Source: Pseudomonas sp. IAC-BECa141 (GTDB taxonomy: Bacteria > Pseudomonadota > Gammaproteobacteria > Pseudomonadales > Pseudomonadaceae). Taken from it: DNA of 64,000 bases. The stretch is from positions 2,666,001-2,730,000 of the forward strand of contig NZ_CP065410.1 in assembly GCF_020544405.1 (NCBI RefSeq), given 5' to 3'. The notes beneath the pieces are model-generated. The model was not told where the DNA came from. It did no database searches and worked only from the letters and a program-made list of their open reading frames with translations. Each line of letters opens with the position of its first letter. Position 1 is the stretch's first letter. A program made the translations under genes and the position numbers. Below are positions 1-64,000 of the stretch, in pieces.

Positions 1-2
1 TC

Positions 3-257
3 TCCGGCTTTACCGGCAACGGTTTTGTCACAAAAGAGTTAAGTATCCTAACCGCGCGTTATCTTTCTGACGGTTCTCCGGATACTACGTTCAACGGTAC
101 AGGTTTTGCCGTGTTTGATGACGATTTGTTCATAGAATCTATCAGCGGCATGTCGATGAAAGGAACAGATCGTATTTTTGTGTGCGGTGCATTGTGGACG
201 GACGCCGAATCTTGGCCATACATCAGTGGTGGTGTGCTGTTGTGTTACCGCGCCTGA
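3..257 (+). CDS. C-terminal end of a delta-60/beta-propeller-like repeat protein (partial)
   Basis: The reading frame is open from the left edge and stops at TGA 255-257, giving 84 residues. The visible part holds a motif of the form LSDGSPDTTFNGTG, which matches the core of delta-60 repeats (G-x-LD-x-TF-G-x-G) found in secreted propeller-like proteins of Pseudomonas. A second, weaker repeat seems to follow (GTDRIFVCGALW). The start, signal peptide and other repeats lie outside the window, so only the family can be suggested. Codon use is less GC-biased than in the housekeeping genes nearby, as is common in surface repeat proteins. Confidence 0.6.
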   Translation, partial: SGFTGNGFVTKELSILTARYLSDGSPDTTFNGTGFAVFDDDLFIESISGMSMKGTDRIFVCGALWTDAESWPYISGGVLLCYRA

Positions 258-305
258 CGCCTTGAAGTGAATCCCGCCGTCGTTTTGCCTGAAGGCTGAA
301 GTTGA

Positions 306-345
306 ATCAAAAGGGGACAGATTTATTTAATCGTCCCCTTTTGAT
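306..345. repeat. GGGGACAG-type palindrome (dispersed repeat, copy 1)
   Basis: Perfect 13-bp arms (306-318 and 333-345, ATCAAAAGGGGAC and its complement) surround a loop containing AGATTTATTT. The same AAAAGGGGACAGATTTATT core recurs at 36073-36115, with a degenerate copy near 40163. It could also act as a terminator for the gene ending at 257. I believe this core is often seen beside REP-associated transposase genes in gammaproteobacteria, but none is present here. Confidence 0.7.
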
Positions 346-382
346 GTTGTGTGATAGCAAAGAGCATCTTCGCCGCTGCGAC

Positions 383-766
383 TTACTCCGTTGGCACAAC
401 GTTATCCAACACCTGATTCACCGCCAGTTCCGCAAGCATCACGATCTGCGCGATGCCCTGTGCGGTCTTGCGGTGGGGGCCTTCGAGGAGGTCGACGAAG
501 TTGTTGAGCATGACGTTGGCCGAACCCAGCGTTTCGACGGCGTCGGCGAGCAGGGATTCGTTGTTGCTGGCCGGGTTGGCCTGGTAGAGGCGGTTGGGGT
601 AGTAGGGCGCGGCCATCATTTGGGCTGATATCGGGCCTAGGTGATAGTCGAGGGCGCGGTTGGCGGCTTCGTTGAATTTCTTGGAGTCAGGGCATTCGTA
701 GGGGGAAGTCGGGTCGGTGATGCTGGCCGGTTCGGTGACCGGAGGATTTGGCGTTACTTTAAACAT
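383..766 (-). CDS. DUF6124 family protein, copy 1
   Basis: A 127-residue soluble protein starting MFKVTPNPPVTEP, with the family pattern: proline-rich N-terminus, 'TSPYE' and 'DSKKFNEAANRALDYHL' in the middle, and a helical C-terminus (AQIVMLAELAVNQVLDNV). It is clearly paralogous to the gene at 38935-39294. The ATG at 766 was preferred over one at 781 because it aligns with the start of the paralogue (MIKPTPNPP). The family is common in Pseudomonas, often in several copies, and has no known function that I can name. A conserved structured element lies directly upstream (795-1115). Confidence 0.8.
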   Translation of the reverse strand: MFKVTPNPPVTEPASITDPTSPYECPDSKKFNEAANRALDYHLGPISAQMMAAPYYPNRLYQANPASNNESLLADAVETLGSANVMLNNFVDLLEGPHRKTAQGIAQIVMLAELAVNQVLDNVVPTE

Positions 767-794
767 GGTGATGTGCCTCATTGAGGATGCAACC

Positions 795-1115
795 GTCTCG
801 CTGCTAAACGGAAGGTGGCAGCTGTGCGCAAGTTAGCAGACCGGTCATCACCAAACCCGGCGCACCCGAAGGTGCCATGCGCACAGCCACCGCAAAATGC
901 AGGCGAAAACCTGACAAGGTGAGATGTGCAACCGTGGTAGATGAGCCGGGCTGCTAAACCCGATCACTGCGAATCAGTGACCCGATCCAAGTTACCGGCC
1001 GACCCCAAGGCGCACAAGCCGGCGGATTCTGGCGTAGCCGTAGGCTCTGGCGCAAGGATTTGTGGGCAATTGCGCGTAACTCCAGGTGTCTTTAAACACA
1101 CGCATCGAAACGTGT
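795..1115 (-). promoter_or_regulatory. Candidate structured leader RNA upstream of DUF6124 gene, copy 1
   Basis: The region upstream of the DUF6124 gene resembles the region upstream of its paralogue (39331-39655). Read on the minus strand it can form: a 5-bp hairpin closed by a C(UUCG)G tetraloop (862-875); a 14-bp stem with a 3-nt bulge (815-830 with 878-891); a 6-bp hairpin (964-980); and a pairing of GTTAGCAG (832-839) with either of two CTGCTAAAC copies (801-809 or 951-959). Stems at several of these positions are preserved in copy 2 by paired base changes. The more distal part (about 1016-1058) is conserved in sequence. I cannot assign it to a known RNA family. Confidence 0.65.
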
Positions 1116-1261
1116 TTGGCGGCCCACAAAACACACTGAAACATCCGTCAGAACCCACCCCGAAAACCGCCATGGCTTCAAACCCGCCGCCGTGTCTGTA
1201 AACTGGCCGCCCGAAACGGCGCGCGATGGCGCCGCCCTCACTGCCAGCGAAGGACTTTCCC

Positions 1262-1642
1262 ATGGCCAACCAAGACATCACCTACACCCCGGACCCGGAT
1301 GCAGACTCGATCTCTTCGGACGTGACCGAATTCAACGGCATCCTGATGTCGACCCAGATTCCGACCCGCGCCGACGGCAGCCTGGAACTGGGCGACGTCA
1401 CCGCGCAGAGCGAATGCACGTTGCAGGCGCTGAAAGTCGCACTGGAAAAGGCCGGGAGTTCGATGGACCGCGTGCTGCACCTGACCATTTACCTGACCGA
1501 CATGGCCGATCGCGCTGCGTTCAACGAGGTGTACAAGCGCTACTTCGCCAAGCCTTGGCCGGTGCGAGCGGCGGTTGGCGTGGCGGCGCTGGCGGTTGAA
1601 GGGATGAAGGTGGAAGTGACTGCGACGGCTGCGAAGGCTTGA
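1262..1642 (+). CDS. RidA family protein (reactive imine/enamine deaminase-like)
   Basis: A 126-residue YjgF/YER057c/UK114 (RidA) family protein. Family members hydrolyse reactive 2-aminoacrylate or imine intermediates in the cytosol, though many subgroups have other or unknown substrates. The fold is shown by the 'ILMSTQIP' strand, the 'QALKVALEKAGSSMDRV' helix and the 'PVRAAVGV' segment; Arg102 sits where RidA's substrate-binding arginine lies. The ATG at 1262 follows a GAAGGA ribosome site; an in-frame upstream start at 1226 has none. It lacks the canonical 'RSCV' context, so it is a divergent subgroup. R-type repeats separate it from the next gene. Confidence 0.85.
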   Translation: MANQDITYTPDPDADSISSDVTEFNGILMSTQIPTRADGSLELGDVTAQSECTLQALKVALEKAGSSMDRVLHLTIYLTDMADRAAFNEVYKRYFAKPWPVRAAVGVAALAVEGMKVEVTATAAKA

Positions 1643-1651
1643 CCCCGTAAT

Positions 1652-1898
1652 GATCGTTCCCACGCTCCGCGTGGGAATGCCTCAAGGGACGCTCCGCGTT
1701 CCAGCTCTGGAAGGGACGCGGAGCGTCCCGGGCTGCATTCCCACGCAGAGCGTGGGAACGATCTGTGACGCCGGGCGTGGGAATGCCTCAACGGACGCTC
1801 CGCGTTCGGCTCTGGAAGGGACGCGGAGCGTCCCGGGCTGCATTCCCACGCGGAGCGTGGGAACGATCGGTGACAGTCCGCGTGGGAGCGATCTGATC
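1652..1898. repeat. Two tandem R-type palindromic repeats plus a half unit
   Basis: Two units (1652-1763 and about 1771-1868) are each built as nested inverted repeats: outer arms GATCGTTCCCACGC / GCGTGGGAACGATC and inner arms GGGACGCTCCGCG / CGCGGAGCGTCCC. A partial third unit runs to about 1898. A third complete unit of the same kind lies at 5650-5760. Such roughly 110-bp palindromes are scattered between genes in P. fluorescens-group genomes. They explain the apparent ORFs on both strands here, which are not genes. Confidence 0.85.
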
Positions 1899-1999
1899 GT
1901 GACGGGTTGAAAACAGCCACCCGGCAGCACAGGCGTGCCGGCCACGCGTTTCGCGGCTACAATGCGCGCCTCGACCGTGACAGCCTGACTAAAAACTAT

Positions 2000-3988
2000 A
2001 TGTCCTTGCCCAAACATCACCTGGAACTGCTCAGCCCCGCCCGTGACGTGGCCATCGCCCGCGAGGCCATTCTGCATGGCGCCGATGCGGTGTACATCGG
2101 CGGCCCGAGCTTCGGGGCGCGCCACAACGCGTGCAACGAGGTGAGCGAAATCGCCGAACTGGTGGAATTTGCCCGTCGCTATCACGCGCGCATCTTCACC
2201 ACCCTCAACACCATCCTGCACGACAACGAACTGGAGCCGGCGCGCAAGCTGATCCATCAGTTGTACGACGCCGGCGTCGATGCGCTGATCGTCCAGGATC
2301 TGGGCGTGATGGAACTGGACATTCCACCCATCGAGCTGCACGCCAGCACCCAGACCGACATCCGCACCCTTGAGCGGGCGAAGTTCCTCGATCAGGCCGG
2401 TTTCTCGCAACTGGTACTGGCCCGTGAACTGAACCTCAAGGAAATCCGCGCGATCGCCGACGAAACCGAGGCCGCCATCGAGTTCTTCATTCACGGCGCG
2501 TTGTGCGTGGCGTTCTCCGGTCAGTGCAACATTTCCCACGCGCAGACCGGGCGCAGTGCCAACCGGGGCGACTGCTCCCAGGCCTGCCGTCTGCCGTACA
2601 CCCTGAAAGACGAAAAGGGTGGCGTGATCGCCTACGAAAAACATCTGCTGTCGATGAAGGACAACAACCAGAGCGCCAACATCCGCGCGCTGGTCGAGGC
2701 CGGTGTGCGTTCGTTCAAGATCGAAGGTCGCTACAAGGACATGGGCTATGTGAAGAACATCACCGCCTATTACCGCCAGCGCCTCGACGACGTGCTCAAC
2801 GACCGTCCGGACCTGGCCCGTGCTTCCAGCGGCCGCACCGCGCATTTCTTCCTGCCGGATCCGGAAAAGACCTTCCACCGTGGCAGCACCGACTACTTTG
2901 TCAGCGAGCGCAAGATCGACATCGGCGCGTTCGATTCGCCGACCTTCACCGGTCTGGCGGTGGGCACGGTCGAGAAAGTCGGCAAGCGTGACATGCAGGT
3001 CATCACCCACGAGCCGCTGTCCAACGGCGACGGTCTCAATGTGCTGGTCAAGCGCGAAGTGGTGGGTTTCCGCGCCAACATCGCCGAAGCCAAGGGCGAG
3101 TTCGAGGAAGAAGGCGAGAAGCGCTACCGCTACCGCGTCGAGCCGAACGAAATGCCGGAAGGCCTGTACAAGCTGCGCCCGAACCACCCGCTGAACCGCA
3201 ACCTCGATCACAACTGGCAGCAGGCCTTGCTCAAGACCTCGGCCGAGCGTCGTATCGGCGTGAGCTGGCTGGCGAAGCTGCGTGAAGAGCGTCTGGAACT
3301 GACCGTGACCAGCGAAGAGGGCATCAGCGCCAGCGTCGCGCTGGACGGCCCGTTCGGCGTCGCCAACAAACCGGAACAGGCGCTGGAGACCTTGCACGAT
3401 CTGCTCGGCCAGCTCGGCACCACCGAGTACCACGCGACCTCGATCAAACTGGATGCGCCGCAAGCGTTCTTCATTCCGAACTCGCAGCTCAAGTCGTTGC
3501 GCCGCGAAGTGATCGAAGCGCTGACCGCCGCCCGCGTTGCCGCCCATCCGCGCGGTTCGCGCAAGGCCGAGACCACGCCACCGCCGGTGTACCCGGAGGC
3601 GCATCTGTCGTTCCTGGCCAACGTCTACAACCAGAAGGCCCGCGACTTCTACCACCGTCACGGGGTGAAGCTGATCGACGCGGCGTACGAGGCCCACGAA
3701 GAGGCGGGCGAAGTGCCGGTGATGATCACCAAGCACTGCCTGCGATTCTCCTTCAACCTGTGCCCGAAACAGGCCAAAGGCGTGACCGGCGTGAAAACCA
3801 AAGTCGCGCCAATGCAGCTGATTCACGGTGATGAAGTGCTGACCCTCAAGTTCGACTGCAAGCCGTGCGAGATGCACGTGATCGGCAAGATGAAGGGCCA
3901 CATCCTGAACATGCCGCAGCCGGGCAGTGTGGTGGGACATATCAGCCCTGAAGACCTGATGAAGACCATTCCTCGGGCTCCGCACTGA
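2000..3988 (+). CDS. rlhA: U32 family peptidase-like 23S rRNA hydroxylase RlhA
   Basis: A 662-residue protein that follows Escherichia coli RlhA (YdcP, 653 aa) along its whole length. E. coli RlhA is needed for hydroxylation of 23S rRNA C2501. Recognisable blocks are HLELLSPARD near the N-terminus, IELHASTQTDIRT, FIHGALCVAFSGQC, SANRGDCSQACRLPYTL and the C-terminal LKFDCKPCEMHVIGK; the conserved cysteines in these blocks suit the Fe-S/prephenate-dependent chemistry proposed for the U32 hydroxylases. The ATG at 2000 was chosen because homology begins there; its ribosome site is weak. The ORF extends upstream to 1907 but into repeat sequence. A strong bidirectional terminator follows. Confidence 0.93.
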   Translation: MSLPKHHLELLSPARDVAIAREAILHGADAVYIGGPSFGARHNACNEVSEIAELVEFARRYHARIFTTLNTILHDNELEPARKLIHQLYDAGVDALIVQDLGVMELDIPPIELHASTQTDIRTLERAKFLDQAGFSQLVLARELNLKEIRAIADETEAAIEFFIHGALCVAFSGQCNISHAQTGRSANRGDCSQACRLPYTLKDEKGGVIAYEKHLLSMKDNNQSANIRALVEAGVRSFKIEGRYKDMGYVKNITAYYRQRLDDVLNDRPDLARASSGRTAHFFLPDPEKTFHRGSTDYFVSERKIDIGAFDSPTFTGLAVGTVEKVGKRDMQVITHEPLSNGDGLNVLVKREVVGFRANIAEAKGEFEEEGEKRYRYRVEPNEMPEGLYKLRPNHPLNRNLDHNWQQALLKTSAERRIGVSWLAKLREERLELTVTSEEGISASVALDGPFGVANKPEQALETLHDLLGQLGTTEYHATSIKLDAPQAFFIPNSQLKSLRREVIEALTAARVAAHPRGSRKAETTPPPVYPEAHLSFLANVYNQKARDFYHRHGVKLIDAAYEAHEEAGEVPVMITKHCLRFSFNLCPKQAKGVTGVKTKVAPMQLIHGDEVLTLKFDCKPCEMHVIGKMKGHILNMPQPGSVVGHISPEDLMKTIPRAPH

Positions 3989-4010
3989 TTCAGAGGCTGC
4001 TGTGCGATAA

Positions 4011-4046
4011 ATAAAAAAACCGGTGACAAAAATCACCGGTTTTTTT
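4011..4046. terminator. Bidirectional rho-independent terminator between rlhA and MFS gene
   Basis: Stem ACCGGTGA (4019-4026) pairs with TCACCGGT (4033-4040) around a 6-nt loop. A run of A precedes it and a run of T follows, so it can end transcription of rlhA (+) and of the converging MFS gene (-). Confidence 0.9.
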
Positions 4047-4061
4047 ATGCCTGCCAGAAAC

Positions 4062-5372
4062 TCAACTGGCTTCGTAGCGCGATGCCGTTGGCGGCGCCGC
4101 TTCGCCACTCAACGCATCGACCATCGGCGGATGGTCCTGCGCCGCTTGACGCAAGTCTTCGGTCACCCGCAGCTCGGCGCCAGTTGGCGAGAACGTCGCT
4201 GCCGCCGCAAATGGCGCCGGGTTGGCCGGCACCGGACGCTTGCCACGGCGCCAGAAGAAGAACGTCACCATGGCCAGGTTGACCAGCGCAAAGGCCCAGA
4301 ACAGCCCGGTTTCGCCGTGGGCGTTCATCGCTGGCGAGATCAGCAGCGGGCTCATCGCCGAGCCCAGCGAGTTGATCAGCAGCATGCCCTGAATCATCGG
4401 CACCAACGTTTCGACCGGCGCGCGGTCGGCCGCGTGACTGACCGCAACCGGGTACAACGCGAACACGCCGCCACCCAGCAGAAACAACATTGCCGCAAGC
4501 AGGGCCGAGGACAGCGGTACCAGCACGAACACCAGCGACAGCACGGTGCACGCGGCGCACAGCACGGTCAGCACTTGCAGGCGATCCTTGCGGTCGGACC
4601 AGCGTCCGACCGGGTATTGCAGCAGCATCGCGCCGAGGATCGTCCAGGCCATCATGCTGCCGACTTCGCCGACGTTCAGGCCGATGCGTTGCAGGTACAG
4701 CGGCAGCAGAGTGTAGATAGCCGCGATGGTCACACCGGAGCCGAAGCAGCCGACCAGACCGGTGGGCGATACGCCCAGCAGCGCCCGTGGTTTGAGCGGT
4801 TCGACCTGTTCCAGCAACGGAGAAACACGCGGCAGGATCACGATCGGCAATACCGACAGGGTCGCGAGCATGCCGGCGACCATGAATGGCGCGGTATCGC
4901 CCAGCCCGGTGATTTTTCCCAAAAACGCCTGACCCAGCACGCCGGCGCCGTAGAGGACGATCATGTACAGCGCCAGCAGACGCCCGCGAATCTTCGCGTC
5001 ACCGGCCAGCAGCAGCCAGCTCTCGATCACCAGAAACACGCCGACCGTGGCCCAGCCGTTGATCAGACGCAGGACGACCCAGCCCCAGGTGTCATAAAAC
5101 AGCCCTTGCAGCAGGATGGTCGCGGCGATCAGCGAGGCGAAGCTGCTGTAGGCGCGGATGTGGCCGATGCGCAGGATCAGGCGATCGTTGAAGATCGCGC
5201 CGAGGGTCAGGCCGATGAAATAGGCCGAGGACACGATGCCGATCATCGTCGCCGATTCGCCGGCCGCGCCCAGGCGCAGAGTGGTCAAGGAAGACAGAAA
5301 GCCGTTGCCCAGGGCAACAATGAATAGCCCGAGCAGGGGCGCCAGCGCCATGGCCAGCAAACGCGGTGTCAT
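4062..5372 (-). CDS. MFS transporter, YcaD-like
   Basis: A 436-residue inner-membrane protein with about twelve hydrophobic segments and the arrangement of the YcaD-type major facilitator subgroup: 'IGIVSSAYFIGLTLGAIFND' early, 'GRLLALYMIVLYGAGVLGQAF' in the first half and 'GAMLLQYPVGRWSDRKDR' (a loop 8-9 A-like motif) in the second. The C-terminal 50 residues form a polar, alanine-rich tail beyond the usual family length. Start ATG 5372 lies behind a GAGG site and begins at the first membrane segment; the ORF's upstream extension is not membrane-like. Substrate unknown. It is divergent from the GlxA-type regulator at 5828 across 455 bases. Confidence 0.85.
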   Translation of the reverse strand: MTPRLLAMALAPLLGLFIVALGNGFLSSLTTLRLGAAGESATMIGIVSSAYFIGLTLGAIFNDRLILRIGHIRAYSSFASLIAATILLQGLFYDTWGWVVLRLINGWATVGVFLVIESWLLLAGDAKIRGRLLALYMIVLYGAGVLGQAFLGKITGLGDTAPFMVAGMLATLSVLPIVILPRVSPLLEQVEPLKPRALLGVSPTGLVGCFGSGVTIAAIYTLLPLYLQRIGLNVGEVGSMMAWTILGAMLLQYPVGRWSDRKDRLQVLTVLCAACTVLSLVFVLVPLSSALLAAMLFLLGGGVFALYPVAVSHAADRAPVETLVPMIQGMLLINSLGSAMSPLLISPAMNAHGETGLFWAFALVNLAMVTFFFWRRGKRPVPANPAPFAAAATFSPTGAELRVTEDLRQAAQDHPPMVDALSGEAAPPTASRYEAS

Positions 5373-5649
5373 AAAAACCTCAAGTGATCGAACAGCGGAA
5401 CGTGCGCCTCTGCGCATGCGAGTGCCAAGCCGAAGTGTGTTGAAGACAAACGACCGCCGAACGGGCAGGACGATTGAGCCTGGCGCACTTCGTGAAAGTG
5501 GCCGGCTGTTCAAACCTGAGGGTTGTCATGGCTGCGGGCAGGCGCCGGTCGGGCGACTGCAAGAGGAGGCGCGATTTTAAGCGTTGTCTGGCGTTTGCCA
5601 AGATGCTGGCCCTGCGACGTTGGGACGCAGCCCGGCAGGGCTGGGTGAT
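5373..5649. other. Intergenic region upstream of MFS gene
   Basis: I see no convincing coding frame or RNA gene here. It must carry the promoter of the minus-strand MFS gene. The apparent ORFs crossing it run into the R-type repeat at 5650-5760 and lack ribosome sites. Confidence 0.5.
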
Positions 5650-5760
5650 GATCGTTCCCACGCTCCGCGTGGGAATGCAGCCCGGGACGCTCCGCGTCCC
5701 TTCCAACGGCGGACGCAGAGCGTCCATGGAGGCATTCCCACGCGGAGCGTGGGAACGATC
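5650..5760. repeat. R-type palindromic repeat, third unit
   Basis: A 111-bp imperfect palindrome with outer arms GATCGTTCCCACGC and GCGTGGGAACGATC and inner arms built on GGGACGCTCCGCG, like the two units at 1652-1868. Confidence 0.85.
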
Positions 5761-5827
5761 TACCTTGTGGTGCTTGCGTCGTTTGCGAGTAATTTGCTGC
5801 GGCGCCAGTTAGCATGGCGCTACAACA

Positions 5828-6862
5828 ATGAAACCGATGGGCCACACCTTGATCGAACGACGCCAATTCAGCGGTGGCATGAAGGGCAAGAACCTTCGCT
5901 ACCTGAACGAGCCCGCCAGCGGGCCGGGACACATGACCCGCACCGGGTTCGTGTTGCTGGAGCATTTTTCCCTGCCGGCCTTCACCCAGGCGCTGGACAC
6001 CCTTGTCACCGCCAATCTGCTGCGCCCCGGTCTGTTTTCCACGCGCACCTTCGGCCTGAACGACGGCGAAGTGATCAGTGATCTGGGGCTGGTGATCCGC
6101 CCTGACTCGCGTCTGGAAACCTGCGTGTTGCAGGAACTGGATCTGCTGGTGATCTGCGGCGGTTACCGCACGGAATTGAAGGCGAGCGACGAGTTCATCA
6201 ACCTGCTGAAAATGGCCGCCGAGGCCGGTGTGATGCTGGCCGGGCTGTGGAACGGCGCGTGGTTCCTGGGCCGGGCAGGGGTGCTGGAAGGCTATCGCTG
6301 TGCGATTCACCCGGAGCATCGGCCGGCATTGGCGGAGATTTCCAAGGCGACCCAGGTCAGCAGCGAACCCTATGTGATCGACCGCGACCGGCTGACTGCG
6401 TCCAGTCCGTCCGGCGCGTTCCACATGGCCCTGGACTGGATCAAGGGCCTGCACGACAAGGCGCTGGTCGAAGGCATCGAAGACATTCTGGCGTTCGAGG
6501 AGTCGCGTTACCGGCGGATCAAACCGACCGAAAACATCAGTGTCAGCGCGCCGCTGCGTGAAGTGGTGAAGCTGATGGATGCCAATCTCGAAGAACCGCT
6601 GGAGCTGGAGCAACTGGCGGTGTACGCCGGGCGCTCCCGGCGTCAGTTGGAGCGCTTGTTCAAGGAACAACTGGGCACCACGCCGCAGCGTTATTACATG
6701 GAACTGCGCATCACCGAGGCCCGCCGTCTGCTGCAACACACCGAGCTGTCCCAGGTGGACGTGCTGGTGGCCTGCGGATTCGTGTCACCGAGTCATTTCA
6801 GCAAGTGCTACAGCGCTTACTTCGGTTATCGCCCGTCCAAAGAAAAACGGCTCGTCAAATGA
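5828..6862 (+). CDS. GlxA family (DJ-1/PfpI domain + AraC HTH) transcriptional regulator
   Basis: A 344-residue regulator. Residues about 40-215 form a DJ-1/PfpI-like domain (FVLLEHFSLPAFTQALDTL ... LDLLVICGG ... AGLWNGAWFLGRAG); residues about 235-340 are an AraC-type double helix-turn-helix (LEQLAVYAGRSRRQLERLF and VDVLVACGFVSPSHFSKCY). The nucleophilic cysteine position of the DJ-1 domain ('CTGA' in most relatives) reads WNGA, so it is a sensor rather than an enzyme. The group includes GbdR/CdhR-type regulators of amine or amino-acid catabolism. The start is uncertain: ATG 5879 (MKGKNLRYLNEP), preceded by GGTGG, is also possible. Confidence 0.85.
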   Translation: MKPMGHTLIERRQFSGGMKGKNLRYLNEPASGPGHMTRTGFVLLEHFSLPAFTQALDTLVTANLLRPGLFSTRTFGLNDGEVISDLGLVIRPDSRLETCVLQELDLLVICGGYRTELKASDEFINLLKMAAEAGVMLAGLWNGAWFLGRAGVLEGYRCAIHPEHRPALAEISKATQVSSEPYVIDRDRLTASSPSGAFHMALDWIKGLHDKALVEGIEDILAFEESRYRRIKPTENISVSAPLREVVKLMDANLEEPLELEQLAVYAGRSRRQLERLFKEQLGTTPQRYYMELRITEARRLLQHTELSQVDVLVACGFVSPSHFSKCYSAYFGYRPSKEKRLVK

Positions 6863-6870
6863 CGAGCCGT
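6843..6870. terminator. Terminator hairpin between convergent genes
   Basis: Perfect 11-bp arms ACGGCTCGTCA (6847-6857) and TGACGAGCCGT (6860-6870), overlapping the stop codon of the GlxA gene. The A run to its left gives a U tract on the minus strand, so it suits the alpha/beta hydrolase gene best. Confidence 0.8.
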
Positions 6871-6883
6871 CTGGCGTGCCGCT

Positions 6884-7948
6884 TCAGAGGTGATCGGCGT
6901 CGATGATCGCCTGAGCGAAGGCTTTCGGGTCTTCCTGCGGCAGGTTGTGACCGATGCCGCCGTTGATCAGGCGGAACTGATATTTGCCGGTGAAGCGTTT
7001 GGCATAGTCCTCGGGGGCCGGGTGCGGCGCGCCGTTGGCATCGCCTTCCAGGGCGATGGTCGGCACGCTGATCGATGGTGCGGTGGCGAGTTTCTGTTCC
7101 AGCGCATCGTACTGGCTTTCACCCTGCACCAGGCCCAGGCGCCAACGGTAGTTGAACACGGTGATCGCGACGTGATCCGGGTTCTGCAAGGCCTTGGCGC
7201 TGCGGTCGAAGGTGGCGTCGTCGAACGTCCATTTCGGTGACGCCAGTTGCCAGATCAGCTTGGCGAAATCATGGGTGTTCCTGGTGTAGCCCGCCTCACC
7301 ACGGTCGGTGGCGAAGTAGAACTGATACCACCATTGCAGTTCGGCCTTGGGCGGCAGCGGGTTCTTGCCGGCGGCCTGATTGCCGATCAGGTAACCGCTG
7401 ACCGAGACCAGCGCTTTCACCCGCTCAGGCCACAGCGCCGAAACGATGTCCGCCGAACGCGCGCCCCAGTCGTAGCCGCCGAGCACGGCTTGTTTGATTT
7501 TCAGGGCATCCATGAAATCGATTACGTCACTGGCCAGCGCCGCCGGCTGACCGTTGCGCACGGTCTTGTCGGACAGGAAATGCGTGTCGCCATAACCCCG
7601 GGCGTACGGCATCAACACCCGATAACCCTTGGCCGCCAGCAGCGGCGCCACGTCATCGTAGCTGTGGATGTCGTAGGGCCAGCCGTGCAGCAGAATCACC
7701 ACCGGGCCGTTGGCCGGGCCGGTTTCGGCGTAGGCCACGTCCAGCAGGCCGGCCTTCACATGTTTCAGCGGGCCGAAGGGCAGGTCGGCCTTGACGCTGG
7801 CGGCTTCGGTCTTGACCGGCTCGGGCGCTGCGGTTTGTGCCTGGGCGATCGCGCCGAACTGCAGCAGCGCGGTGGCGAGCATCGACAGGCCCAGCAGGCG
7901 GCGACGGTTTTTCCCGGTGGTGACGGTGGCGAGTGGTGCGTGCTTCAT
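6884..7948 (-). CDS. Exported alpha/beta hydrolase (epoxide hydrolase/dehalogenase-like)
   Basis: A 354-residue protein with an N-terminal export signal (RRRLLGLSMLATALLQFGAIAQAQ; the RRR also recalls a Tat signal). The hydrolase core shows the oxyanion motif HGWP, the nucleophile elbow GGYDWGARSA with Asp rather than Ser, as in epoxide hydrolases and haloalkane dehalogenases, and a C-terminal catalytic His in GGIGHNLPQEDP. Tyrosines of the lid (WWYQFYF) match the epoxide hydrolase pattern. It would act in the periplasm. The natural substrate cannot be read from sequence. It stands alone, ending at a terminator shared with the convergent regulator gene. Confidence 0.85.
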   Translation of the reverse strand: MKHAPLATVTTGKNRRRLLGLSMLATALLQFGAIAQAQTAAPEPVKTEAASVKADLPFGPLKHVKAGLLDVAYAETGPANGPVVILLHGWPYDIHSYDDVAPLLAAKGYRVLMPYARGYGDTHFLSDKTVRNGQPAALASDVIDFMDALKIKQAVLGGYDWGARSADIVSALWPERVKALVSVSGYLIGNQAAGKNPLPPKAELQWWYQFYFATDRGEAGYTRNTHDFAKLIWQLASPKWTFDDATFDRSAKALQNPDHVAITVFNYRWRLGLVQGESQYDALEQKLATAPSISVPTIALEGDANGAPHPAPEDYAKRFTGKYQFRLINGGIGHNLPQEDPKAFAQAIIDADHL

Positions 7949-8116
7949 GGCAAGTCTCCTTATGATCGGCGAGGGCCGGGTTCTGGCTGAACCCTTCGAA
8001 TCTGGAGTCCATTAAAGGCTGGTCGCGTATCCGGGCTGTTTCCGTTTTTGTTGGCTGATGCGCGGGCATGTATCCGGGAGGCGTTCGTACACACTGCGAT
8101 ACAAACCCGTGGCCAA

Positions 8117-8141
8117 CAAAAAGCCCCGAATGTTCGGGGCT
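8117..8141 (-). terminator. Rho-independent terminator of the PLDc_N gene
   Basis: Arms AGCCCCGAA (8122-8130) and TTCGGGGCT (8133-8141); the A run at 8117-8121 becomes a U tract on the minus strand, just downstream of the small gene at 8159-8353. Confidence 0.85.
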
Positions 8142-8158
8142 CTTGCTTGCCTTGGGCT

Positions 8159-8353
8159 TCAGGCCTGAGTGACGTGCTTGGGTCCGGCCAGCGCCCAGGC
8201 GATCAGCCCGAACAGTGGCACAAACACGATCAATACGATCCAGACACCTTTGTTGCTGGCTTTCCCCTCACTCTTGCGCACCCTGTTGATCGCCCACAAT
8301 TCGATGAGCAAAAGAACGACGGCCAGTACGATCCACGTGGTTTCAAGTTGCAT
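8159..8353 (-). CDS. Small membrane protein with PLDc_N domain
   Basis: A 64-residue protein with two membrane helices (about 6-21 and 37-56) separated by a basic loop (NRVRKSEGKASNK). This is the PLDc_N ('phospholipase D-nuclease N-terminal') layout, including W and P in the second helix (FVPLFGLIAWALAGPK). Stand-alone forms are frequent in Pseudomonas and have no established role. It is followed by its own terminator. Confidence 0.75.
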   Translation of the reverse strand: MQLETTWIVLAVVLLLIELWAINRVRKSEGKASNKGVWIVLIVFVPLFGLIAWALAGPKHVTQA

Positions 8354-8520
8354 GGGCTACCTCCTGATGGTCATTGGCTTAGGCGGGGCATACCACTCAG
8401 GGTTCATTAAATTTGCTTGATGGTTTGCCTGGCGCACGTGCACAAATGTTCTAAACCCACCGGCAAAGTCGCGGTAACGTAGACGCCTTTGACGAACAAC
8501 CACTGCTTTCGGAGCCTGGC

Positions 8521-9357
8521 GTGGACAAACGCAACTGGATCGAGCTGTCTCAGGATGCCGACACCGGTATCGAGTCGATTCGTGCCCATTTCCAGGGCCA
8601 TGCCTACGATCCGCACTGGCATGACAGCTTTCTGGTGGGCGTCACCGAGCAGGGCGTGCAGCAGTTTCATTGCCGGCGCGTGCGGCATCTGAGTACGCCG
8701 GGCAAGATTTTCATGCTGGAGCCGGGGGAGATCCACGACGGGCACGCGCCGACGGAGGAGGGTTTCACCTATTCCATGCTCTACCTCGATCCACATTGGC
8801 TGGAGCGCGAATTGCGCGTGCTGTTCGAGCATGCGCCGGACAACAGCCAGCTCGGGTTCACCGATACTCTGAGCCAGGATCCGCGCCTGTCCACCGCCAT
8901 CAACCAGGCCTTCAACGCCCTGCATCAGGGCGATTTGCGCATCGTGCGCCAGACCGCCATCGACACCTTGCTCGGTTCGCTGACGTCCCACCTCGACTGG
9001 CGAAAGCACCAGCCTTTCGATCCGCGCCTGCCACGAGTGGCCCAAGTGGCGCGGGACTATCTGCATGCGCACGCCTTTGAGGACATCGGGCTGGACGACG
9101 TGGCCCAGGCCTGCGGGATTGATCGCTTTCGACTGACCCGTGCGTTCAAGGCTGCTTTCGGGTTGGCGCCACATGCCTATCTGATTCAGTTGCGCCTGGC
9201 CCGCGCCCGGCAGTTGCTGGCGCGCGGCGAAACACCCGCCACCGTCGCCAGCGCCCTCGGTTTCGCCGATCAGAGCCATCTGGGGCGCTGGTTTCGCCGT
9301 GCCTATCACCTGACGCCGGCGGATTACCGCAAGCGCTGCTCAAACCTTCCAGACTGA
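8521..9357 (+). CDS. AraC family transcriptional regulator with N-terminal cupin
   Basis: A 278-residue regulator. The first ~100 residues form an AraC-type ligand-binding cupin (HWHDSFLVGVTEQGVQQF; 'LEPGEIHDGHAP'). The C-terminal ~100 residues hold two helix-turn-helix motifs (DIGLDDVAQACGIDRFRLTRAF; PATVASALGFADQSHLGRWF). The start is GTG 8521, directly after a GGAGCC ribosome site. The next gene, 51 bases downstream on the same strand, is a LysE exporter, a common pairing in which the AraC protein controls export of an amino acid or analogue; that link is inferred from position. Confidence 0.88.
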   Translation: MDKRNWIELSQDADTGIESIRAHFQGHAYDPHWHDSFLVGVTEQGVQQFHCRRVRHLSTPGKIFMLEPGEIHDGHAPTEEGFTYSMLYLDPHWLERELRVLFEHAPDNSQLGFTDTLSQDPRLSTAINQAFNALHQGDLRIVRQTAIDTLLGSLTSHLDWRKHQPFDPRLPRVAQVARDYLHAHAFEDIGLDDVAQACGIDRFRLTRAFKAAFGLAPHAYLIQLRLARARQLLARGETPATVASALGFADQSHLGRWFRRAYHLTPADYRKRCSNLPD

Positions 9358-9408
9358 ACCCCGCGCAACCGCGACCATGACTTCCTGTTCTGATTCGGGA
9401 GTCCTGTC

Positions 9409-10005
9409 ATGGAATCGTTGTTGCCTTTTCTGATGTTTTCCTTCGTCGCTTCAATCACCCCGGGGCCGACCAATATTCTGGTGATGAGCCACAGCTCGCG
9501 GCGCGGTCTGACGGCCACCGTGCCGATCATCTTCGGCGCATGTGTGTCGGCGGCGCTGGTGGTGTTGGTGGTCGGCCTCGGCGTGGGGGAAACCTTGCTG
9601 CGCTATCCCCGTGTGCAGCAGGCGATGGCCTGGGCCGGCGTGTTGTGGTTGAGCTGGCTGGCGTGGCAGATCTTTCGCAGCACGCCGCCGTCGCTGGACT
9701 CGGCGCCAACGGGTGATGACGGCTTCAGCGTGTTCGGCGCCGCCGGCCTGCAACTGATCAACCCCAAGGTGTGGATGATGGCGGTGGCGGTGGTGAGCGT
9801 GTTTGCCGGTGGCAGCGAGGACAGCGCCCGGATGGTGCTGTTGTCAATGGCGTTTCTGCTGGTCAGTCTGCCGTGCATGACGGCGTGGGCGCTGCTGGGC
9901 GTGGGCAGCGCACGGTTATTTGGCTCGCCACGGGCATTCAGGCGCATGAACGCCGGGCTGGCGTTTTTGTTGTTGCTGTCGGCTTGGTTGGCGGTGTTGG
10001 TGTAG
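9409..10005 (+). CDS. LysE/RhtB family transporter
   Basis: A 198-residue inner-membrane protein with about six hydrophobic segments and the family's hallmark near the N-terminus, 'SITPGPTNILVMSHSSRRG', followed by a 'NPKVWMM' motif in the middle. The family exports amino acids and related compounds. Start ATG 9409. It follows an AraC regulator on the same strand, which may control it. Substrate unknown. Confidence 0.85.
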   Translation: MESLLPFLMFSFVASITPGPTNILVMSHSSRRGLTATVPIIFGACVSAALVVLVVGLGVGETLLRYPRVQQAMAWAGVLWLSWLAWQIFRSTPPSLDSAPTGDDGFSVFGAAGLQLINPKVWMMAVAVVSVFAGGSEDSARMVLLSMAFLLVSLPCMTAWALLGVGSARLFGSPRAFRRMNAGLAFLLLLSAWLAVLV

Positions 10006-10110
10006 CCGTCGCGATTGGTCACATAAATTTGAATTGCCAGCCGTTGCCCCCCAGAATCGCGCCCCGATCCGGCCACCAGTGCCGGGCGTTCAGAGTGAAA
10101 GGGGTTGCGG

Positions 10111-10806
10111 TTGAACGAACAGACATTGTCCATGCGCCTGGAGCAGGTGGCGGCACACGTGCCCGCTGGTGCGCGGCTGGCCGATATCGGCTCGGATCAC
10201 GGTTACTTGCCGGTGGCCCTGATGCGCCGTGGTGCGATCGCGGCGGCGGTGGCGGGCGAGATGGCCGAGACGCCGTTCCGTTCGGCGCAACGCACCGTGC
10301 GCGAAAACGACCTTGAGCAGCAGATCACCGTTCGCCTGGCCAATGGCTTGATGGCTGTCGAGCCGGTCGACGGGATCACGGCAATCACCGTGTGCGGCAT
10401 GGGTGGCGAGACCATCCGCGACATTCTCGAAGCCGGCAAGGCGCGCCTGAGCGGCCGCGAGCGCCTGATCCTGCAACCCAACGGCGGCGAACAACCGCTG
10501 CGACAATGGCTGATGGACAACGGCTACCGAATCCTCTTCGAGGAAATCCTGCGGGAGAACCGCTTCGACTACGAAATCATCGTGGCCGAGCGGGGCGGGC
10601 CGGTGAGCTACACCGCCGAGGAGTTGTTCTTCGGGCCATTGCAATTGCAGGCGCGCAGTCCGGCGTTTGTCAGCAAATGGCAGCAACGGCTGCGGCACAA
10701 GCAGCAGACGCTGGCTCATTTCGGGCGGGCACGGCATGGGGTGTGCGAGCGCAAGGTGCAGGATCTGAAGCAGCAAGTGCGCTGGATTACTGGCGTGCTG
10801 GCGTGA
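10111..10806 (+). CDS. trmK: tRNA (adenine(22)-N(1))-methyltransferase TrmK
   Basis: A 231-residue class-I SAM-dependent methyltransferase of the TrmK family. The SAM-binding motif I is 'RLADIGSDHGYLPVAL'; 'VCGMGGETIRDIL' and 'LILQPNGGE' are typical of TrmK/YqfN. Its substrate in the family is N1 of A22 in tRNA D-arms. I chose TTG 10111 because an AAAGGGG ribosome site ends 6 bases before it; a TTG at 10105 is too close to that site. Downstream lies a convergent AraC gene 8 bases away. Confidence 0.85.
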   Translation: MNEQTLSMRLEQVAAHVPAGARLADIGSDHGYLPVALMRRGAIAAAVAGEMAETPFRSAQRTVRENDLEQQITVRLANGLMAVEPVDGITAITVCGMGGETIRDILEAGKARLSGRERLILQPNGGEQPLRQWLMDNGYRILFEEILRENRFDYEIIVAERGGPVSYTAEELFFGPLQLQARSPAFVSKWQQRLRHKQQTLAHFGRARHGVCERKVQDLKQQVRWITGVLA

Positions 10807-10814
10807 AGGGGTGA

Positions 10815-11720
10815 TCAGTGCTGCGCGCTGCTTCGGGTCTCTGCGAGAATCCGCGTCGCATCCCGCGAGGGCGGCACGCCGAACACCCGTGCGTAATCGC
10901 GGCTGAATTGCGTAGCGCTTTCATAACCGACTTCGAACGCTGCGCGGGTGACGCTGCTGGCATTGGCCACCATCAGCGTCCGGGCCTGAAGCAGGCGAAC
11001 ACGCTTCTGATACTGCAACGGGCTCAGCGCCGTAACGGCTTTGAAATGTCGATGAAAGGCTGACACGCTCATCGACGCAAGCTGCGCCAATGCGTCCACG
11101 CGAATCGGTTCGGCAAAGTCCTGACGAATGTGCTGAATGGCCAGGTTGACGCGGGCCATGGCGCTGTCGGGGGCCGCAATGTCGCGCAGCATCCAGCCGT
11201 GGGGGCCTTGCAGGACGCGATACAGAATTTCCCGTTCGTAGACCGGCGCGAGGGCCGCGATCTCCTCCGGCCTCCCCATAAGGCGCAACATGCGCACCCA
11301 CGCATCCATCAACTCAGGCGTGACAGCAGCGACCGAAAACCCGCTGTCCTGTTCATGTTGCCCGAGCGGTTTGGGCAAGTCGGCCAGCAGGGTCGTCAGC
11401 ACCACCGGATCCAGCGTCAGGCTGACCGCCAGGTAAGGCTCGCCGCTCGCTGAGGGGTGAACCTGTCCCACTGCCGGCAGATCGATGGACATCACGAAGT
11501 AGGTCGCCGGGTCGTAGTGAAGCGTGCGGTCGGCGATGGTCATGGATTTGCTGCCCTGCAGAATCAGGTTGATCATCGGTTCGTAAACGGCGGCCAGCAT
11601 GTGCTCGGGGATTTCACCCTGAACCATGGCGACGCGCGGGATACCCGTCTCCGTGCGGCGGTTTTCGGCGTGTTGCGCCAGGGCGCAAAGTTCTGTCAGT
11701 TGATTATTCATGCCCGGCAT
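10815..11720 (-). CDS. AraC family regulator with AraC_N (type I) domain
   Basis: A 301-residue regulator with the AraC_N domain (PF06719 type) over the first ~160 residues: 'EIPEHMLAAVYEPMINLILQG', 'MSIDLPAVGQV', 'GPHGWMLRDIA'. The double helix-turn-helix follows (DALAQLASMSVSAFHRHF; SVTRAAFEVGYESATQFSRDY). Start ATG 11720 has an AGG 5 bases away; ATG 11711 is possible. It is divergent from the four-gene operon that begins at 11850, with 129 bases between, so it probably controls that operon; the effector is unknown. Confidence 0.85.
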   Translation of the reverse strand: MPGMNNQLTELCALAQHAENRRTETGIPRVAMVQGEIPEHMLAAVYEPMINLILQGSKSMTIADRTLHYDPATYFVMSIDLPAVGQVHPSASGEPYLAVSLTLDPVVLTTLLADLPKPLGQHEQDSGFSVAAVTPELMDAWVRMLRLMGRPEEIAALAPVYEREILYRVLQGPHGWMLRDIAAPDSAMARVNLAIQHIRQDFAEPIRVDALAQLASMSVSAFHRHFKAVTALSPLQYQKRVRLLQARTLMVANASSVTRAAFEVGYESATQFSRDYARVFGVPPSRDATRILAETRSSAQH

Positions 11721-11849
11721 CTGAACCTACGCGATCACTCCCGCGCAAGCAAAAAGCAGAAACAGGCAGGTTTCGAAGAGGAACGGCTGCGCTCACCTCG
11801 AAGCCGATGGCTACTGTGGTCACTCACCACAGAGACATTGGAGCAACGC

Positions 11850-12593
11850 ATGAGCGTTATCGTGATTACCGGTGGCAGTCGTGGCATTGGCGCAAGTACC
11901 GCCGAACACTGTGCCCGCATCGGGATGGGCGTCATCCTGACCTACAAGAGCAATGCCGATGCGGCCGCTGCTGTTGTGCAACGGATTCAGACGTCGGGCG
12001 GCACAGCCGTGGCGCTTGAGCTGGACGTTGCGGATGTCAGTCAATTCGACCGTTTCCGTGAGGCCGTGCGACATAACCTCGACAGCCTCTGGGGCGTGGC
12101 TACGCTGGCTGGACTGGTCAACAACGCGGGCCATGGCTTGTTCAATCCGCTGGCAGCCGTCACCGAGGCGCAGTTCGACGGTTTGTTGAACGTTCATCTC
12201 AAAGGCCCGTTTTTCCTCACGCAAACCTTGTTGCCGCTGATGGGCGAGGGCGCCAGCATCGTCAACCTGACCAGCGCCACCACCCGGGTCGCTACCGCCG
12301 GGGTTGCGCCGTATGCAGCGTTCAAGGGCGGGCTGGAGGTGTTGACCCGCTACATGGCCAAGGAGTTCGCGGACCGGCGCATACGGGCCAACGCTGTTTC
12401 GCCGGGAGCGATCCGAACCGAGCTGGGCGGTGGTTTGAACGACGAATTCGAGGCATTGCTCGCCTCGCAAACGGCTCTGGGCCGGGTTGGCGAACCGCAG
12501 GATGTTGCGCGCGTCATCGCCATGTTGCTGTCCGAGGAGGGCGGCTGGATCAACGCCCAATCCATTGAAGTCGCGGGCGGCTATTTCATTTGA
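11850..12593 (+). CDS. SDR family oxidoreductase
   Basis: A 247-residue classical short-chain dehydrogenase. Visible are the nucleotide-binding TGGSRGIG near the N-terminus, NNAGHG, the catalytic Ser in 'NLTSATT', the YAAFK catalytic pair, and 'SPGAIRTELGG' toward the C-terminus. Start ATG 11850 follows GGAG. It is the first gene of a tight four-gene set (SDR, VOC protein, NADP-binding dehydrogenase, NTF2-like), divergent from an AraC regulator. The set looks catabolic, but the substrate cannot be told. Confidence 0.88.
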   Translation: MSVIVITGGSRGIGASTAEHCARIGMGVILTYKSNADAAAAVVQRIQTSGGTAVALELDVADVSQFDRFREAVRHNLDSLWGVATLAGLVNNAGHGLFNPLAAVTEAQFDGLLNVHLKGPFFLTQTLLPLMGEGASIVNLTSATTRVATAGVAPYAAFKGGLEVLTRYMAKEFADRRIRANAVSPGAIRTELGGGLNDEFEALLASQTALGRVGEPQDVARVIAMLLSEEGGWINAQSIEVAGGYFI

Positions 12594-12608
12594 AGGCGAG
12601 GTAACTCC

Positions 12609-13010
12609 ATGCTTGATCACATCTTTCTGTCAGTCAGCGACATTGAGCGCTCCATTGATTTCTACACCGCCGCGCTGACCCCGCTGGGCATTACCGCCAG
12701 GCTTGATTACGACGGCAAGGACGGCCCACCCGGCCATCCGGATCTGAAAGGTTTCGGTGCCCATGGCCGGATGTTTTTCTGGTTGCGCGAAGGCGTGGTG
12801 GAAGGGCGGGCGGTGCACGTCGGGTTTGTCGCCAACAGCAAGGCCGAAGTTGACGCAGCTTACGCGGCGGCGATCAACAGTGGTGCTGTCGATAACGGCG
12901 CTCCAGGCGCACGTCTGCATTACGACCCCGATTACTACGCTGCCAATGTCCTCGATCCGGACGGTTACAGCCTCGAATTTGTCTTCAAAAAATGGCAGCA
13001 CGGCCAATGA
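12609..13010 (+). CDS. VOC family (glyoxalase/bleomycin-resistance fold) protein
   Basis: A 133-residue VOC protein: 'MLDHIFLSVSDIERSIDFYTAAL' opens it, and 'NVLDPDGYSLEFVFK' carries the conserved C-terminal Glu metal ligand; the N-terminal His of LDHIF is the first ligand. Such proteins bind a divalent metal and act as isomerases, dioxygenases or binding proteins. The ribosome site GCGAGG precedes ATG 12609. Its stop codon overlaps the next start (ATGA). Confidence 0.85.
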   Translation: MLDHIFLSVSDIERSIDFYTAALTPLGITARLDYDGKDGPPGHPDLKGFGAHGRMFFWLREGVVEGRAVHVGFVANSKAEVDAAYAAAINSGAVDNGAPGARLHYDPDYYAANVLDPDGYSLEFVFKKWQHGQ

Positions 13011-13984
13011 GCACACTGATGATCTACGGCGCGACCGGGTACACCGGGCGCATGGCAGCCGAACATGCCAAGGCACTGGGGCTGGACCTGGTCATCGCTG
13101 GGCGCACGGCCGAAACGCTCGAGTTGCTCGCTGCGCAACTGGATGTTCCTTTTCGGGTGTTCAAGCCCAATGAACTGACAGCTCAATCATTGGAGGGTAT
13201 CGCGGTACTGCTGAATTTCGCGGGTCCGTTCGCCCAGACGGCAGACGCCTTGATGCAGGCATGCATCCAGGCCGGTGTCGACTATCTGGACATCACGGCG
13301 GAAATCAATGTCTATCGGCGTGCCGAGCAGTTGGGTGCTCAAGCAGCCAGTGCGAACGTGATGTTGTTGCCCGGCGTCGGCTGGGATGTGGTGCCGACCG
13401 ATTGTCTGGCGATGCGTGTTGCTCAACGGGTGCCACAACCGCGTTCATTGAAAATCGCCTTGCAGGTCGCGGGCTCGATGTCGCGCGGCTCGGCCCTGAG
13501 TGTCGGCGAAATCATTGGTGCAGGCCTGTTGGCTCGGGTCGATGGACAACTGGTCGCAGCGCCTGACGCGCAGCCCCGTCACTTCGATTTTGGTGACGGG
13601 CCGGTGCTCTGTGCGCCCCTGTCATTCGGTGATCTGGTGACCGGCTGGCATTCCACCGGTATTCCCGATATCGCCATGTTCGTGCACATCAGCGGTGACG
13701 CGTTTCCGGAAGGCGATCTGGCGCAACTGCCAGACGGCCCAAGCGTCGAACAGCGCGAGGCACATCGCGCCCGAGCGGTGGCTGAAGTCAGCGGCGCCAA
13801 CGGCAGCGTTGCATGCTCGGTGATCGAGACCGTCAACGGCTACACCTACACGCCGCTCGCAGCTGTCGAAGCCGCGCGTCGTGTGTTGAGCGGGGAGCGA
13901 CGGCCGGGTTTTGAAACGCCGGCCCGGGTGTTCGGCATCGGGTTTGCCGAAAGTATCGCAGGCACAACCGTTACTGATTTCTGA
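13007..13984 (+). CDS. Saccharopine dehydrogenase-like NAD(P)-binding protein
   Basis: A 325-residue protein with an N-terminal Rossmann motif (IYGATGYTGRMAAEHA), then 'VVLLNFAGPFAQTADALMQACIQAGVDYLDITAE'-like family elements: 'LLNFAGPF' and 'AGVDYLDITAE' are characteristic of the saccharopine dehydrogenase / trans-acting enoyl reductase fold. 'LLPGVGWDVVPTDC' follows. It starts within the VOC stop codon (ATGA), implying translational coupling. It is probably the main dehydrogenase or reductase of this operon; substrate unknown. Confidence 0.85.
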   Translation: MSTLMIYGATGYTGRMAAEHAKALGLDLVIAGRTAETLELLAAQLDVPFRVFKPNELTAQSLEGIAVLLNFAGPFAQTADALMQACIQAGVDYLDITAEINVYRRAEQLGAQAASANVMLLPGVGWDVVPTDCLAMRVAQRVPQPRSLKIALQVAGSMSRGSALSVGEIIGAGLLARVDGQLVAAPDAQPRHFDFGDGPVLCAPLSFGDLVTGWHSTGIPDIAMFVHISGDAFPEGDLAQLPDGPSVEQREAHRARAVAEVSGANGSVACSVIETVNGYTYTPLAAVEAARRVLSGERRPGFETPARVFGIGFAESIAGTTVTDF

Positions 13985-14051
13985 AACGCGAGTCCGCTTC
14001 GGCCTAGCGCCTGGCGAAATCCTCAAGCTCACTTCACCTAAGGCTTCAAGT

Positions 14052-14516
14052 ATGTCATCCACACAGTTGCAGGACACCGCAGACAAACTTGCGGTGGTTG
14101 AAACGCTGTACCGGTTTGCCGCTGGAATCGATCTGCGCGACGAAGCATTACTGGCGTCGGCGTTTACCGAGGATGCGATTTCCGACTTCCGGCCCGCCGC
14201 TGCAAAGGCCGGGTTCGAATACCCTGTTCTGGAGGGGCGTCAGACCATCTTGGCGTCGCTTTCAGGTTCACTTGCCGGTATCGATACAACGCACTCTGTC
14301 AGCAATCCGCGAGTCAGCGTCGTTGGCGATCGGGCGCAGGTTGATGCACTCGTGGAAGCCCAGCACGTGCCGCAAAGTGATCACTCACGGCACTACCTCA
14401 TGAAAAACCGTTACGACGTAAAACTGGTGCGGGCAGGCGACGCCTGGCTGATTCAAAGCGTCACGGTTGACAATGTGTGGCGCACGGGCGACCCCGGGGT
14501 GCTCTCCGGCGTTTAA
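14052..14516 (+). CDS. NTF2-like (SnoaL) family protein
   Basis: A 154-residue protein with the NTF2-like cone fold signature of the SnoaL_4 group: 'KLAVVETLYRFAAGIDLRDEALLASAFTEDA' then strands 'ALVEAQHVP' and 'YDVKLVRAGDAWLIQSVTV'. Relatives are isomerases, dehydratases or ring-hydroxylating dioxygenase-like small proteins. It is the last gene of the operon starting at 11850, 67 bases after the dehydrogenase gene. A weak hairpin (AACCGG/CCGGTT) overlaps its end. Confidence 0.8.
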   Translation: MSSTQLQDTADKLAVVETLYRFAAGIDLRDEALLASAFTEDAISDFRPAAAKAGFEYPVLEGRQTILASLSGSLAGIDTTHSVSNPRVSVVGDRAQVDALVEAQHVPQSDHSRHYLMKNRYDVKLVRAGDAWLIQSVTVDNVWRTGDPGVLSGV

Positions 14517-14630
14517 CCGGATTTGCGAGCCGGTTAGCGTGAAGGCTTGATTGAGCGTGAGGTTTCGCCTGCCTCTGCGCCGGCTGATTCAGCTGTTATC
14601 ATTCAAGCCTTTACAGCCGGGTAGATGACC

Positions 14631-14795
14631 ATGAATCGCCAGAAAAAACTGCAGCAACTTTTCAAGGAAAAATCCAGAAAGGCCAACGCCAAACTGGCAC
14701 CCAAGAGCAACAAGCCGAAGTACATCAGCAAGGCTGATCGGTTGAAAATGGCGGCCGAGGCCACTCCCGAAGCAGTCGACACACCTGAGTCCTGA
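14631..14795 (+). CDS. DUF2986 family small basic protein
   Basis: A 54-residue protein beginning MNRQKKLQQLFKEK with a lysine-rich core (KANAKLAPKSNKPKYISKADRLK) that matches the DUF2986 family of short basic proteins. An ATG at 14625 would add two residues. An inverted repeat CCGGCTG (14580-14586) / CAGCCGG (14614-14620) lies just upstream. Function unknown. Confidence 0.8.
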   Translation: MNRQKKLQQLFKEKSRKANAKLAPKSNKPKYISKADRLKMAAEATPEAVDTPES

Positions 14796-14823
14796 TCAGG
14801 CAGTCACAGCGCAGCGCTCCCCC

Positions 14824-17208
14824 TCAGCCAGCCGGCTGTGCAGGTTTGGCCAACTCAATCCCCGCCGCCCCCAGCCGCTTGAGAGTCTCGAACAACAGAT
14901 CACTCTTGGTCTTGCCGACAATCCTCGGACTGTCGACGTAGCCGGTCACGGTCAACGTGATGCCATCGGGCGATAGCTTGCTGAAGCGCACGAACGGTGC
15001 CGGTTTATCGAGGATGGTTTCGTGTTCGGTGTAGGTGTCGAGCAGCAGGCTCTTGACCTGTTCGGGGTCGATGTCCAGCGGGAACATCAGCTCCAGCGTC
15101 GCCACGCCCTGGGCGCTGCCGCCGAGGGTGACGTTGCGCAGGTTCTGCGAGATCAGCTGCGAGTTGGGCACGATCACGATCGAACGGTCGCTGAGCTGGA
15201 TTTCGGTGGCGCGCACGTTGATCCGGCGGATGTCGCCTTCGACGCCGCTGATGCTGATCAGGTCGCCGACCTTGACCGGGCGTTCGGTGAGCAGGATCAG
15301 CCCGGAGACAAAGTTCTTCACGATCTCCTGCAAGCCGAAGCCGATGCCCACCGACAGGGCGCTGACGATCCACGCCAGATTGGTCCATTGCACGCCCAGC
15401 GATGACAGGGTCAGCAGGATCACCACCGCATAACCGATGTTGGAAAACAGCGTGCTGAGCGAGGCGCACATGCCCGGGTCCATGTCGGTCTTGGGCAGAA
15501 ACTCGTTGTCGAGCCAGCGGCGCAGGGCGCGGATCAGGTAGATGCCGATCAGCAGCGCCAGCACGGCGTTGAGCAAGTGGCCGGGGACGATGTTCAGCTT
15601 GCGCAGGCCGGCGCCGCCGAGGATCGTGCCGATGTTGTTGGCCAGTTGGCCCAGGGTGGTGCCGATCCCGCCGACAAACAGCGTGATCACCGCCAACAGC
15701 AACAGCGCAGCCCGACCAAAACCGGCCAGCAGGGTCGAGGCCTGTTCGAGACGCCGATCACCGACACCCAGCAGCTGTTTCAGCGCCTTGCCGCTGGAAT
15801 GGCGGGGAGAAAAGAAGTACTCGCAGCTGTCCTTGAGCAACTGCATCAGCAGGTAAAACCCGGAAAACACGATAAACGCCCACACCAGTTCGTAGGTGAT
15901 GAACCGCGCGAGCGACACATACCCGGTCAGCAGGGTGCCGAACGACAGCACCATTGCCAGGGTGGCCACGGTGTAAATCACCCCGGCAAACGTGTTGCCC
16001 GTTACCTGCGTATCGCCAGCCGCCGCCAACACTTTGCGCACCCTGCCGACGCGCATCAGCAACGTCGTGACGATGCCCAGCACCATGAGCGCAATGATGC
16101 CCCGGCCGGCAATCACGATCTGGCTGCTCATGCCAGAGGCGTTACTGACCTGCACCGACGTCACCAGCACCAGCAGCGTCGCGGCGAGGATCGGCGCGAA
16201 TGGCTGCAGCGTGTCTGCGACCTCGTCGGCCACCGCCGGCAACCGCCATGACGGGTGCTCGGTGGACAGCAAGGCGCGGCTGAGCCCTGTGATCAACACG
16301 CAGGCGTAAACGACTTTCTCGAACTCATCGGAAAACGTCGCCAGCATCGGCGGCAACGGCACGTGACGGGTGCACGCGTAGTACAACAACTCCAGGGCGA
16401 TGGCGGTGGTCGCAAGTGTTGCCAGTGCCGAGGCAAACGCCAGCGAACTGCGACGCAGCCGACCCTCCGGCATGCGGTGAATGCACACCCAGGCCATCCA
16501 GCGGTCAGCGAGCCGCCGTCCAAACGTCCAGACGATAAACGCCAATATCACCAGCAATGCGGTGTAAAAGCGCTGGCCTGGTCGCCACGCCTCGGCGCCG
16601 GTCTGTTGTACCTGTTCGACGAAAACCCGCAGGCGCTGGCGGTCATCTGGCGAAGGATTGAAAAGGGGCGTCCAGAAACCGGGATTCAGAATGCTGTGGG
16701 TGCTCAGCATCAGTTCGCTTTCGAGCAGCGTGCGGCGGATGCCGGCGATCTGCGTGATCAGATCCGTGGCGCTTTGCTTGAGGGTGGCGAGGTTTTTCAG
16801 CGCCGTATCGACTTTGGTTTTCTGCTCGATCAACGTTGCCCGTTGCGCGGCGATATCAGCTTGTTCGGCGGCCACCGCTTCGGTCGGCGCTGCTCCCAGC
16901 ACGCCCAATTGCACGGCCAGTTGCGCCTGCTGCGGCAACAGCGACGCCGACAGTCGATCAATGTCCAGAATGAACGTCTGCACCCGATCCTGCGGGCCTT
17001 CGAGCTGGTTGTAATTGTTGGCGGACGAGATCTGCTGCTTGAGGCCGTCGAGGCGCAGTTGAAGGGCTTGCAGATCGCTTTGCGAGAAGCCGGGGAGCGG
17101 GGCGCCAGTGGTGACATCCGGTGTGCCAGGCAAGTCGGCGGCCGCCACCGCCCCCAAGCCGAACAGGATCAAGGCGATTAACATCAATGACTTCAATGCA
17201 TTGCGCAT
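14824..17208 (-). CDS. Large mechanosensitive ion channel, MscS family with DUF3772 domain
   Basis: A 794-residue inner-membrane channel protein. A signal peptide (SLMLIALILFGLGAVAAA) is followed by a periplasmic coiled-coil domain to about residue 210 (DUF3772-like), roughly ten membrane helices, and the MscS core: 'VGIGFGLQEIVKNFVSGLILLTERPVKVGDLISI' contains the pore-lining helix and start of the beta domain, and 'IVIVPNSQLISQNLRN' follows. This is the MscK/YbiO-like size class, opening under hypo-osmotic stress. ATG 17208 was preferred over the ORF's upstream start because the signal peptide begins there. Monocistronic. Confidence 0.9.
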   Translation of the reverse strand: MRNALKSLMLIALILFGLGAVAAADLPGTPDVTTGAPLPGFSQSDLQALQLRLDGLKQQISSANNYNQLEGPQDRVQTFILDIDRLSASLLPQQAQLAVQLGVLGAAPTEAVAAEQADIAAQRATLIEQKTKVDTALKNLATLKQSATDLITQIAGIRRTLLESELMLSTHSILNPGFWTPLFNPSPDDRQRLRVFVEQVQQTGAEAWRPGQRFYTALLVILAFIVWTFGRRLADRWMAWVCIHRMPEGRLRRSSLAFASALATLATTAIALELLYYACTRHVPLPPMLATFSDEFEKVVYACVLITGLSRALLSTEHPSWRLPAVADEVADTLQPFAPILAATLLVLVTSVQVSNASGMSSQIVIAGRGIIALMVLGIVTTLLMRVGRVRKVLAAAGDTQVTGNTFAGVIYTVATLAMVLSFGTLLTGYVSLARFITYELVWAFIVFSGFYLLMQLLKDSCEYFFSPRHSSGKALKQLLGVGDRRLEQASTLLAGFGRAALLLLAVITLFVGGIGTTLGQLANNIGTILGGAGLRKLNIVPGHLLNAVLALLIGIYLIRALRRWLDNEFLPKTDMDPGMCASLSTLFSNIGYAVVILLTLSSLGVQWTNLAWIVSALSVGIGFGLQEIVKNFVSGLILLTERPVKVGDLISISGVEGDIRRINVRATEIQLSDRSIVIVPNSQLISQNLRNVTLGGSAQGVATLELMFPLDIDPEQVKSLLLDTYTEHETILDKPAPFVRFSKLSPDGITLTVTGYVDSPRIVGKTKSDLLFETLKRLGAAGIELAKPAQPAG

Positions 17209-17322
17209 GGGAACCGGTTCCGGTTGATCACACAAACATTGAGGTTAGGTGATCGGATCGGAGGGCGCGCAAAAGTTTCGGTGACCCGGGCGATGGGCCA
17301 CCGTTCGCGGTGTTGCGGTTGT

Positions 17323-18012
17323 TCAGATCGACCGCTGATTGACCCGCTGCATCAACTCTTCTGCCGATTCCTTGCGCTCCGAGTAGCGATCCACCAGATC
17401 CGGGCGATCTCGCAGCAACAGCGTGAATTTCACCAACTCTTCCATCACGTCCACCACCCGGTCGTACAGCGCCGAAGGCTTCATGCGGTTGCTTTCATCG
17501 AATTCCAGATAAGCCTTGGGCACCGACGATTGATTGGGGATGGTGAACATGCGCATCCAGCGGCCCAGCACGCGCAGTTGATTGACCACGTTGAAGGATT
17601 GCGAACCGCCGCAGACCTGCATCACCGCCAGGGTCTTTCCTTGGGTCGGACGCACCGCGCCAAGTGCCAGCGGCACCCAGTCGATCTGCGCCTTGAACAC
17701 CGCCGACATGGCGCCGTGACGTTCCGGCGAGCACCAGACCTGGCCTTCCGACCATTGCATCAGTTCGAGCAGTTCCTGGACTTTCGGGTGATCGCCCGGC
17801 GCATCGTCCGGCAGCGGCAGGCCCGAAGGGTTGAAGATTCGCGTCTCGGCACCGAAGTGCTCCAGCAGGCGGGCGGCTTCTTCGACCAGCAAACGGCTGA
17901 AGGAGCGCGGGCGAGTCGAGCCGTACAGCAACAGGATGCGCGGCTTGTGGGCGCCTTCGTCACGAGTGGTTTTCTGAACCAGTGAGGGATCGAGGTTGGG
18001 CAGGTCGGTCAT
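17323..18012 (-). CDS. arsH: ArsH, NADPH-dependent FMN reductase/organoarsenical oxidase
   Basis: A 229-residue flavoprotein matching ArsH. The FMN phosphate-binding loop is '[19 protein letters not shown]'; '[27 protein letters not shown]' and '[25 protein letters not shown]' are family blocks. ArsH oxidises trivalent methylarsenicals to less toxic pentavalent forms. It is the third gene of arsR-arsC-arsH, 11 bases after arsC. Confidence 0.92.
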
Positions 18013-18023
18013 GTCGGCTCCGG

Positions 18024-18494
18024 TTACAGCGTGCTGATGCGGTCGAGCTCGCGCTTGAGGGCATCACGGTCAAGTTGGGCGAAGGGCAGGGCGAGGAAGG
18101 CCCGGCAGCGGGTTTCGATTCGGGCGAGGGTGGCGCGGAAAGCAGCGTCGATGGTGCGCTCATCACCGCGCACGTCCGACGGATCTTCCAGCCCCCAATG
18201 GGCTTTCAGGGCCGGGCCGAAGTACACCGGACAGGCTTCACCGGCGGCCTTGTCGCAGACGGTGATGACGATGTCCGGCGGATTGTCTTCGAAGGCCTCG
18301 TTGCCCTTGCTGCTCAGCCCGGCGATGGAAATGCCGGCTGCCTGCAACGTAGTCAGACTGCGCGGCAGCACCTGGCCCTTGGGGAAACTGCCGGCGCTGA
18401 CGGCTTCGAAACCGGCCGGCGCCAGGTGGTTGAACATTGCCTCCGACAGAATGCTGCGGCAGCTGTTGGCGGTGCACATGAATAGAACGCGCAT
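18024..18494 (-). CDS. arsC: Arsenate reductase ArsC, low-molecular-weight phosphatase type
   Basis: A 156-residue arsenate reductase of the thioredoxin-linked class. The P-loop is 'MCTANSCRS' (Cys7, Cys12, Arg13, Ser14); the catalytic Asp lies in 'GLEDPSD', and a further Cys occurs in 'TVCDKA' and 'EACPVYF'. It reduces arsenate to arsenite in the cytosol. It lies 9 bases after arsR. Note that the arsenite pump gene usually found between arsR and arsC is absent. Confidence 0.92.
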
Positions 18495-18503
18495 GATTGA
18501 TCC

Positions 18504-18851
18504 TCAGCAGCAGGCGGATGTATTGAGCGGGCGATCGCCCATGGCAGCCAGCCGCGCACTGTTTTCTTCCAGCCAGGCGGTGTTGGCGGCGAGCGTGGTT
18601 TCAAGCAGCGTGCGAATCCATGTCGGCAGGTCGGGGTTGAGCCGGTAGTAAACCCACTGGCCCTGACGGCGATCCAGCAACAAACCGCAGGTGCGCAGTT
18701 GTGCGAGATGGCGGGAGATTTTCGGCTGACTGTCGTCCAGCGCGCAGACCAGTTCGCAGACACACAACTCACCTTCTCGGGTGATCAGCAGCGTGGCCCG
18801 GGCGCGGGTTTCGTCGGCGAGGCATTTGAAAACGGAGGCGGGGTTGAGCAT
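18504..18851 (-). CDS. arsR: ArsR/SmtB family arsenic-responsive repressor
   Basis: A 115-residue winged-helix repressor. The As(III)-binding motif 'ELCVCEL' (Cys30, Cys32) is in the alpha-3 helix, followed by the recognition helix region 'SQPKISRHLAQLRTCGLL' and the wing 'RRQGQWVYYRL'. The protein ends in a Cys pair (SACC). ATG 18851 is chosen; the ORF extends upstream to 18911 but would read through the operator. It heads the arsRCH operon and presumably binds the palindrome just upstream. Confidence 0.92.
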   Translation of the reverse strand: MLNPASVFKCLADETRARATLLITREGELCVCELVCALDDSQPKISRHLAQLRTCGLLLDRRQGQWVYYRLNPDLPTWIRTLLETTLAANTAWLEENSARLAAMGDRPLNTSACC

Positions 18852-18880
18852 GGCGACGCCTTGAGTACATATGGTTGGCC

Positions 18881-18902
18881 GAATATACGGATATCCATAT
18901 GT
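18881..18902. promoter_or_regulatory. Probable ArsR operator
   Basis: An AT-rich imperfect palindrome, ATATACGGATATCCATAT, centred on GGATATCC, lies 30-51 bases upstream of the arsR start. It has the size and AT-rich arms expected of ArsR/SmtB operators. Confidence 0.6.
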
Positions 18903-18968
18903 GATGGGCAAGCCTTGATTTTGGTGTAGTGGCAGGTCTCGACCGAAGGTTTGTTTAGCGTGGGCACT

Positions 18969-19589
18969 TCAACGCTTGCTGAACGCCAACCGCGCGGCAA
19001 ACAACACGAAAATCACCCCGGTGGTGCGATCCATCCAGCGAATCACTTTCTCACGGCGCAGAAACCCGGACAGCGGCTGCGTCGCGCCAATCAACACCAG
19101 CGACCAGATCAGCCCGAGCACCACATGAATGCTCACCAGCCCGAACGTCCACGGTACCAGCGGCTGACCTTGCGCAATGAACTGTGGCAGAAACGACACG
19201 TAGAAAATCCCGATCTTCGGATTCAGCACATTCCCCAGCATGCCCTTGAAAAACCAGTTCGCCCCCGGCTTGCCGTCGGCCTCGGCCGGTGCCAGCGAAC
19301 GGCGAGGGCGCAGCAGCATGTTCAACCCCAGCCACGCCAGATACGCTGCGCCGCAATACTTCAACAGGTTGTAGGCCAGCTCCGACACCGCAATCAACGC
19401 CCCCAACCCAAACGCCACCGCCGCGCCCCACAACAGGCAACCGGCGTTGATACCCAACGCTGCGCGCAAGGCCTGTTGCTTGCCTTCGACGGTGGCGGTG
19501 CGCAGCACCAGCGCGGTGTCGAGGCCGGGTGTCAGCGTCAGCAGCGTGGCGGCGAGGGTGAAGGCGAGGAGGTTGTCGGCGATGGACAT
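18969..19589 (-). CDS. LysE family translocator
   Basis: A 206-residue inner-membrane protein with six hydrophobic segments and the LysE/RhtB motifs 'LLTLTPGLDTALVLRTA' near the N-terminus and 'GNVLNPKIGIFYVSFLPQF' in the middle. It would export an amino acid or related solute. It is on the same strand as the ars operon's upstream flank but separated from arsR by the operator region, so it is not part of ars. Confidence 0.87.
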   Translation of the reverse strand: MSIADNLLAFTLAATLLTLTPGLDTALVLRTATVEGKQQALRAALGINAGCLLWGAAVAFGLGALIAVSELAYNLLKYCGAAYLAWLGLNMLLRPRRSLAPAEADGKPGANWFFKGMLGNVLNPKIGIFYVSFLPQFIAQGQPLVPWTFGLVSIHVVLGLIWSLVLIGATQPLSGFLRREKVIRWMDRTTGVIFVLFAARLAFSKR

Positions 19590-19718
19590 TGCGCTTGGGT
19601 TCCTTGTTCCGGATGGGGAACGGTAACGGTTTCAGGCGGGGGATCCAGCCGAAAAGTCAGGCGCGGATGGATGCGGCCGGTTGCATCTTAGCAATATGAA
19701 CGGTGCGCATGGCTTACC

Positions 19719-20543
19719 TCAATGCCGGGCTTTTGCTTTGGAAACGCCTGGCACATCCATATTTATCTTGCGCCAACACGCTTCAGAGAAACTGTAAACC
19801 GAGAAGGCAATCAGCCCCAGGGCCATCACCATCAAGACGAGCCATCCGGCGGGTAGGTTCTGGAGTGCGTCCAGCGCTTCCTTCATGCCTGGTGGGTCCA
19901 TGGCTTGATAAGCGGAACCGCTCACTGCCAGCAGCAAAGCAATTTCCATAAACACGACTCCACGGGCGATCAGGCCGAATTGTGACACCGGACGGACATA
20001 GCGCATGACCTCTTCGTCGGCCTCAAAATACTTCTCGAACGAGGCCTTCCATCCCTTGATGATGTGAGCAACGCCAACGCCCAGTGGTAGGAGAGCGATC
20101 AGATACAACAATAAATTCGAGTGTTCCCACGACAGAAGGTGCGCCAGCCAATCTTTGGTCTGCTCGCCTGAATGGCTCGAATTTCGGGTGCCGCTCACGA
20201 GCAGGCCCAACGCAAAAAACGCTAGAGCACCGTTGACCAAACCTCCTGCAAACAGGCCTGCACGAATCACCAGACCCTTGAATTGCGTGCCGTGATGATC
20301 GACATCGCGTACGGCTTGCAGGACACGCCAGGCCGAAAATGCAAGCAGACCTGCTACCACAACGCCCACCAGAAAATAGCCGAACGGTTGGCTCAGCAAG
20401 GCCTCAAGGCTCTTGTGACTGTCTTTCGGTTTTGTTGAGTCATGGGCTGCCATTAACGCGAATATACCGATGATCAAATAGAGCACTCCGCGGGAGGCGT
20501 ATCCACCCCGGGCGAGTATTACCAGATTGCGCTGCGCGGACAT
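19719..20543 (-). CDS. DUF1206 domain membrane protein
   Basis: A 274-residue integral membrane protein with about six helices arranged as three repeats of two, each repeat opening with a 'RGGYASRGVLYLIIG' / 'RAGLFAGGLVNGALA' / 'QFGLIARGVVFMEIALLLA' type segment. This triple repeat is the DUF1206 architecture. No function is known for the family. The gene stands alone; a ribosome site (AAGGAA) precedes its ATG. Confidence 0.85.
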   Translation of the reverse strand: MSAQRNLVILARGGYASRGVLYLIIGIFALMAAHDSTKPKDSHKSLEALLSQPFGYFLVGVVVAGLLAFSAWRVLQAVRDVDHHGTQFKGLVIRAGLFAGGLVNGALAFFALGLLVSGTRNSSHSGEQTKDWLAHLLSWEHSNLLLYLIALLPLGVGVAHIIKGWKASFEKYFEADEEVMRYVRPVSQFGLIARGVVFMEIALLLAVSGSAYQAMDPPGMKEALDALQNLPAGWLVLMVMALGLIAFSVYSFSEACWRKINMDVPGVSKAKARH

Positions 20544-20738
20544 TGGAGTTCCTTGCGAGAGGTCATGAAAGAGCAGACCGTCCTTTCTGGAGGGGGTTCT
20601 ATTACACGTCGTAGATCAACGGGCAACCTGTGGTCCCAAGGGCGATGTGTGCTGTTGTTGCGGGTTGAGCGATCCTGACCCATCATTTGGGTTTCATCGG
20701 TTATCGGCGTCGTTTATTGGATGTCGAATTAAAGGTAT

Positions 20739-20981
20739 TTGGGTGGGGATGTGGAAGGCGTAGTGTTGGGCGAGAAAATTCAGCGTGAAGCGGATCGACT
20801 GCTGGCGCAGATTGTCCGGGCAGATTCGATGATCATTGCTGTCAAGGCTGGGGCGCGGGCGGATGGATTCGTGCTGGGACTGGAAACCGGCGGAGCTTTG
20901 CGTGTCGGCGATGCCGAGAGGTTGTACATCATTTTCGAGGCCGCGCTGGTGGAACGTCTGAAGGCCTTGTCGCGAGGCTGA
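20739..20981 (+). CDS. Small hypothetical protein
   Basis: An 80-residue open frame with no ATG near its start: candidates are TTG 20739 (after AAAGG) and GTG 20751. The product is amphipathic (QREADRLLAQIVRADSMIIAVKAGARADGFVLGLETG) with no signal or membrane segment. I do not recognise a family. The composition looks coding, and the complementary frame is less convincing, but the gene is only moderately supported. Confidence 0.45.
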   Translation: MGGDVEGVVLGEKIQREADRLLAQIVRADSMIIAVKAGARADGFVLGLETGGALRVGDAERLYIIFEAALVERLKALSRG

Positions 20982-21086
20982 TCAGAACAGGTGACTGGAT
21001 CGAAATTCATGAACCGCATTTACTTGAACTATAAGCTGACCACTCAGTCAGGATAGGTGCCGATTACTATTCTGAGGGAGTCATCC

Positions 21087-21326
21087 ATGCGCAATTACAC
21101 GATCACGTACCTGTTCAACGACCAGCCCCGTACCCATCAGCTTGAACTGAAGCAGCCTGAATTACCCATTCAGGACGCGGCCATGCACTTGTTGCAGTTA
21201 CATTTCGGGGATGGCGAGAACAGCCTGATCATGCCTGATGCAGACTCCACACCCGACGAGATAATCGAGCAGGCGGGTCTGGTCGGAATCACTCGAATCG
21301 ACGTGGTGGGTGCCCAAGGCGAGTAG
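21087..21326 (+). CDS. Conserved hypothetical protein, Pseudomonas type
   Basis: A 79-residue acidic, soluble protein (MRNYTITYLFNDQPRTHQLEL ...). ATG 21087 follows a strong GAGGGAG ribosome site at good spacing, so it is very probably expressed. Predicted pattern is strand-strand-helix with conserved 'LLQLHFGDGENSL'. I do not recognise a domain with known function. Confidence 0.65.
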   Translation: MRNYTITYLFNDQPRTHQLELKQPELPIQDAAMHLLQLHFGDGENSLIMPDADSTPDEIIEQAGLVGITRIDVVGAQGE

Positions 21327-21497
21327 GGCGATCTGCGCCGGCTGAGCCGATGTTCATACCGACGCCGAACACAGCGTCCTGCCATCGAGCGTCTGGAAAT
21401 TGGATCTGGCCACCATCGGCGACGTGTACTCTGGCCGATCGCTGCCACAGCAGCTTCGGTCAACGTTGACTACGTCAACTCACTGCGGGCCCAAGCT

Positions 21498-22415
21498 TCA
21501 CAACTCAATCGCCCACGTCTGACTCACCAAATCCTTGCCGAAGCTGTGAATCGGCTCTTCCTCGACCAGCTCAAACCCCGCCCGCTGATACAACCGGCGG
21601 GCATCCACCAGATTGCTGGTGGTCCACAGAATCATCTTTTTGTAGCCGACATCCCGGGCGAACCGCAGGCATTCCTCGACCAGCCGATTGCCGATCCCCA
21701 AACCCCGCGCACTGGCATCCACGTAGAGCATGCGCAGCTTCGCGGTGGTTTGGTCGTGGCGGATGACGAATACCGAACCCACCACCTTGCCGTCCTTCTC
21801 CGCGATCCAGCAGCGCTCGACCGTGGGGTCGAATTCGCGCAGGTATTTGGCGACGACCTCTGACACCAGCGCTTCGAACTCCGAATTCCAGCCGTATTCA
21901 CGGCTGTAGATCGCGGTTTGCTGATGCACCACCAGTCCCATGTCACCGGGTTGCGGATCGCGCAGCAGGTAGGTCGTTGACTGGCCGCCCTCGAGTAGCG
22001 TCTGGATCTGCTTCATCGATGCGATCAGTTGCAGTTGCTGCGGTTCGGACAGGCGTTCGAGCAGAGTAATGACTTCTTGCCGCGAGGCTTGCTCCAGCGG
22101 CGCGAGGATCTCGCGGCCGAGGTCGGTGATGTGTAACTGACTGGCGCGGGCGTCGGTGGCGGAGGGGACCTTCTGGATCAGGCCTTTTTTGTCGAAACCG
22201 CTGATGAGCCGGCTCATGTAGCCCGCGTCGAGGCCGAGCATCTGGCGCAGGTCGGTGCTGGTCAGATCGCCCTGGGACGCGAGTTCGTAGAGGATGCGCA
22301 ACTCGGTGAGCGAGTACTCGCTCTGCAGCAAGTGTTCCTGCAACACGCCGATCTGATGGGTGTAGAAGCGGTTGAACTGCCGGACGATGTCGGCGCGGTC
22401 GGTGATCGTGGACAT
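21498..22415 (-). CDS. MarR-GNAT fusion: HTH regulator with N-acetyltransferase domain
   Basis: A 305-residue two-domain protein. Residues 1-140 are a MarR-type winged helix (TSTDLRQMLGLDAGYMSRLISGFDKKGLI). Residues about 150-305 are a GNAT acetyltransferase with acetyl-CoA-binding motif A 'LYVDASARGLGIGNRLVEECL' (R/Q-x-x-G-x-G/A) and 'DARRLYQRAGF'. Such fusions are widespread; some acetylate small molecules while repressing their own gene. A perfect 34-bp palindrome lies 17 bases before the start, which strongly suggests autoregulation by the MarR domain. Confidence 0.9.
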   Translation of the reverse strand: MSTITDRADIVRQFNRFYTHQIGVLQEHLLQSEYSLTELRILYELASQGDLTSTDLRQMLGLDAGYMSRLISGFDKKGLIQKVPSATDARASQLHITDLGREILAPLEQASRQEVITLLERLSEPQQLQLIASMKQIQTLLEGGQSTTYLLRDPQPGDMGLVVHQQTAIYSREYGWNSEFEALVSEVVAKYLREFDPTVERCWIAEKDGKVVGSVFVIRHDQTTAKLRMLYVDASARGLGIGNRLVEECLRFARDVGYKKMILWTTSNLVDARRLYQRAGFELVEEEPIHSFGKDLVSQTWAIEL

Positions 22416-22432
22416 GGTGGACGCTCATTTGT

Positions 22433-22466
22433 TTGCCTGAGGCAACTATATAGTTGCCTCAGGCAA
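22433..22466. promoter_or_regulatory. Perfect 34-bp palindrome, probable MarR-family operator
   Basis: Arms TTGCCTGAGGCAACTAT and ATAGTTGCCTCAGGCAA meet with no spacer. The centre CTATATAG could serve as a -10 region. Each arm itself contains the shorter palindrome TTGCCTGAGGCAA, so two dimers could bind in tandem. It lies just upstream of the MarR-GNAT gene and just past the end of the dioxygenase gene. Confidence 0.85.
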
Positions 22467-22471
22467 TCAAG

Positions 22472-23164
22472 TCAAATGAATGATCCCGCAATCGCGAACG
22501 CAAAGTCCGTCGGATCGAGCCGCTCAGACGTGTCCATTCGTATGTTTCTGAGGTTCACCGTTTCCAGGTGTGTGGCGTAGAGCGATTCGGAAAAAAAGGT
22601 GATCAACAGGGTGCGACGGCGTGCGCCAGTGGAGTTCAGGCTGCCGGCGTGGATCAGGTCGGCATCGAAGATCAGGATATCGCCCGCGCTGCCCGTCAGT
22701 TGTACGGATCGGGATTCGTCCGTGAAGTTGAACGGAAGGTCGCTGAGGGCAGGGCGGTGGCTACCGGGAACGATGCGGGTTGCACCGTTTTCCGGGCCGT
22801 AAGCGTCGAGGTACACCAGCGCATTGACGGTGTCGCCGGGGCGTTGCGCCGACAAGTCGCGGTGCAATTGCTGTTGGCCGCCATGGATAAGCGGTTCGCG
22901 GCCCTCGACCTGAGAGAGGAAGAAGCGCTCGCCGATCAACTCGCCGACCACCGCCAGCAAGGGTGGCAATCGGCACACGGCCTGAACGGTGGCGTCAGTG
23001 TCCAGTTGCGAATGGCGCCAGTCGATGCCACGGGGCACGGGCCATTCACCGGAAGGTTTCACGCCTGCATCGAAGACTGCACGCAGAGTGTCCAGCCATG
23101 TTGGCGCAATTGCCTGGCGCAGCAGCACGTAACCGTTTCGATGGAGTTGCTCGCGGTCAGCCAC
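22472..23164 (-). CDS. Phytanoyl-CoA dioxygenase family protein
   Basis: A 230-residue Fe(II)/2-oxoglutarate oxygenase of the PhyH family. The metal-binding H-x-D lies in 'QQLHRDLSAQRPG', the distal His in 'DADLIHAGSLN', and the 2-oxoglutarate-binding Arg in 'ARRRTLLITFF'. 'GATRIVPGSHRP' is the typical PhyH loop. Substrate unknown; bacterial members hydroxylate varied small molecules. It ends 56 bases before the MarR-GNAT start, so the MarR operator lies between the two same-strand genes. Confidence 0.87.
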   Translation of the reverse strand: MADREQLHRNGYVLLRQAIAPTWLDTLRAVFDAGVKPSGEWPVPRGIDWRHSQLDTDATVQAVCRLPPLLAVVGELIGERFFLSQVEGREPLIHGGQQQLHRDLSAQRPGDTVNALVYLDAYGPENGATRIVPGSHRPALSDLPFNFTDESRSVQLTGSAGDILIFDADLIHAGSLNSTGARRRTLLITFFSESLYATHLETVNLRNIRMDTSERLDPTDFAFAIAGSFI

Positions 23165-23408
23165 AGATGTCCTCGGTTTGGTTGGCTAACGCAGAGCGTA
23201 GACAAAAGCCTCAATCAATGAAGGCTATTCGATGGCTAATTTTCTCCCGGCAGTGCCACGCTGCCGGATTTGCCCAAGGATATGAAGCTGAAATCTGCCC
23301 CCCTTCGGCTGAAAATCGTCCCAGAACCCCGATGACAGGGCCGTCTCAGCATGCCTGTAAAAAAACTGACTAGAATCCACAGACACCCATCCATTCAAGG
23401 AACGACCG

Positions 23409-23855
23409 ATGTCCGGTTTACGCACATTGATTGCGACCACGACCTGTATTGCAGTGCTGAGCAGTTCGCTGACAGCGCTGGCCGATCCTGGCAACGGAAA
23501 GGGACAGGGCAAAGGCAATCCGCATAACAGCCAGGATCATGGCAATCAGGGGAAAAAAGGCGGGGGCGGCTATCAGGGGCATGGACCGAGTATCGACCAC
23601 GCCGGGGTGATCGGCATCGTGGATGGCTATCGCGGCTACTGGACTCCGGGCCCGGCGTTGCCGCCCGGCATCCAGAAAAACCTGGCCCGCGGCAAACCGC
23701 TGCCGCCCGGTATTGCGAAGAAGCTCGATGGTCGACTGGTCGGCAGACTGCCGCATTACGACGGCTACGAATGGCAGCAGGTCGGCACCGATCTGATCCT
23801 GGTCGCACTGGCCACCGGGCTGATTTATGAGGTGCTCAATGGCGCCTTTGATTGA
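23409..23855 (+). CDS. Exported CigR/RcnB-like protein
   Basis: A 148-residue protein with a signal peptide (LIATTTCIAVLSSSLTALA), a Gly/His/Lys-rich low-complexity stretch (about 27-62, e.g. GKGQGKGNPHNSQDH), and a C-terminal domain with 'LPPGIQKNLARGKPLPPGIAKKL', 'LPHYDGYEW' and 'ILVALATGLIYEVL'. That pattern matches the anti-virulence regulator CigR group, related to RcnB periplasmic proteins. It is followed by a strong terminator. A role in metal or envelope homeostasis is a guess from the family. Confidence 0.75.
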   Translation: MSGLRTLIATTTCIAVLSSSLTALADPGNGKGQGKGNPHNSQDHGNQGKKGGGGYQGHGPSIDHAGVIGIVDGYRGYWTPGPALPPGIQKNLARGKPLPPGIAKKLDGRLVGRLPHYDGYEWQQVGTDLILVALATGLIYEVLNGAFD

Positions 23856-23879
23856 AAAATAAATCTCTCTACATATGAA

Positions 23880-23907
23880 AAAGCCCGGCGGATAAGACCG
23901 GGCTTTT
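23880..23907 (+). terminator. Rho-independent terminator after CigR-like gene
   Basis: Arms AAGCCCGG (23881-23888) and CCGGGCTT (23898-23905) with flanking A and T runs; usable in both directions, so it may also end the convergent small gene at 23935. Confidence 0.88.
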
Positions 23908-23934
23908 GTCGAGTACTGCGGTAAAACCCCGCAT

Positions 23935-24156
23935 TCAGACGTTACGACGTTCGATCAGACGGTCAGAACCACCTTCGGCAACCGCATCACTGAACAGCGG
24001 ATCTGTTTCAGTCGCGGCAACGGCGTCACTAAACAGCGGATCGGTCTGAGTCGCAGAGGCAACCGCATCGCTGAACAGCGGGTCGGTTTCAGTCGCTGCA
24101 AAAGCATTCAGGGCGAAGAGCGAGAAGGCGATACCAAAGAGGGTCTGGCGTTTCAT
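23935..24156 (-). CDS. Small secreted protein with three TDPLFSDAVA repeats
   Basis: A 73-residue protein with a signal peptide (LFGIAFSLFALNAFA) followed by three near-identical repeats of the form T(E/Q)TDPLFSDAVA, the last reading into VAEGGSDRLIERRNV at the C-terminus. I recall that short Pseudomonas proteins ending in similar VAEGGSDRLIERR tails exist, but I know no function. The repeats are also direct repeats in the DNA, so copy number may vary between strains. The mature protein is acidic except for its C-terminus. A short gap of 99 bases separates it from the operon that ends at 24256. Confidence 0.7.
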   Translation of the reverse strand: MKRQTLFGIAFSLFALNAFAATETDPLFSDAVASATQTDPLFSDAVAATETDPLFSDAVAEGGSDRLIERRNV

Positions 24157-24255
24157 AGTTCTGTACTCCGTGTGCAGTGGGTTCGTGTGGAGCAGATCCT
24201 ACGCTTTGGACTCGATATGAGAACTTCATTGAATTAATGGTTGTTATTGATGCCG

Positions 24256-25182
24256 TCAATGATCGGTCTCGGTCGCCCGAATTGCTTTGAACTGCTGCGC
24301 CAAATCCAGGGCCACACGACCGCTGTCCACCGTGGGCAGCAGATGAGTGAAGGGAATGTCGATCATCCTTTTCTCGCGTACCGCCCGCAGGGTCGACAAC
24401 ACCGGATCCTGCCCGAGTAAGTGACGCTTGCGACTGGCCGGCGACCATTGCGCGTCGGCCAGCAGGATCACGTCCGGATCGCTGGCGAGCAGGGTTTCGC
24501 GGCTCACGGTTACCCGGTACTGGTTGATATCGGCGAACAGATTTCGCGCGCCGGCAGCAGCCAGCAGCGGGGTGACGAAACCCCGTCGACCCTCGCTGTC
24601 GAGGCCGTTGACCTCACTGTCCAGATAGAACACCGAGAGCGGTTCGTCCGAGCCGGCCAGTGCTTTCGCACGGTTCAGATCGGCGTCCAGCTTATCGCTC
24701 AGCTCGCGCGCACGCGGCTGCTTGTGCAGCAGCGCGCCAAGGGTCGAGAGGTCGTTGCGGATGTGTTCGAAGTAGTCCAGCGAATACCCGTTGCACGCTG
24801 ACTCCAGCAGATAGGACGCCACACCGTTGCGCCCCAGCCCGCTGCGTGACGTCACGCCGTTGCCGAAGGCCGAGGCGAACCCGCCGATCACCAGATCCGG
24901 CTTCTGCGCGTACAACACTTCGCTCGAGGGGTAGCGGGGCGCAATGACCGGCACGCCGAAATATTCGGACTGCGGTGCGCCGGTGTCGTCCAGATAGGCG
25001 ACGCCCGCCAGGGCGGGGCCTGCACCCAATGCCAGCACCAGATCGGCGGCGTGCTGATTGAGGGCGACGATCCGCGACGGTGGCGTGGCCGGCGCGTTCC
25101 AGGTCTCGCCGCAGTTGCGGTAACTGTCGCCCCAGACGGGGCACGCGCAGAGCAGGGCGCCCAAAAAAACGAGTCTTCTCAT
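24256..25182 (-). CDS. Periplasmic ABC binding protein, BtuF-like (cobalamin)
   Basis: A 308-residue class-III periplasmic binding protein with signal peptide (FLGALLCACPVWG). The 'RIVALNQHAADLVLALGAGPALAGVAYLDD' opening and 'KPDLVIGG' match iron-siderophore/B12 binding proteins. Its start overlaps the stop of the ferredoxin gene (ATGA). As last gene of an operon led by a cobalamin riboswitch and a TonB receptor, B12 or a cobinamide is the likely ligand. No permease or ATPase (BtuCD) gene is adjacent. Confidence 0.82.
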   Translation of the reverse strand: MRRLVFLGALLCACPVWGDSYRNCGETWNAPATPPSRIVALNQHAADLVLALGAGPALAGVAYLDDTGAPQSEYFGVPVIAPRYPSSEVLYAQKPDLVIGGFASAFGNGVTSRSGLGRNGVASYLLESACNGYSLDYFEHIRNDLSTLGALLHKQPRARELSDKLDADLNRAKALAGSDEPLSVFYLDSEVNGLDSEGRRGFVTPLLAAAGARNLFADINQYRVTVSRETLLASDPDVILLADAQWSPASRKRHLLGQDPVLSTLRAVREKRMIDIPFTHLLPTVDSGRVALDLAQQFKAIRATETDH

Positions 25183-25538
25183 GAGCGTGCCCTGATCAAC
25201 AAATCCTCGACCACTTCACCGCCCACCAGATGCCCCTCGACCAGTCGTTGGACATCCGCGTAACTGCGCACGCCGTACCAGCACATCTCCGGATACACCG
25301 TCACAATCGGCCCCAGATTGCACGGGAACTGACAATGGGTGCGGGTCAGCAGAACGCCGCCCGGCGTTTCTATGCGGTCATGCACCAGCAAGTGCCGGCG
25401 CAGGGTTTTCCATAACTGCAAGGCGCCGCGCTGGGTGCAGCGCGGGCCGGTGCAAAGGAACACATGGCGCGCATGCTCGGGCACCTGCGACCAGTCCGGA
25501 TGCGAATCAATGCCGTCGGTAGTGATGATGTCAGTCAT
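25179..25538 (-). CDS. Thioredoxin-like (2Fe-2S) ferredoxin
   Basis: A 119-residue protein with the four-cysteine pattern of thioredoxin-like [2Fe-2S] ferredoxins: Cys in 'FLCTGPRCTQRG' and 'THCQFPCNLGPIVTVYPE'. This small type is often encoded in cobalamin gene clusters in proteobacteria. ATG 25538 overlaps the receptor's stop codon by one base (TGATG), and its own stop overlaps the BtuF-like gene, so the three are translationally coupled. A role in corrinoid reduction is inferred from context only. Confidence 0.85.
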   Translation of the reverse strand: MTDIITTDGIDSHPDWSQVPEHARHVFLCTGPRCTQRGALQLWKTLRRHLLVHDRIETPGGVLLTRTHCQFPCNLGPIVTVYPEMCWYGVRSYADVQRLVEGHLVGGEVVEDLLIRARS

Positions 25539-27475
25539 CAGAAGCGGTACGTGTAGCGGACTTCGGAGGTGAACGGCCGCCCGAGGTTGTCGACGTTGTT
25601 CGAGCGACTGGTGACGTAGTCGCGGTCGAACAGGTTCTCCACCAACAGACTCAGGCGATGCTGATGGGCGCCGTCGAGATAGCGATAAGCATCGGCGTCC
25701 ACCACCGAATAATGGCCGTATTCGATCTGTTTCGAGCTGATCACGTCGCGGATATAGCGGATCGCACCGCCGGCGCCCCACATCCGGTCGACCGACTCGT
25801 AGCCAATGCGTGAGCGGGCGAAAAAGCTTGGCACATCGTTCAGCGTTACTCCCGAGCGCGACTCGGTGAGGTTGCGGGTCATGTCGGCCTGCAGGCTCCA
25901 TTGCTCGTTGAGCGCCAGTCTGGCGTCCGCCTCGAAACCGCGCATCTGCACCCGGCCCTGGCCGTTGACCCACTGGATGTCGTCGAGGGTGATCAGGTCG
26001 TCGATCTTGCGTTTGAACAGGGTGACGCTGGCGCTGAACTCGCGGTCGAGCAGCAGGCCTTTGTAATCCAGACCGAGTTCGGCGTTGCGGCTTTTCTCCG
26101 GTTTCAGATTACGGTTGCCCAACTCATCACCGGGCTCGTTGACGAACAATTGCTCGGCGTTCGGCAGTTTGTAGGCCGTGCCGTACTGCCCGCGCAGGGC
26201 CCAGTTTTCGTTCAGGTCATACAGCGAAGTGAGCATGCCGACCGTGGCGCTGTCGCCACCGCCCATGGCTTCGTGACGAATGCCGATGCTCGGGTGCCAG
26301 TCGGGCAGGGCGTCAATCTGCGGGCGCAATTGGGTATACAGCGCATGGGCTTCGGCCTTGTCGTTGTCGATGATCAGCACATCGTCCTGACCTTTGAACC
26401 ACTGGTTGTCCGTGCCGAACACCAGTACGTGCCCGCCGGGCAATTGCGCCTTGCCTTCGGCCTGCACGCCCCAGTCGGTGAAGCCCCAGTAGTCGTTGTG
26501 ATTGATGGTTCGGGTGCCGCCATTGGCGGTGTTGTTGATGCGCGTGTAGCGGGTGTCCCAGTCGTTGATATGACCTTTGATGAAGTAGCTCAGGCGCTCG
26601 TTGAGAGTCTGTTCGAAGGTCGCCGTGGCGATCTGCTGGACGCGGTCGTTGGTGGTCTTGTGGTTGTCCACCGGGCGGGCGAAATCGACGTTGGCGTCGG
26701 CGTATTGGTAGAACAGCTCCAGTCGTTTGTCATCGCCGAAGGACTGAATCGCCTTGCCGCCGAACGTTGTGACTTCATAGGCGCGTTTCTTTTCGGAGAC
26801 GTTTTTCAGGTCGCGATTACGAAACGGCTGATAGCCGTCCGAGACGTTATGGCTGATATAGGCCAGCAAGCCCAGATCGCCAAAACCGTTGCTGAAAATG
26901 TTCTCGGCCCGCGCATCACCGGTGGTGCCGCCGAAGGTGTCCAGGCCCATGTTCACTTCACCGGAGGCTTTGCGGCTGTGCGGGCTGCGGGTGACGATGT
27001 TGATCACGCCCGACACCGCTTGCGTACCGAACAACAGGCTTTGCCCACCCTTCAGCACTTCGATGCGTTCGATGGCATTGGCCGGCAAAGTGTCGAGGTA
27101 CAAACCGCCGTACAGACGATTGTTCAGACGCACACCGTCGAGCAGGATCAGCGTGTCGTCGTTGCGCCCGCCCAGCAGGGAATAAGTGCCGTAGTCGAAC
27201 GGGCCGTTTTTCGGCGCGACGTACAGACCGGGAATGAACATCTGCATCACGCGGCTGACATCGGCGCTGGGGCCCGCGCGCTCGATCTGCTCACGGGTGA
27301 CGATCTCGACCTTGCTGCCGAACTGCGCCATGTCGGCCACCGTGGTGGACTCCACGGACGGAGCGGAAACGATTTGCTGATGGAGTTCGAGCGGCGTGTC
27401 ATCCGCCAGCAACAGGGGGCTGAACAGACAGCCGAACAACAGGGATGGAGCCGGAGTGTTGAAAGGTTTGATCAT
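25538..27475 (-). CDS. TonB-dependent receptor, BtuB-like
   Basis: A 645-residue outer-membrane receptor. A signal peptide (FGCLFSPLLLA) precedes the plug domain (about residues 40-160; 'VEIVTREQIERAG', 'DTLILLDGVRLNNR', 'IERIEVLKGGQSLLFGTQAVSGVINIVTR'), followed by a 22-strand-type barrel ending in the canonical C-terminal Phe (VRYTYRF). ATG 27475 was chosen because the signal peptide starts there and a GAGAAG site precedes it. Control by the cobalamin riboswitch upstream makes vitamin B12 or another corrinoid the likely ligand. Confidence 0.9.
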   Translation of the reverse strand: MIKPFNTPAPSLLFGCLFSPLLLADDTPLELHQQIVSAPSVESTTVADMAQFGSKVEIVTREQIERAGPSADVSRVMQMFIPGLYVAPKNGPFDYGTYSLLGGRNDDTLILLDGVRLNNRLYGGLYLDTLPANAIERIEVLKGGQSLLFGTQAVSGVINIVTRSPHSRKASGEVNMGLDTFGGTTGDARAENIFSNGFGDLGLLAYISHNVSDGYQPFRNRDLKNVSEKKRAYEVTTFGGKAIQSFGDDKRLELFYQYADANVDFARPVDNHKTTNDRVQQIATATFEQTLNERLSYFIKGHINDWDTRYTRINNTANGGTRTINHNDYWGFTDWGVQAEGKAQLPGGHVLVFGTDNQWFKGQDDVLIIDNDKAEAHALYTQLRPQIDALPDWHPSIGIRHEAMGGGDSATVGMLTSLYDLNENWALRGQYGTAYKLPNAEQLFVNEPGDELGNRNLKPEKSRNAELGLDYKGLLLDREFSASVTLFKRKIDDLITLDDIQWVNGQGRVQMRGFEADARLALNEQWSLQADMTRNLTESRSGVTLNDVPSFFARSRIGYESVDRMWGAGGAIRYIRDVISSKQIEYGHYSVVDADAYRYLDGAHQHRLSLLVENLFDRDYVTSRSNNVDNLGRPFTSEVRYTYRF

Positions 27476-27580
27476 CGTCTTCTCGAAAGGATCTTCGCAG
27501 AAGAGCATGCAGGAGAAGGCATCGCGCACACGCCGACACCGGCCCATGCCCGCCCACCGCAGGAGTTTGCCAAAAGCATT

Positions 27581-27760
27581 TCAGGCCGGTCTCCGGGCTC
27601 GCGCGTCTGGACGCTTTCACCTTCCCATGGCCGTCTGGCCACAGTGGTGTGTCGAAAGCATCACGCGCCTACCGTTGCGGGGGCAGCACCGGACTTGTTC
27701 GAAAAGAACGTACCGGTTTCCCGTTTCACCCCATGCACGGCGGCATGGGACACCTGAAAC
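27581..27760 (-). ncRNA. Cobalamin riboswitch
   Basis: On the minus strand, upstream of the BtuB-like gene, the conserved blocks appear in order: CAGGTG(T)CCC near 27756, GGGTGAAACGGGAA, TCCGGTGCTGCCCCCGCAAC with GGTA, GCCA near the B12-box position, GGGAAGG, GCGCGAGCCCGGAGACCGG and CCT at about 27581. These are the hallmarks of the Rfam cobalamin riboswitch. About 100 bases separate it from the start codon, room for an expression platform. When B12 binds, expression of the operon should fall. Confidence 0.92.
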
Positions 27761-27967
27761 AGGGCGGCATCTGAACATTCGGGTGGGCGTGCGTCAACCT
27801 GGACGGTCGATGGATGACGTTGAAGGCGGTTTTGCAGGCTTGATCCGATTCATACGAAATCCAGCAACAGTGTTTGTCCAACCCGCCGATATTTCCTCGC
27901 CACCCCAACCCTTAGCATCGTCTCCAACCCGTGAACAAACACGGTCCTCAACGAGACGGTGAACATC

Positions 27968-28225
27968 ATGAGCTTCAAGAAAATCGCTCTGGTTTTAATG
28001 CTTGGCAGTTTCGGTGCACACGCTTACGCCGATAACACGGACGCGGCGAATATCCCGGTCGAGACCTACAGTTCTTCGACAAATCTGGATATCGAGCACG
28101 TCATCTCCATTACCGAACCGGCCAACGAATGCGCCCCGGTGCCGGTGCAGATGACCTACGAAGATTCCCATGGCGAGCGCCACGTTCTGCAATATCAGGT
28201 GATGGGCACTGGCTGTTCCAGTTGA
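27968..28225 (+). CDS. DUF2790 family small exported protein
   Basis: An 85-residue protein with a signal peptide (IALVLMLGSFGAHAYA) and the DUF2790 core: 'LDIEHVISITEPANECAPVPVQMTYEDSHGERHVLQYQVMG' contains the conserved Y/E pattern and two cysteines (in ECAP and the C-terminal TGCSS) that may form a disulfide. ATG 27968 sits about 8 bases after GAGACGG; a GTG at 27959 is possible. The family is common in Pseudomonas, without clear function. Confidence 0.82.
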   Translation: MSFKKIALVLMLGSFGAHAYADNTDAANIPVETYSSSTNLDIEHVISITEPANECAPVPVQMTYEDSHGERHVLQYQVMGTGCSS

Positions 28226-28270
28226 GTCAGGTGCAGAGGATGGAGGGTCGACACTCCATACTTGCCACGC

Positions 28271-29206
28271 TCAAACCGCTTTCGCTCCAACCACGTCTTC
28301 ATCCGATGCCAGTAACTGCGGGATCGACTGCTTCAGAAACTCAACCCAGGTCTTGATCTTCGCATCGACGAACTTGCGCGACGGATAGATCGCAAACAGG
28401 TTCAACTCCTCCAGCCGGTATTCCGGTAGCACCCGCACCAGTGTTCCCGCCCTCAGGCCATCCACGGCCGATGCGATCGGCTGAATGCCGATGCCCATGC
28501 CTTTTCCGATCGCGATGGTCATGCCGTCGGCGGTGTTGATGTGAAAGGGCGACACGGGAATGGTGATGGTTTCCATGCCTTCGGGCCCTTCGAAAGTCCA
28601 GTTCTCCACCGGCATTACCGTGTTGACGATGCGCAGACACTCGTGCTCGCAAAGCTCACCCGGTGTTTGCGGCAATCCGCGTTTTGCCACGTAGGCGGGC
28701 GAGGCGCAGAGGATGCTGTAGGTGATGCCCAGACGTTGCGCGACGAAGCCGGAATCCGGCAGGTCGCGGGCCAGCACGATGGACATGTCGAAGCCTTCTT
28801 CGAGCAGGTCCGGGACGCGGTTGGTCAGGGTCAGGTCGAACATCACCGTGGGGTGAATTTCCCGATAGCGGGCGATGGCGTCGATCACGTAGTGGTTGCC
28901 GATGGCCGACATGGTGTGAATTTTCAAGCGGCCAACGGGCAAGGTCTGGGCGGTGCCGGCTTCTTCGTCGGCTTCGCGCACGTCATCGAGGATTTTTTCG
29001 CAGCGCTCCAGATAACGCATGCCGGCCTCGGTCAGGGCCAGACGCCGGGTGGTGCGGTTGATAAGCCGGGTGTGCAGACGCGCTTCGAGGGCGGAGATGG
29101 CTTTGGAGACGTTGGTGGTGTTGGTGTCCAGCAGCTCGGCCGCGGCAGTGAAGCTGCCGCTTTGGGCGACGGCGATGAAGAAACGCATGCTCTGGAAAAC
29201 GTCCAT
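28271..29206 (-). CDS. LysR family transcriptional regulator
   Basis: A 311-residue LysR regulator. The N-terminal helix-turn-helix is 'GSFTAAAELLDTNTTNVSKAISALEARLHTRLINRTTRRLALTE'-like: 'AAAELL' and 'ALEARLHTRL' are visible. The co-inducer domain follows (PVGRLKIHTMSAIGNHYV). ATG 29206 starts the HTH domain; an upstream ORF extension is not conserved in character. It lies 71 bases downstream of the aldo/keto reductase gene on the same strand. Confidence 0.88.
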   Translation of the reverse strand: MDVFQSMRFFIAVAQSGSFTAAAELLDTNTTNVSKAISALEARLHTRLINRTTRRLALTEAGMRYLERCEKILDDVREADEEAGTAQTLPVGRLKIHTMSAIGNHYVIDAIARYREIHPTVMFDLTLTNRVPDLLEEGFDMSIVLARDLPDSGFVAQRLGITYSILCASPAYVAKRGLPQTPGELCEHECLRIVNTVMPVENWTFEGPEGMETITIPVSPFHINTADGMTIAIGKGMGIGIQPIASAVDGLRAGTLVRVLPEYRLEELNLFAIYPSRKFVDAKIKTWVEFLKQSIPQLLASDEDVVGAKAV

Positions 29207-29277
29207 CGGTGTCGTCTCAACAGGCAGGTGGAAAGAATATAGGGGCGACCTCACAGTAGACCGCCCCTTCGCCATGG

Positions 29278-30228
29278 TCACTTTTTGCGGGGAATGAAAC
29301 CGGGTACGCCCGTCTCGACCACCGAGTTGAAGCGGATTCGCGTCGTGATCTCTTCCCTGATCTCGCGCATCGCCCGGTGCGGCAACGTCGCGATATCGAA
29401 GTTTTCCTGAATCCGGCTCGGGTTCGCCGAGGTCGTCAGGAACGCCGTTCCCCGCTGCACCGCCCAGGCCAGGGCCACTTGCGCCGGGGTTTTCTGTACG
29501 TGCCGGGCGATCCCGGTGAGCACCGAATCCTCAAGCACATTCGGCTCCATGCCATGGCCCAGCGGGGCGAAGGCGAGCAGGATGATGCCGTGTTCCTTGC
29601 AGAACTCCAGCATCTCCCACTCGGGCAGGTACGGATGGGATTCGATCTGCACCACCGCCGGTTTGATTCGCGCGGCGGCGACGATGTCCTTCAGCGCGTC
29701 GAGGGTGATGTCGGAAAGCCCGATGGACTTGCAGCGACCGTCATCCACCAGCGCTTCGAGGGCACGCCAGGTGTCGATCAAACGGGTCTCGCCATCGTAG
29801 ATCACGTGCCCGAACACATCCCGTGGGTCCTGATCGTCGCCGGGCTGGAAGGCGAACGGCGTGTGGATCAGGTAGCAGTCGAGATAGTTGACCTGCAGCC
29901 GCTGGCAACTGGCTTCGAACGCCGGTTTGACCCGCTCGGGGCGGTGGTTGGTGTTCCACAGTTTGGTGGTGACAAACACGTCTTCGCGACGGATCTGGCC
30001 CGCCGCAAACACCTGCGCAAAGGCTTCGCCAATCTGCGTCTCGTTGCGATAGCGCTCGGCGCAGTCGAAGTGGCGAAAGCCCACTTCCAGCGCGCATTTC
30101 ACTGCTTCGGTGGTGGTGCTCAAGTCGCGAAACAGCGTGCCAAACCCCACGGCCGGCATCGAACCAGCACCGTTGTTCAACGCTATGCGGGTGTCGCGAA
30201 GTTCATCGTGAAAGGCTTCGTAAGTCAT
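29278..30228 (-). CDS. Aldo/keto reductase
   Basis: A 316-residue NADPH-dependent aldo/keto reductase. The catalytic Asp and Tyr occur in 'RHFDCAERYRNE', the Lys in 'VFVTTKLWNTNH' and the His in 'YLIHTPF', the full AKR tetrad. The ATG at 30228 follows GGAG. It begins 22 bases after the efflux outer-membrane gene and may be co-transcribed with the HlyD-DHA2-OMF set; it could detoxify a carbonyl compound, but that is inference. Confidence 0.88.
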   Translation of the reverse strand: MTYEAFHDELRDTRIALNNGAGSMPAVGFGTLFRDLSTTTEAVKCALEVGFRHFDCAERYRNETQIGEAFAQVFAAGQIRREDVFVTTKLWNTNHRPERVKPAFEASCQRLQVNYLDCYLIHTPFAFQPGDDQDPRDVFGHVIYDGETRLIDTWRALEALVDDGRCKSIGLSDITLDALKDIVAAARIKPAVVQIESHPYLPEWEMLEFCKEHGIILLAFAPLGHGMEPNVLEDSVLTGIARHVQKTPAQVALAWAVQRGTAFLTTSANPSRIQENFDIATLPHRAMREIREEITTRIRFNSVVETGVPGFIPRKK

Positions 30229-30250
30229 GTCGTGTCTCCGGTATCTGTCG

Positions 30251-31669
30251 TTATAGAAGGGATGAGGTCTTGCGGGCGGCGAGTTTCTGATCAAGCACAC
30301 CCACCGAGTTGCCACCCAGCGCCACGAACAGGCGCACCGAGTCGAGATAACGCGCGGTCTTCACTTGAATCTGTCCGAGCAAGGCTTGCTGATAGGCGCG
30401 TTCGGCTTCCAGCACCTGCAGCAGGCTGTTTTCGCCTTGGGCGTAGGCCTGGCGATTGAGGCGCAGGCTGGCGTCGGCGGCGCGCAGGGCATCGTCCTGC
30501 GCCAGGTTTTGCTCGGCGCCGTGGTTGAGCGCCTGCAAGGTGTCCGCAACCTGGCCGAAGGACTGAATCACCGTTTGTTGATAGCGGGCGAGCGACGCGT
30601 TGTAGCCTTCGACGGCGCCTTCGCGCTCAGCCTTGAGCGTGCCGCCGTTGAAGACCGGCGCCGTGAGCCCGGCGGCAAATCCCCAGAGCGCGGCGCCGCC
30701 ATTGCCTGAGGCGGCTTGCATCAGCGAGGCCGACAGCTCGACATGCGGGTACAGATTGGCCGTCGCGACACCCACCGCCGCGCTGGCGAAGTGCAGTTCG
30801 GATTCGGCTTGCAGGATGTCCGGCCGGGTGTGGGCCATGGTCGACGGCAGGCTGACCGGAATGTTCGACGGCAGGGCGAACTCGTCGAGACTGAAGTCCG
30901 GCGCAATCCAGTCCGCCGGACCTTTGCCGGCCAGAATCGACAATGCATGACGCGCTGCATCGCGCTGCTGGGCGAGGGGCGGCAGCAACGTGCAATCCTG
31001 AGCAAGGCGGGTTTCGGCCAGCGACACGTCGATTTGCGTGGTGCTGCCGCTTGCCTGGGCTCGGCGCACCAGATCGAGGTTTTTCGCGTCGTTGGCCAGC
31101 AGGGTTTCCACGGCGTTGATCTGCGCGTTGGCCGAGGCCAGCAGCAAAGCCTGGCTGGCGACATCACCGGTCAACGTCAGCCAGGCTGCTTCGTAGCGAT
31201 GCTTTTGCAGATCGGTCAGCGCTTGCTGCTGTTCGATCGTGCGTTTGTTGCCGCCAAAAACGTCCAGATCGAACACGACCCGTGGCCCGATCCCGTAGAA
31301 ATTGGAAACCACCGGTTGCGGCCCGTTGTGCGTACGCTGGCGACCGGCAGAGGCGCCGAAATCGACCTGCGGATAAAGCACACCTTCCGCCGCCGCGACC
31401 GAAGCAGCGGCCTGGCGAATAGTCGCGTCAGCGGCGGCCAGTTCGAGATTGCCGTCGATGGCGCGACGCACAACCTGATCGAGTTTTGGTGAACGAAACG
31501 CCGACCACCAATCGCCGTCGAGTCGCTGGCCCATCGCGAAATGCTGTTCGGCAGCTTGATCGTAATGCAGCGACGGGCTCTCGGCAGGCCGTTGAAAATC
31601 TGGGCCGACGGTGCAAGCGGACAACATCACCAGCATCGCCAGCGGGGTGAGGCGCATAGAAGCTTTCAT
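30251..31669 (-). CDS. Efflux outer-membrane lipoprotein, NodT/OprM-type
   Basis: A 472-residue TolC-like outer-membrane factor. The signal ends in a lipobox (MLSAC, Cys19), then 'TVGPDFQRPA' as in OprM/NodT proteins. Two homologous halves of coiled-coil hairpins are visible ('DGNLELAAADATIRQAAASVAAAEGVLYPQV' and 'RPDILQAESELHFASAAVGVATANLYPHV' regions). It is the third component of the tripartite pump with the HlyD-type adaptor and DHA2 transporter genes directly upstream. Confidence 0.9.
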   Translation of the reverse strand: MKASMRLTPLAMLVMLSACTVGPDFQRPAESPSLHYDQAAEQHFAMGQRLDGDWWSAFRSPKLDQVVRRAIDGNLELAAADATIRQAAASVAAAEGVLYPQVDFGASAGRQRTHNGPQPVVSNFYGIGPRVVFDLDVFGGNKRTIEQQQALTDLQKHRYEAAWLTLTGDVASQALLLASANAQINAVETLLANDAKNLDLVRRAQASGSTTQIDVSLAETRLAQDCTLLPPLAQQRDAARHALSILAGKGPADWIAPDFSLDEFALPSNIPVSLPSTMAHTRPDILQAESELHFASAAVGVATANLYPHVELSASLMQAASGNGGAALWGFAAGLTAPVFNGGTLKAEREGAVEGYNASLARYQQTVIQSFGQVADTLQALNHGAEQNLAQDDALRAADASLRLNRQAYAQGENSLLQVLEAERAYQQALLGQIQVKTARYLDSVRLFVALGGNSVGVLDQKLAARKTSSLL

Positions 31670-31687
31670 GGTTCAGACTCCACGTCA

Positions 31688-33154
31688 TCAGTTGGCCGCA
31701 ACGGGCTTGCGCAGGAACATCACCAGCGGACTCACCACGAGCATCGCCAGCATCAGAATCTTGAATTGGCCCATCACCGCGACGAACGCCGCCTGATGGG
31801 TGACCAGATGGTTGAGGCCTTCGAGCGCCGGCAACGACGTCGGCATGGCCACCCGATAAGGCGTGAGCTGACTGACCAGCGCCGAGTGCATCGCCTGGGT
31901 GTTGTTGAAGAAAAAGATCTGCACCACGGCCACGCCGAGGGTGCTGCCGTAGACCCGCATCAGGTTGAAGAAACCGGTGGCTTCCGGGCGCAGCTTGGGG
32001 TCAATGGTGCTGAACGCGGTCTTGCTAAGCGCCGGCATCAGAATGCCCAGCCCCACGCCCTGGATGAACCCGGTGACGGCCACCGGCGTCCAGTCCATCA
32101 GCGGCGAATAACCGAGCATCAGCCAGTTGGCGTACACCACAAGCGCGATGCCGGCGGCGACAAACAGTCGCGCGTCAATCCATGCCGGCGCTCGCATCAT
32201 CAACAGAAACGCACCCACCAGCCCGATGCCACGGGGAACGGTCAGCAACCCGGTGGTGTCCGGCGGATAGCCGAGGACTTCATCGAGCATCGGCGAGGTC
32301 AGCGCCATGGTCGACAGCAACACGAAACCCAGGGCGAAGAACATCACGGTCGACAACATGAAGTTGCGGTCGCCGAACAAACCCTTGCTGAGAAAGTGGG
32401 TCTTGCGGGTCAGCGCATGGACGACGAACAGGTACAGGCCGAGGGCGCTGGCGAGCGCTTCGATCCAGATTTCCGGCGAGTCGAACCAGTCCAGCCGTTC
32501 GCCGCGATCGAGCAGCATCTGCAGGCCGATCATGCCGACCGTGAAGCTGGCGAAACCGAAGAAATCAAACGCTGGGCGCGAGTCTGCTTTCTTCTCGGCG
32601 AGCAGCAACGACACCACAATCAGGATGTAAGCGGTCAGCGGCAGGCTGAGGTAGAACATCGGGCGCCAGTCGAAATACTCGCAGATTACGCCGCCGATGC
32701 TCGGGCCGCTGACGATGCCGAACAGCACCAGCGCGGTCCATTTCGGGCCGAACGCCGGGCGGTGTTCACCAGGCAATGACTCCATAGCGATAGCCATCGA
32801 CAACGGCGCAATCACGCCGCTGGCCAGGCCTTGCAGAATGCGTGCGGCGATGAACTCCAGCGGCGCGCCGGCCAGCGTGCCGAGCCACAGACCGAGGGCG
32901 AACAGCACCAGCGCTGTCTGATAAACCCGCTTCAACCCAAAGCGTCCGGCGAGCCATTGCGCGACCGGCATCGTGATCGCGCTCGCGGCCAGATAAGCGG
33001 TGAAAATCCATCCGGCCTGATCGTCGGTCATCGACAGACTGCCCTGAATCAACCGCAGCGCGGCGTTCGGCAACGGCAGGTTGGCTGACTGCATATAGGT
33101 GGCGAGCAGGGCGACAAACCGCAGTGCCCGCGCATCGGCTGTTGAGCTGTTCAT
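31688..33154 (-). CDS. DHA2 family MFS drug transporter (EmrB-like)
   Basis: A 488-residue, 14-helix major facilitator of the DHA2 (H+-antiporter) family. Motifs include 'GWIFTAYLAASAITMPVAQWLAGRFGLKRVY' and 'ARILQGLASGVIAPL' (motif C-like region), and 'GPSIGG'. It starts at ATG 33154, overlapping the adaptor's stop by one base (TGATG); a GTG at 33157 is the alternative. With the HlyD adaptor and OMF it should expel drugs across both membranes. Confidence 0.9.
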   Translation of the reverse strand: MNSSTADARALRFVALLATYMQSANLPLPNAALRLIQGSLSMTDDQAGWIFTAYLAASAITMPVAQWLAGRFGLKRVYQTALVLFALGLWLGTLAGAPLEFIAARILQGLASGVIAPLSMAIAMESLPGEHRPAFGPKWTALVLFGIVSGPSIGGVICEYFDWRPMFYLSLPLTAYILIVVSLLLAEKKADSRPAFDFFGFASFTVGMIGLQMLLDRGERLDWFDSPEIWIEALASALGLYLFVVHALTRKTHFLSKGLFGDRNFMLSTVMFFALGFVLLSTMALTSPMLDEVLGYPPDTTGLLTVPRGIGLVGAFLLMMRAPAWIDARLFVAAGIALVVYANWLMLGYSPLMDWTPVAVTGFIQGVGLGILMPALSKTAFSTIDPKLRPEATGFFNLMRVYGSTLGVAVVQIFFFNNTQAMHSALVSQLTPYRVAMPTSLPALEGLNHLVTHQAAFVAVMGQFKILMLAMLVVSPLVMFLRKPVAAN

Positions 33155-34278
33155 CACGAATTACCCGCAGACAACAACGACTTGAGCGGATGCCACCATG
33201 GCGTGCGGTGCCCGGTATCAACCTTGACCGTGGCGCTGGTGCCGGAGAACAGCGGCAAGGCAGGATCGGCCTCGTCCAGTTCCAGACGAACCGGTACCCG
33301 CTGCACGACCTTGACCCAGTTGCCGGTGGCGTTCTCCGGCGGCAATAGCGCGAAGTCGGCACCGGCACCGGGGCTCATGCTGATCACGTGTGCCTTGAAC
33401 GGGCGATCCGGGTAGGTATCGAGGGTGATGGTCGCGGTCTGGCCGGGGCGCATGTGCGTCACCTGGGTCTCGCGGAAATTCGCCTCGATCCAGATTTCCC
33501 GGTCGGAAATCAGCGCGAACGCCGGTGCGCCGTTGTTGACGTAATTGCCCACCTGCAAATCATCGACCTTGGCGACGATGCCGTCGTCCGGCGCGGTGAC
33601 CGTGGCGTAGGACAGATACAACTGCGCTTCGTCGAGTTGCGCCCTGGCCTCGCGCACGGTGGGGTGATCGTCGAGGGCAATGTCCGGGTTGCCGTTCAAC
33701 GCGACGACGGTGCTGGCGATCTGTTGCTCGATGGACGCGATGCGCTGGCGCGAGACTTTTAGGTCGGTTTCGGCGCGCTCGTAAAGGGCCTTCGACACGA
33801 ACTCGGTGGCGATCAAGGCTTTCTTGCGGGCGAACTCCTTCTGGTCGTAATCCGTCGAAGCTTTCGCCGATTGCAGCTCGGCCTGTTGCTGGCGATAGCT
33901 GGCCTTGAGGCCGTCGATGCGCAAGCGAGCATTGGCCAGTTGCGCTTCGGCCCGGTCGACGGCGATCTGCAACGGCTTGGGATCGATGCGAAACAGCACC
34001 TGGCCTTTGCGCACGGGCTGGTTGTCGTCGACCGCGATCTCGACTACTTGCCCGGAAATCCGCGCATTTATCGAGGCCTTGGCCACGCGGGCATAGGCGT
34101 TGTCGGTGGAAACGAAGGGCTCGTTGGCAACGTACTGGCCGTAGCCAATCGCGGCGAAAAGCGCCGGAACGCCGAACATCAATACGGGGCGCAGATGCTG
34201 CTTGAGCGGCTTCTTCGGCGGCGCGTCGACGGGGTGAGCGCGGGCTTGTTCTGCGGTGAGATCTAATGGCTGATTCAT
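33154..34278 (-). CDS. HlyD/EmrA family membrane fusion protein
   Basis: A 374-residue periplasmic adaptor with one N-terminal membrane helix (VLMFGVPALFAAIGYGQYVA), the split lipoyl/biotinyl domain ('ISGQVVEIAVDDNQPVRKGQVLFRIDP' and 'VTAPDDGIVAKVDDLQVGNYV') flanking a coiled-coil hairpin of about 110 residues, and a beta-barrel region (IEANFRETQVTHMRPGQ). It is the first gene of the pump operon and is divergent from a TetR gene. Confidence 0.9.
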   Translation of the reverse strand: MNQPLDLTAEQARAHPVDAPPKKPLKQHLRPVLMFGVPALFAAIGYGQYVANEPFVSTDNAYARVAKASINARISGQVVEIAVDDNQPVRKGQVLFRIDPKPLQIAVDRAEAQLANARLRIDGLKASYRQQQAELQSAKASTDYDQKEFARKKALIATEFVSKALYERAETDLKVSRQRIASIEQQIASTVVALNGNPDIALDDHPTVREARAQLDEAQLYLSYATVTAPDDGIVAKVDDLQVGNYVNNGAPAFALISDREIWIEANFRETQVTHMRPGQTATITLDTYPDRPFKAHVISMSPGAGADFALLPPENATGNWVKVVQRVPVRLELDEADPALPLFSGTSATVKVDTGHRTPWWHPLKSLLSAGNS

Positions 34279-34420
34279 GAACGGCTCTCTCCAAAGTGCT
34301 GGGCGGCGTTGAATGCGGTGCGTCATCAAGTCAGTGCGCGGTGCAGGAGGGGTTCTCTGTTGCCGCTGTTTCGTCGTCGCCAGCCTCGGTTCGAGCGCTG
34401 TTACAACAAACCTGCCGATC

Positions 34421-34439
34421 AAGGAATTTCTGATTCCTT
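34421..34439. promoter_or_regulatory. Probable TetR operator in divergent promoter region
   Basis: Inverted repeat AAGGAAT (34421-34427) / ATTCCTT (34433-34439) with a 5-base spacer, between the HlyD-type gene (minus) and the TetR gene (plus). A further AAGGAATTT half-site follows at about 34486. The layout suits repression of both promoters by the TetR protein. Confidence 0.6.
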
Positions 34440-34501
34440 AATTTTGTGCGATGGTGTAAGAATATGAGCGACTTCATTTCCCTGCAAGGAATTTGTACGA
34501 C

Positions 34502-35125
34502 ATGGCACAAAATAAACCGACAGAAGGAAAAGGCCGTGGCCGTCCACGGGCCTATGACCCGCAAACCGCTCTGCAACAGGCACTTGGCGTGTTCTGGAAC
34601 ACAGGCTATTCCGGCGCGTCACTGGACAGCATCGCCAGCGCCGCCGGCATGAACCGCCCCAGCCTGTACGCCGCGTTCGGTGACAAACACGCGCTTTACA
34701 TCAAGGCCCTCGATCAGTATTGGGACACCGCCCACGCCGCCATGCAGGCCGCGCTGAACGACAGCAGCCTGACCCTGGAACAGGCCCTGACCGGTTTTTA
34801 CGAAGGGCAACTGGCGATCTATTTTTCCGGCGACGGCCAGCCACGCGGCTGTTTCGCCATCGGCACCGCGACCACCGAAGCGGTCGAGGACCCGGAAATC
34901 CGCAACGTGCTGTCGCAGCGCTTGAGCCAGCTCGATGCCGATCTTGAAGCCCGCCTGCAACGGGCGATCGAATCCGGCGAACTGACCGGCGATGTGGATG
35001 CCGCCGCACGAGCCATGCTCGCGTCATCGCTGCTGCACAGCATCTCGATCCGCGCCCGCGCCGGTAAATCCCGCGAAGAACTGGCGGGGCAGGCGCGCGA
35101 TGCGGTGAAGGTGATCTGCGGTTGA
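34502..35125 (+). CDS. TetR family repressor, likely of the efflux operon
   Basis: A 207-residue TetR protein. The N-terminal HTH is recognisable ('ALGVFWNTGYSGASLDSIASAAGMNRPSLYAAFGDKHALY' region), preceded by a basic arm (GKGRGRPRAYDP). The C-terminal domain carries 'GCFAIGTATTEAVEDPEIRNVL', typical of one TetR subfamily with a conserved Cys near 'PRGCF' that may sense ligand or oxidation. Divergent from the HlyD-DHA2-OMF operon, with a palindrome between. A TTG start at 34493 would add three residues. Confidence 0.88.
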   Translation: MAQNKPTEGKGRGRPRAYDPQTALQQALGVFWNTGYSGASLDSIASAAGMNRPSLYAAFGDKHALYIKALDQYWDTAHAAMQAALNDSSLTLEQALTGFYEGQLAIYFSGDGQPRGCFAIGTATTEAVEDPEIRNVLSQRLSQLDADLEARLQRAIESGELTGDVDAAARAMLASSLLHSISIRARAGKSREELAGQARDAVKVICG

Positions 35126-35634
35126 ACGGGCTTGAGGACATCCTCACTCAAGGTTTGTCCGTGGTGTTCTGCGGAATCAATCCGGGGTTATTGGCCGCAG
35201 AGCAGGGCCATCACTTCGCCGGCCGCAGCAACCGCTTCTGGCGCACGTTGCACCTGGCCGGTTTCACACCCCATGAAGTGCGTTCGGAAGACGACCGCTC
35301 GATTCTGCACTTTGACTGCGGCCTGACCGCCGTGGTCGATCGGCCGACAGCGAGTGCGGATCAACTGTCTGCCGAGGAATTCACCGCAGCCGCTGCCAGC
35401 TTCGAACGCAAGATCGCCCGCTACGCGCCACGCTTCGTGGCGTTTCTCGGCAAGGCGGCGTACGCCGGTTTATCCGGCAGGAAGTCGATTGAATGGGGGC
35501 TGCAAGAGGACATGTTCGGCGGCGCTAGAGTCTGGATTCTGCCCAATCCCAGCGGCCGCAACCTGGCGTTCAATCAAGCGCAACTGGTGGCGGCGTATCA
35601 GCAGCTTCGACGGGCTTCGAGTGTCAGCACATAA
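35122..35634 (+). CDS. mug: G/U mismatch-specific DNA glycosylase Mug
   Basis: A 170-residue uracil-DNA glycosylase-fold enzyme. The catalytic motif 'FCGINPGLLAAEQGHHFAG' (N in GINPG, as in Mug/TDG) and the second motif 'LPNPSGRNLAF' are clear. It removes uracil or ethenocytosine opposite G. Translation probably begins at TTG 35122, overlapping the TetR stop codon (TTGA), which implies coupling. Confidence 0.88.
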   Translation: MNGLEDILTQGLSVVFCGINPGLLAAEQGHHFAGRSNRFWRTLHLAGFTPHEVRSEDDRSILHFDCGLTAVVDRPTASADQLSAEEFTAAAASFERKIARYAPRFVAFLGKAAYAGLSGRKSIEWGLQEDMFGGARVWILPNPSGRNLAFNQAQLVAAYQQLRRASSVST

Positions 35635-36011
35635 GCACTGAACATGTCCGCCATACCCTCGGCGCGGGCGGTGATTTCTTCGTCGGTGCGCGGGCTGAGT
35701 GAAAAATCCTTTCCCACCGAACTGAGCGTGGCCAGGATCAGATCGCAGGCTTGCGAGCGAATGGCTTCGCTGGCCCCGGGCAGCAACTCGACCATGAATG
35801 TCGCAAAGATCCGCTTGCCCGCCGCCCGCACTTCATGGGCCTGCGGCGCATCGCGATAAAGCGGCGCCGCATCACTCAACGCGCCACGCATCTGCGCTTC
35901 CTCGCACTCCGAACGAATGAACGCATGCACCAGCGTGCGCAGGCGTTCCAGCGGCGGCGGTGTGCTGATCGGCAGCGAGTTTGAACCGTCGAAGATCGAA
36001 CTGGCTCGGCA
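35598..36011 (-). pseudogene. TetR family regulator remnant lacking its DNA-binding domain
   Basis: The frame encodes about 130 residues (ending MADMFSAYVLTLEARRSC) that resemble the C-terminal ligand domain of a TetR regulator: 'SSIFDGSNSLPIS', 'GKRIFATFMVELLPGASEAIRSQ', 'TARAEGMADMF'. Reading upstream, the frame meets a stop at 36012-36014, and the N-terminal helix-turn-helix is absent: only about 65 bases separate this point from a GGGGACAG palindrome at 36077. Its 3' end overlaps mug by 37 bases on the opposite strand. No usable ATG start with ribosome site is seen. Confidence 0.65.
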
Positions 36012-36055
36012 TCATTTTGTTGAAGGCGGGGTGAGTGATCTGATTGAAATTCGGA

Positions 36056-36115
36056 GAAAAGGGGACGCGGAGAAAAGGGGACAGATTTATTTTCTGAAAA
36101 AATAAATCTGTCCCC
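36056..36115. repeat. GGGGACAG-type palindrome (dispersed repeat, copy 2)
   Basis: Perfect 17-bp arms, GGGGACAGATTTATTTT (36077-36093) and its complement (36099-36115), around a 5-base loop. A partial AAAAGGGGAC precedes it at about 36058. It shares its core with 306-345. It lies exactly where the TetR remnant loses its N-terminal part and could also terminate the GST gene. Confidence 0.8.
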
Positions 36116-36151
36116 ATTTTCAGTCCATTTTCACTGAGTCCCCGTTTTTTC

Positions 36152-36784
36152 CTAGATTCGAGGTCGTTGCAGCTTGACCCACTCTTGCACCGTCGGGCGT
36201 TGCCATTGGCGCTGCGCGTAATCCTCCAGCTGAGCCGGCACCTTGTCCCCGTTGAGTATCAACCGGTTCAGCATCAATGCCAGATCAACATCGGCGATCG
36301 ACCACTCACCAAAAAGGTAATCCGGATTGTCGGTCAGCAGCCATTGAGCGACATCAACCAACTTTTGCCTGGCAGCCTCAGCCGACGCTGACAACGGGCC
36401 GTATTTGACGCCGTAGAACACGACAAGCGTAGAGCGCTCCTGTCGGATCGGTAGAAGATCACTACGAAGCCACGCTTGAACTTGTCTCGCCGCTGCGCGT
36501 TTCTGTGGGGCCTGAGGGTAAACAGGTATTTGGGGAAACACGTCTTCCAGGTATTCCGTGATCGCCGATGACTCCGACAACGCAAAGTCGCCCCGCACGA
36601 GGGTGGGCACCCGTTGAGTCAGCGAAAGACGGGCGTAATCGCTGGCCTGGTTCTCCAGTTTGTCCAGATCCAGGGTGCTCATTTCGAACTCGATTCCCTT
36701 TTCTCGAAGGGCCACAAAGCACGACATTGCGTAGGGACTGGTGAATTGAGCATCGACGTAAAGGCGCAGGCTTGAATCATTCAT
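36152..36784 (-). CDS. yfcF: Glutathione S-transferase, YfcF-like
   Basis: A 210-residue GST closely following E. coli YfcF: 'LRLYVDAQFTSPYAMSCFVALREKGIEFE', 'RVPTLVRGDFALSESSAITEYLED' (cis-Pro and Glu-Ser glutathione-binding motif), 'ARQVQAWLRSDLLPIRQERST', 'LFGEWSIADVDLALMLNRL'. YfcF has glutathione transferase/peroxidase activity and helps against oxidative stress. A GGAG site precedes the ATG. Confidence 0.88.
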   Translation of the reverse strand: MNDSSLRLYVDAQFTSPYAMSCFVALREKGIEFEMSTLDLDKLENQASDYARLSLTQRVPTLVRGDFALSESSAITEYLEDVFPQIPVYPQAPQKRAAARQVQAWLRSDLLPIRQERSTLVVFYGVKYGPLSASAEAARQKLVDVAQWLLTDNPDYLFGEWSIADVDLALMLNRLILNGDKVPAQLEDYAQRQWQRPTVQEWVKLQRPRI

Positions 36785-36868
36785 AGCGTCATCTCCATAT
36801 GCGGAGTGGCCACGCTAAAAGATTGGGCGCCCTAAATAAAATTCATGTTTTTTATGGGGGCATTCCTG

Positions 36869-37831
36869 TCAGGAATGCAGTTCCGGCACAACCCGACGAG
36901 CATCGCGCCGCACCGCTTGCGGAGGCACGCCGAAGCCTCGGATGAAGGCTTCACGCATATGCCGGCGATCACGAAACCCCGATTCGCTGGCGATGACATC
37001 GAGGGAATGCCGGCTCTGTTCAATCATCAAACGAGCGGCCTCCAATCGCAGGCCTTCGATGGCCTTGGCGGGCGACTGGCCGGTTTCCGCGCTGAAAATG
37101 CGGGTGAATTGGCGCGGGCTCAGGTGTGCTACGCCGGCCAGTTCTTCGACACTGAGCGCGCGATTCAAATGCTTTCGCGCATAGTTCAGAGCGCTCTGGA
37201 TACGGTCGGACTTGGGCGCGAGGTCGAGCATTTCCGAGTGCTGCGACTGCCCGCCGGACCGGTGCTGGTGCATCACCAGTTTGTGTGCCACCGAGCGGGC
37301 GACCTCGGCCCCCAGATCCTTTTCCACCATGCCGACCGCAAGGTCCAGGCCTGCGGTCATGCCCGCTGACGTCCAGAAAGGGCCGTCGACGATATAGATG
37401 CGATCGACTTCGACGCTGATTTCGGGATGGCGCTTTTGCAGAGTCTGGGCGTAGGCCCAGTGGGTTGTCGCACGTCGGCTGCTCAACAAACCTGCCTCGG
37501 CGAGGATGAAACCGTCCGTGCAGATACCGACGGTGCGCCTGGCTTGCGTGCCAGCCTTGCGTACGAAATCGAGCACTGCCGTGGGCGTTTCGTTTTTCAC
37601 GGGGTCGTTGACCCCGACAACGATCCACGTATCGGCCAGCCCGGGCGCCTGAAGCGGACGCGTTTCCAGGGCCAGCCCCAGCGAGGATCGCACCATGCCG
37701 CCGTCCGGCGAGAAATTCTCGACGGTGTAGAAGGGCTCCTCGGCGACCTGATTGGCGAACTCGAAAACTGCCTGGGTTGCCAGCGAGAGCACCTGAAAGC
37801 CGTCAGTGAGCAAATAGCCGATGCGATGCAT
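36869..37831 (-). CDS. GlxA family (DJ-1/PfpI domain + AraC HTH) transcriptional regulator
   Basis: A 320-residue regulator with an N-terminal DJ-1/PfpI-like domain (MHRIGYLLTDGFQVLSLAT; 'TVGICTDGFILAEAGLL', which keeps the Cys that the paralogue at 5828 lacks) and a C-terminal AraC-type domain (LSVEELAGVAHLSPRQFTRIF; 'SLDVIASESGFRDRRHMREAF'). ATG 37831 matches the domain start. It is divergent from the SDR gene at 37938, 106 bases away, which it likely regulates. Confidence 0.88.
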   Translation of the reverse strand: MHRIGYLLTDGFQVLSLATQAVFEFANQVAEEPFYTVENFSPDGGMVRSSLGLALETRPLQAPGLADTWIVVGVNDPVKNETPTAVLDFVRKAGTQARRTVGICTDGFILAEAGLLSSRRATTHWAYAQTLQKRHPEISVEVDRIYIVDGPFWTSAGMTAGLDLAVGMVEKDLGAEVARSVAHKLVMHQHRSGGQSQHSEMLDLAPKSDRIQSALNYARKHLNRALSVEELAGVAHLSPRQFTRIFSAETGQSPAKAIEGLRLEAARLMIEQSRHSLDVIASESGFRDRRHMREAFIRGFGVPPQAVRRDARRVVPELHS

Positions 37832-37937
37832 GGTTTTATCTCGAATGTCCTGAATCACTACCTTATACGTCATTTGAGATATCGCCTAGCCGTCGCATGC
37901 TGTCGTCCAGTGCTTCCCACCACCCTGGAGACTCGAC

Positions 37938-38738
37938 ATGACTCAATCCCGCCTCGGTACTGCCCTCATCACCGGCGCCTCGTCCGGCATCGGTGCCGTT
38001 TATGCCGAACGCCTGGCCCGACGTGGCCACGACCTGATCCTGGTCGCGCGAAATCGCGAACGCCTCAATGCCCTCGCCAAACGACTGAGTGACGAAACCG
38101 GTCGCAACATAGAAGTCTTGGCCGCTGACCTGTCCGACCGTGCCGATCTGGCACGGGTCGAGGAGCGGCTGAAGACCGATGCCAGCATTTCTCTGCTGGT
38201 AAACAACGCCGGGATTGGCGCGACTCAGCCACTGCTGGAATCGAACGTCGACACACTCGAAGACTTGCTCACGCTCAACGTGAACGTGCTGATGCGACTG
38301 ACCTACGCGGCTGTTCCGGGGTTTGTCACCCGTGGCGGCGGCACACTGATCAACATCGCCTCGATCGTGGGCATTGCTCCGGAGTTGTTGAACGGCGTTT
38401 ACGGCGGCTCCAAGGCCTTCGTTCTGGCGTTCAGCCAATCCTTGCGTCATGAACTGGCGGACAAGAATGTGCGCGTTCAGGCAGTCCTGCCCGGCGCGAC
38501 GGCCACCGAGTTCTGGGGCGCGGCCGGCACATCCCTGGAGCATCTGCCGGAAGCCATCGTGATGCGCGCGGAAGACATGGTGGACGCGGCACTGTCCGGC
38601 CTCGATCAGGGCGAGTTCGTCACCATTCCGGCGCTTCCGGACATTGCCGATCTGGATGCCTATGAGGCTGCGCGTCAGAAGCTCATGCCCAATTTGTCGT
38701 TGAGTAAGGCGGCTGCACGTTATCGCACTGAAGACTGA
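37938..38738 (+). CDS. SDR family NAD(P)-dependent oxidoreductase
   Basis: A 266-residue short-chain dehydrogenase of the DltE/YqjQ-like group: 'ALITGASSGIGAVYAERLARRGHDLILVARN' (nucleotide-binding loop), 'LVNNAGIGAT', the catalytic Ser in 'INIASIVG' and the YGGSK pair. 'LPGATATEFWG' follows. It is divergent from a GlxA-type regulator and ends in a strong terminator. Substrate unknown. Confidence 0.88.
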   Translation: MTQSRLGTALITGASSGIGAVYAERLARRGHDLILVARNRERLNALAKRLSDETGRNIEVLAADLSDRADLARVEERLKTDASISLLVNNAGIGATQPLLESNVDTLEDLLTLNVNVLMRLTYAAVPGFVTRGGGTLINIASIVGIAPELLNGVYGGSKAFVLAFSQSLRHELADKNVRVQAVLPGATATEFWGAAGTSLEHLPEAIVMRAEDMVDAALSGLDQGEFVTIPALPDIADLDAYEAARQKLMPNLSLSKAAARYRTED

Positions 38739-38754
38739 GGCAGGCATTAACGCA

Positions 38755-38807
38755 AAAAATGAGGCAGACCTTTTATCCCGCTACCGGATAACAGATCTGC
38801 CTCATTT
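38755..38807 (+). terminator. Rho-independent terminator after SDR gene
   Basis: Arms ATGAGGCAGA (38759-38768) and TCTGCCTCAT (38796-38805) with flanking A and T runs. An inner inverted repeat (TATCCCG...CGGATA) extends the structure. Confidence 0.85.
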
Positions 38808-38934
38808 CATTGGCGATTTTGAGGCTGGCACGATATCCCGTGCCGGCCTCAGTCGCACTTGTTCCAGTCACAATACGGACCGCGATGATTCGCTGTAGAA
38901 GTAGCCAAGGACTGCTCCTGCAGCCATCGTGAGA

Positions 38935-39294
38935 TTACGCGGCCTCGACGTGATCCAGCGCCTGATTCACCGCCAGCTCGGCAATCATCACGACCTGCGC
39001 AATACCGATCGCCATCTTGCGATGGGACGGATCGAGCGTTGCCGCGAAATTGCTCAGCATCTCACTGGCCGCCCCAAGGTTTTCGCTGGCGTTGGCCAGC
39101 AAGCATTCGGTGTTGTACTTCGGATTGGCCAGGTACATCCGCTCGGGTTCGTTGCAGGACGACATGATCCCGGCGGCGGGGCAGAGGTAGTGATCCAGCG
39201 CGCGCTCTGCGGCGTCGTGGAGTTTTTTGGAGTTGGGGGATTCGTAGGGAGAGGTGGTGTCGGTTTCGGGTGGGTTGGGTGTTGGTTTAATCAT
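38935..39294 (-). CDS. DUF6124 family protein, copy 2
   Basis: A 119-residue paralogue of the protein at 383-766: MIKPTPNPPETDTTSPYES, then 'SKKLHDAAERALDHYLCPA' and 'GIAQVVMIAELAVNQALDHV'. The C-terminal 25 residues are nearly the same in both copies, while the middle varies. ATG 39294 follows GGAG. Like copy 1 it carries a long structured upstream region. No function is known to me. Confidence 0.8.
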   Translation of the reverse strand: MIKPTPNPPETDTTSPYESPNSKKLHDAAERALDHYLCPAAGIMSSCNEPERMYLANPKYNTECLLANASENLGAASEMLSNFAATLDPSHRKMAIGIAQVVMIAELAVNQALDHVEAA

Positions 39295-39330
39295 GATGTA
39301 TCTCCTGGAAAGCAATTTAGGAGCCATCAC

Positions 39331-39655
39331 CCTTCGCTACCAAACGTGAGGTGGTGGCCATGCTCAGGTTGGTAGACCGGTCCAGGAACCCGGCGCTTCC
39401 GAAGAAGCCCTGCGCACGGCCACCATAAAAAAGCAGAGACGAGAACGATCCCTGCAAAGAGGTGGCGCTATGCGCCTGGAAATACCGGGCTACCAAACCC
39501 GATCACTGTTTTTCAGTGACCCCGGAACGATAAAAGCCGCACCCCAGACGCACAAGCCGGCGGATTCTGGCGTAGTCGTAGGCAATGACGCAAGGCGTTG
39601 TAGCCTCGAGGAAGTTACGGCGGGTTGCTTTAAACGAACCTGTTTAAGCGCTCAA
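39331..39655 (-). promoter_or_regulatory. Candidate structured leader RNA upstream of DUF6124 gene, copy 2
   Basis: Counterpart of the element at 795-1115. Minus-strand features: hairpin GCTTC-TTCG-GAAGC (39395-39408), where copy 1 has GCACC-TTCG-GGTGC; a 16-position stem with one mismatch and one G-U pair (39353-39368 with 39409-39424); hairpin TCACTG/CAGTGA with a different 5-nt loop (39503-39519); and GTTGGTAG (39368-39375), complementary to CTACCAAAC at both 39337-39345 and 39490-39498. The GGCGGATTCTGGCGTAG block near 39557-39573 is shared with copy 1. The stems survive sequence divergence, which favours RNA function. Confidence 0.65.
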
Positions 39656-39659
39656 AGGT

Positions 39660-39836
39660 GAGGGCTCATTTTCTGATAAACAGTCCGGTCACTTATTGGC
39701 TGAAAGGGAAAGGGCGAAGTTATTTGCAGGTCGGAGGAGGCGGGGGCGTGCGAGTAGTTCGCAGCAGAGAGAAACGCTTGGCACGGAACCAAGCGCTCAG
39801 GGTAGGGCGGGGCACTTACGGTCCCACCCTGACGTT
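39660..39836. other. Intergenic sequence without recognised genes
   Basis: No supported coding frame. A hairpin with arms TCAGGGT and ACCCTGA (within about 39799-39833) lies just past the stop of the small minus-strand gene at 39837 and may help end its transcript, though no clear U tract follows. Confidence 0.4.
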
Positions 39837-40058
39837 TCAGCCTTTATTGGCTGCGTTCAGCTTGCGCAGTTCTTCGTAGGTCGCCGACTGGACGAACCAG
39901 AAGCCGGAAATGATGCACCAGCACAGGGTGCCGGCCACGAAGATACCCAGCGCCGGCAAGAACCCGCTGGTGAAAATCGCGACGATAGCGACCAGCCAGA
40001 TGAATGCCAGGGAGAGATAGAGGACGGTGTTGTTGACGCTGATGACGAAGTCTTTCAC
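39837..40058 (-). CDS. Small membrane protein, hypothetical
   Basis: A 73-residue protein with two hydrophobic helices (NTVLYLSLAFIWLVAIVAIF and ALGIFVAGTLCWCIISGFWFV) and a short polar tail (EELRKLNAANKG). GTG 40058 follows an AAGGAA site at good spacing; the ORF's upstream extension to 40115 would precede that site. I do not recognise a family with known function. Confidence 0.6.
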   Translation of the reverse strand: MKDFVISVNNTVLYLSLAFIWLVAIVAIFTSGFLPALGIFVAGTLCWCIISGFWFVQSATYEELRKLNAANKG

Positions 40059-40162
40059 GGGGCATATTCCTTGCGGGATGTGGAAAAATTCCCCCTCTCC
40101 GGGGGGCGGACGCATGCTATCACAGTGCCTTCACTGGCCAAGAAAATTGAGCTATTCATCCG

Positions 40163-40200
40163 AAAATAAATCCGTCCCCCTATCTTCCGGTCCCCTGTCT
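40163..40200. repeat. Degenerate GGGGACAG-type repeat at edge of AT-rich island
   Basis: AAATAAATCCGTCCCC (about 40165-40180) differs by one base from the right arm of the palindrome at 36099-36115; a further GGTCCCCTGTCTTCC follows. The left arm is missing. It marks the point where base composition changes from GC-rich to AT-rich. Confidence 0.5.
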
Positions 40201-40304
40201 TCCGAGAAAATTCCACCTGTGGCGAACCAGACCTCCTACGTATGGTTTCTTTAATTTCGAGCTATAATTTTTTTCTATTAAATAATTTTATTATCGGGGT
40301 TGCT

Positions 40305-40802
40305 ATGAACTATTTTGCTTACGGATCAAATATGTCACTTTCTCGGCTGAGGGTGCGGATTCCAAGCGCAATTGCTCTTGGATGTCATAGTCTTAGTTGT
40401 TACGATTTAAGGTTTCATAAGGCGAGTAAAGATGGCTCAGGAAAGTGTGATGCGTATTTCACTTCGAAAGCTGATGATGTTGTTTATGGGGTTCTCTTTG
40501 AGATTGATCAGATCGAAAAAGCAATTTTGGATAAGGTTGAAGGGCTTGGCTATGGGTACGATGAAAAAGAGATAGTTGTCACAACTCGAGATGGTGTCCT
40601 GATAAGTGCAATAACGTACGTTGCATCTAATATCGATGATGCTCGTAGGCCATACTCATGGTACGTAAATCATGTTGCTATTGGCGCGCGCGAAGCACTT
40701 TTGCCCGAAGATTATATTAGAGATAAAATTAGCAGTGTTGAGGCTGTTGAGGATGCTGATAAAGTGCGAGATGCTAAAGAGCGCGCCATTTACGATTGTT
40801 AG
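40305..40802 (+). CDS. Gamma-glutamylcyclotransferase-like (GGCT fold) protein
   Basis: A 165-residue protein with the GGCT signature at the very N-terminus, 'NYFAYGSNMS', which forms the substrate-binding loop, and a probable catalytic Glu in 'KAILDKVEGLGYGYDEKEI'. 'YSWYVNHVAIGARE' and 'LPEDYI' are typical of the plant-type/bacterial AIG2-like group. The family releases 5-oxoproline from gamma-glutamyl amines, but many bacterial members have unknown substrates. A TATAAT sequence lies at 40263-40268. Codon use is AT-rich, unlike flanking genes: this is the left-most gene of a transferred island. Confidence 0.8.
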   Translation: MNYFAYGSNMSLSRLRVRIPSAIALGCHSLSCYDLRFHKASKDGSGKCDAYFTSKADDVVYGVLFEIDQIEKAILDKVEGLGYGYDEKEIVVTTRDGVLISAITYVASNIDDARRPYSWYVNHVAIGAREALLPEDYIRDKISSVEAVEDADKVRDAKERAIYDC

Positions 40803-40873
40803 ATAAGTGTGATGGGCCGTTTTTGTAATTTCCTTTTAGTGGCTTAATATAGAATAAATCCATGACGTTTTTT

Positions 40874-41275
40874 TTAAATAAGTTCAGAAATTGAATTTTC
40901 GTAGTTTATTTTTCCTCGCACTACGTATCTCGCTTCGGAGTTTAGTTTTGCGCCCCCATTGAATATGGCGTTAGTGATTAAGAAAACTCGTGGGGGGACG
41001 GATCCCATAAAAACTCTCGCTATAATGGATTCTCCGCTCTCGAAAAGCTGTTTTTCAATTTCAGCATTGAAGACTAGGCGTTCGAAGATGTTGCTGGGTC
41101 TTTGATATGCAGAATCGGTTGCCTTCAGTTCTACTTTTCTTGGTTTTTGGTTTGTTTCATTGAGCCAGATGTCGAAACCTTTGTCGCTTATGTCCTTGTC
41201 GTGAAAGCTGCACGATTCGTGTTTGAACTCGTATAGAAGATATATTTTTGCTTTGTCTTCAATTTTGCGAGTCAT
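40874..41275 (-). CDS. Small PD-(D/E)XK nuclease-like protein (DUF3883-like)
   Basis: A 133-residue protein. 'DKGFDIWL' (Asp35) followed 14 residues later by 'KVELKAT' (Glu49-x-Lys51) gives the D...E-x-K arrangement of PD-(D/E)XK nucleases and of the DUF3883/NO VEIN-type domain; 'RPSNIFERLVFNAEIEKQLFESGESIIARVF' resembles the helix-strand that follows in those folds. There is no recognisable DNA-binding extension. It lies 70 bases downstream of the ATPase-nuclease gene on the same strand and shares its AT-rich codon use, so the two may act together. The assignment rests on motif spacing only. Confidence 0.6.
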   Translation of the reverse strand: MTRKIEDKAKIYLLYEFKHESCSFHDKDISDKGFDIWLNETNQKPRKVELKATDSAYQRPSNIFERLVFNAEIEKQLFESGESIIARVFMGSVPPRVFLITNAIFNGGAKLNSEARYVVRGKINYENSISELI

Positions 41276-41345
41276 ATCTTATTTCCTAGATTGCAAATGA
41301 TGGTGGCTGATTTCATTATGTAAAAATAAAGTGATATATATTTTA

Positions 41346-43391
41346 TTAAGATATTTGTCGTATCGTTTGGTCGTATTTGTCCTGTAGGTGTGATTCTTTG
41401 AAGGCTCCTTTAATCGCCTGTCGGAGAAATACCTCTAGGTCTTTTTGTGTGAGAACAACAATCATGCCTGATCTATTTCTATTTATAATGTTTGATATGT
41501 GGCGGTAGTAGTTTGCTCGCATGTCGTCGCCTCTGAATGCGATTATTCCGAATCTTCCAAATGTGTCGTTTAAGTAGTAGTTTATTTGATGAAAGTCATC
41601 GGCTTTGAGAACGTCGTAGTTTTTGCATTCCCATACTATTTGCGTAGAGCCATACTTCGTTCTAATGACCTCCCAAAACCCGTCAGGTGCTCTGTTGGAG
41701 ACTACCCAATCTCGTATCACGGTGCCCTCGAGATCTCTCTCTCGTGGCTGTACATTCGTAAGTGATCGAAAAAAGCAGAGCTTAATGATATTGCCAACGA
41801 TTTCTTCAAATTCCTTTGCTCCTGAAGGTCCTTTTGGAAGTGTTCTTAAGTTCTCAAGAGTTTCTTGAAGTGCTCCTTTGTATTCGTCGCGATTGAAAGC
41901 ATCTGGTAAATCTTCAAGAATTCCCTCGCTTTTTAGTTGCGTTTCATCTCTAAGGTTTTTTAGTAGCAGTGGCTGAAGGTTCAGAGCTTCGTGATATGTA
42001 GGGTGGATATAAAAGGTGGAGCTATTGTCGAAGGACGGCTTTGCATTGGAGTCCTTGCCCGACTCCTTGTATTCAACCTCTTTCTTGCGCCGTATTCCAA
42101 GGAAGCCTATTCCGTATAGGACTTCGACGAATCTAAATGGAGTTGTGTGATCGTAAAACCAAGTATTGCAGTATTTGTTAATTGACTCTGTAACAAGTAA
42201 TTTTTGTATAAAATCCTCGATTGCTACCAACGTGTACTCATTGCCTAGTCCGAAAAAATATTCCAATACTAAATTGATATTTGGGAAGTTCTCTGCATAT
42301 TCGTCTCCCAAGTCCTTTAGTCTGCTGGTGCTGTATCGCTTAGAAGCTACATCCATGTCAGAGTCTTTAACTTTCTGGTTTCCATGATTAATGGCTGAGT
42401 CGATTGCATAACTTGTCAGCATCAAGATGTCTCGTGGTCGATTTTGACAGAGATTCATGACTGAGTAAGCACTTGTTTTTAGGCCGTCGGGGTCGAAGAA
42501 ACATTCCCACGCTTCTCCTCCTAACTTTGGCTTGGTAGTGAAAGGTTTTACGAGTCTGCGTTCAACCAGTTCAGTTAACTTTTCGGGAGACCAATCCAGG
42601 AAAACCACAGATGTTTCTAGTCTTGAGAACTCATTGTCAAGTGAGCGAATCCGGTCATATATGTTTTCCCGAATGAATACATAAGGTTTTACATGCTTGG
42701 TTGCCGCAATCAATCTGACGGTGGCGTGCATTAGAGCCATCAAACAAATGATGGCGGAGTTTGAACCATCCCACGACTCGTCCAGGCGATCTATCAGGAG
42801 TACATAGTTTAGTGGTGCGGTTGCGGTTACCTGATTGATTTCGGTAAGTAAATTTTTGCTTCGGCTTATTTGCCTAAGCCATAACTTATCGTTGTCTTTT
42901 GTGTAGGCATCAAAGATTTCTTCGGTGACGTTAAGTACTCGTTGATCAAAGTCGCAGTCTTCGATTAAACCCCTTTCCCTTCGAATAGTGTCTGAAGCCT
43001 TATCGAAGCTAATTGCCCCCTGTGTCACCCATTCTTTAATGACTTCGTCAATCAATGCACGCTCCATTGAGTGCATCAATGATTTAAAAGGGCGCTGGCG
43101 CGTGTCTAGGAACTGTTCATGATCCAAAGGCAGTTTAAGAAGATCAAATATTTGAGGGACAATATTTAGCGTGCGAGAAAAGCGACGCTCAACCTCAAAT
43201 GTTATTGCAGTTTTTCCAGCTCCTCTACGACCAACAAAAAAACAATTTGAACTATCTTGGTTAAGCGCCGAAAGGGTCGCTGGTGTTGTTACGAATAGTT
43301 CGTGATCATTTCTGATAATGTCGTACTCAGCAAACGCTTGTCCTAGTTTTATTCTCTGCAGAGCGTCCTTCGGCAGTTGAATCTTCGACAT
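41346..43391 (-). CDS. P-loop ATPase (Sll1717-like) fused to a PD-(D/E)XK nuclease-like domain
   Basis: A 681-residue cytosolic protein. Walker A is 'VGRRGAGKT' (Gly54-Thr61); Walker B is 'YVLLIDRLDESW' (Asp201, Asp204-Glu205), fitting STAND/AAA-like ATPases of the Sll1717 type. Residues about 210-430 are helical, with 'QNRPRDILMLTSYA' as a probable sensor region. The C-terminal ~150 residues carry 'FEEIVGNIIKLCFF', 'VIRDWVVSNR' (Asp561) and 'QIVWECKNYD' (Glu588-x-Lys590), the pattern of restriction-endonuclease folds. ATPase plus nuclease in an AT-rich island suggests a nucleic-acid-targeting, possibly anti-phage, system; this is inference. ATG 43391 is the start of homology-like sequence. 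Confidence 0.75.
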   Translation of the reverse strand: MSKIQLPKDALQRIKLGQAFAEYDIIRNDHELFVTTPATLSALNQDSSNCFFVGRRGAGKTAITFEVERRFSRTLNIVPQIFDLLKLPLDHEQFLDTRQRPFKSLMHSMERALIDEVIKEWVTQGAISFDKASDTIRRERGLIEDCDFDQRVLNVTEEIFDAYTKDNDKLWLRQISRSKNLLTEINQVTATAPLNYVLLIDRLDESWDGSNSAIICLMALMHATVRLIAATKHVKPYVFIRENIYDRIRSLDNEFSRLETSVVFLDWSPEKLTELVERRLVKPFTTKPKLGGEAWECFFDPDGLKTSAYSVMNLCQNRPRDILMLTSYAIDSAINHGNQKVKDSDMDVASKRYSTSRLKDLGDEYAENFPNINLVLEYFFGLGNEYTLVAIEDFIQKLLVTESINKYCNTWFYDHTTPFRFVEVLYGIGFLGIRRKKEVEYKESGKDSNAKPSFDNSSTFYIHPTYHEALNLQPLLLKNLRDETQLKSEGILEDLPDAFNRDEYKGALQETLENLRTLPKGPSGAKEFEEIVGNIIKLCFFRSLTNVQPRERDLEGTVIRDWVVSNRAPDGFWEVIRTKYGSTQIVWECKNYDVLKADDFHQINYYLNDTFGRFGIIAFRGDDMRANYYRHISNIINRNRSGMIVVLTQKDLEVFLRQAIKGAFKESHLQDKYDQTIRQIS

Positions 43392-43578
43392 TGTCGCTAT
43401 CCTTTCGGGCTGCACGCATTGGTGGCATGGGGCCATAAACAGGCTAGCTTCGATTCTGAAAGCGTCAATTTACGATATGGTGCGGGAGAAAGGTTTGGCG
43501 GTGAACCTCAATTTTTATGAGGGGTTTTCTTCACCTACTGGTTAGAACGTTCGATTCCGGTATTTTTCTGAAAGCTAC

Positions 43579-44344
43579 CTAAGCCTTAACCCACCTCTGC
43601 CGACCCCAACCACTCAACCAATCCACCCCCCACACCAAAATCAGCATAGCCAAAATCACCGTCCCCGCCTGAGCCTCCTGAAACAAACTCAAGCTCACAT
43701 ACAACATCTGCCCCAACCCCCAGCCCCGACAAACCCCAGCACGCTGGCCATCCGAATATTGTTCTCCCACCGATACAAACAATACGCCAGCAACTGCGGC
43801 GCCAGGTTCGGCAGCGTGCCGTAGCAGAACGCCAAAACTGGATTCCCCCCTGCAACCGAATCGCATCCGCCGGTTCCGGCGGCGTGTTCTCCAGCGCTTC
43901 AGCAAACAGCCGCCCCAACACGCCCGTGGTGTGCAGGGCCAAGGCGAGTGTCCCGGCATTCGGCCCAAGCCCAGCCGCAAGCACCATCAACGCAGCCCAC
44001 ACCAGTTCCGGAATCGCGCGCAGGGCATTGAGCAACAGGCGCGCAGCACTCTGAAAAAACCAGCCAAACCGGCCAGCGGCAGGGAGCGCCAATAACAGGC
44101 CCAACACGGCAGCGAGGAGGGTGCCAAGCGCAGACATAGCCAGCGTCTCCATCGACCCGCGCAGAATGGCCGTCAGGTAGTCAGCGCTGAGGTCGGGGCT
44201 AAGGAAGCGCGCCACATACAAGCCCATCTGCTTCAGGCTGTTGGGGCTGCCAAGTTCTTCAAGGTCGAGGCCCAAATAGGCAAACGAGGCAATGACGGCC
44301 GCGACAATGGCGAGGATCAGTGCCGTGTTGATCAGGCGTTTCAT
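43579..44344 (-). pseudogene. PhnE-like ABC permease 2, two frameshifts
   Basis: The permease starts at ATG 44344 ([14 protein letters not shown]) and reads normally through 'ALRAIPELVWAALMVLAAGLGPNAGT' to 'AIRLQGG'. One base is missing in a run of six C (plus strand about 43846-43851). The correct sense then continues in a second frame (PVLAFCYGTLPNLAPQ ... YRWENNIRMASVLGFVGA) until a second missing base in a run of five C (about 43717-43721), after which 'GLGQMLYVSLSLFQEAQ' ends at 43579. Two added bases would restore a normal ~255-residue protein. Its start overlaps permease 1 (ATGA). Confidence 0.85.
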
Positions 44345-45168
44345 GTCAGCCTCCAGCGCAGCAGGCGGCTGAGTTGGTCGGCGCCGAGGACGAGGAGGAG
44401 GAAGGTCAGGAGCATGCTGGCGACTTCGCCGCCGGCGAACATGCGGATCGACAGGTCGATCTGTTGGCCGAGGCCGCCGGCGCCGACGAAGCCCATGACC
44501 ACCGAGGCGCGGATGGCGCATTCCCAGCGGTAGACGGTGTAGGAGAGCAGTTCCGCGGCGACGTTGGGCAGTACGCCGTAGGCGAAACTGGCGAGGCGGC
44601 CGCTGCCGGCCTGGAGCAGGGCGTGGGCCGGGCGTTGGTCGGTGGATTCGAAGATTTCAGCGTAGACCTTGCCGAGCATGCCGCTGTAGGTGATGGCGAT
44701 GGCCAGCACGCCCGCCGCCGGGCCGAGGCCGACGGCGCGCACGAACAGCAGCGCCCAGACGATTTCCGGCACGCTGCGCAGGAAGATCAGCAGCCCGCGC
44801 ACCGGCCAGCGCAGCAGTCGGCCCAACAGGCTCGGGCGGCCGCTGCGGGAGGCGGCGGTCAGTGACAAAGCGCGGCTGGCGAGCAGGCTGGCCGGCACTG
44901 CCAACAACAGAGCCAGGGCCATGCCGGCGGTGGCGATGGCCAGGGTTTGCAGGGTGGCTTTGAGCAGTATCTGCAGGAACGCTTCGTCGTGTGCCGGCGG
45001 CCAGAACATCGACACGAAGCGGCCCATTTCACTCTGGCTGTCAGCATGAAACAGCACGCCCAGATCCAGTTCGCTGAGCTGGATGCCGGGCCACAGCAAG
45101 GCAATCGCCAGCACGGTCAGCAGCAGCCGTGGCAGCGCGGCGGGGTCGCGGGTGTCGGCGCTCAGCAT
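44341..45168 (-). CDS. PhnE-like ABC transporter permease 1
   Basis: A 275-residue inner-membrane permease of the phosphonate/phosphite type with about six helices. '[42 protein letters not shown]' is the conserved PhnE region, and '[12 protein letters not shown]' is the C-terminal family motif. It overlaps the ATPase gene by 7 bases and permease 2 by 4. Together they form a four-gene importer operon (binding protein, ATPase, two permeases). Confidence 0.88.
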
Positions 45169-45959
45169 CGCGGAATCTGCACAATCAGTGGGGTGACGGC
45201 CGGCGCCGGGGATTGCAATTGTTCATTGGCGTAGAGGGTGTCGAGCATGTCGCGGCTGACCTGCGCGGACGGGCAGTCGAACAGGATCTGCCCCTCGCGC
45301 AGACCGACGACGCGCGGGAAGTGCGACAGCGCCAGCTCCACTGCGTGCAGGCTCGCCACCAGCGTCACGTTATGTTCCTGGGCATGGCGCGACAGAATCG
45401 ACAGCGTGTGTCCGGCCAGCACCGGGTCCATCGCCGAGACCGGTTCGTCGGCCAGCAATACCTCCGGCGCCTGATACAAAACGCGAGCAATGCCGACCCG
45501 CTGCAATTGCCCGCCGGACAGTTGCTGGCACTGGCTGAAGAGTTTGTCGGCCAGATCCAGCCGCGCCAGTGCGGCGCGGGCGCCGGGCACGTCGAGCGGA
45601 TGCAGCAGATTGATCAGGCTTTTGCCCAGGCTCCATTGCCCGAGTTTGCCGGCCAGCACCGCCGTGACCACCCGTTGCCGGGGCGGCAGGGGCGGCGCCT
45701 GATGCACCAGACCGATACGGGCGCGCAGGCGTTGCCGCCCACGGGCGGACAAACGCCAGGCGCGCTCGCCCAGCACTTCGATGTCGCCGCTGCTGGGCCG
45801 AATGGCGGTCGCCAGCAGATTCAGCAGGCTGGATTTGCCGGCGCCGGACGGGCCGATGATCGCCACCTGCTCGCCGGCATCAATTTGCAGATCCACACCG
45901 CGCAGCGCTGCGACGCCATTGGTGTGGTGCAAAAAAGCGTGTTTGAGACGCAGCGTCAT
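45162..45959 (-). CDS. PhnC-like ABC transporter ATP-binding protein
   Basis: A 265-residue ABC ATPase: Walker A '[16 protein letters not shown]', signature '[15 protein letters not shown]', Walker B '[14 protein letters not shown]', and the H-loop in '[11 protein letters not shown]'. The '[25 protein letters not shown]' stretch resembles PhnC. It starts four bases before the end of the binding-protein gene (ATGA). Confidence 0.88.
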
Positions 45960-46810
45960 TTCAGCAAGTCGGCGGCGCGGGCGGCTTCCTCGATGCCTTT
46001 GTAGTTGTCCGGGCTGGTTTCAATGAAACGGCTGGCGGCTTGCAGGTCGAGGATTTTCTTGTGCTCGGGGTTGGCCGGGTCGAGGTCGAGGAAGGCTTTT
46101 TTGATCTTCGCCGCCAACGCCGGGTCGAGGGTGCCGCGCACGGTCCAGTTGTAATCGAAGTAGGCCGGGGTGGTGGCGAAGACCTTGACCTTGTTGGTGT
46201 CGACCTTGCCGGCGTCCACCAGTTTTTGCCAGACGCTGGCGTTCAGCACACCGGCGTCGACCTTGCCGGCCTGCACCCAGGCGACGGTGGCGTCGTGGGC
46301 GCCGGAGTAGCCGACGCGGCTGAAATAGGTTTCCGGTTTGATGCCGTCCTTGAGCATGAAGTAGCGCGGCATCAGGCTGCCGGAGGTGGACGACACGGAG
46401 CCGAAGGCGAAGGTCTTGCCCTTGAGGTCGGCGAGGCTTTTGACGTTCGGGTCGGCGGTGATGAATTTGCTGGTGAACTGCGCGTCCTGTTCGCGCTGCA
46501 CCAACGGAATCACTTTGGGATCACTTTTCAGTTGCGCCTGGACGAAGGTGAAACCGCCGAGCCACGCCATGTCGAGGCGGTTGGTGGCCAGGGCTTCAAC
46601 CACTGCCGGGTAGTCGGCCACCGGCACAAACTCGACGTCCATCCCCAGCTTCTGCTTGAGATAAGCACCCAGCGGTTCGAACTTGCGCAGCAGTTCGGTC
46701 GGGGCTTCATCGGGGATTGCGCTGACCTTCAACACGTCGGCGGCTTGCGCCAGCACGGCGGTAAAGGACAGGGCCAGACCTGCGGTCAGTGCCAGGGTTC
46801 GCTTGAGCAT
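45956..46810 (-). CDS. PhnD-like periplasmic binding protein (putative selenate/oxyanion transporter)
   Basis: A 284-residue binding protein with signal peptide ([18 protein letters not shown]). '[43 protein letters not shown]' and '[18 protein letters not shown]' follow the PhnD/PtxB layout, including the Ser-Thr-Ser-Gly anion-binding loop. As I recall, close Pseudomonas relatives are annotated as a putative selenate ABC transporter; I cannot verify the substrate, and phosphite or phosphonate remain possible. First gene of the operon; a REPIN lies upstream. Confidence 0.85.
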
Positions 46811-46945
46811 GGAATTCTCCGTTTCGTGGGCTTCAGGAACGATGCGCCGACTGGGGCAAAGGTCATCGTGTGCACCGTCAGGTTAGCCGAAACGGGGGAC
46901 TTGTTGGGGATGTCCATGAGTGTGCAGTGTTTGAACCATCGCCTT

Positions 46946-47005
46946 CGCGAGCAGGCTCGGTCCCACAGGAGTACGCGTTTAAGTGTAGGACCGAGCCTGC
47001 TCACG
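46946..47005. repeat. REPIN (paired inverted REP sequences)
   Basis: CGCGAGCAGGCTCGGTCCCACA (46946-46967) is mirrored by TGTAGGACCGAGCCTGCTCACG (46984-47005). The GAGCAGGCTCG core and 16-base spacer are the usual Pseudomonas REP-doublet layout, lying between two minus-strand transcription units. Confidence 0.88.
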
Positions 47006-47056
47006 ATGACGTCAGCCCGGGCAAACCCCGACCAGTGTCGGGCCCGGAACCGGCAA

Positions 47057-47896
47057 TCACTTCAACCGTTCAACAAGCGTCTTGCCGACACCCAGTGCAG
47101 ACGCCGGGTTTTGCCCGGTTATCAGTTCACGATCAACCACCACATGACTGGCCCACGCCGAAGTGTTGCTGCTGAATACACCGCCGGCTTTTTCCAGCGC
47201 GGTCTGCGGGTAGAACTTCATCGTGCCGCCGTTCAGCAGTCCTTTGGCGATCTCTTCTTCCTGATTGCTGATGACCGTGAACTTATAGCCGGCATACGTC
47301 CAGTCGTTCGCCGCTGTGGCTTTGCCGGTTTCCAGTTGCCGGGTGAATGCGGTCGGATTCGTCAGGGTCGACAGCAGCGCAATCGGGCCGTGGCAAACCA
47401 GCGCGGTGGTTTTGCCTTTTTGATGGAAGTCGTTCAGCAGTTTGCCCAGCGCCTGGCTGTGCAACAGATCCTGCATCGGTGCGTGGCCACCCGGAATGTA
47501 GACGGCATCGAAATGGTCGTATCCGACTTGCTCGACCCGCGAGAGGCTGATGACCGGCGACTCGCCGGGCGAGGTGATCTTCAGTTGGTCCAGTAGCGCT
47601 TTGTGGGTCTGCAGGGCCGCGACGTCATTGTTGAAATACATCTTGTCGTCGGAGGACCGGTCCAGCGTCGGCGCCTTGCCGGTCGGGGTGGCGAAGGTCA
47701 CGGTGTGGCCCGCATCGAGCAACAGTTTGACCGGTTGCATCAGTTCGTTGAGGTAGAAACCGGTGCTGAATACCTTGCCGTCTTTCAGATCGAGATGGTC
47801 GGAATCCGACAGCACCACCAGCACATTGGCGGCTTGGGCGTTCAACGCGGCAACGGAGAGAGACAAGGCGAAAGCAAGACGAGTGAATGAGCGCAT
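47057..47896 (-). CDS. Exported DJ-1/PfpI family protein
   Basis: A 279-residue protein with a signal peptide (RLAFALSLSVAALNAQA) and a DJ-1/PfpI domain of the HchA/GATase1-like type: 'FSTGFYLNELMQPVKLLLDAGH', 'DAVYIPGGHAPMQDL' (acidic partner region) and the nucleophile Cys in 'TTALVCHGPIALL'. The C-terminal part (GVFSSNTSAWASHVVVDRELITGQNPAS) is typical of glyoxalase-III-like proteins. Periplasmic location is unusual for the family. It is divergent from the LysR gene at 47998. Confidence 0.85.
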   Translation of the reverse strand: MRSFTRLAFALSLSVAALNAQAANVLVVLSDSDHLDLKDGKVFSTGFYLNELMQPVKLLLDAGHTVTFATPTGKAPTLDRSSDDKMYFNNDVAALQTHKALLDQLKITSPGESPVISLSRVEQVGYDHFDAVYIPGGHAPMQDLLHSQALGKLLNDFHQKGKTTALVCHGPIALLSTLTNPTAFTRQLETGKATAANDWTYAGYKFTVISNQEEEIAKGLLNGGTMKFYPQTALEKAGGVFSSNTSAWASHVVVDRELITGQNPASALGVGKTLVERLK

Positions 47897-47997
47897 GGCG
47901 ATTCCAGAACGTGAAGGAAAGTGCGGCTCACTGTATTGATGCTCATGGCGGCGATAAACTCTCGCCACAGCAAAGCATTTGTTCTCTGGAGATCAAG

Positions 47998-48924
47998 ATG
48001 AGCCGCCGATTCGATTATCTGGCTGACGTCGAAGTGTTCGTTACGGTGGTGGAAAAGGGTTCGCTTAGCGCCGGTGCGGTGTTTCTCGCAACCACGCCGT
48101 CGGTGGTCAGCCGGGCGATTTCGCGACTTGAAGCGCGTCTGGGGGTGCAGTTGCTGCGGCGCACTACGCGGCGCTTGAGCCTGACCGATGCCGGTGTGTT
48201 GTATCTGGAACAATCGCGAGCCGCATTCGGCCTGATCGATGATGCGGAGCGCACGATCCAGGGACAGGACGGTGAACTCAGTGGCCGTGTGCGCCTGAGC
48301 GTGCCGACCACTTACGGTCACTATCGTTTGCCGGCCATGCTTGCCCGATTCACCCGGCAATATCCGCAAGTGCGCGTTGAGTTGAGTATCAGCAATCGCA
48401 ACGTCGATCTGGTGGCCGAAGGGTACGACCTGGCTATTCGGTTGGGCGCGCTGCCGGACAGCGGATTGATCGGGCGCAAGCTGGAAGATGCGCGTTTGTG
48501 TGTGGTTGCCGCGCCGGATTATCTGCAACGGGCCGGGACGCCGCAAAGTGTCGACGATCTGCAGCGGCATGCGTGCCTGCCGTTCGTGATGCCCAGCACC
48601 GGCCGCGTCGGGCCGTGGCTGTTTCGTGAGCAGGACGCAGATCGCGAATGGCTGCCCAGCGCCAATATCCAGGTGTCCGACGATGTATTGGGGATTGTGT
48701 CGCTGGCGGAACAGGGGCTGGGCATCTGCCAGACCTACGACTTCATCGTCCGCGAGCGGATCGAAAGCGGGCGGCTGGTGCGATTGCTTGAACAGTCGGG
48801 CGGGCGCTCCCGACCGTTCTCGGTGATCTACCCGCCACATCGGCAGCTGTCGGCATCGGCGCGGGCGCTGATTGATTGTCTGACCCGGGAGGTCAGTCAA
48901 GGCGCAAGGGAAGGCCTCGACTGA
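47998..48924 (+). CDS. LysR family transcriptional regulator
   Basis: A 308-residue LysR regulator: HTH in 'GSLSAGAVFLATTPSVVSRAISRLEARLGVQLLRR', then a substrate-binding domain ('GRVRLSVPTTYGHYRLPAMLARF'). GGAG precedes ATG 47998. It lies 101 bases from the divergent DJ-1/PfpI gene, the likely target, and is convergent with the MDR dehydrogenase gene. Confidence 0.9.
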   Translation: MSRRFDYLADVEVFVTVVEKGSLSAGAVFLATTPSVVSRAISRLEARLGVQLLRRTTRRLSLTDAGVLYLEQSRAAFGLIDDAERTIQGQDGELSGRVRLSVPTTYGHYRLPAMLARFTRQYPQVRVELSISNRNVDLVAEGYDLAIRLGALPDSGLIGRKLEDARLCVVAAPDYLQRAGTPQSVDDLQRHACLPFVMPSTGRVGPWLFREQDADREWLPSANIQVSDDVLGIVSLAEQGLGICQTYDFIVRERIESGRLVRLLEQSGGRSRPFSVIYPPHRQLSASARALIDCLTREVSQGAREGLD

Positions 48925-48930
48925 CGCGCC

Positions 48931-49923
48931 TCAAACGGCGGGCAGGCGCGCCACCCATTTCCCGCCACCGGCGCCGTCCTTCAAGGCGCGCAGAGCCTGG
49001 GGCAGTTCGCGGAAGTCGAACGTTTGCAGCGCCGGGCCGATCAGGCTGCCGTCGAGCAGGGCTTGCAGCAGCTGTTCGCCGTTGCGGCGCAGCGTCTGGC
49101 GATCCTGCAGGCTGGCGTGGGTGTGGTAGCTGTTCAACGCCACTTCGTGCAGCGAAATCGCAGAGCTGAACGCCGGAACCGGCGCGGTTTCCTGACGATC
49201 CTGGATGCACACCAGATGACCGTTGTAGCCCAGCATGCCGGCCATTTCCGCTGCGTGAGCGCCGCTGACCGTGTCGAACACGGCGTGCAAACGGCGTTCG
49301 CCGAGGCTGGCGGTGAGTGCGGTTTTCCAGTCCGGTTCGCGGTAATCGAATACGCCGACCGCCCCCAAGGATTTGAGTTTTGCATGATGCGCGCCGGACG
49401 CGGTCGCCCAGACCCGCCAGCCGCGTTGCACTGCCAGTTGCACCAGCAGCAGACCAACTGCGCCGCCGGCGCCGATCACCAGCACATCAGCGGCCTCGCC
49501 GGCAGGGACTTTTTCCACGGCTTGCCACGCGGTCAAACCGGGGCAGGGCAGTGATGCGGCAGCCGCATCATCGAGCGCAGCGGGCACCGACAGCACGGTG
49601 GCGGCGTCCAGCAGGCAGTACTCGCCGAAGCTGCCATCGCTCGCCAATGATTGGTGATACGCCACGCGACTGCCGGGTTGCAGCGTCACGCCGGCGCCGG
49701 CCGCGACCACTACGCCCATGCCGTCGACACCCGGCACACGCCCGGTGCTCCATGCGGGATGGCCCCACTCGATGATTTTCCAGTCCACCGGGTTCAGGGC
49801 GATGGCGCGATTGGCCACCAGCACCTGGCCGGGGCCGGGTTGCACGAGGGGTTTGCGGGTCAGTGTCAGGCCATCCAACCCTTGGCCGGACGTCCAGGCC
49901 CAGGCTGCGTAATCGGTTTGCAT
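48931..49923 (-). CDS. Zinc-type/quinone oxidoreductase (MDR family)
   Basis: A 330-residue medium-chain dehydrogenase/reductase: GroES-like N-terminus ('NRAIALNPVDWKIIEWG', 'VPGVDGMGVVVAAGAGV'), then a Rossmann domain ('DVLVIGAGGAVGLLLVQLA'). No zinc-binding Cys cluster is visible, so it belongs to the zinc-free quinone oxidoreductase-like group. ATG 49923 begins the MDR domain. Followed upstream by a LysR gene on the same strand. Confidence 0.87.
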   Translation of the reverse strand: MQTDYAAWAWTSGQGLDGLTLTRKPLVQPGPGQVLVANRAIALNPVDWKIIEWGHPAWSTGRVPGVDGMGVVVAAGAGVTLQPGSRVAYHQSLASDGSFGEYCLLDAATVLSVPAALDDAAAASLPCPGLTAWQAVEKVPAGEAADVLVIGAGGAVGLLLVQLAVQRGWRVWATASGAHHAKLKSLGAVGVFDYREPDWKTALTASLGERRLHAVFDTVSGAHAAEMAGMLGYNGHLVCIQDRQETAPVPAFSSAISLHEVALNSYHTHASLQDRQTLRRNGEQLLQALLDGSLIGPALQTFDFRELPQALRALKDGAGGGKWVARLPAV

Positions 49924-50036
49924 TGTGCGGTTCCCATGATTTCGATGGCCGTCAGTATCCCGGTCTGCGGACATGAGAAGAACCGGCCCTGGGTCAAAGG
50001 TGTTTTGCGTAAAAATCAGCAATGCGCCGCAACGCC

Positions 50037-50933
50037 TTAATCAACCTGCGCAAATCGCTCCACCAGCCAATCGATAAACACCCGCACCCGATTGCTCAAA
50101 TGCCGGTTCGGCGGGTAGAGCACATGAAACGGATACGCCGACGGCCGCCAGTCCTCGAGGATCGGCACCAGTTCGCCACGCTCGATCGCCGTCCTCACCG
50201 TGTAGCTGAAGGTGTGGATGATCCCAAGTCCGGCGAGGCCGGCCGCCAGGTGCGCGTTGCTCTCGTTGACGCTGATCAGGCCTTTGCCTTCGATTTGATG
50301 GCGTTCGCCGTTGCGCTGGAAGTTCGACGGCAGGATGCGCCCGGTGGAGGCCGAGCGATAGGCGATCAATTGATGGCTGGCCAGTTCGAGCGGGTGGCTC
50401 GGGGTGCCGTGGCGTTGCAAATAATCGGGCGTGGCGCAGGTGGTCCAGGACACTTCGCCGAGGCGGCGCACGGCCAGGGTTTGTTCGGTCAGAGGGCCGC
50501 CGCGAATCACGCAGTCGACGCGTTCGCTGATCAGGTCCACCGGGCGATCGCTGACACCCAGATCAATCTGGATGTCCGGATAGCGTTCGAAGAATTTCGG
50601 CAGTTCGGGGATCACCAGCATCGTCGCGGTCGAGCCACCGATGTCCACGCGGATCTTGCCGCGCGGCAGGCCTTGCGCCTGGCTGAAACCCTGATCGATG
50701 TCGTCCAGTTGATGCAGCAGTTGTTGGGTCAGTTGGTAATAGGAAGCGCCGTCGGCCGTGACGGTGAGGCGGCGGGTGGTGCGTTGCAGCAGGCGCACGC
50801 CGAGGTGGTTTTCCAGTTGGCCGATCAGTTTGCTGACCGTGGTTTTCGGCAGGTTCAGCGAGTCGGCGGCTTTGGTGAACGAACCGCTTTCCACGACGCG
50901 GGCGAAGGTGCGGATCGCCATTAACTGATTCAT
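50037..50933 (-). CDS. LysR family transcriptional regulator
   Basis: A 298-residue LysR regulator: 'MAIRTFARVVESGSFTKAADSLNLPKTTVSKLIGQLENHLGVRLLQRTTRR' begins with the HTH; the effector domain follows ('GKIRVDIGGSTATMLVIPELPKF'). ATG 50933 aligns with the HTH start. It is divergent from an SDR gene (51097), with 163 bases between, which is the common arrangement of a LysR regulator and its target. Confidence 0.88.
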   Translation of the reverse strand: MNQLMAIRTFARVVESGSFTKAADSLNLPKTTVSKLIGQLENHLGVRLLQRTTRRLTVTADGASYYQLTQQLLHQLDDIDQGFSQAQGLPRGKIRVDIGGSTATMLVIPELPKFFERYPDIQIDLGVSDRPVDLISERVDCVIRGGPLTEQTLAVRRLGEVSWTTCATPDYLQRHGTPSHPLELASHQLIAYRSASTGRILPSNFQRNGERHQIEGKGLISVNESNAHLAAGLAGLGIIHTFSYTVRTAIERGELVPILEDWRPSAYPFHVLYPPNRHLSNRVRVFIDWLVERFAQVD

Positions 50934-51096
50934 CGGTTCGGGCTCAGTGGTGTAGATGCGCTGAGTATTGTGCATGTCTGTGTACAAACAAAACCGATTT
51001 GGCGGATTTTTCAATTCAATCGATCAGCCTAAAGTCGCTTCCAACGGCTCACCTAAGACCCGTCACCTACCTCGAAACGGTTACTGGAGATTCATC

Positions 51097-51846
51097 ATGA
51101 GCAACAGACTTGAAGGCAAAATCGCACTGATCACTGGCGGCACCACCGGCATCGGCCTGGCGTCGGCGCAGGAATTCGTCGCCCAGGGCGCGACGGTATT
51201 CATCACCGGCCGTCGTCAGGCCGAGCTGGACAAAGCGGTCGCCGCCATCGGCCCACGGGCCATCGGCATTCAGGGCGATGTGGCAAAACTGGAGGATCTG
51301 GACCGCATCTACAGCGAGATCGCCGCGAAGGCCGGACACCTCGACATCCTGTTCGCCAACGCCGGCGGCGGAGACATGCTGCCGCTGGGCTCGATCACTG
51401 AAGAGCACTTCGACCGGATTTTCGGCGCCAATGTGAAGGGCACGCTGTTTACTGTGCAGAAAGCACTGCCGCTGCTGCGCGATGGCGCTTCGATTCTGCT
51501 GACCTCATCGACCACTTCGGTGCAGGGCACTGAGAATTTCAGCGTCTACAGCGCGAGCAAAGCGGCGGTGCGCAATTTCGCCCGGTCGTGGCTGCTGGAC
51601 CTGAAACCACGGCGCATCCGCGTCAACGCCATCAGCCCTGGCCCGGTGCGCACCCCAGGTCTGGCAGGGCTGGTGCCGGCGGAACACACGCAAGGGTTGT
51701 TTGATCAACTGGCGTCGATCGTGCCGATCGGGCGTCTGGGCGAGCCGAGCGAGATTGCCAAGGCTGCGTTGTTCCTGGCTTCGGATGACAGCAGCTTCGT
51801 CAATGGCATCGAGTTATTTGTCGACGGCGGCACCGCGCAGATCTGA
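51097..51846 (+). CDS. SDR family oxidoreductase
   Basis: A 249-residue classical SDR: '[18 protein letters not shown]', '[14 protein letters not shown]', catalytic Ser in 'ILLTSSTTS', YSASK, and '[13 protein letters not shown]'. The C-terminal '[16 protein letters not shown]' is typical of the FabG-like branch. Divergent from the LysR gene at 50037-50933. Confidence 0.9.
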
Positions 51847-51857
51847 TCAGATCTGAG

Positions 51858-52529
51858 TCAAGTCGCTTGATGCCCCGGCACTTGTTCAGTCGAGTGCCGG
51901 GGTTCTTCCGTTTCTTCGTCCGGCGCGTTGTCCCAGATCAAACGCGGATCGAAGCTCATCGCCGAGAGCATGGTGAACACCACCACCAGGCCGAAGAACA
52001 GAATCCCTACGCGCGGTTCGATATCCCCCAGTGCCTGGAATTTCACCAGCGCCGCCACCAGCGCAACCACCAGCACATCGAGCATCGACCAATAGCCGAT
52101 CAGCTCGACGAAGCGGTACAGCTTCGAACGCTCCTTGCGCGCCCAATGGCTGTCCCGTTGCACGGTCACCAGCAGCAAAGTGAGCGCGACGAATTTCACT
52201 CCCGGCACCGCGATGCTGGCGATGAAGATAATCAGGGCGATGTCCCACGCGCCGTGATCCCAGAACTCCAGCACGCCGCTCATGATGGTGCTGTCGGCGC
52301 CGTTGCCGAGCAGGGTGGTGTTCATCACCGGCAGCAGATTGGCCGGCACGTAGAACGCCAGCGCGGCGAACATGTAGGCCCAGGTGCGCGCCAGCGAATT
52401 GCTCTTGCGCCGATGCAGCGGTGCGTCGCAACGCGGGCATTGGTGCGGTTCGCCGGCCATGTCGCAGGCCAGCCCGCAGCTGTGGCACAGGCACAGGTTG
52501 AGTTCGGTTGCCGTCGGTGGGCGTTTCAC
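51858..52529 (-). CDS. PqiA-like membrane protein, second half
   Basis: A 223-residue PqiA-domain protein. An N-terminal zinc ribbon ('CLCHSCGLACDM', 'QCPRCDAPLHRR') is followed by four membrane helices ('YVPANLLPVMNTTLLG', 'FWDHGAWDIALIIFIASIAVPGVKF', 'RFVELIGYWSMLDVLVVALVAALV'). GTG 52529 overlaps the stop of the preceding gene (GTGA). PqiA in E. coli joins both halves in one protein and works with PqiB and PqiC in lipid transport across the envelope; no pqiB or pqiC follows here. Confidence 0.85.
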   Translation of the reverse strand: MKRPPTATELNLCLCHSCGLACDMAGEPHQCPRCDAPLHRRKSNSLARTWAYMFAALAFYVPANLLPVMNTTLLGNGADSTIMSGVLEFWDHGAWDIALIIFIASIAVPGVKFVALTLLLVTVQRDSHWARKERSKLYRFVELIGYWSMLDVLVVALVAALVKFQALGDIEPRVGILFFGLVVVFTMLSAMSFDPRLIWDNAPDEETEEPRHSTEQVPGHQAT

Positions 52530-53122
52530 AGGATGTCCCACAGTTCACGTACGTCGCGCCCGGCGATGCGGATCAGCAACAGGCTGAGCACGGCCAGCGC
52601 AAACAGGCCGATGCCGGGAATCACGTCGAGCATCCCCGCCAGTTTGAACACCGCGACCATGGCGCCGAGCAGGCACACCTCGAGCATGCTCCATGGCCGC
52701 AGCGTTTCCAGCCAGCGCATGCACAGCTTGAACCCCGGCGAACGGCGCGAGGCGAGGGCGAAGCTCAAGACCCAAATCAACAGAACCAGCTGAAAGGCCG
52801 GGGCGATGATGATCGAGATCGCCGCAACCATCGCCATGAAGGTGATCGGCCCCTGACTCAGGGCCAACACTGAATCCCACAGAGTCGCGCTGTTTTTCAG
52901 GCCCTTCATGCTGATGCTCATTACCGGGTAGAAATTGGCGAACAGCCACAGCATCGCCGCCGTGAAACTCAGGGCCAGGCGTTGTTCCACGCTCAGGCCG
53001 TTGTAGCGCTGGAGCACGCCGCCGCAGCGCACGCAGAGAGTCTTCTGGTGCTTGGCCAGCGTGACTTTTTCGTACACGCAGTCGCAATGCTCACAGATGA
53101 TCGGTAGATCGGTGCTGGCCAT
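52526..53122 (-). CDS. PqiA-like membrane protein, first half
   Basis: A 198-residue PqiA-domain protein with a zinc ribbon ('CEHCDCVYEK', 'LCVRCGG') and four helices ('FANFYPVMSISMKG', 'WSMLEVCLLGAMVAVFKL' are PqiA hallmarks). ATG 53122; the ORF's upstream extension is not conserved in character. Its stop overlaps the start of the second half by four bases, so both halves are made together. Confidence 0.85.
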   Translation of the reverse strand: MASTDLPIICEHCDCVYEKVTLAKHQKTLCVRCGGVLQRYNGLSVEQRLALSFTAAMLWLFANFYPVMSISMKGLKNSATLWDSVLALSQGPITFMAMVAAISIIIAPAFQLVLLIWVLSFALASRRSPGFKLCMRWLETLRPWSMLEVCLLGAMVAVFKLAGMLDVIPGIGLFALAVLSLLLIRIAGRDVRELWDIL

Positions 53123-53278
53123 GGGGCGCTCGATGGAGGAGGGCTTGAACCTTTTCACTATAGAAGCGCCGGGGCATTCGGCAACCGGGGCACCACTCGT
53201 CCAAAACGGGGCACTAATCATCACGCGCTTGTTTCACACGTTCAGGTACGCATATCCCGTAGCAGAAAGGAGAGCCCC

Positions 53279-53581
53279 ATGGAAATCGAGGAAGATGCAC
53301 CCGGCAACCGCTCGCAACAGGCCGTGACCCGCACCACCGACAATGAAACCGGCCATGATCCCCGCAAGGATGAATCGCCAGTCCCATTGCCGCCGGACGA
53401 TGAAGCGCCATTGGAGGAAGACATGAGCGATGTGGCCGCCACCGATTCAGTGGCGGTTGAACATCCACACGACGGCAACCGCTCAGCAAGCGCCAACGCC
53501 GACCCGCAGAGCCCCGCCAAGGATGATGAAGACAGAGAAGCGCGTGGCCTGCCGGCGAGCGACCCGGAGTCGGGCGCCTGA
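53279..53581 (+). CDS. Acidic disordered hypothetical protein
   Basis: A 100-residue, strongly acidic protein rich in D, E, P and S (e.g. DDEAPLEEDMSDVAATD), with no signal or membrane segment; it is probably unstructured. ATG 53279 follows a strong AAAGGAG ribosome site, so it is likely a real gene. No family recognised. Confidence 0.6.
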   Translation: MEIEEDAPGNRSQQAVTRTTDNETGHDPRKDESPVPLPPDDEAPLEEDMSDVAATDSVAVEHPHDGNRSASANADPQSPAKDDEDREARGLPASDPESGA

Positions 53582-53592
53582 CTGCGCGACGG

Positions 53593-53711
53593 AGGTCGGC
53601 AAGGTACTGCAGAATCTCCGGGCCAACGGTCAGCACCTCACCGTTGTCCAGCATCAGCGCGGCCAGATAGCCCTTCGGATTGACCTGGCGAAGATCGTGG
53701 CGTTCAGAAGC
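53593..53711 (-). pseudogene. Remnant of a glutathione S-transferase gene
   Basis: A minus-strand frame encodes about 38 residues including 'VNPKGYLAALMLDNGEVLTVGPEILQYLADL', which matches the cis-Pro/Glu-Ser glutathione-binding region of GSTs (VNPKGxVPALxLDDGxxLTEGxAIxQYLAD). A stop lies just before it, and the frame after 'YLADL' shows no GST character. Neither end of the gene remains. Confidence 0.6.
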
Positions 53712-53870
53712 TGGCTTTCACAGGTGCTGGCCCAACCCTTTGTATGACCGTGTATCCATCTCGCCGCCATACACAATCGGGTAACAAATCCCGTCCTCAG
53801 GACACATCCCGCGTACATGCCTCGCCCAAAGTAGGTGCCAACACATCACTACTTCCAAGAGGGCAACACC

Positions 53871-54296
53871 ATGCGCCGTACACTTCTGATGACCGCTGCC
53901 GCCGTACTTGTTTCGATGACCGGCCTTGTCCACGCGGCTGACACCCAATCCGCCGCCCCGGCGAAAAGCTGGCAGCAGGGCCTGAGCCGTACCGATCTGG
54001 TGCATCAGGACCTGGGCGCTGCGGATCGCGAGGTGATTCAGGCTCGCGTTGATTTCGAACCGGGCGTCACGTCGCCCAACCATGCGCATCCGGGTGTGGA
54101 AGTGGCTTACGTGATCAGCGGCACGTTCGAGTACCGGCTCGAAGGGCAGGCGCCGGTGACGCTCAAGGCGGGGGATTCGCTGTTCATCCCGGCGGGTGTG
54201 GCGCATATCGCCAGGAATGTCGGCAACGACAAAGGTTCGGAGCTGGCGACGTATATCGTCAAGAAGGGCGAGCCCTTGTTGATTCTCAAGCAGTAA
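53871..54296 (+). CDS. Exported cupin domain protein
   Basis: A 141-residue protein with a signal peptide (LLMTAAAVLVSMTGLVHA) and one cupin domain: motif 1 'SPNHAHPGVEVAYVISGTFEYRL' (two His and a Glu as metal ligands) and motif 2 'LFIPAGVAHIARNVG' (third His). It would be a small periplasmic metal-binding cupin; no substrate can be named. A ribosome site (AGAGGG) precedes ATG 53871, and a strong terminator follows. Confidence 0.87.
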   Translation: MRRTLLMTAAAVLVSMTGLVHAADTQSAAPAKSWQQGLSRTDLVHQDLGAADREVIQARVDFEPGVTSPNHAHPGVEVAYVISGTFEYRLEGQAPVTLKAGDSLFIPAGVAHIARNVGNDKGSELATYIVKKGEPLLILKQ

Positions 54297-54310
54297 CGGT
54301 CGCCGAAACG

Positions 54311-54340
54311 AAAAGGCCTGCCGATCTGGCAGGCCTTTTT
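54311..54340. terminator. Bidirectional rho-independent terminator
   Basis: Arms AAAAGGCCTGCC and GGCAGGCCTTTT around GATCT, with A and T runs on either side; it separates the cupin gene (+) from the convergent ene-reductase gene (-). Confidence 0.9.
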
Positions 54341-54359
54341 GCGTCCGCCGTTCAGCGTA

Positions 54360-55474
54360 TCAGTGGGCGTGCACCGGGTAGTCGGTATAGCCACGCTGAT
54401 CGCCGCCAAAGAACGTGCTCGGGTCCGGTGTGTTGAGCGCCAAGCCTTCGCGGATTCGCCGAGGCAGATCGGGGTTGGCCAGGAACGGTCGGCCGAACGC
54501 GATGATGTCGGCGCGACCGTCGGCCAGGGCCTGTTCCGCCGACTCGGGGTCGTAGCCGCCGGCGATCATCAACACGCCACCCCACGCATCACGCAACTGA
54601 GCGATGATCGCGTCCCAGCGCGGGTCGAAATTCTCGTCCTTGACGGTGCCGACCACGGCCGGCTCGACCAGATGCAGATAGGCCAGTTTCCAGCGGTTCA
54701 ACGAGCGCACGATGTAGCCGAATGTGGCTTGCGGCGATTCATCGCCCATGCCCATGAAACGGCCCATGGGCGTCAGGCGCACGCCGACGCGGTCAGCGCC
54801 GACTTCGTCGACCACCGCCGCCACCACTTCCAGCAACAGACGCGCGCGGTTTTCCAGGGTGCCGCCATAACCGTCAGTGCGCTGGTTGCTGTTGCTGTTG
54901 ATGAACTGGTCCAGCAGATAGCCGTTGCCGGCGTGAATTTCCACGCCATCCATCCCGGCGTTCAGCGCATTGCGTGCGGCGCGGCGGTAGTCGTTGATGA
55001 TGTCGGCGATTTCCGAAACCTGCAGTGCGCGCGGCACTGGCACGTCACCCCAGACACCATTGCCCTCGGCATCGACGATGAAAGTCTTGCCCGGTACGGG
55101 CAATGCGCTGGGGCCACCGGCAGCGCGTTGTCCGGTTGAAAGCTTGGGTGCGATACCCGGCCCACATGCCACAGTTGCATGAAGATCAACCCGCCGGCCT
55201 CGTGTACCTGACGGCTGACTTCACGCCAGGCTTGCACCTGTTCATTGCTGTAGATGCCAGGCGTCCACGCATAACCCTGACCCTGACGGGAAATCTGCGT
55301 CGCCTCGGTAATGATCAGCGCGGCACTCGCTCGCTGGCGGTAGTACTCGGCGTTCATGGCTGTCGGAATATCGCCCGGCTGCCCGGCACGGGAGCGCGTC
55401 AACGGCGCCATCGCCACCCGGTGGGGAAGTGTGTAGGGGCCGAGGGCGATGGGGCGGAACAGATGCTGCGTCAT
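54360..55474 (-). pseudogene. Old Yellow Enzyme family ene-reductase, one frameshift
   Basis: An FMN-dependent alkene reductase of the NemA/XenB-like type. From ATG 55474 it reads 'MTQHLFRPIALGPYTLPHRVAMAPLTRSRA' and on to 'HPSFQPDNALPVAP'; the sense then continues one frame away as 'SALPVPGKTFIVDAEG' to the end ('TFFGGDQRGYTDYPVHAH'). The break is a missing base in a G run at 55110-55113. The catalytic His and Asn are present ('MDGVEIHAGNGYLLDQFINSNSNQRTD' region), so the gene is otherwise intact; a sequencing error is possible. Confidence 0.88.
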
Positions 55475-55623
55475 GGGTGTTCTCCAGTCTTCGAAATGGG
55501 TCGGCAGGGCGGTGTCGGACATTGGCTCCGGCACCGGATGGCCCTACGTTAAGCGGCTGTCCGGCGCTTGATAATCCACCCGCGACGCCACGCTGCATTG
55601 CGTGAAATGCAACAGGGCGCGAC

Positions 55624-57861
55624 TCAGGAAGGCTGTTGCGAGCGGGTCAGAGGGAGGTTCAACCAGCGCCGTCCGGTGGCGTTCGCCACGGCGTTGCCGA
55701 TGGCTGCCGCCATGGGGCCCTGAACGATTTCGGCGGCCCCCAGAAACGGTTGTCCCGGCTGGTCGAGCAGGTGAACGTCGACCTTCCTGGGGACTTGCGA
55801 GAAGCGCAGGATCGGGTAGCCGCTCCAGTCGTAGCTGCGGATGCCGCCGGCGTCATAGGCGACCTTTTCATACAGCGTCCAACTGGTGGACTGAACGATC
55901 CCGCCCTCGACCTGGTTGCGCAGGCCATCGGGACTGACGATCTGCCCCACGTCCACCGCTGTGACGACGTGATCGATCTGCACTTCGCCGGTCTGCGGAT
56001 GCACTTGCAGGCGCACGGCGATGGCGCAGTAGCCCATGATGTTTTTGTAGCGCGCGAACGCAAAGCCAATGCCCGCGCCGGGTTCGCTGCTTTTTTGTGG
56101 CCAGCCGACGGCATCGCGAACTTGCTCGACAACGGCCCTTGCCCGGGGATCGGTCAGGTGCGCCAGGCGCAGGGCAACCGGATCAACTCCTGCCTTGGCG
56201 GCCATCTCGTCGATACAGGCTTCGATGGCGAAGACGTTGATGTGCGCCCCCAGCGAGCGCATGGCAGAAGTGCGGAACGGCATCTCGGTAACGAAGTTCA
56301 TGTCGATCCGCGAGGAGGCTACGGTGTACAGCGGCACGGCGTTGCGATCGCCATCGCCTTCGGGCTGAGCGATCGGCACCGAGGGTGCGGAGGTGAACGG
56401 ACGGGCCAGCAGGCGTGCGGGCAGCAAGCGCCCGGCGTTGACGATGCGTTCGTTGTGCGGCGTGGTCCACAGCTCATAGTTCCAGTCTTGCAGACGGCCC
56501 TGGGCGTCGAGGCTGGCTTGCACTTCGGTGACCATCGCCGAGCTGTAGGGCTCCCAGAGGTTTTCCTGCTCGCGCATCCATTGCACCCGCACCGGCGTGC
56601 CCGGCACGCGCATGGCAATCAACGCGGCGTCAGCCGCTGCATCGTCTGCGCCGTTGTGGCCGTAACAGCCGGAACCTTCGGTGTGGATGCAGCGCACGCG
56701 CTCGGGTGGCAGCCGCAGCATTTCGGCGATCCCGGCACGCAGCGGATACACGCCCTGGGTGTGGGTCCAGACGGTGAGGGCACCGTCCTTGAACCAGGCC
56801 ACGGCGCAGGACGGTCCGATGGAGCCATGCATCAGATATTGCTTGGTCACCCGGGCGCGATATTCGATGTCGGTCGCGCCCTGGGACGTACCTTCATGGC
56901 TGATCGGATAACGCCGTGATGGCAGGCGTTTGAGCAAGGTGTGGATGTCCCGCGATTCGGGAATCGCCTGTCCGCCGCTCCAGCGCGCTGAAGCGTATCC
57001 GTGGCGCATGGCTTTGATCGCTTGCCATTCGTCCCGCGCCACCACGGCCAGGTAATTGCCGTCGCGAATCACCTGCACCACGCCGGACAGCGCCTGGATC
57101 GATTCAATATCGATGGTTTCCAGCGTGCTGCCGGGACGCGGCGGGCGGATGACCCGGGCGTGGAGCATGCCCGGCAGGCGAATGTCCTGCACGAAGGCGG
57201 CGCCGCCGCTGACTTTACCCGGAATATCCAGGCGGGGCAGCGAATGGCCGATGAGCTTGAATGAGCTCGGCGGCATCGAGGGCGATTCGGATTTTGCATA
57301 GCGGTGCAGATCGACATGCTGGACCGCATCGGCGTAGGACATACGCTGCCCGGTCGGACCGAGAATGAAACCGTCCCGAGTCGTCAGCAGTGCCGGCGCA
57401 ACGTTCCAGCTGCGCCCGGCCGATTCCAGCAGCATCTCGCGCACCTGTGCCGCCGCGTTGAACAACGCGGTGCCACTGTCGAAAATCGTGTGGCTGCCGG
57501 CGGTGTAGCCTTCGTTCGGTGTCAGTGCGGTGTCGGCGGTGAGCAGGTTGATTGCTGTCGGCGAGACCTCAAGGCGTTCAGCGGCAATTTGCAGCAACGC
57601 GGTTTTGACTCCGGTGCCCAGTTCGACCTTGCCGGTGTAGACGGTGATGCCGTCAGCGCCGACGCGAATCCAGGCATCGAGCCAAGGGTTGGTGCGCAGG
57701 CTGCCGGGCAGGTCCGGCGCCAGCACGACTGTGCCCAGGGTATCGACTTCGGTGTCGGCCAGGGCGCGGCGCGCGACCGGCACCAGAGCAAACGCCACCA
57801 GCAGGGCGCCCCCGCGCAGGAACGCACGGCGACTGTGATCGACCTCGTTGATTGTCGTCAT
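55624..57861 (-). CDS. Molybdopterin-binding xanthine dehydrogenase-family subunit (IorB-like), Tat-exported
   Basis: A 745-residue large subunit of a xanthine dehydrogenase-type enzyme resembling isoquinoline 1-oxidoreductase beta and periplasmic aldehyde dehydrogenases. A Tat signal (HSRRAFLRGGALLVAFAL) begins it; 'HTEGSGCYGHNGADDAAADA' and 'FRTSAMRSLGAHINVFAIEACIDEMA' are molybdopterin-binding regions, and 'LGAAEIVQGPMAAAIGNAVANA' has the catalytic Glu position. Start ATG overlaps the Fe-S subunit's stop. Acts in the periplasm, passing electrons through the Fe-S subunit to cytochrome c. Confidence 0.9.
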   Translation of the reverse strand: MTTINEVDHSRRAFLRGGALLVAFALVPVARRALADTEVDTLGTVVLAPDLPGSLRTNPWLDAWIRVGADGITVYTGKVELGTGVKTALLQIAAERLEVSPTAINLLTADTALTPNEGYTAGSHTIFDSGTALFNAAAQVREMLLESAGRSWNVAPALLTTRDGFILGPTGQRMSYADAVQHVDLHRYAKSESPSMPPSSFKLIGHSLPRLDIPGKVSGGAAFVQDIRLPGMLHARVIRPPRPGSTLETIDIESIQALSGVVQVIRDGNYLAVVARDEWQAIKAMRHGYASARWSGGQAIPESRDIHTLLKRLPSRRYPISHEGTSQGATDIEYRARVTKQYLMHGSIGPSCAVAWFKDGALTVWTHTQGVYPLRAGIAEMLRLPPERVRCIHTEGSGCYGHNGADDAAADAALIAMRVPGTPVRVQWMREQENLWEPYSSAMVTEVQASLDAQGRLQDWNYELWTTPHNERIVNAGRLLPARLLARPFTSAPSVPIAQPEGDGDRNAVPLYTVASSRIDMNFVTEMPFRTSAMRSLGAHINVFAIEACIDEMAAKAGVDPVALRLAHLTDPRARAVVEQVRDAVGWPQKSSEPGAGIGFAFARYKNIMGYCAIAVRLQVHPQTGEVQIDHVVTAVDVGQIVSPDGLRNQVEGGIVQSTSWTLYEKVAYDAGGIRSYDWSGYPILRFSQVPRKVDVHLLDQPGQPFLGAAEIVQGPMAAAIGNAVANATGRRWLNLPLTRSQQPS

Positions 57862-58331
57862 AGCGCGCTCCCGTTCTGCCGGGCGACAAGGCTGATCGCC
57901 TCGATGATGCGCAAGTGTGTGCCGCAGCGGCACAGGTTGCCTGCCATGTGTTCGCGAATGGTCTGCTCGTCGGGATGCGGATTGCTTTCGAGCAGTGACT
58001 GCGCACGCATCAACATGCCGGCGATGCAGTAACCGCATTGAGCGGCCTGTTTATCGATGAACGCTTGTTGCAGAGAACCGGGGCGTTCGGCGGTTCCCAG
58101 GCTTTCGACCGTCCGAACCTTTTTGCCCTCGAGACCGGCGCAGGGTGTCAGGCAGGCAAACACCGGTTTGTCATCGACGATGACGGTGCAGGCGCCGCAT
58201 TGGCCCAGGCCACACCCATACTTGGCGCCGTTCAGGCCCAGGTGATTGCGCAGCGCATAGAGCAGCGGCATGTCGGGTTCCAGCTCGAGAGCCTGGGAGG
58301 ATCCGTTGACGTTGAGGGTGATCTGAGTCAT
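57858..58331 (-). CDS. (2Fe-2S) iron-sulfur subunit (IorA-like)
   Basis: A 157-residue Fe-S subunit with a plant-type cluster ('GAKYGCGLGQCGACTVIVDDKPVFACLTP') and a second C-terminal cluster ('QCGYCIAGMLMRA', 'GNLCRCGTHLRI'), the standard two-cluster pattern of small subunits in this family. It has no signal and is presumably exported piggyback with the Tat-signal large subunit. Coupled to both neighbours by ATGA overlaps. Confidence 0.92.
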   Translation of the reverse strand: MTQITLNVNGSSQALELEPDMPLLYALRNHLGLNGAKYGCGLGQCGACTVIVDDKPVFACLTPCAGLEGKKVRTVESLGTAERPGSLQQAFIDKQAAQCGYCIAGMLMRAQSLLESNPHPDEQTIREHMAGNLCRCGTHLRIIEAISLVARQNGSAL

Positions 58332-59593
58332 TTCGTCTCCTGACGTAGCGCTTGGAGGGTGGCAGGAAGGTCGGTCCAGGGTTGCTCGGCGTTGGCTTGA
58401 TGGCGCAGCCAGGTCGCCAGAACAGTGAGTTGGGCGTTGTCGAGACTGGCGGCGAACGAGGGCATCACCGGGCCCGGATGGCCGGGTTCTGCCGGGATGC
58501 CTTCGAGTACGGTTTTCAAAAAGTTGCGCGGGCTGGCGGCTTGCAACGCCGAGGTTCGATCCAGTGCCGGACGACCGTCGATTTCACGCATCGGCGCGCC
58601 TTGGGCATGGCAGCCGGCGCAGGCGCTGGCGAACAGCAGCGCGCCAGAGGAGCGATCCGCAGGTTCCGTGCTGGCGCTGACGTTCGGAATCTCGTTGATT
58701 GCAGTTTTCGCCGGCAGACTCAGCAAGTATTCGGCAATCGCCTGGGCATCTTCCGCGGGCAGGCGCGCCAGACCGAGGCTGACCGGGCGCATCGGGCCCG
58801 CCGCCGTGCCGTGTCCGTCGACCACGTCGCCCCGCAGGTAACTCACCAGTTGCTCGCTGCTCCACGGGTTTGCCCGGTGCGCCATGCCCAGCAGTGACGG
58901 CGCATCCCAGCCATCCACGCTGCCACCGGCCAGGCTTTCGCCGGACTTCTCGGCACCGATCATATTCAACGGCGAATGACAGCCCGCGCAGTGACCCGGA
59001 CCTTCGACCAGGTAACGCCCGCGATTCCACGCCTGCGATTGCTGCGCTACCGGCGGCAATGGCTTCGCGTGCAGGAACAGCAGGTTCCAGAACGACACCA
59101 ATGGCCGGATGTTCATCGGGAAGTTCATGCGGTTCTGTTGTGGCGGCGAGTCCACGGCGGGGCCGCTCATCAGGTACGCATAGGCGTCGGCGATGTCGTC
59201 CTGGCTCATGCGCCGGTAATGAACGTAAGGGAAGGCCGGGTACAGGAAGTGGCCGTCGCGCGAGATGCCTTCACGCATCGCCCGCTCAAAGGCCGGCAAC
59301 GACCACTGGCCGATGCCGGTCTGTGGATCCGGGGTGATGTTGGTGCTGTAGAGGGTACCGAACGGTGTCACCAGCGGCAGTCCGCCGGCCAGGTATTGGC
59401 CGCCGGGCCGCGTATGACACACCGCGCAGTCGCCCGCCTCGACGACGCGCGCGCCGCGTTGCAGTTGGGCGGAGTCGAAGGTTTGCGGACGCTCGACCGG
59501 CGCGATTGCCGGACGCCACATCAGCGCCAGGGCCGCGATTGCACCGATCGACGCGAGGGCTGCCGCGCTGATCCACAGCGCTCTGGATCTCAT
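58328..59593 (-). CDS. Triheme c-type cytochrome of the molybdenum hydroxylase operon
   Basis: A 421-residue protein with an N-terminal membrane anchor/signal (ALWISAAALASIGAIAALALM) and three C-x-x-C-H sites: CAVCH, CAGCH and CAGCH. This is the membrane-bound cytochrome subunit that takes electrons from periplasmic aldehyde- or nicotinate-type dehydrogenases. Start choice is uncertain among ATGs at 59593, 59608 and 59614; none has a strong ribosome site. It is first in the operon, and its stop overlaps the Fe-S subunit start. Confidence 0.87.
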   Translation of the reverse strand: MRSRALWISAAALASIGAIAALALMWRPAIAPVERPQTFDSAQLQRGARVVEAGDCAVCHTRPGGQYLAGGLPLVTPFGTLYSTNITPDPQTGIGQWSLPAFERAMREGISRDGHFLYPAFPYVHYRRMSQDDIADAYAYLMSGPAVDSPPQQNRMNFPMNIRPLVSFWNLLFLHAKPLPPVAQQSQAWNRGRYLVEGPGHCAGCHSPLNMIGAEKSGESLAGGSVDGWDAPSLLGMAHRANPWSSEQLVSYLRGDVVDGHGTAAGPMRPVSLGLARLPAEDAQAIAEYLLSLPAKTAINEIPNVSASTEPADRSSGALLFASACAGCHAQGAPMREIDGRPALDRTSALQAASPRNFLKTVLEGIPAEPGHPGPVMPSFAASLDNAQLTVLATWLRHQANAEQPWTDLPATLQALRQETK

Positions 59594-59705
59594 GAAGTGG
59601 CCGTTCATGAGCATTTGCCCAAGAGGCACGCGGTGGGCGTGAAGGACGGATTCGGCATCTCGACAACTCCTTGAAAGAGCGGGAAAGGGCGCCGATGCAA
59701 AGCCC

Positions 59706-59814
59706 TGCGCCAAGTGCCCAAGGGTAGAGAAGGTGCATCCGTCCGAGTATTGCCAGACCGCGCAATAGCACGTTGCGCCAAGTGCAACGCCTGGGGACCG
59801 TTGCACTTGGCGCA
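59706..59814. promoter_or_regulatory. Three-site inverted/direct repeat in divergent promoter region
   Basis: TGCGCCAAGTGCAACG (59774-59789) and its exact complement (59799-59814) form 16-bp arms around a 9-base spacer. A third copy of TGCGCCAAGTGC lies at 59706-59717 in direct orientation, 68 bases upstream. The sites are placed between the cytochrome/molybdoenzyme operon (-) and the MFS gene (+), so a regulator, perhaps the LysR at 61202, likely binds here. Confidence 0.75.
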
Positions 59815-59901
59815 TCACTCAATTGCCCGGCAGATGGATACTCGAATGCCGGCGCAGCCCCTAGCCTTGGCGTCACTTTCCAAACTCATCGAGGTGTCAT
59901 C

Positions 59902-61101
59902 ATGCTTACGGGCAATCCGGCAGCGGCGGCCAAGGCCGAACAATCCGCTTCTCTTTCCGGCCTGATGGTCGCGTTCCTGGCATTCTGCTGCGGCGCGGTC
60001 GTGGCCAACCTTTATTACGCTCAGCCGATCGTCGAACTGATCGCGCCGCAAATCGGCCTGTCCAGTGCCCATGCCAGTCTGATCGTTTCACTCACGCAGT
60101 TCGGTTATGCATTGGGCCTGCTGTTGCTGGTGCCGCTGGCCGATCTGATGGAAAACCGTCGGTTGGTGGTGGGCTTCACCCTCGCGGCGAGTGTGACGCT
60201 GTTGTGCGCCGGTCTGACGCATTCGCCGTCGATGTTCCTTGTCCTGTCGTTGCTGATCGGCCTCACTTCGGTGGCGGTACAGATCCTGGTGCCGCTGGCC
60301 GCGCATCTGGCGCCCGAGGCGAGCCGCGGGCGGGTGGTGGGCAACATCATGAGCGGTCTGTTGCTGGGCATTCTGCTGTCGCGGCCACTGTCGAGTCTGT
60401 TGGTGGAAGTGTTCGGCTGGCGCGGGGTGTTTTTCAACGCAGCGGCGCTGATGGCCGTCATCGCCCTGGTCACGGCGATTGCCTTGCCGCGCCGCGTCCC
60501 GACTCATCAGGCGACGTATGTGGCGCTGATCGGTTCGGTGTTTGCACTGGCCCGTCGGCACGCTGTCCTGCGTCAGCGTTCGCTGTATCAGGGCTTGCTG
60601 TTCGCCAGCTTCAGCCTGTTCTGGACCCTCGCACCGATCGAGCTGATGCGGCACCACGGTTTCAGTCAGGCTCAGGTGGCGATTTTTGCACTGGTCGGCG
60701 CCGTCGGCGCGGTTGCAGCGCCGATTGCCGGGCGGTTGGCCGATGCCGGGCACGGTCGGCGCGGGACGCTCGTTGCACTGTTGTTGGCGCCAGCCTCCTT
60801 GCTGATCGCCGCGCTGCCGGGTAGCAGTTATGTCTGGCTGGTGGTTTGCGCGGTGCTGCTGGACTTCGCCGTGCAACTGAACATGGTTCTGGGTCAGCGC
60901 GAGGTGTACGCCATCGATCCGCACAGCCGGGCCCGCCTGAATGCCGTGTACATGACCAGCATCTTCGTCGGCGGCGCGCTGGGGTCGCTGGTCGCAAGTC
61001 CGCTCTACGAGCATTTCGGCTGGAACCTGTCCGCCGTGACCGTGGCGTTGCTCCCGGCGCTGGCCCTGGCGATGTTTCTGAGCCGCAAGACCGATGCCTG
61101 A
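59902..61101 (+). CDS. MFS transporter
   Basis: A 399-residue, 12-helix major facilitator. 'FCCGAVVANLYYAQPIVELIAPQIG' (the YnfM/YdhP-like opening), 'LVPLADLMENRRLVV' (motif A) and 'GRVVGNIMSGLLLGILLSRPLSSLL' are typical of a DHA1 subgroup. A GAGGTG site precedes ATG 59902. Together with the downstream LysR and the divergent molybdoenzyme it may handle export of a product or substrate; that link is inferred. Confidence 0.87.
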   Translation: MLTGNPAAAAKAEQSASLSGLMVAFLAFCCGAVVANLYYAQPIVELIAPQIGLSSAHASLIVSLTQFGYALGLLLLVPLADLMENRRLVVGFTLAASVTLLCAGLTHSPSMFLVLSLLIGLTSVAVQILVPLAAHLAPEASRGRVVGNIMSGLLLGILLSRPLSSLLVEVFGWRGVFFNAAALMAVIALVTAIALPRRVPTHQATYVALIGSVFALARRHAVLRQRSLYQGLLFASFSLFWTLAPIELMRHHGFSQAQVAIFALVGAVGAVAAPIAGRLADAGHGRRGTLVALLLAPASLLIAALPGSSYVWLVVCAVLLDFAVQLNMVLGQREVYAIDPHSRARLNAVYMTSIFVGGALGSLVASPLYEHFGWNLSAVTVALLPALALAMFLSRKTDA

Positions 61102-61201
61102 GCCTCAGACACCGGTAAGTCCGATCAAGCACGGTCTTACAAGACGATTGGCGAACGGTGATGCACAATCATCACCGTTTCCTTTCGATCGGGCTCCACT
61201 T

Positions 61202-62119
61202 ATGGACAAGTTGCTGGCACTGAAGATGTTCGTTGAAACCGTCCGTTGCGGTGGTTATTCCTCGGCGGCGCGCAAACTCGGCATCTCCACCTCTTCGGTG
61301 ACACGCCAGGTGGCGGGGCTGGAAAACGAGCTGGGCGCCAGCCTGCTCAATCGCACGACACGCAATACCAGCGTGACGGTCGCCGGCCAAACCTATTTCG
61401 AGAAAGCGGTGGCCATTCTCGATGCCATCGACGAGGCCGACGCGGTTGTCGCCGACCGTGGCAGCGAGGCGCAGGGCCGGCTGCGCATCAGCGTGCCGGT
61501 CGAGTTCGGTCGCCAGATCATTGCACCGCAACTGGGGGTTTTGCTCGACCGCCATCCGGGGCTGGAAGTCAGTGTGTCGTTGAGCGATCAGGTCAGCGAT
61601 CTGCTGAGCGAGCAGATCGATGTCTCGGTGCGACTGGGATCGTCGGTGGTCAGTGACGATATCGTCAGCAAGCGCGTGGGCGGCTTCCAGCGCTGGGTGG
61701 TGGCGAGTCCGGATTACCTGAATCATCACGCTGCGCCTTTGCATCCGCGCGACTTGCTCGAGCATCAATGCCTGCGCTTCGACTACGGTGGTTCGCACCA
61801 GCACTGGACATTCCAGGGCGACGAGGAAACCATCCAGCTCAATGTGCACGGCCGCCTGCAAAGCAACAACGCCGACATCCTGCGCGAAGCAGCGGTGGCG
61901 GGGCGCGGGGTGACCCTGCTGGCCGACTGGCTGGTGCGCGCCGATGTCGAGGCGGGTCGGTTGACGCGGCTGCTGGCAGGGTATGAAGTCAACCCCGGTA
62001 ATGCGAGCTGCTGCATCAATGCGTTGTACCTGCCCAATCATCGGGGCTCCAGTCGTATCAATGTGTTCATCGACTTTCTGGAAGAGATTCTGGCGGCGCA
62101 GCCATCGAGTCAGCGCTAG
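61202..62119 (+). CDS. LysR family transcriptional regulator
   Basis: A 305-residue LysR regulator: HTH in 'GGYSSAARKLGISTSSVTRQVAGLENELGASLLNR', effector domain from 'GRLRISVPVEFGRQIIAPQLG'. It lies 100 bases after the MFS gene on the same strand and is the nearest regulator to the striking inverted repeat at 59706-59814. Confidence 0.88.
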   Translation: MDKLLALKMFVETVRCGGYSSAARKLGISTSSVTRQVAGLENELGASLLNRTTRNTSVTVAGQTYFEKAVAILDAIDEADAVVADRGSEAQGRLRISVPVEFGRQIIAPQLGVLLDRHPGLEVSVSLSDQVSDLLSEQIDVSVRLGSSVVSDDIVSKRVGGFQRWVVASPDYLNHHAAPLHPRDLLEHQCLRFDYGGSHQHWTFQGDEETIQLNVHGRLQSNNADILREAAVAGRGVTLLADWLVRADVEAGRLTRLLAGYEVNPGNASCCINALYLPNHRGSSRINVFIDFLEEILAAQPSSQR

Positions 62120-62311
62120 ATTGCCGTTTACTGTCGCTGCGTTGCCGGTGGGTCAGGTTTGTCGCGCCGGTCGTGGTCCATTCCCTTAACACCTTCGTTT
62201 GATTGCCGCGCGTCGGTTTTACTGCAAAGATTTTCGTTGGTTTTTCTCCCTGCCTTTCCCTCAGCTACGGTTAGCAAAGGGTGCCAAACGGCATACAGGT
62301 AACGGTGCCCC

Positions 62312-64000
62312 ATGATCCAGCGATTACCAACGGCTGCGACGGCGATGAATGAAGGCATGCAGATGCTGTGGGACGACGCAGAACGCATTCTCCTGCGGGG
62401 CAGACGTGCTTCTGGCGGTCATGAGGTTGATGTCCTGATCGCCTCGCTCGCTACGGAGCAACCTTCGGGCGCTAGCGTCGAGCGGCTTGCCCATGAGTTT
62501 TCCCTGAAAGACCAGTTGGAGAGCGACTGGGCTGCCCGTCCCCTTGAGTTGTTGCATGACGAGGGCCGCCTGCAGCTGGTGCTCGAAGACCCGGGCGGCG
62601 TGCCGCTGGCCCGTTTGCTGACGGCACCCCTGGACGTTGCGACGTTTCTGCCGCTGGCCATCAGCGTGGCGGTTGCACTGGGCAAGTTGCATCGACGTGG
62701 CCTGATTCACAAAGACATCAAGCCCGCTCACCTTCTGGTGAACTGCCCCGATGGGCACGCCCGACTCACCGGCTTCGGCCTCGCATCGCGTCTGCCCCGG
62801 GAACGGCAGCCCGCGGAACCGCCAGAAACGTTGTCCGGGACTCTGGCCTATATGGCCCCGGAACAGACGGGCCGGATGAACCGCTTGGTGGATTCGCGCA
62901 GCGACCTCTATGCCTTCGGCGTCACGCTCTATCAAATGCTCACCGGGTCGCTGCCGTTCAGCGCTGCCGATCCGATGGAATGGCTGCATTGCCATATCGC
63001 GCGTACGCCGATGTCGCCGAATGCGCGCGTGGCGACGGTGCCCGAGATGCTGTCGCGAATCGTCATGAAGCTGCTGGCCAAGACCGCCGAGGAGCGCTAT
63101 CAGTCTGCGCTTGGCGTCGAGCAGGATCTGCGCCGTTGTCTGGCAGGCTGGCACCTGCAGAATATGGACGAGTTTGCGCTGGACGAGCAGGGGACGTGCG
63201 ACCGTTTGCTGATCCCCGAAAAGCTCTACGGCCGAGAGCCCGAAGTCCAGACGCTGATTGCCGCGTTCGAACGGATTGCCGTCAGCCACCGACCGGAGCT
63301 GGTGCTGGTTTGCGGCTATTCGGGCATCGGTAAATCCTCGGTGGTCCACGAGCTGCATCAAACCCTGGTGCCGGTGCGCGGGTTGTTTGCCAGCGGAAAG
63401 TTCGACCAGTACAAACGCGACGTACCTTATTCGACTCTGGCCCAAGCGTTCCAAGGGCTGGTGCGCACGCTTCTGGGCCAGAGCGATTCGCAAATGGCCG
63501 AGTGGCGCAACGCGCTGCGGCAAGCGCTGGGCGCCGAGGCGCGGCTGGTGAGCGACCTGATTCCGGAGCTGAAACTGATCATCGGCGATACGCCGCCGAT
63601 AGCGGACCTGGAGCCGCCACAGGCGCAACGCCGGTTCTTGCAGGTATTGCGACGGTTTATCGGCGTGTTTGCCCGCGCCGAACATCCACTTGTGCTGTTT
63701 CTGGATGATTTGCAATGGCTGGATGTCGCGACACTCAATTGGCTGGAGGAACTGCTGACGCATTCCCACTTGCAGCACTTGATGCTGATCGGCGCTTACC
63801 GCAGCAATGAGGTGGATGCCTCGCATCCGTTGACCACCCGGTTGAGCGCCATCAAAGCGGCTGGGGGGCGGGTACATCAGATCACCCTGTTGCCGCTGGC
63901 CCGATCGCACATCGAGCAGTTGATCGCCGAGTCATCGCGCTCCGAGCCGTCGTACATCGCGCCGCTCGCGCAGCTGATTCTGGACAAGACGCAGGGCAAT
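62312..64000 (+). CDS. Start of a giant pseudokinase/AAA/sensor protein (partial)
   Basis: The frame is open to the window's right edge (563 residues seen). Residues about 25-290 have a protein-kinase fold (LHRRGLIHKDIKPAHLLV, GTLAYMAPEQTGRMN, DLYAFGVTLYQMLTG), but the Lys of strand 3 is replaced (VLIASL), the Asn after HKDIKPA is His, and DFG is GFG, so it is probably inactive. Residues about 320-560 are an AAA-type ATPase: Walker A 'GYSGIGKSS' (335-343), Walker B 'LVLFLDDLQWLD'. In known relatives a GAF domain and a histidine kinase follow; these lie outside the window. Confidence 0.87.
   Translation, partial: MIQRLPTAATAMNEGMQMLWDDAERILLRGRRASGGHEVDVLIASLATEQPSGASVERLAHEFSLKDQLESDWAARPLELLHDEGRLQLVLEDPGGVPLARLLTAPLDVATFLPLAISVAVALGKLHRRGLIHKDIKPAHLLVNCPDGHARLTGFGLASRLPRERQPAEPPETLSGTLAYMAPEQTGRMNRLVDSRSDLYAFGVTLYQMLTGSLPFSAADPMEWLHCHIARTPMSPNARVATVPEMLSRIVMKLLAKTAEERYQSALGVEQDLRRCLAGWHLQNMDEFALDEQGTCDRLLIPEKLYGREPEVQTLIAAFERIAVSHRPELVLVCGYSGIGKSSVVHELHQTLVPVRGLFASGKFDQYKRDVPYSTLAQAFQGLVRTLLGQSDSQMAEWRNALRQALGAEARLVSDLIPELKLIIGDTPPIADLEPPQAQRRFLQVLRRFIGVFARAEHPLVLFLDDLQWLDVATLNWLEELLTHSHLQHLMLIGAYRSNEVDASHPLTTRLSAIKAAGGRVHQITLLPLARSHIEQLIAESSRSEPSYIAPLAQLILDKTQGN

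Follow-up and report, generated by a model that had tools for sequence, protein, structure and literature searches.

The RNA element that precedes the first DUF6124 gene in the window, by which we mean the whole 64,000-nucleotide stretch of Pseudomonas sp. IAC-BECa141 DNA analyzed here, is a C4 antisense RNA, and we consider it highly probable that this element belongs to a self-contained antisense operon of the C4 type in which DUF6124 is the regulated gene. The Rfam model for C4 antisense RNA (RF01695) matched positions 811-897 of the minus strand over its full length (model positions 1-87 of 87) with a score of 72.9 bits (E 2.7e-12, cut-off 45), and a second match of 76.6 bits lies before the other DUF6124 gene of the window. 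Upstream of the first C4, positions 943-994 of the minus strand matched the Rfam c4-a1b1 target motif (RF03163) with 28.8 bits and an E-value of 2.8e-5, a score that falls under the gathering score of 46.7 for that family. Using the nomenclature of the phage P1 record, in which a' denotes the linker and b' the loop of hairpin 3, we assigned the following features to the two copies.

1012..1017, minus strand: putative -35 box TTGTGC, from the sequence and a consensus pattern across loci
989..994, minus strand: putative -10 box TAACTT, after a 17-bp spacer, on the same basis
943..994, minus strand: c4-a1b1 target motif, comprising a hairpin plus the a1 loop
951..957, minus strand: a1 target TTAGCAG, predicted from the sequence to pair with a'
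811..897, minus strand: C4 antisense RNA, copy 1
862..875, minus strand: C4 hairpin 2 with a UUCG tetraloop, from the Rfam alignment and covariation
846..853, minus strand: b' element UGGUGAUG, loop of C4 hairpin 3, an 8-nt complement of 773-766 in the start-codon region
833..839, minus strand: a' element CUGCUAA, the C4 linker, exact complement of a1 and a2
801..807, minus strand: a2 target TTAGCAG, 3 nt past the C4 match, from the sequence
766..773, minus strand: b2 target CATCACCA, in the stretch from the Shine-Dalgarno GAGG (779-776) to the first base of the start codon
383..766, minus strand: DUF6124 gene, copy 1, 127 aa, PF19619 at 59.2 bits
39347..39430, minus strand: C4 antisense RNA, copy 2, with a' CUACCAA at 39375-39369
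39490..39496, minus strand: a1 target TTGGTAG, copy 2 (locus L012), from the sequence
39337..39343, minus strand: a2 target TTGGTAG, copy 2, from the sequence
39303..39309, minus strand: b2 target TCCAGGA, copy 2, at the Shine-Dalgarno site, from the sequence
38935..39294, minus strand: DUF6124 gene, copy 2, 119 aa, PF19619 at 62.2 bits

The start codon of copy 1 was set at 766 by comparison with relatives, and an in-frame ATG is also present at 781. Both genes exceed the gathering score of 27 bits for DUF6124 (PF19619), in agreement with the preliminary description, which had placed both RNA copies before DUF6124 genes.

That description had proposed a single cis-acting RNA of a new type, about 300 nt long and spanning 795..1115, that serves the DUF6124 family. 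Minus-strand RNA that is conserved and covaries does precede DUF6124, but the reading as a single long RNA of a new type is not supported: the element is instead a compound of a promoter-like stretch, a c4-a1b1-type hairpin, C4 and two further target sites. The interval given omits one of these, the essential b2 (773-766) at the ribosome-binding site. The individual structures that had been reported all find a place in this arrangement. For the hairpin GCACC-UUCG-GGUGC, the reported position (875-862 of the minus strand) is exact; it is hairpin 2 of the C4 match, and in copy 2 it reads GCUUC-UUCG-GAAGC, with two base pairs altered on both sides. The stem reported as 14-16 bp corresponds to the 17-bp stem P1 of C4 (892-876 with 832-816), and the 6-bp hairpin with a changed loop corresponds to the a1-side hairpin GUCACUG/CAGUGAU (981-975 with 969-963), whose loop is AUUCG in copy 1 and AAAAA in copy 2. 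The choice of the minus strand as the RNA strand was also correct, as both Rfam matches lie there and our own Pseudomonas C4 model (R1) scored 84.8 bits at copy 1 and was silent on the opposite strand. R1 was made from 72 of 92 C4 sequences, among them loci of this genome and the window's copy, so a match to the window follows from the way R1 was built. A new RNA class was ruled out, the element being RF01695.

The covariation that had been proposed from two copies also held in a larger alignment of 72 C4 sequences (65 distinct), which comprised all 32 C4s of this genome and 40 of 60 from other Pseudomonas. Those 60 were the highest-scoring C4s, one per genome, and the 60-sequence sample therefore leans towards the consensus. 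Across the 27 Rfam C4 pairs, 98.4% of cells were paired, 20 pairs showed changes on both sides, and none of 500 shuffles reached any of the five measures used; sliding the structure along the alignment dropped pairing to 32-42%. The GG that opens stem P1 is invariant in the 72 sequences, and the CCACC end is invariant or nearly so. In copy 1 this GG is preceded by GC, where the usual bases are AU. Based on phage P1 and PMC5320573, from which the ends were inferred, the processed C4 of copy 1 is expected at about 891-814.

A strongly conserved, covarying leader directly before a gene would also fit a new cis-acting leader for DUF6124, riboswitch-like or protein-binding, whose stems sense and control the gene. 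We regard such a leader as highly improbable, because Rfam scores C4 highly and no riboswitch at this place, because the segments that vary find their complements beyond the structure itself, for which a ligand sensor has no need, and because C4 also stands before genes of other families. A riboswitch at copy 1 was itself ruled out, as Rfam gives no such match there; elsewhere in the window, at 27567-27772 of the minus strand, we observed a Cobalamin riboswitch (RF00174, 113.4 bits).

Beyond the hairpins, telling covariation exists between the antisense segments and their targets on either side. The a' linker reads CUGCUAA in copy 1 and CUACCAA in copy 2, and each matches its own a1 and a2, which means that three segments change together between the copies. 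Similarly, b' of copy 2 (TCCTGGA) complements TCCAGGA at the Shine-Dalgarno site; the b1 match of copy 1 is broken up. We extended this comparison to the 32 C4 matches that score above the cut-off in the single-contig, 6.22-Mb genome to which the window belongs. With a test for an exact 7-nt complement of the linker that allowed a register tolerance of 3 nt, 27 loci carried the a' complement on both sides of C4, four on one side and one on neither. These 27 two-sided loci contain 17 different a' 7-mers. In the genome, six loci share CUACCAA. When linkers were compared between loci, two-sided matches were found for 43 of 992 ordered pairs and for two of the 950 in which the 7-mers differ, and scrambled linkers gave 0.08 two-sided loci of 32 on average and never more than 2.

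The b' loop was compared with its targets as well. Against its own ribosome-binding region, the mean longest run of complementarity was 9.10 with G-U pairs and 6.71 without, compared with 5.80 and 4.04 against foreign regions. The own-target mean exceeded all 20,000 permutations (highest 7.00 with G-U, 4.90 without), which take paralogues as exchangeable, an assumption that is not quite true. This test covered 31 of the 32 loci, L007 being left out with a start codon assigned too far away, and the best runs were not always on the Shine-Dalgarno core. Single elements found their own target, ties counted, in 20 of 32 loci for the loop and 21 of 32 for the linker. With both elements combined, the own target ranked first, alone or in a tie, in 26 of 32 loci and alone in 22, for which the permuted control gave a mean of 1.21 and a highest value of 7; the remaining six antisense segments slightly favored a foreign target. 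Duplex energies of whole segments ranked the own target first in 3, 3, 3 and 15 of 32 loci in four comparisons, but they are a poor test because the letters of the C4 stems dominate, and the anchored tests were used instead.

These results bear on how separate the units would be. The 27 two-sided loci form 351 pairs, of which 20 have the 7-mer in common and 139 differ at four or more positions, and a 4-nt difference is reported to keep phages P1 and P7 apart (PMC5320573). Therefore, judged by their letters, many pairs of units, though not all, are likely orthogonal. Orthogonality among the units is imperfect, as the six segments that score a foreign target slightly higher and the shared 7-mers show.

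We also searched for sequences that could drive such a unit. In this genome, 23 of 30 loci (two of the 32 were dropped for lack of an anchor) carry the pattern TTG, a 17-nt spacer and TAnnnT at one fixed position ahead of the a1 hairpin, compared with a mean of 0.36 and a maximum of 3 in mononucleotide shuffles. This fixed position suggests a putative sigma-70-type promoter, from which transcripts would start near the a1 hairpin. One transcript would run from just before the a1 hairpin through a1, C4, a2, b2 and the gene, and RNase P would cut C4 out of this transcript, by analogy with phage P1. The a' linker of the freed C4 would then pair with a2, and with a1, of the DUF6124 mRNA and thereby confer specificity, and the b' hairpin loop would pair with b2 at the ribosome-binding site, which would block translation of DUF6124. 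Since loci differ in the letters of a' and b', each with matching targets, most of the 32 units would repress mainly themselves.

The claim that the RNA serves the DUF6124 family applies to most but not all of these units. The genes behind the 32 C4s encode DUF6124 in 24 cases, DUF3077 in two, a Bro-N antirepressor-like protein in one (locus L003, 44.8 bits, 'anti-repressor Ant' in PHROGs) and other small ORFs in five, for which no family exceeded its cut-off. Conversely, DUF6124 has 27 matches in the genome, three of which lack a C4. The c4-a1b1 motif gave 28 matches at E <= 0.001, with nine above the cut-off of that family. We also observed a further, degenerate C4 of 32 bits at locus L036 (1596-1688, minus strand) that adjoins an a1b1 match. 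The DUF6124 frame is unbroken at 19 of the 24 C4 loci and broken at five (L005, L020, L023, L027 and L030), which may reflect decay, phase variation or assembly error. Just past the start, L005, L020 and L030 have five consecutive C, and the intact L021 has six. A one-base insertion in a DUF3077 pseudogene has been reported for an evolved strain of P. putida (PMC9630843).

We next considered the surroundings of copy 1 and its mobility. Using the RidA-like neighbor gene as an anchor, we compared 14 of 20 loci, the window's own included and six matches of 33-64 nt left out. Only the window's own locus has a C4 within the fetched stretch, which indicates that the unit is accessory. In genome G016, about 1.3 kb separate the promoter/a1 region from the RidA-side segment, and the stretch ends at that point. 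Positions 305-1677 of the window are shared with P. sputi (L184). The C4 units behave as accessory cassettes and also occur in predicted viral contigs. Separately, the intergenic region at about 1650-1890 of the window contains repeated, partly inverted elements around GTTCCCACGC...GCGTGGGAA. These repeats are possibly, we assume, of the REP type.

The patchy presence of C4 at RidA-like genes (one of 14 loci, the window's own), the degenerate C4 at L036 and the broken frames at five of the 24 C4-DUF6124 loci could together describe decaying prophage remains that have no present function. Decay would erode the antisense-target matching, the frames and the stems, yet the matching persists across many different 7-mers, the frame is intact in 19 of 24 copies and the C4 stems covary, and this upkeep argues against decay, which we consider very unlikely.

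Copies of C4 are widespread in the genus. Among 199 Pseudomonas genomes, the window's included and up to 20 copies counted in each, 184 carry C4, and in 39 genomes that were searched more deeply, 35 do, with a median of 13 copies, a maximum of 42 and 20 or more in 16 genomes. Across these 39 genomes, the per-genome counts of C4 and DUF6124 (totals 648 and 447) correlate, with a Spearman coefficient of 0.85. Outside the genus C4 is rarer, being found in 19 of 275 other genomes of a class sample and 6 of 36 others of an order sample, which overlap by two genomes; the bearers mostly have 1-6 copies and one has 10. The genomes G441 (10 copies) and G487 (6 copies) indicate that smaller expansions exist elsewhere. 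In a fixed register, the 7-mer complement flanks C4 on both sides at 83 of 92 loci (the 32 of the window's genome plus 60 from elsewhere in Pseudomonas), and 30 different 7-mers occur at this register. For 20 C4 loci from 16 genomes outside the genus, an uncontrolled count with somewhat wider windows and a tolerance of 4 nt gave 15 loci matched on both sides and five on one side. Most of these 20 C4s precede small ORFs, and two of the genes behind them by eye resemble antirepressor or Rha-type genes. In other Pseudomonas (loci L043-L100), many C4 units precede a protein of about 52 or about 89 aa, and one representative of each, when scanned, gave no Pfam family.

The association also holds when it is approached from the gene. 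C4 lies within 120 nt upstream of DUF6124 in 78 of 80 loci in genome contigs (the best 80 of at least 505 relatives) and in 69 of 80 in predicted viral contigs (the best 80 of 94), which may hold bacterial DNA at their edges. In the remaining two genome loci and in eight viral loci, C4 lies 532-566 nt upstream, and in the two examples that we read (L113 and L130), another DUF6124-type ORF sits between the distant C4 and the gene. Three viral loci are without C4, and two of these begin at a contig end. Matching of a' on the DUF6124 side took 81 of 83 C4 matches from genome contigs and 82 of 107 from viral contigs, leaving out weaker matches of 55.5 bits or less, mostly a second C4-like match further upstream, and minus-strand echoes. 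A two-sided 7-mer complement was found for 65 of 67 distinct C4s in genome contigs, with two matched on one side, and for 59 of 63 in viral contigs, with four unmatched. Each set contains nine different 7-mers, several of which are common to viral and bacterial sequences. At the viral loci L113, L130, L148 and L151, we noted by eye a tail-assembly-like ORF within about 1 kb after the unit. A phage collection gave one DUF6124 match, phage DVM-2008 carries a C4-DUF6124 unit near prtR, and plasmids searched for DUF6124 gave no match.

The occurrence of DUF6124-C4 units in predicted viral contigs, some beside a tail-type ORF, and the a' 7-mers common to viral contigs and bacterial genomes are also compatible with C4s that act mainly in trans against incoming phage C4 operons, as an antisense RNA bank in which superinfection immunity has become host defense and the adjacent gene is a bystander or reporter. 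The C4 of phages P1 and P7 confers phage immunity (PMC12197685, PMC5320573), and such a defense is one of two roles that the authors of the Acinetobacter baumannii study proposed for C4-like RNAs (PMC5320573). We nevertheless judge this role unlikely as the main one, because complementarity between the antisense segments and the gene just behind them is far above chance, which makes the neighboring gene the likely selected target, and because most of the DUF6124 frames behind C4 are intact.

For the two DUF6124 proteins of the window, searches of NCBIfam, PHROGs and PADLOC gave no match at E <= 1, and the sequence search of the PDB likewise gave none at that threshold. An AlphaFold model of DUF6124 (mean pLDDT 79.7, pTM 0.53) was disordered at the N-terminus, with a helical hairpin modeled confidently at the C-terminus (69-91/96-122). 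A search with this fold gave no significant match in the PDB (best E 0.86) or among viral models (best E 0.47), so that the function of DUF6124 is not inferable from its fold. One gene of this genome (G000:3917072-3917257, locus L035) exceeds the cut-offs of both DUF6124 and DUF3077, and the proteins of L053 and L059 match DUF3077 below the cut-off. These shared profile matches hint that DUF6124 and DUF3077 may be related, for which a profile comparison gave no confirmation: with alignments of 2 and 5 sequences only, it detected no relation between DUF6124 and DUF3077 or other C4-linked small proteins.

The units look derived from the C4-antirepressor type of phage immunity switch. A more far-reaching scenario, which we consider improbable but worth stating, is that Pseudomonas maintains a bank of dozens of near-orthogonal, antisense-locked small genes, in which an incoming phage could soak up the matching C4 with its own C4-type RNA or targets and so set free a small helical protein able to block either the phage or the cell. 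If true, this bank would be an RNA-addressed phage sensor array made from a copied phage immunity switch with re-lettered a' and b' segments. Apart from that scenario, two separate matched elements make the likely targets of these C4s readable from sequence, namely the gene behind each C4, and the units form a naturally occurring collection with which to ask how many antisense pairs can operate orthogonally in a single cell. They also open a route to the function of DUF6124 and DUF3077, because loss of C4 or a broken a' would free the protein.

The arrangement closely follows that of phage P1, whose record lists the promoter, a1, b1, C4, a2, b2, icd and ant1 in this order; up to the regulated gene the layout here is the same, with a putative promoter. 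P1 has TTGACAG at both a1 and a2, complementary to CTGTCAA within its C4 linker, and the window's elements correspond by position. The b2 of P1 complements TCACTAAC in the loop of hairpin 3 and lies just before icd, and b2 of the window is also at the ribosome-binding site; b1 of P1 has no exact match to P1 C4. Consistent with this likeness, our Pseudomonas model R1 found the C4 of phage P1 with 55.6 bits. A C4 operon of the P1 type involves processing by RNase P to an RNA of about 77 nt. In c4-icd-ant of P1, icd and ant are regulated, and DUF6124 takes that place in the window; DUF6124 and P1 Icd share no similarity of note (BLASTP E 0.07). In type I toxin-antitoxin systems, an antisense RNA of the same locus keeps a small protein off. 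C4 differs from these systems in its sense orientation inside the same presumed transcript. IsrK of the Salmonella prophage Gifsy-1 is tied to an antirepressor. IsrK and Sar of phage P22 are small RNAs of phages or prophages, which we liken to C4 by description only, and Sar represses antirepressor synthesis (PMC12197685).

Neither the RNA family nor a large C4-like set in one genome is new. In phage P1, C4 is freed from its transcript by RNase P (PMC5320573). A C4 motif was predicted in Pseudomonadales earlier (Weinberg 2010, PMC2864571, as cited in PMC5320573), and the chromosomes of many bacteria are predicted to encode C4-like RNAs, those of A. baumannii having been shown to be expressed (PMC5320573). 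The 'Group 1' C4-like RNAs of A. baumannii are 21 similar sRNAs with a variable a' region and signs of processing at a GG site of the RNase P type (PMC5320573). In the open-access papers searched, supplementary files being outside the search, we found no description of a C4 before DUF6124, and we likewise did not find the link to DUF6124/DUF3077 or units that each carry their own matched targets, which we take to be the new elements of this work. Compared by description, A. baumannii Group 1 resembles the present case in having many C4-like RNAs per genome with variable a' (PMC5320573). Their targets were left open in that account, as phage or bacterial RNAs, whereas here the likely target is the gene behind each C4. 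Unlike the C4 of phage P1, the Pseudomonas C4s occur as dozens of copies in many chromosomes, with differing a' 7-mers.
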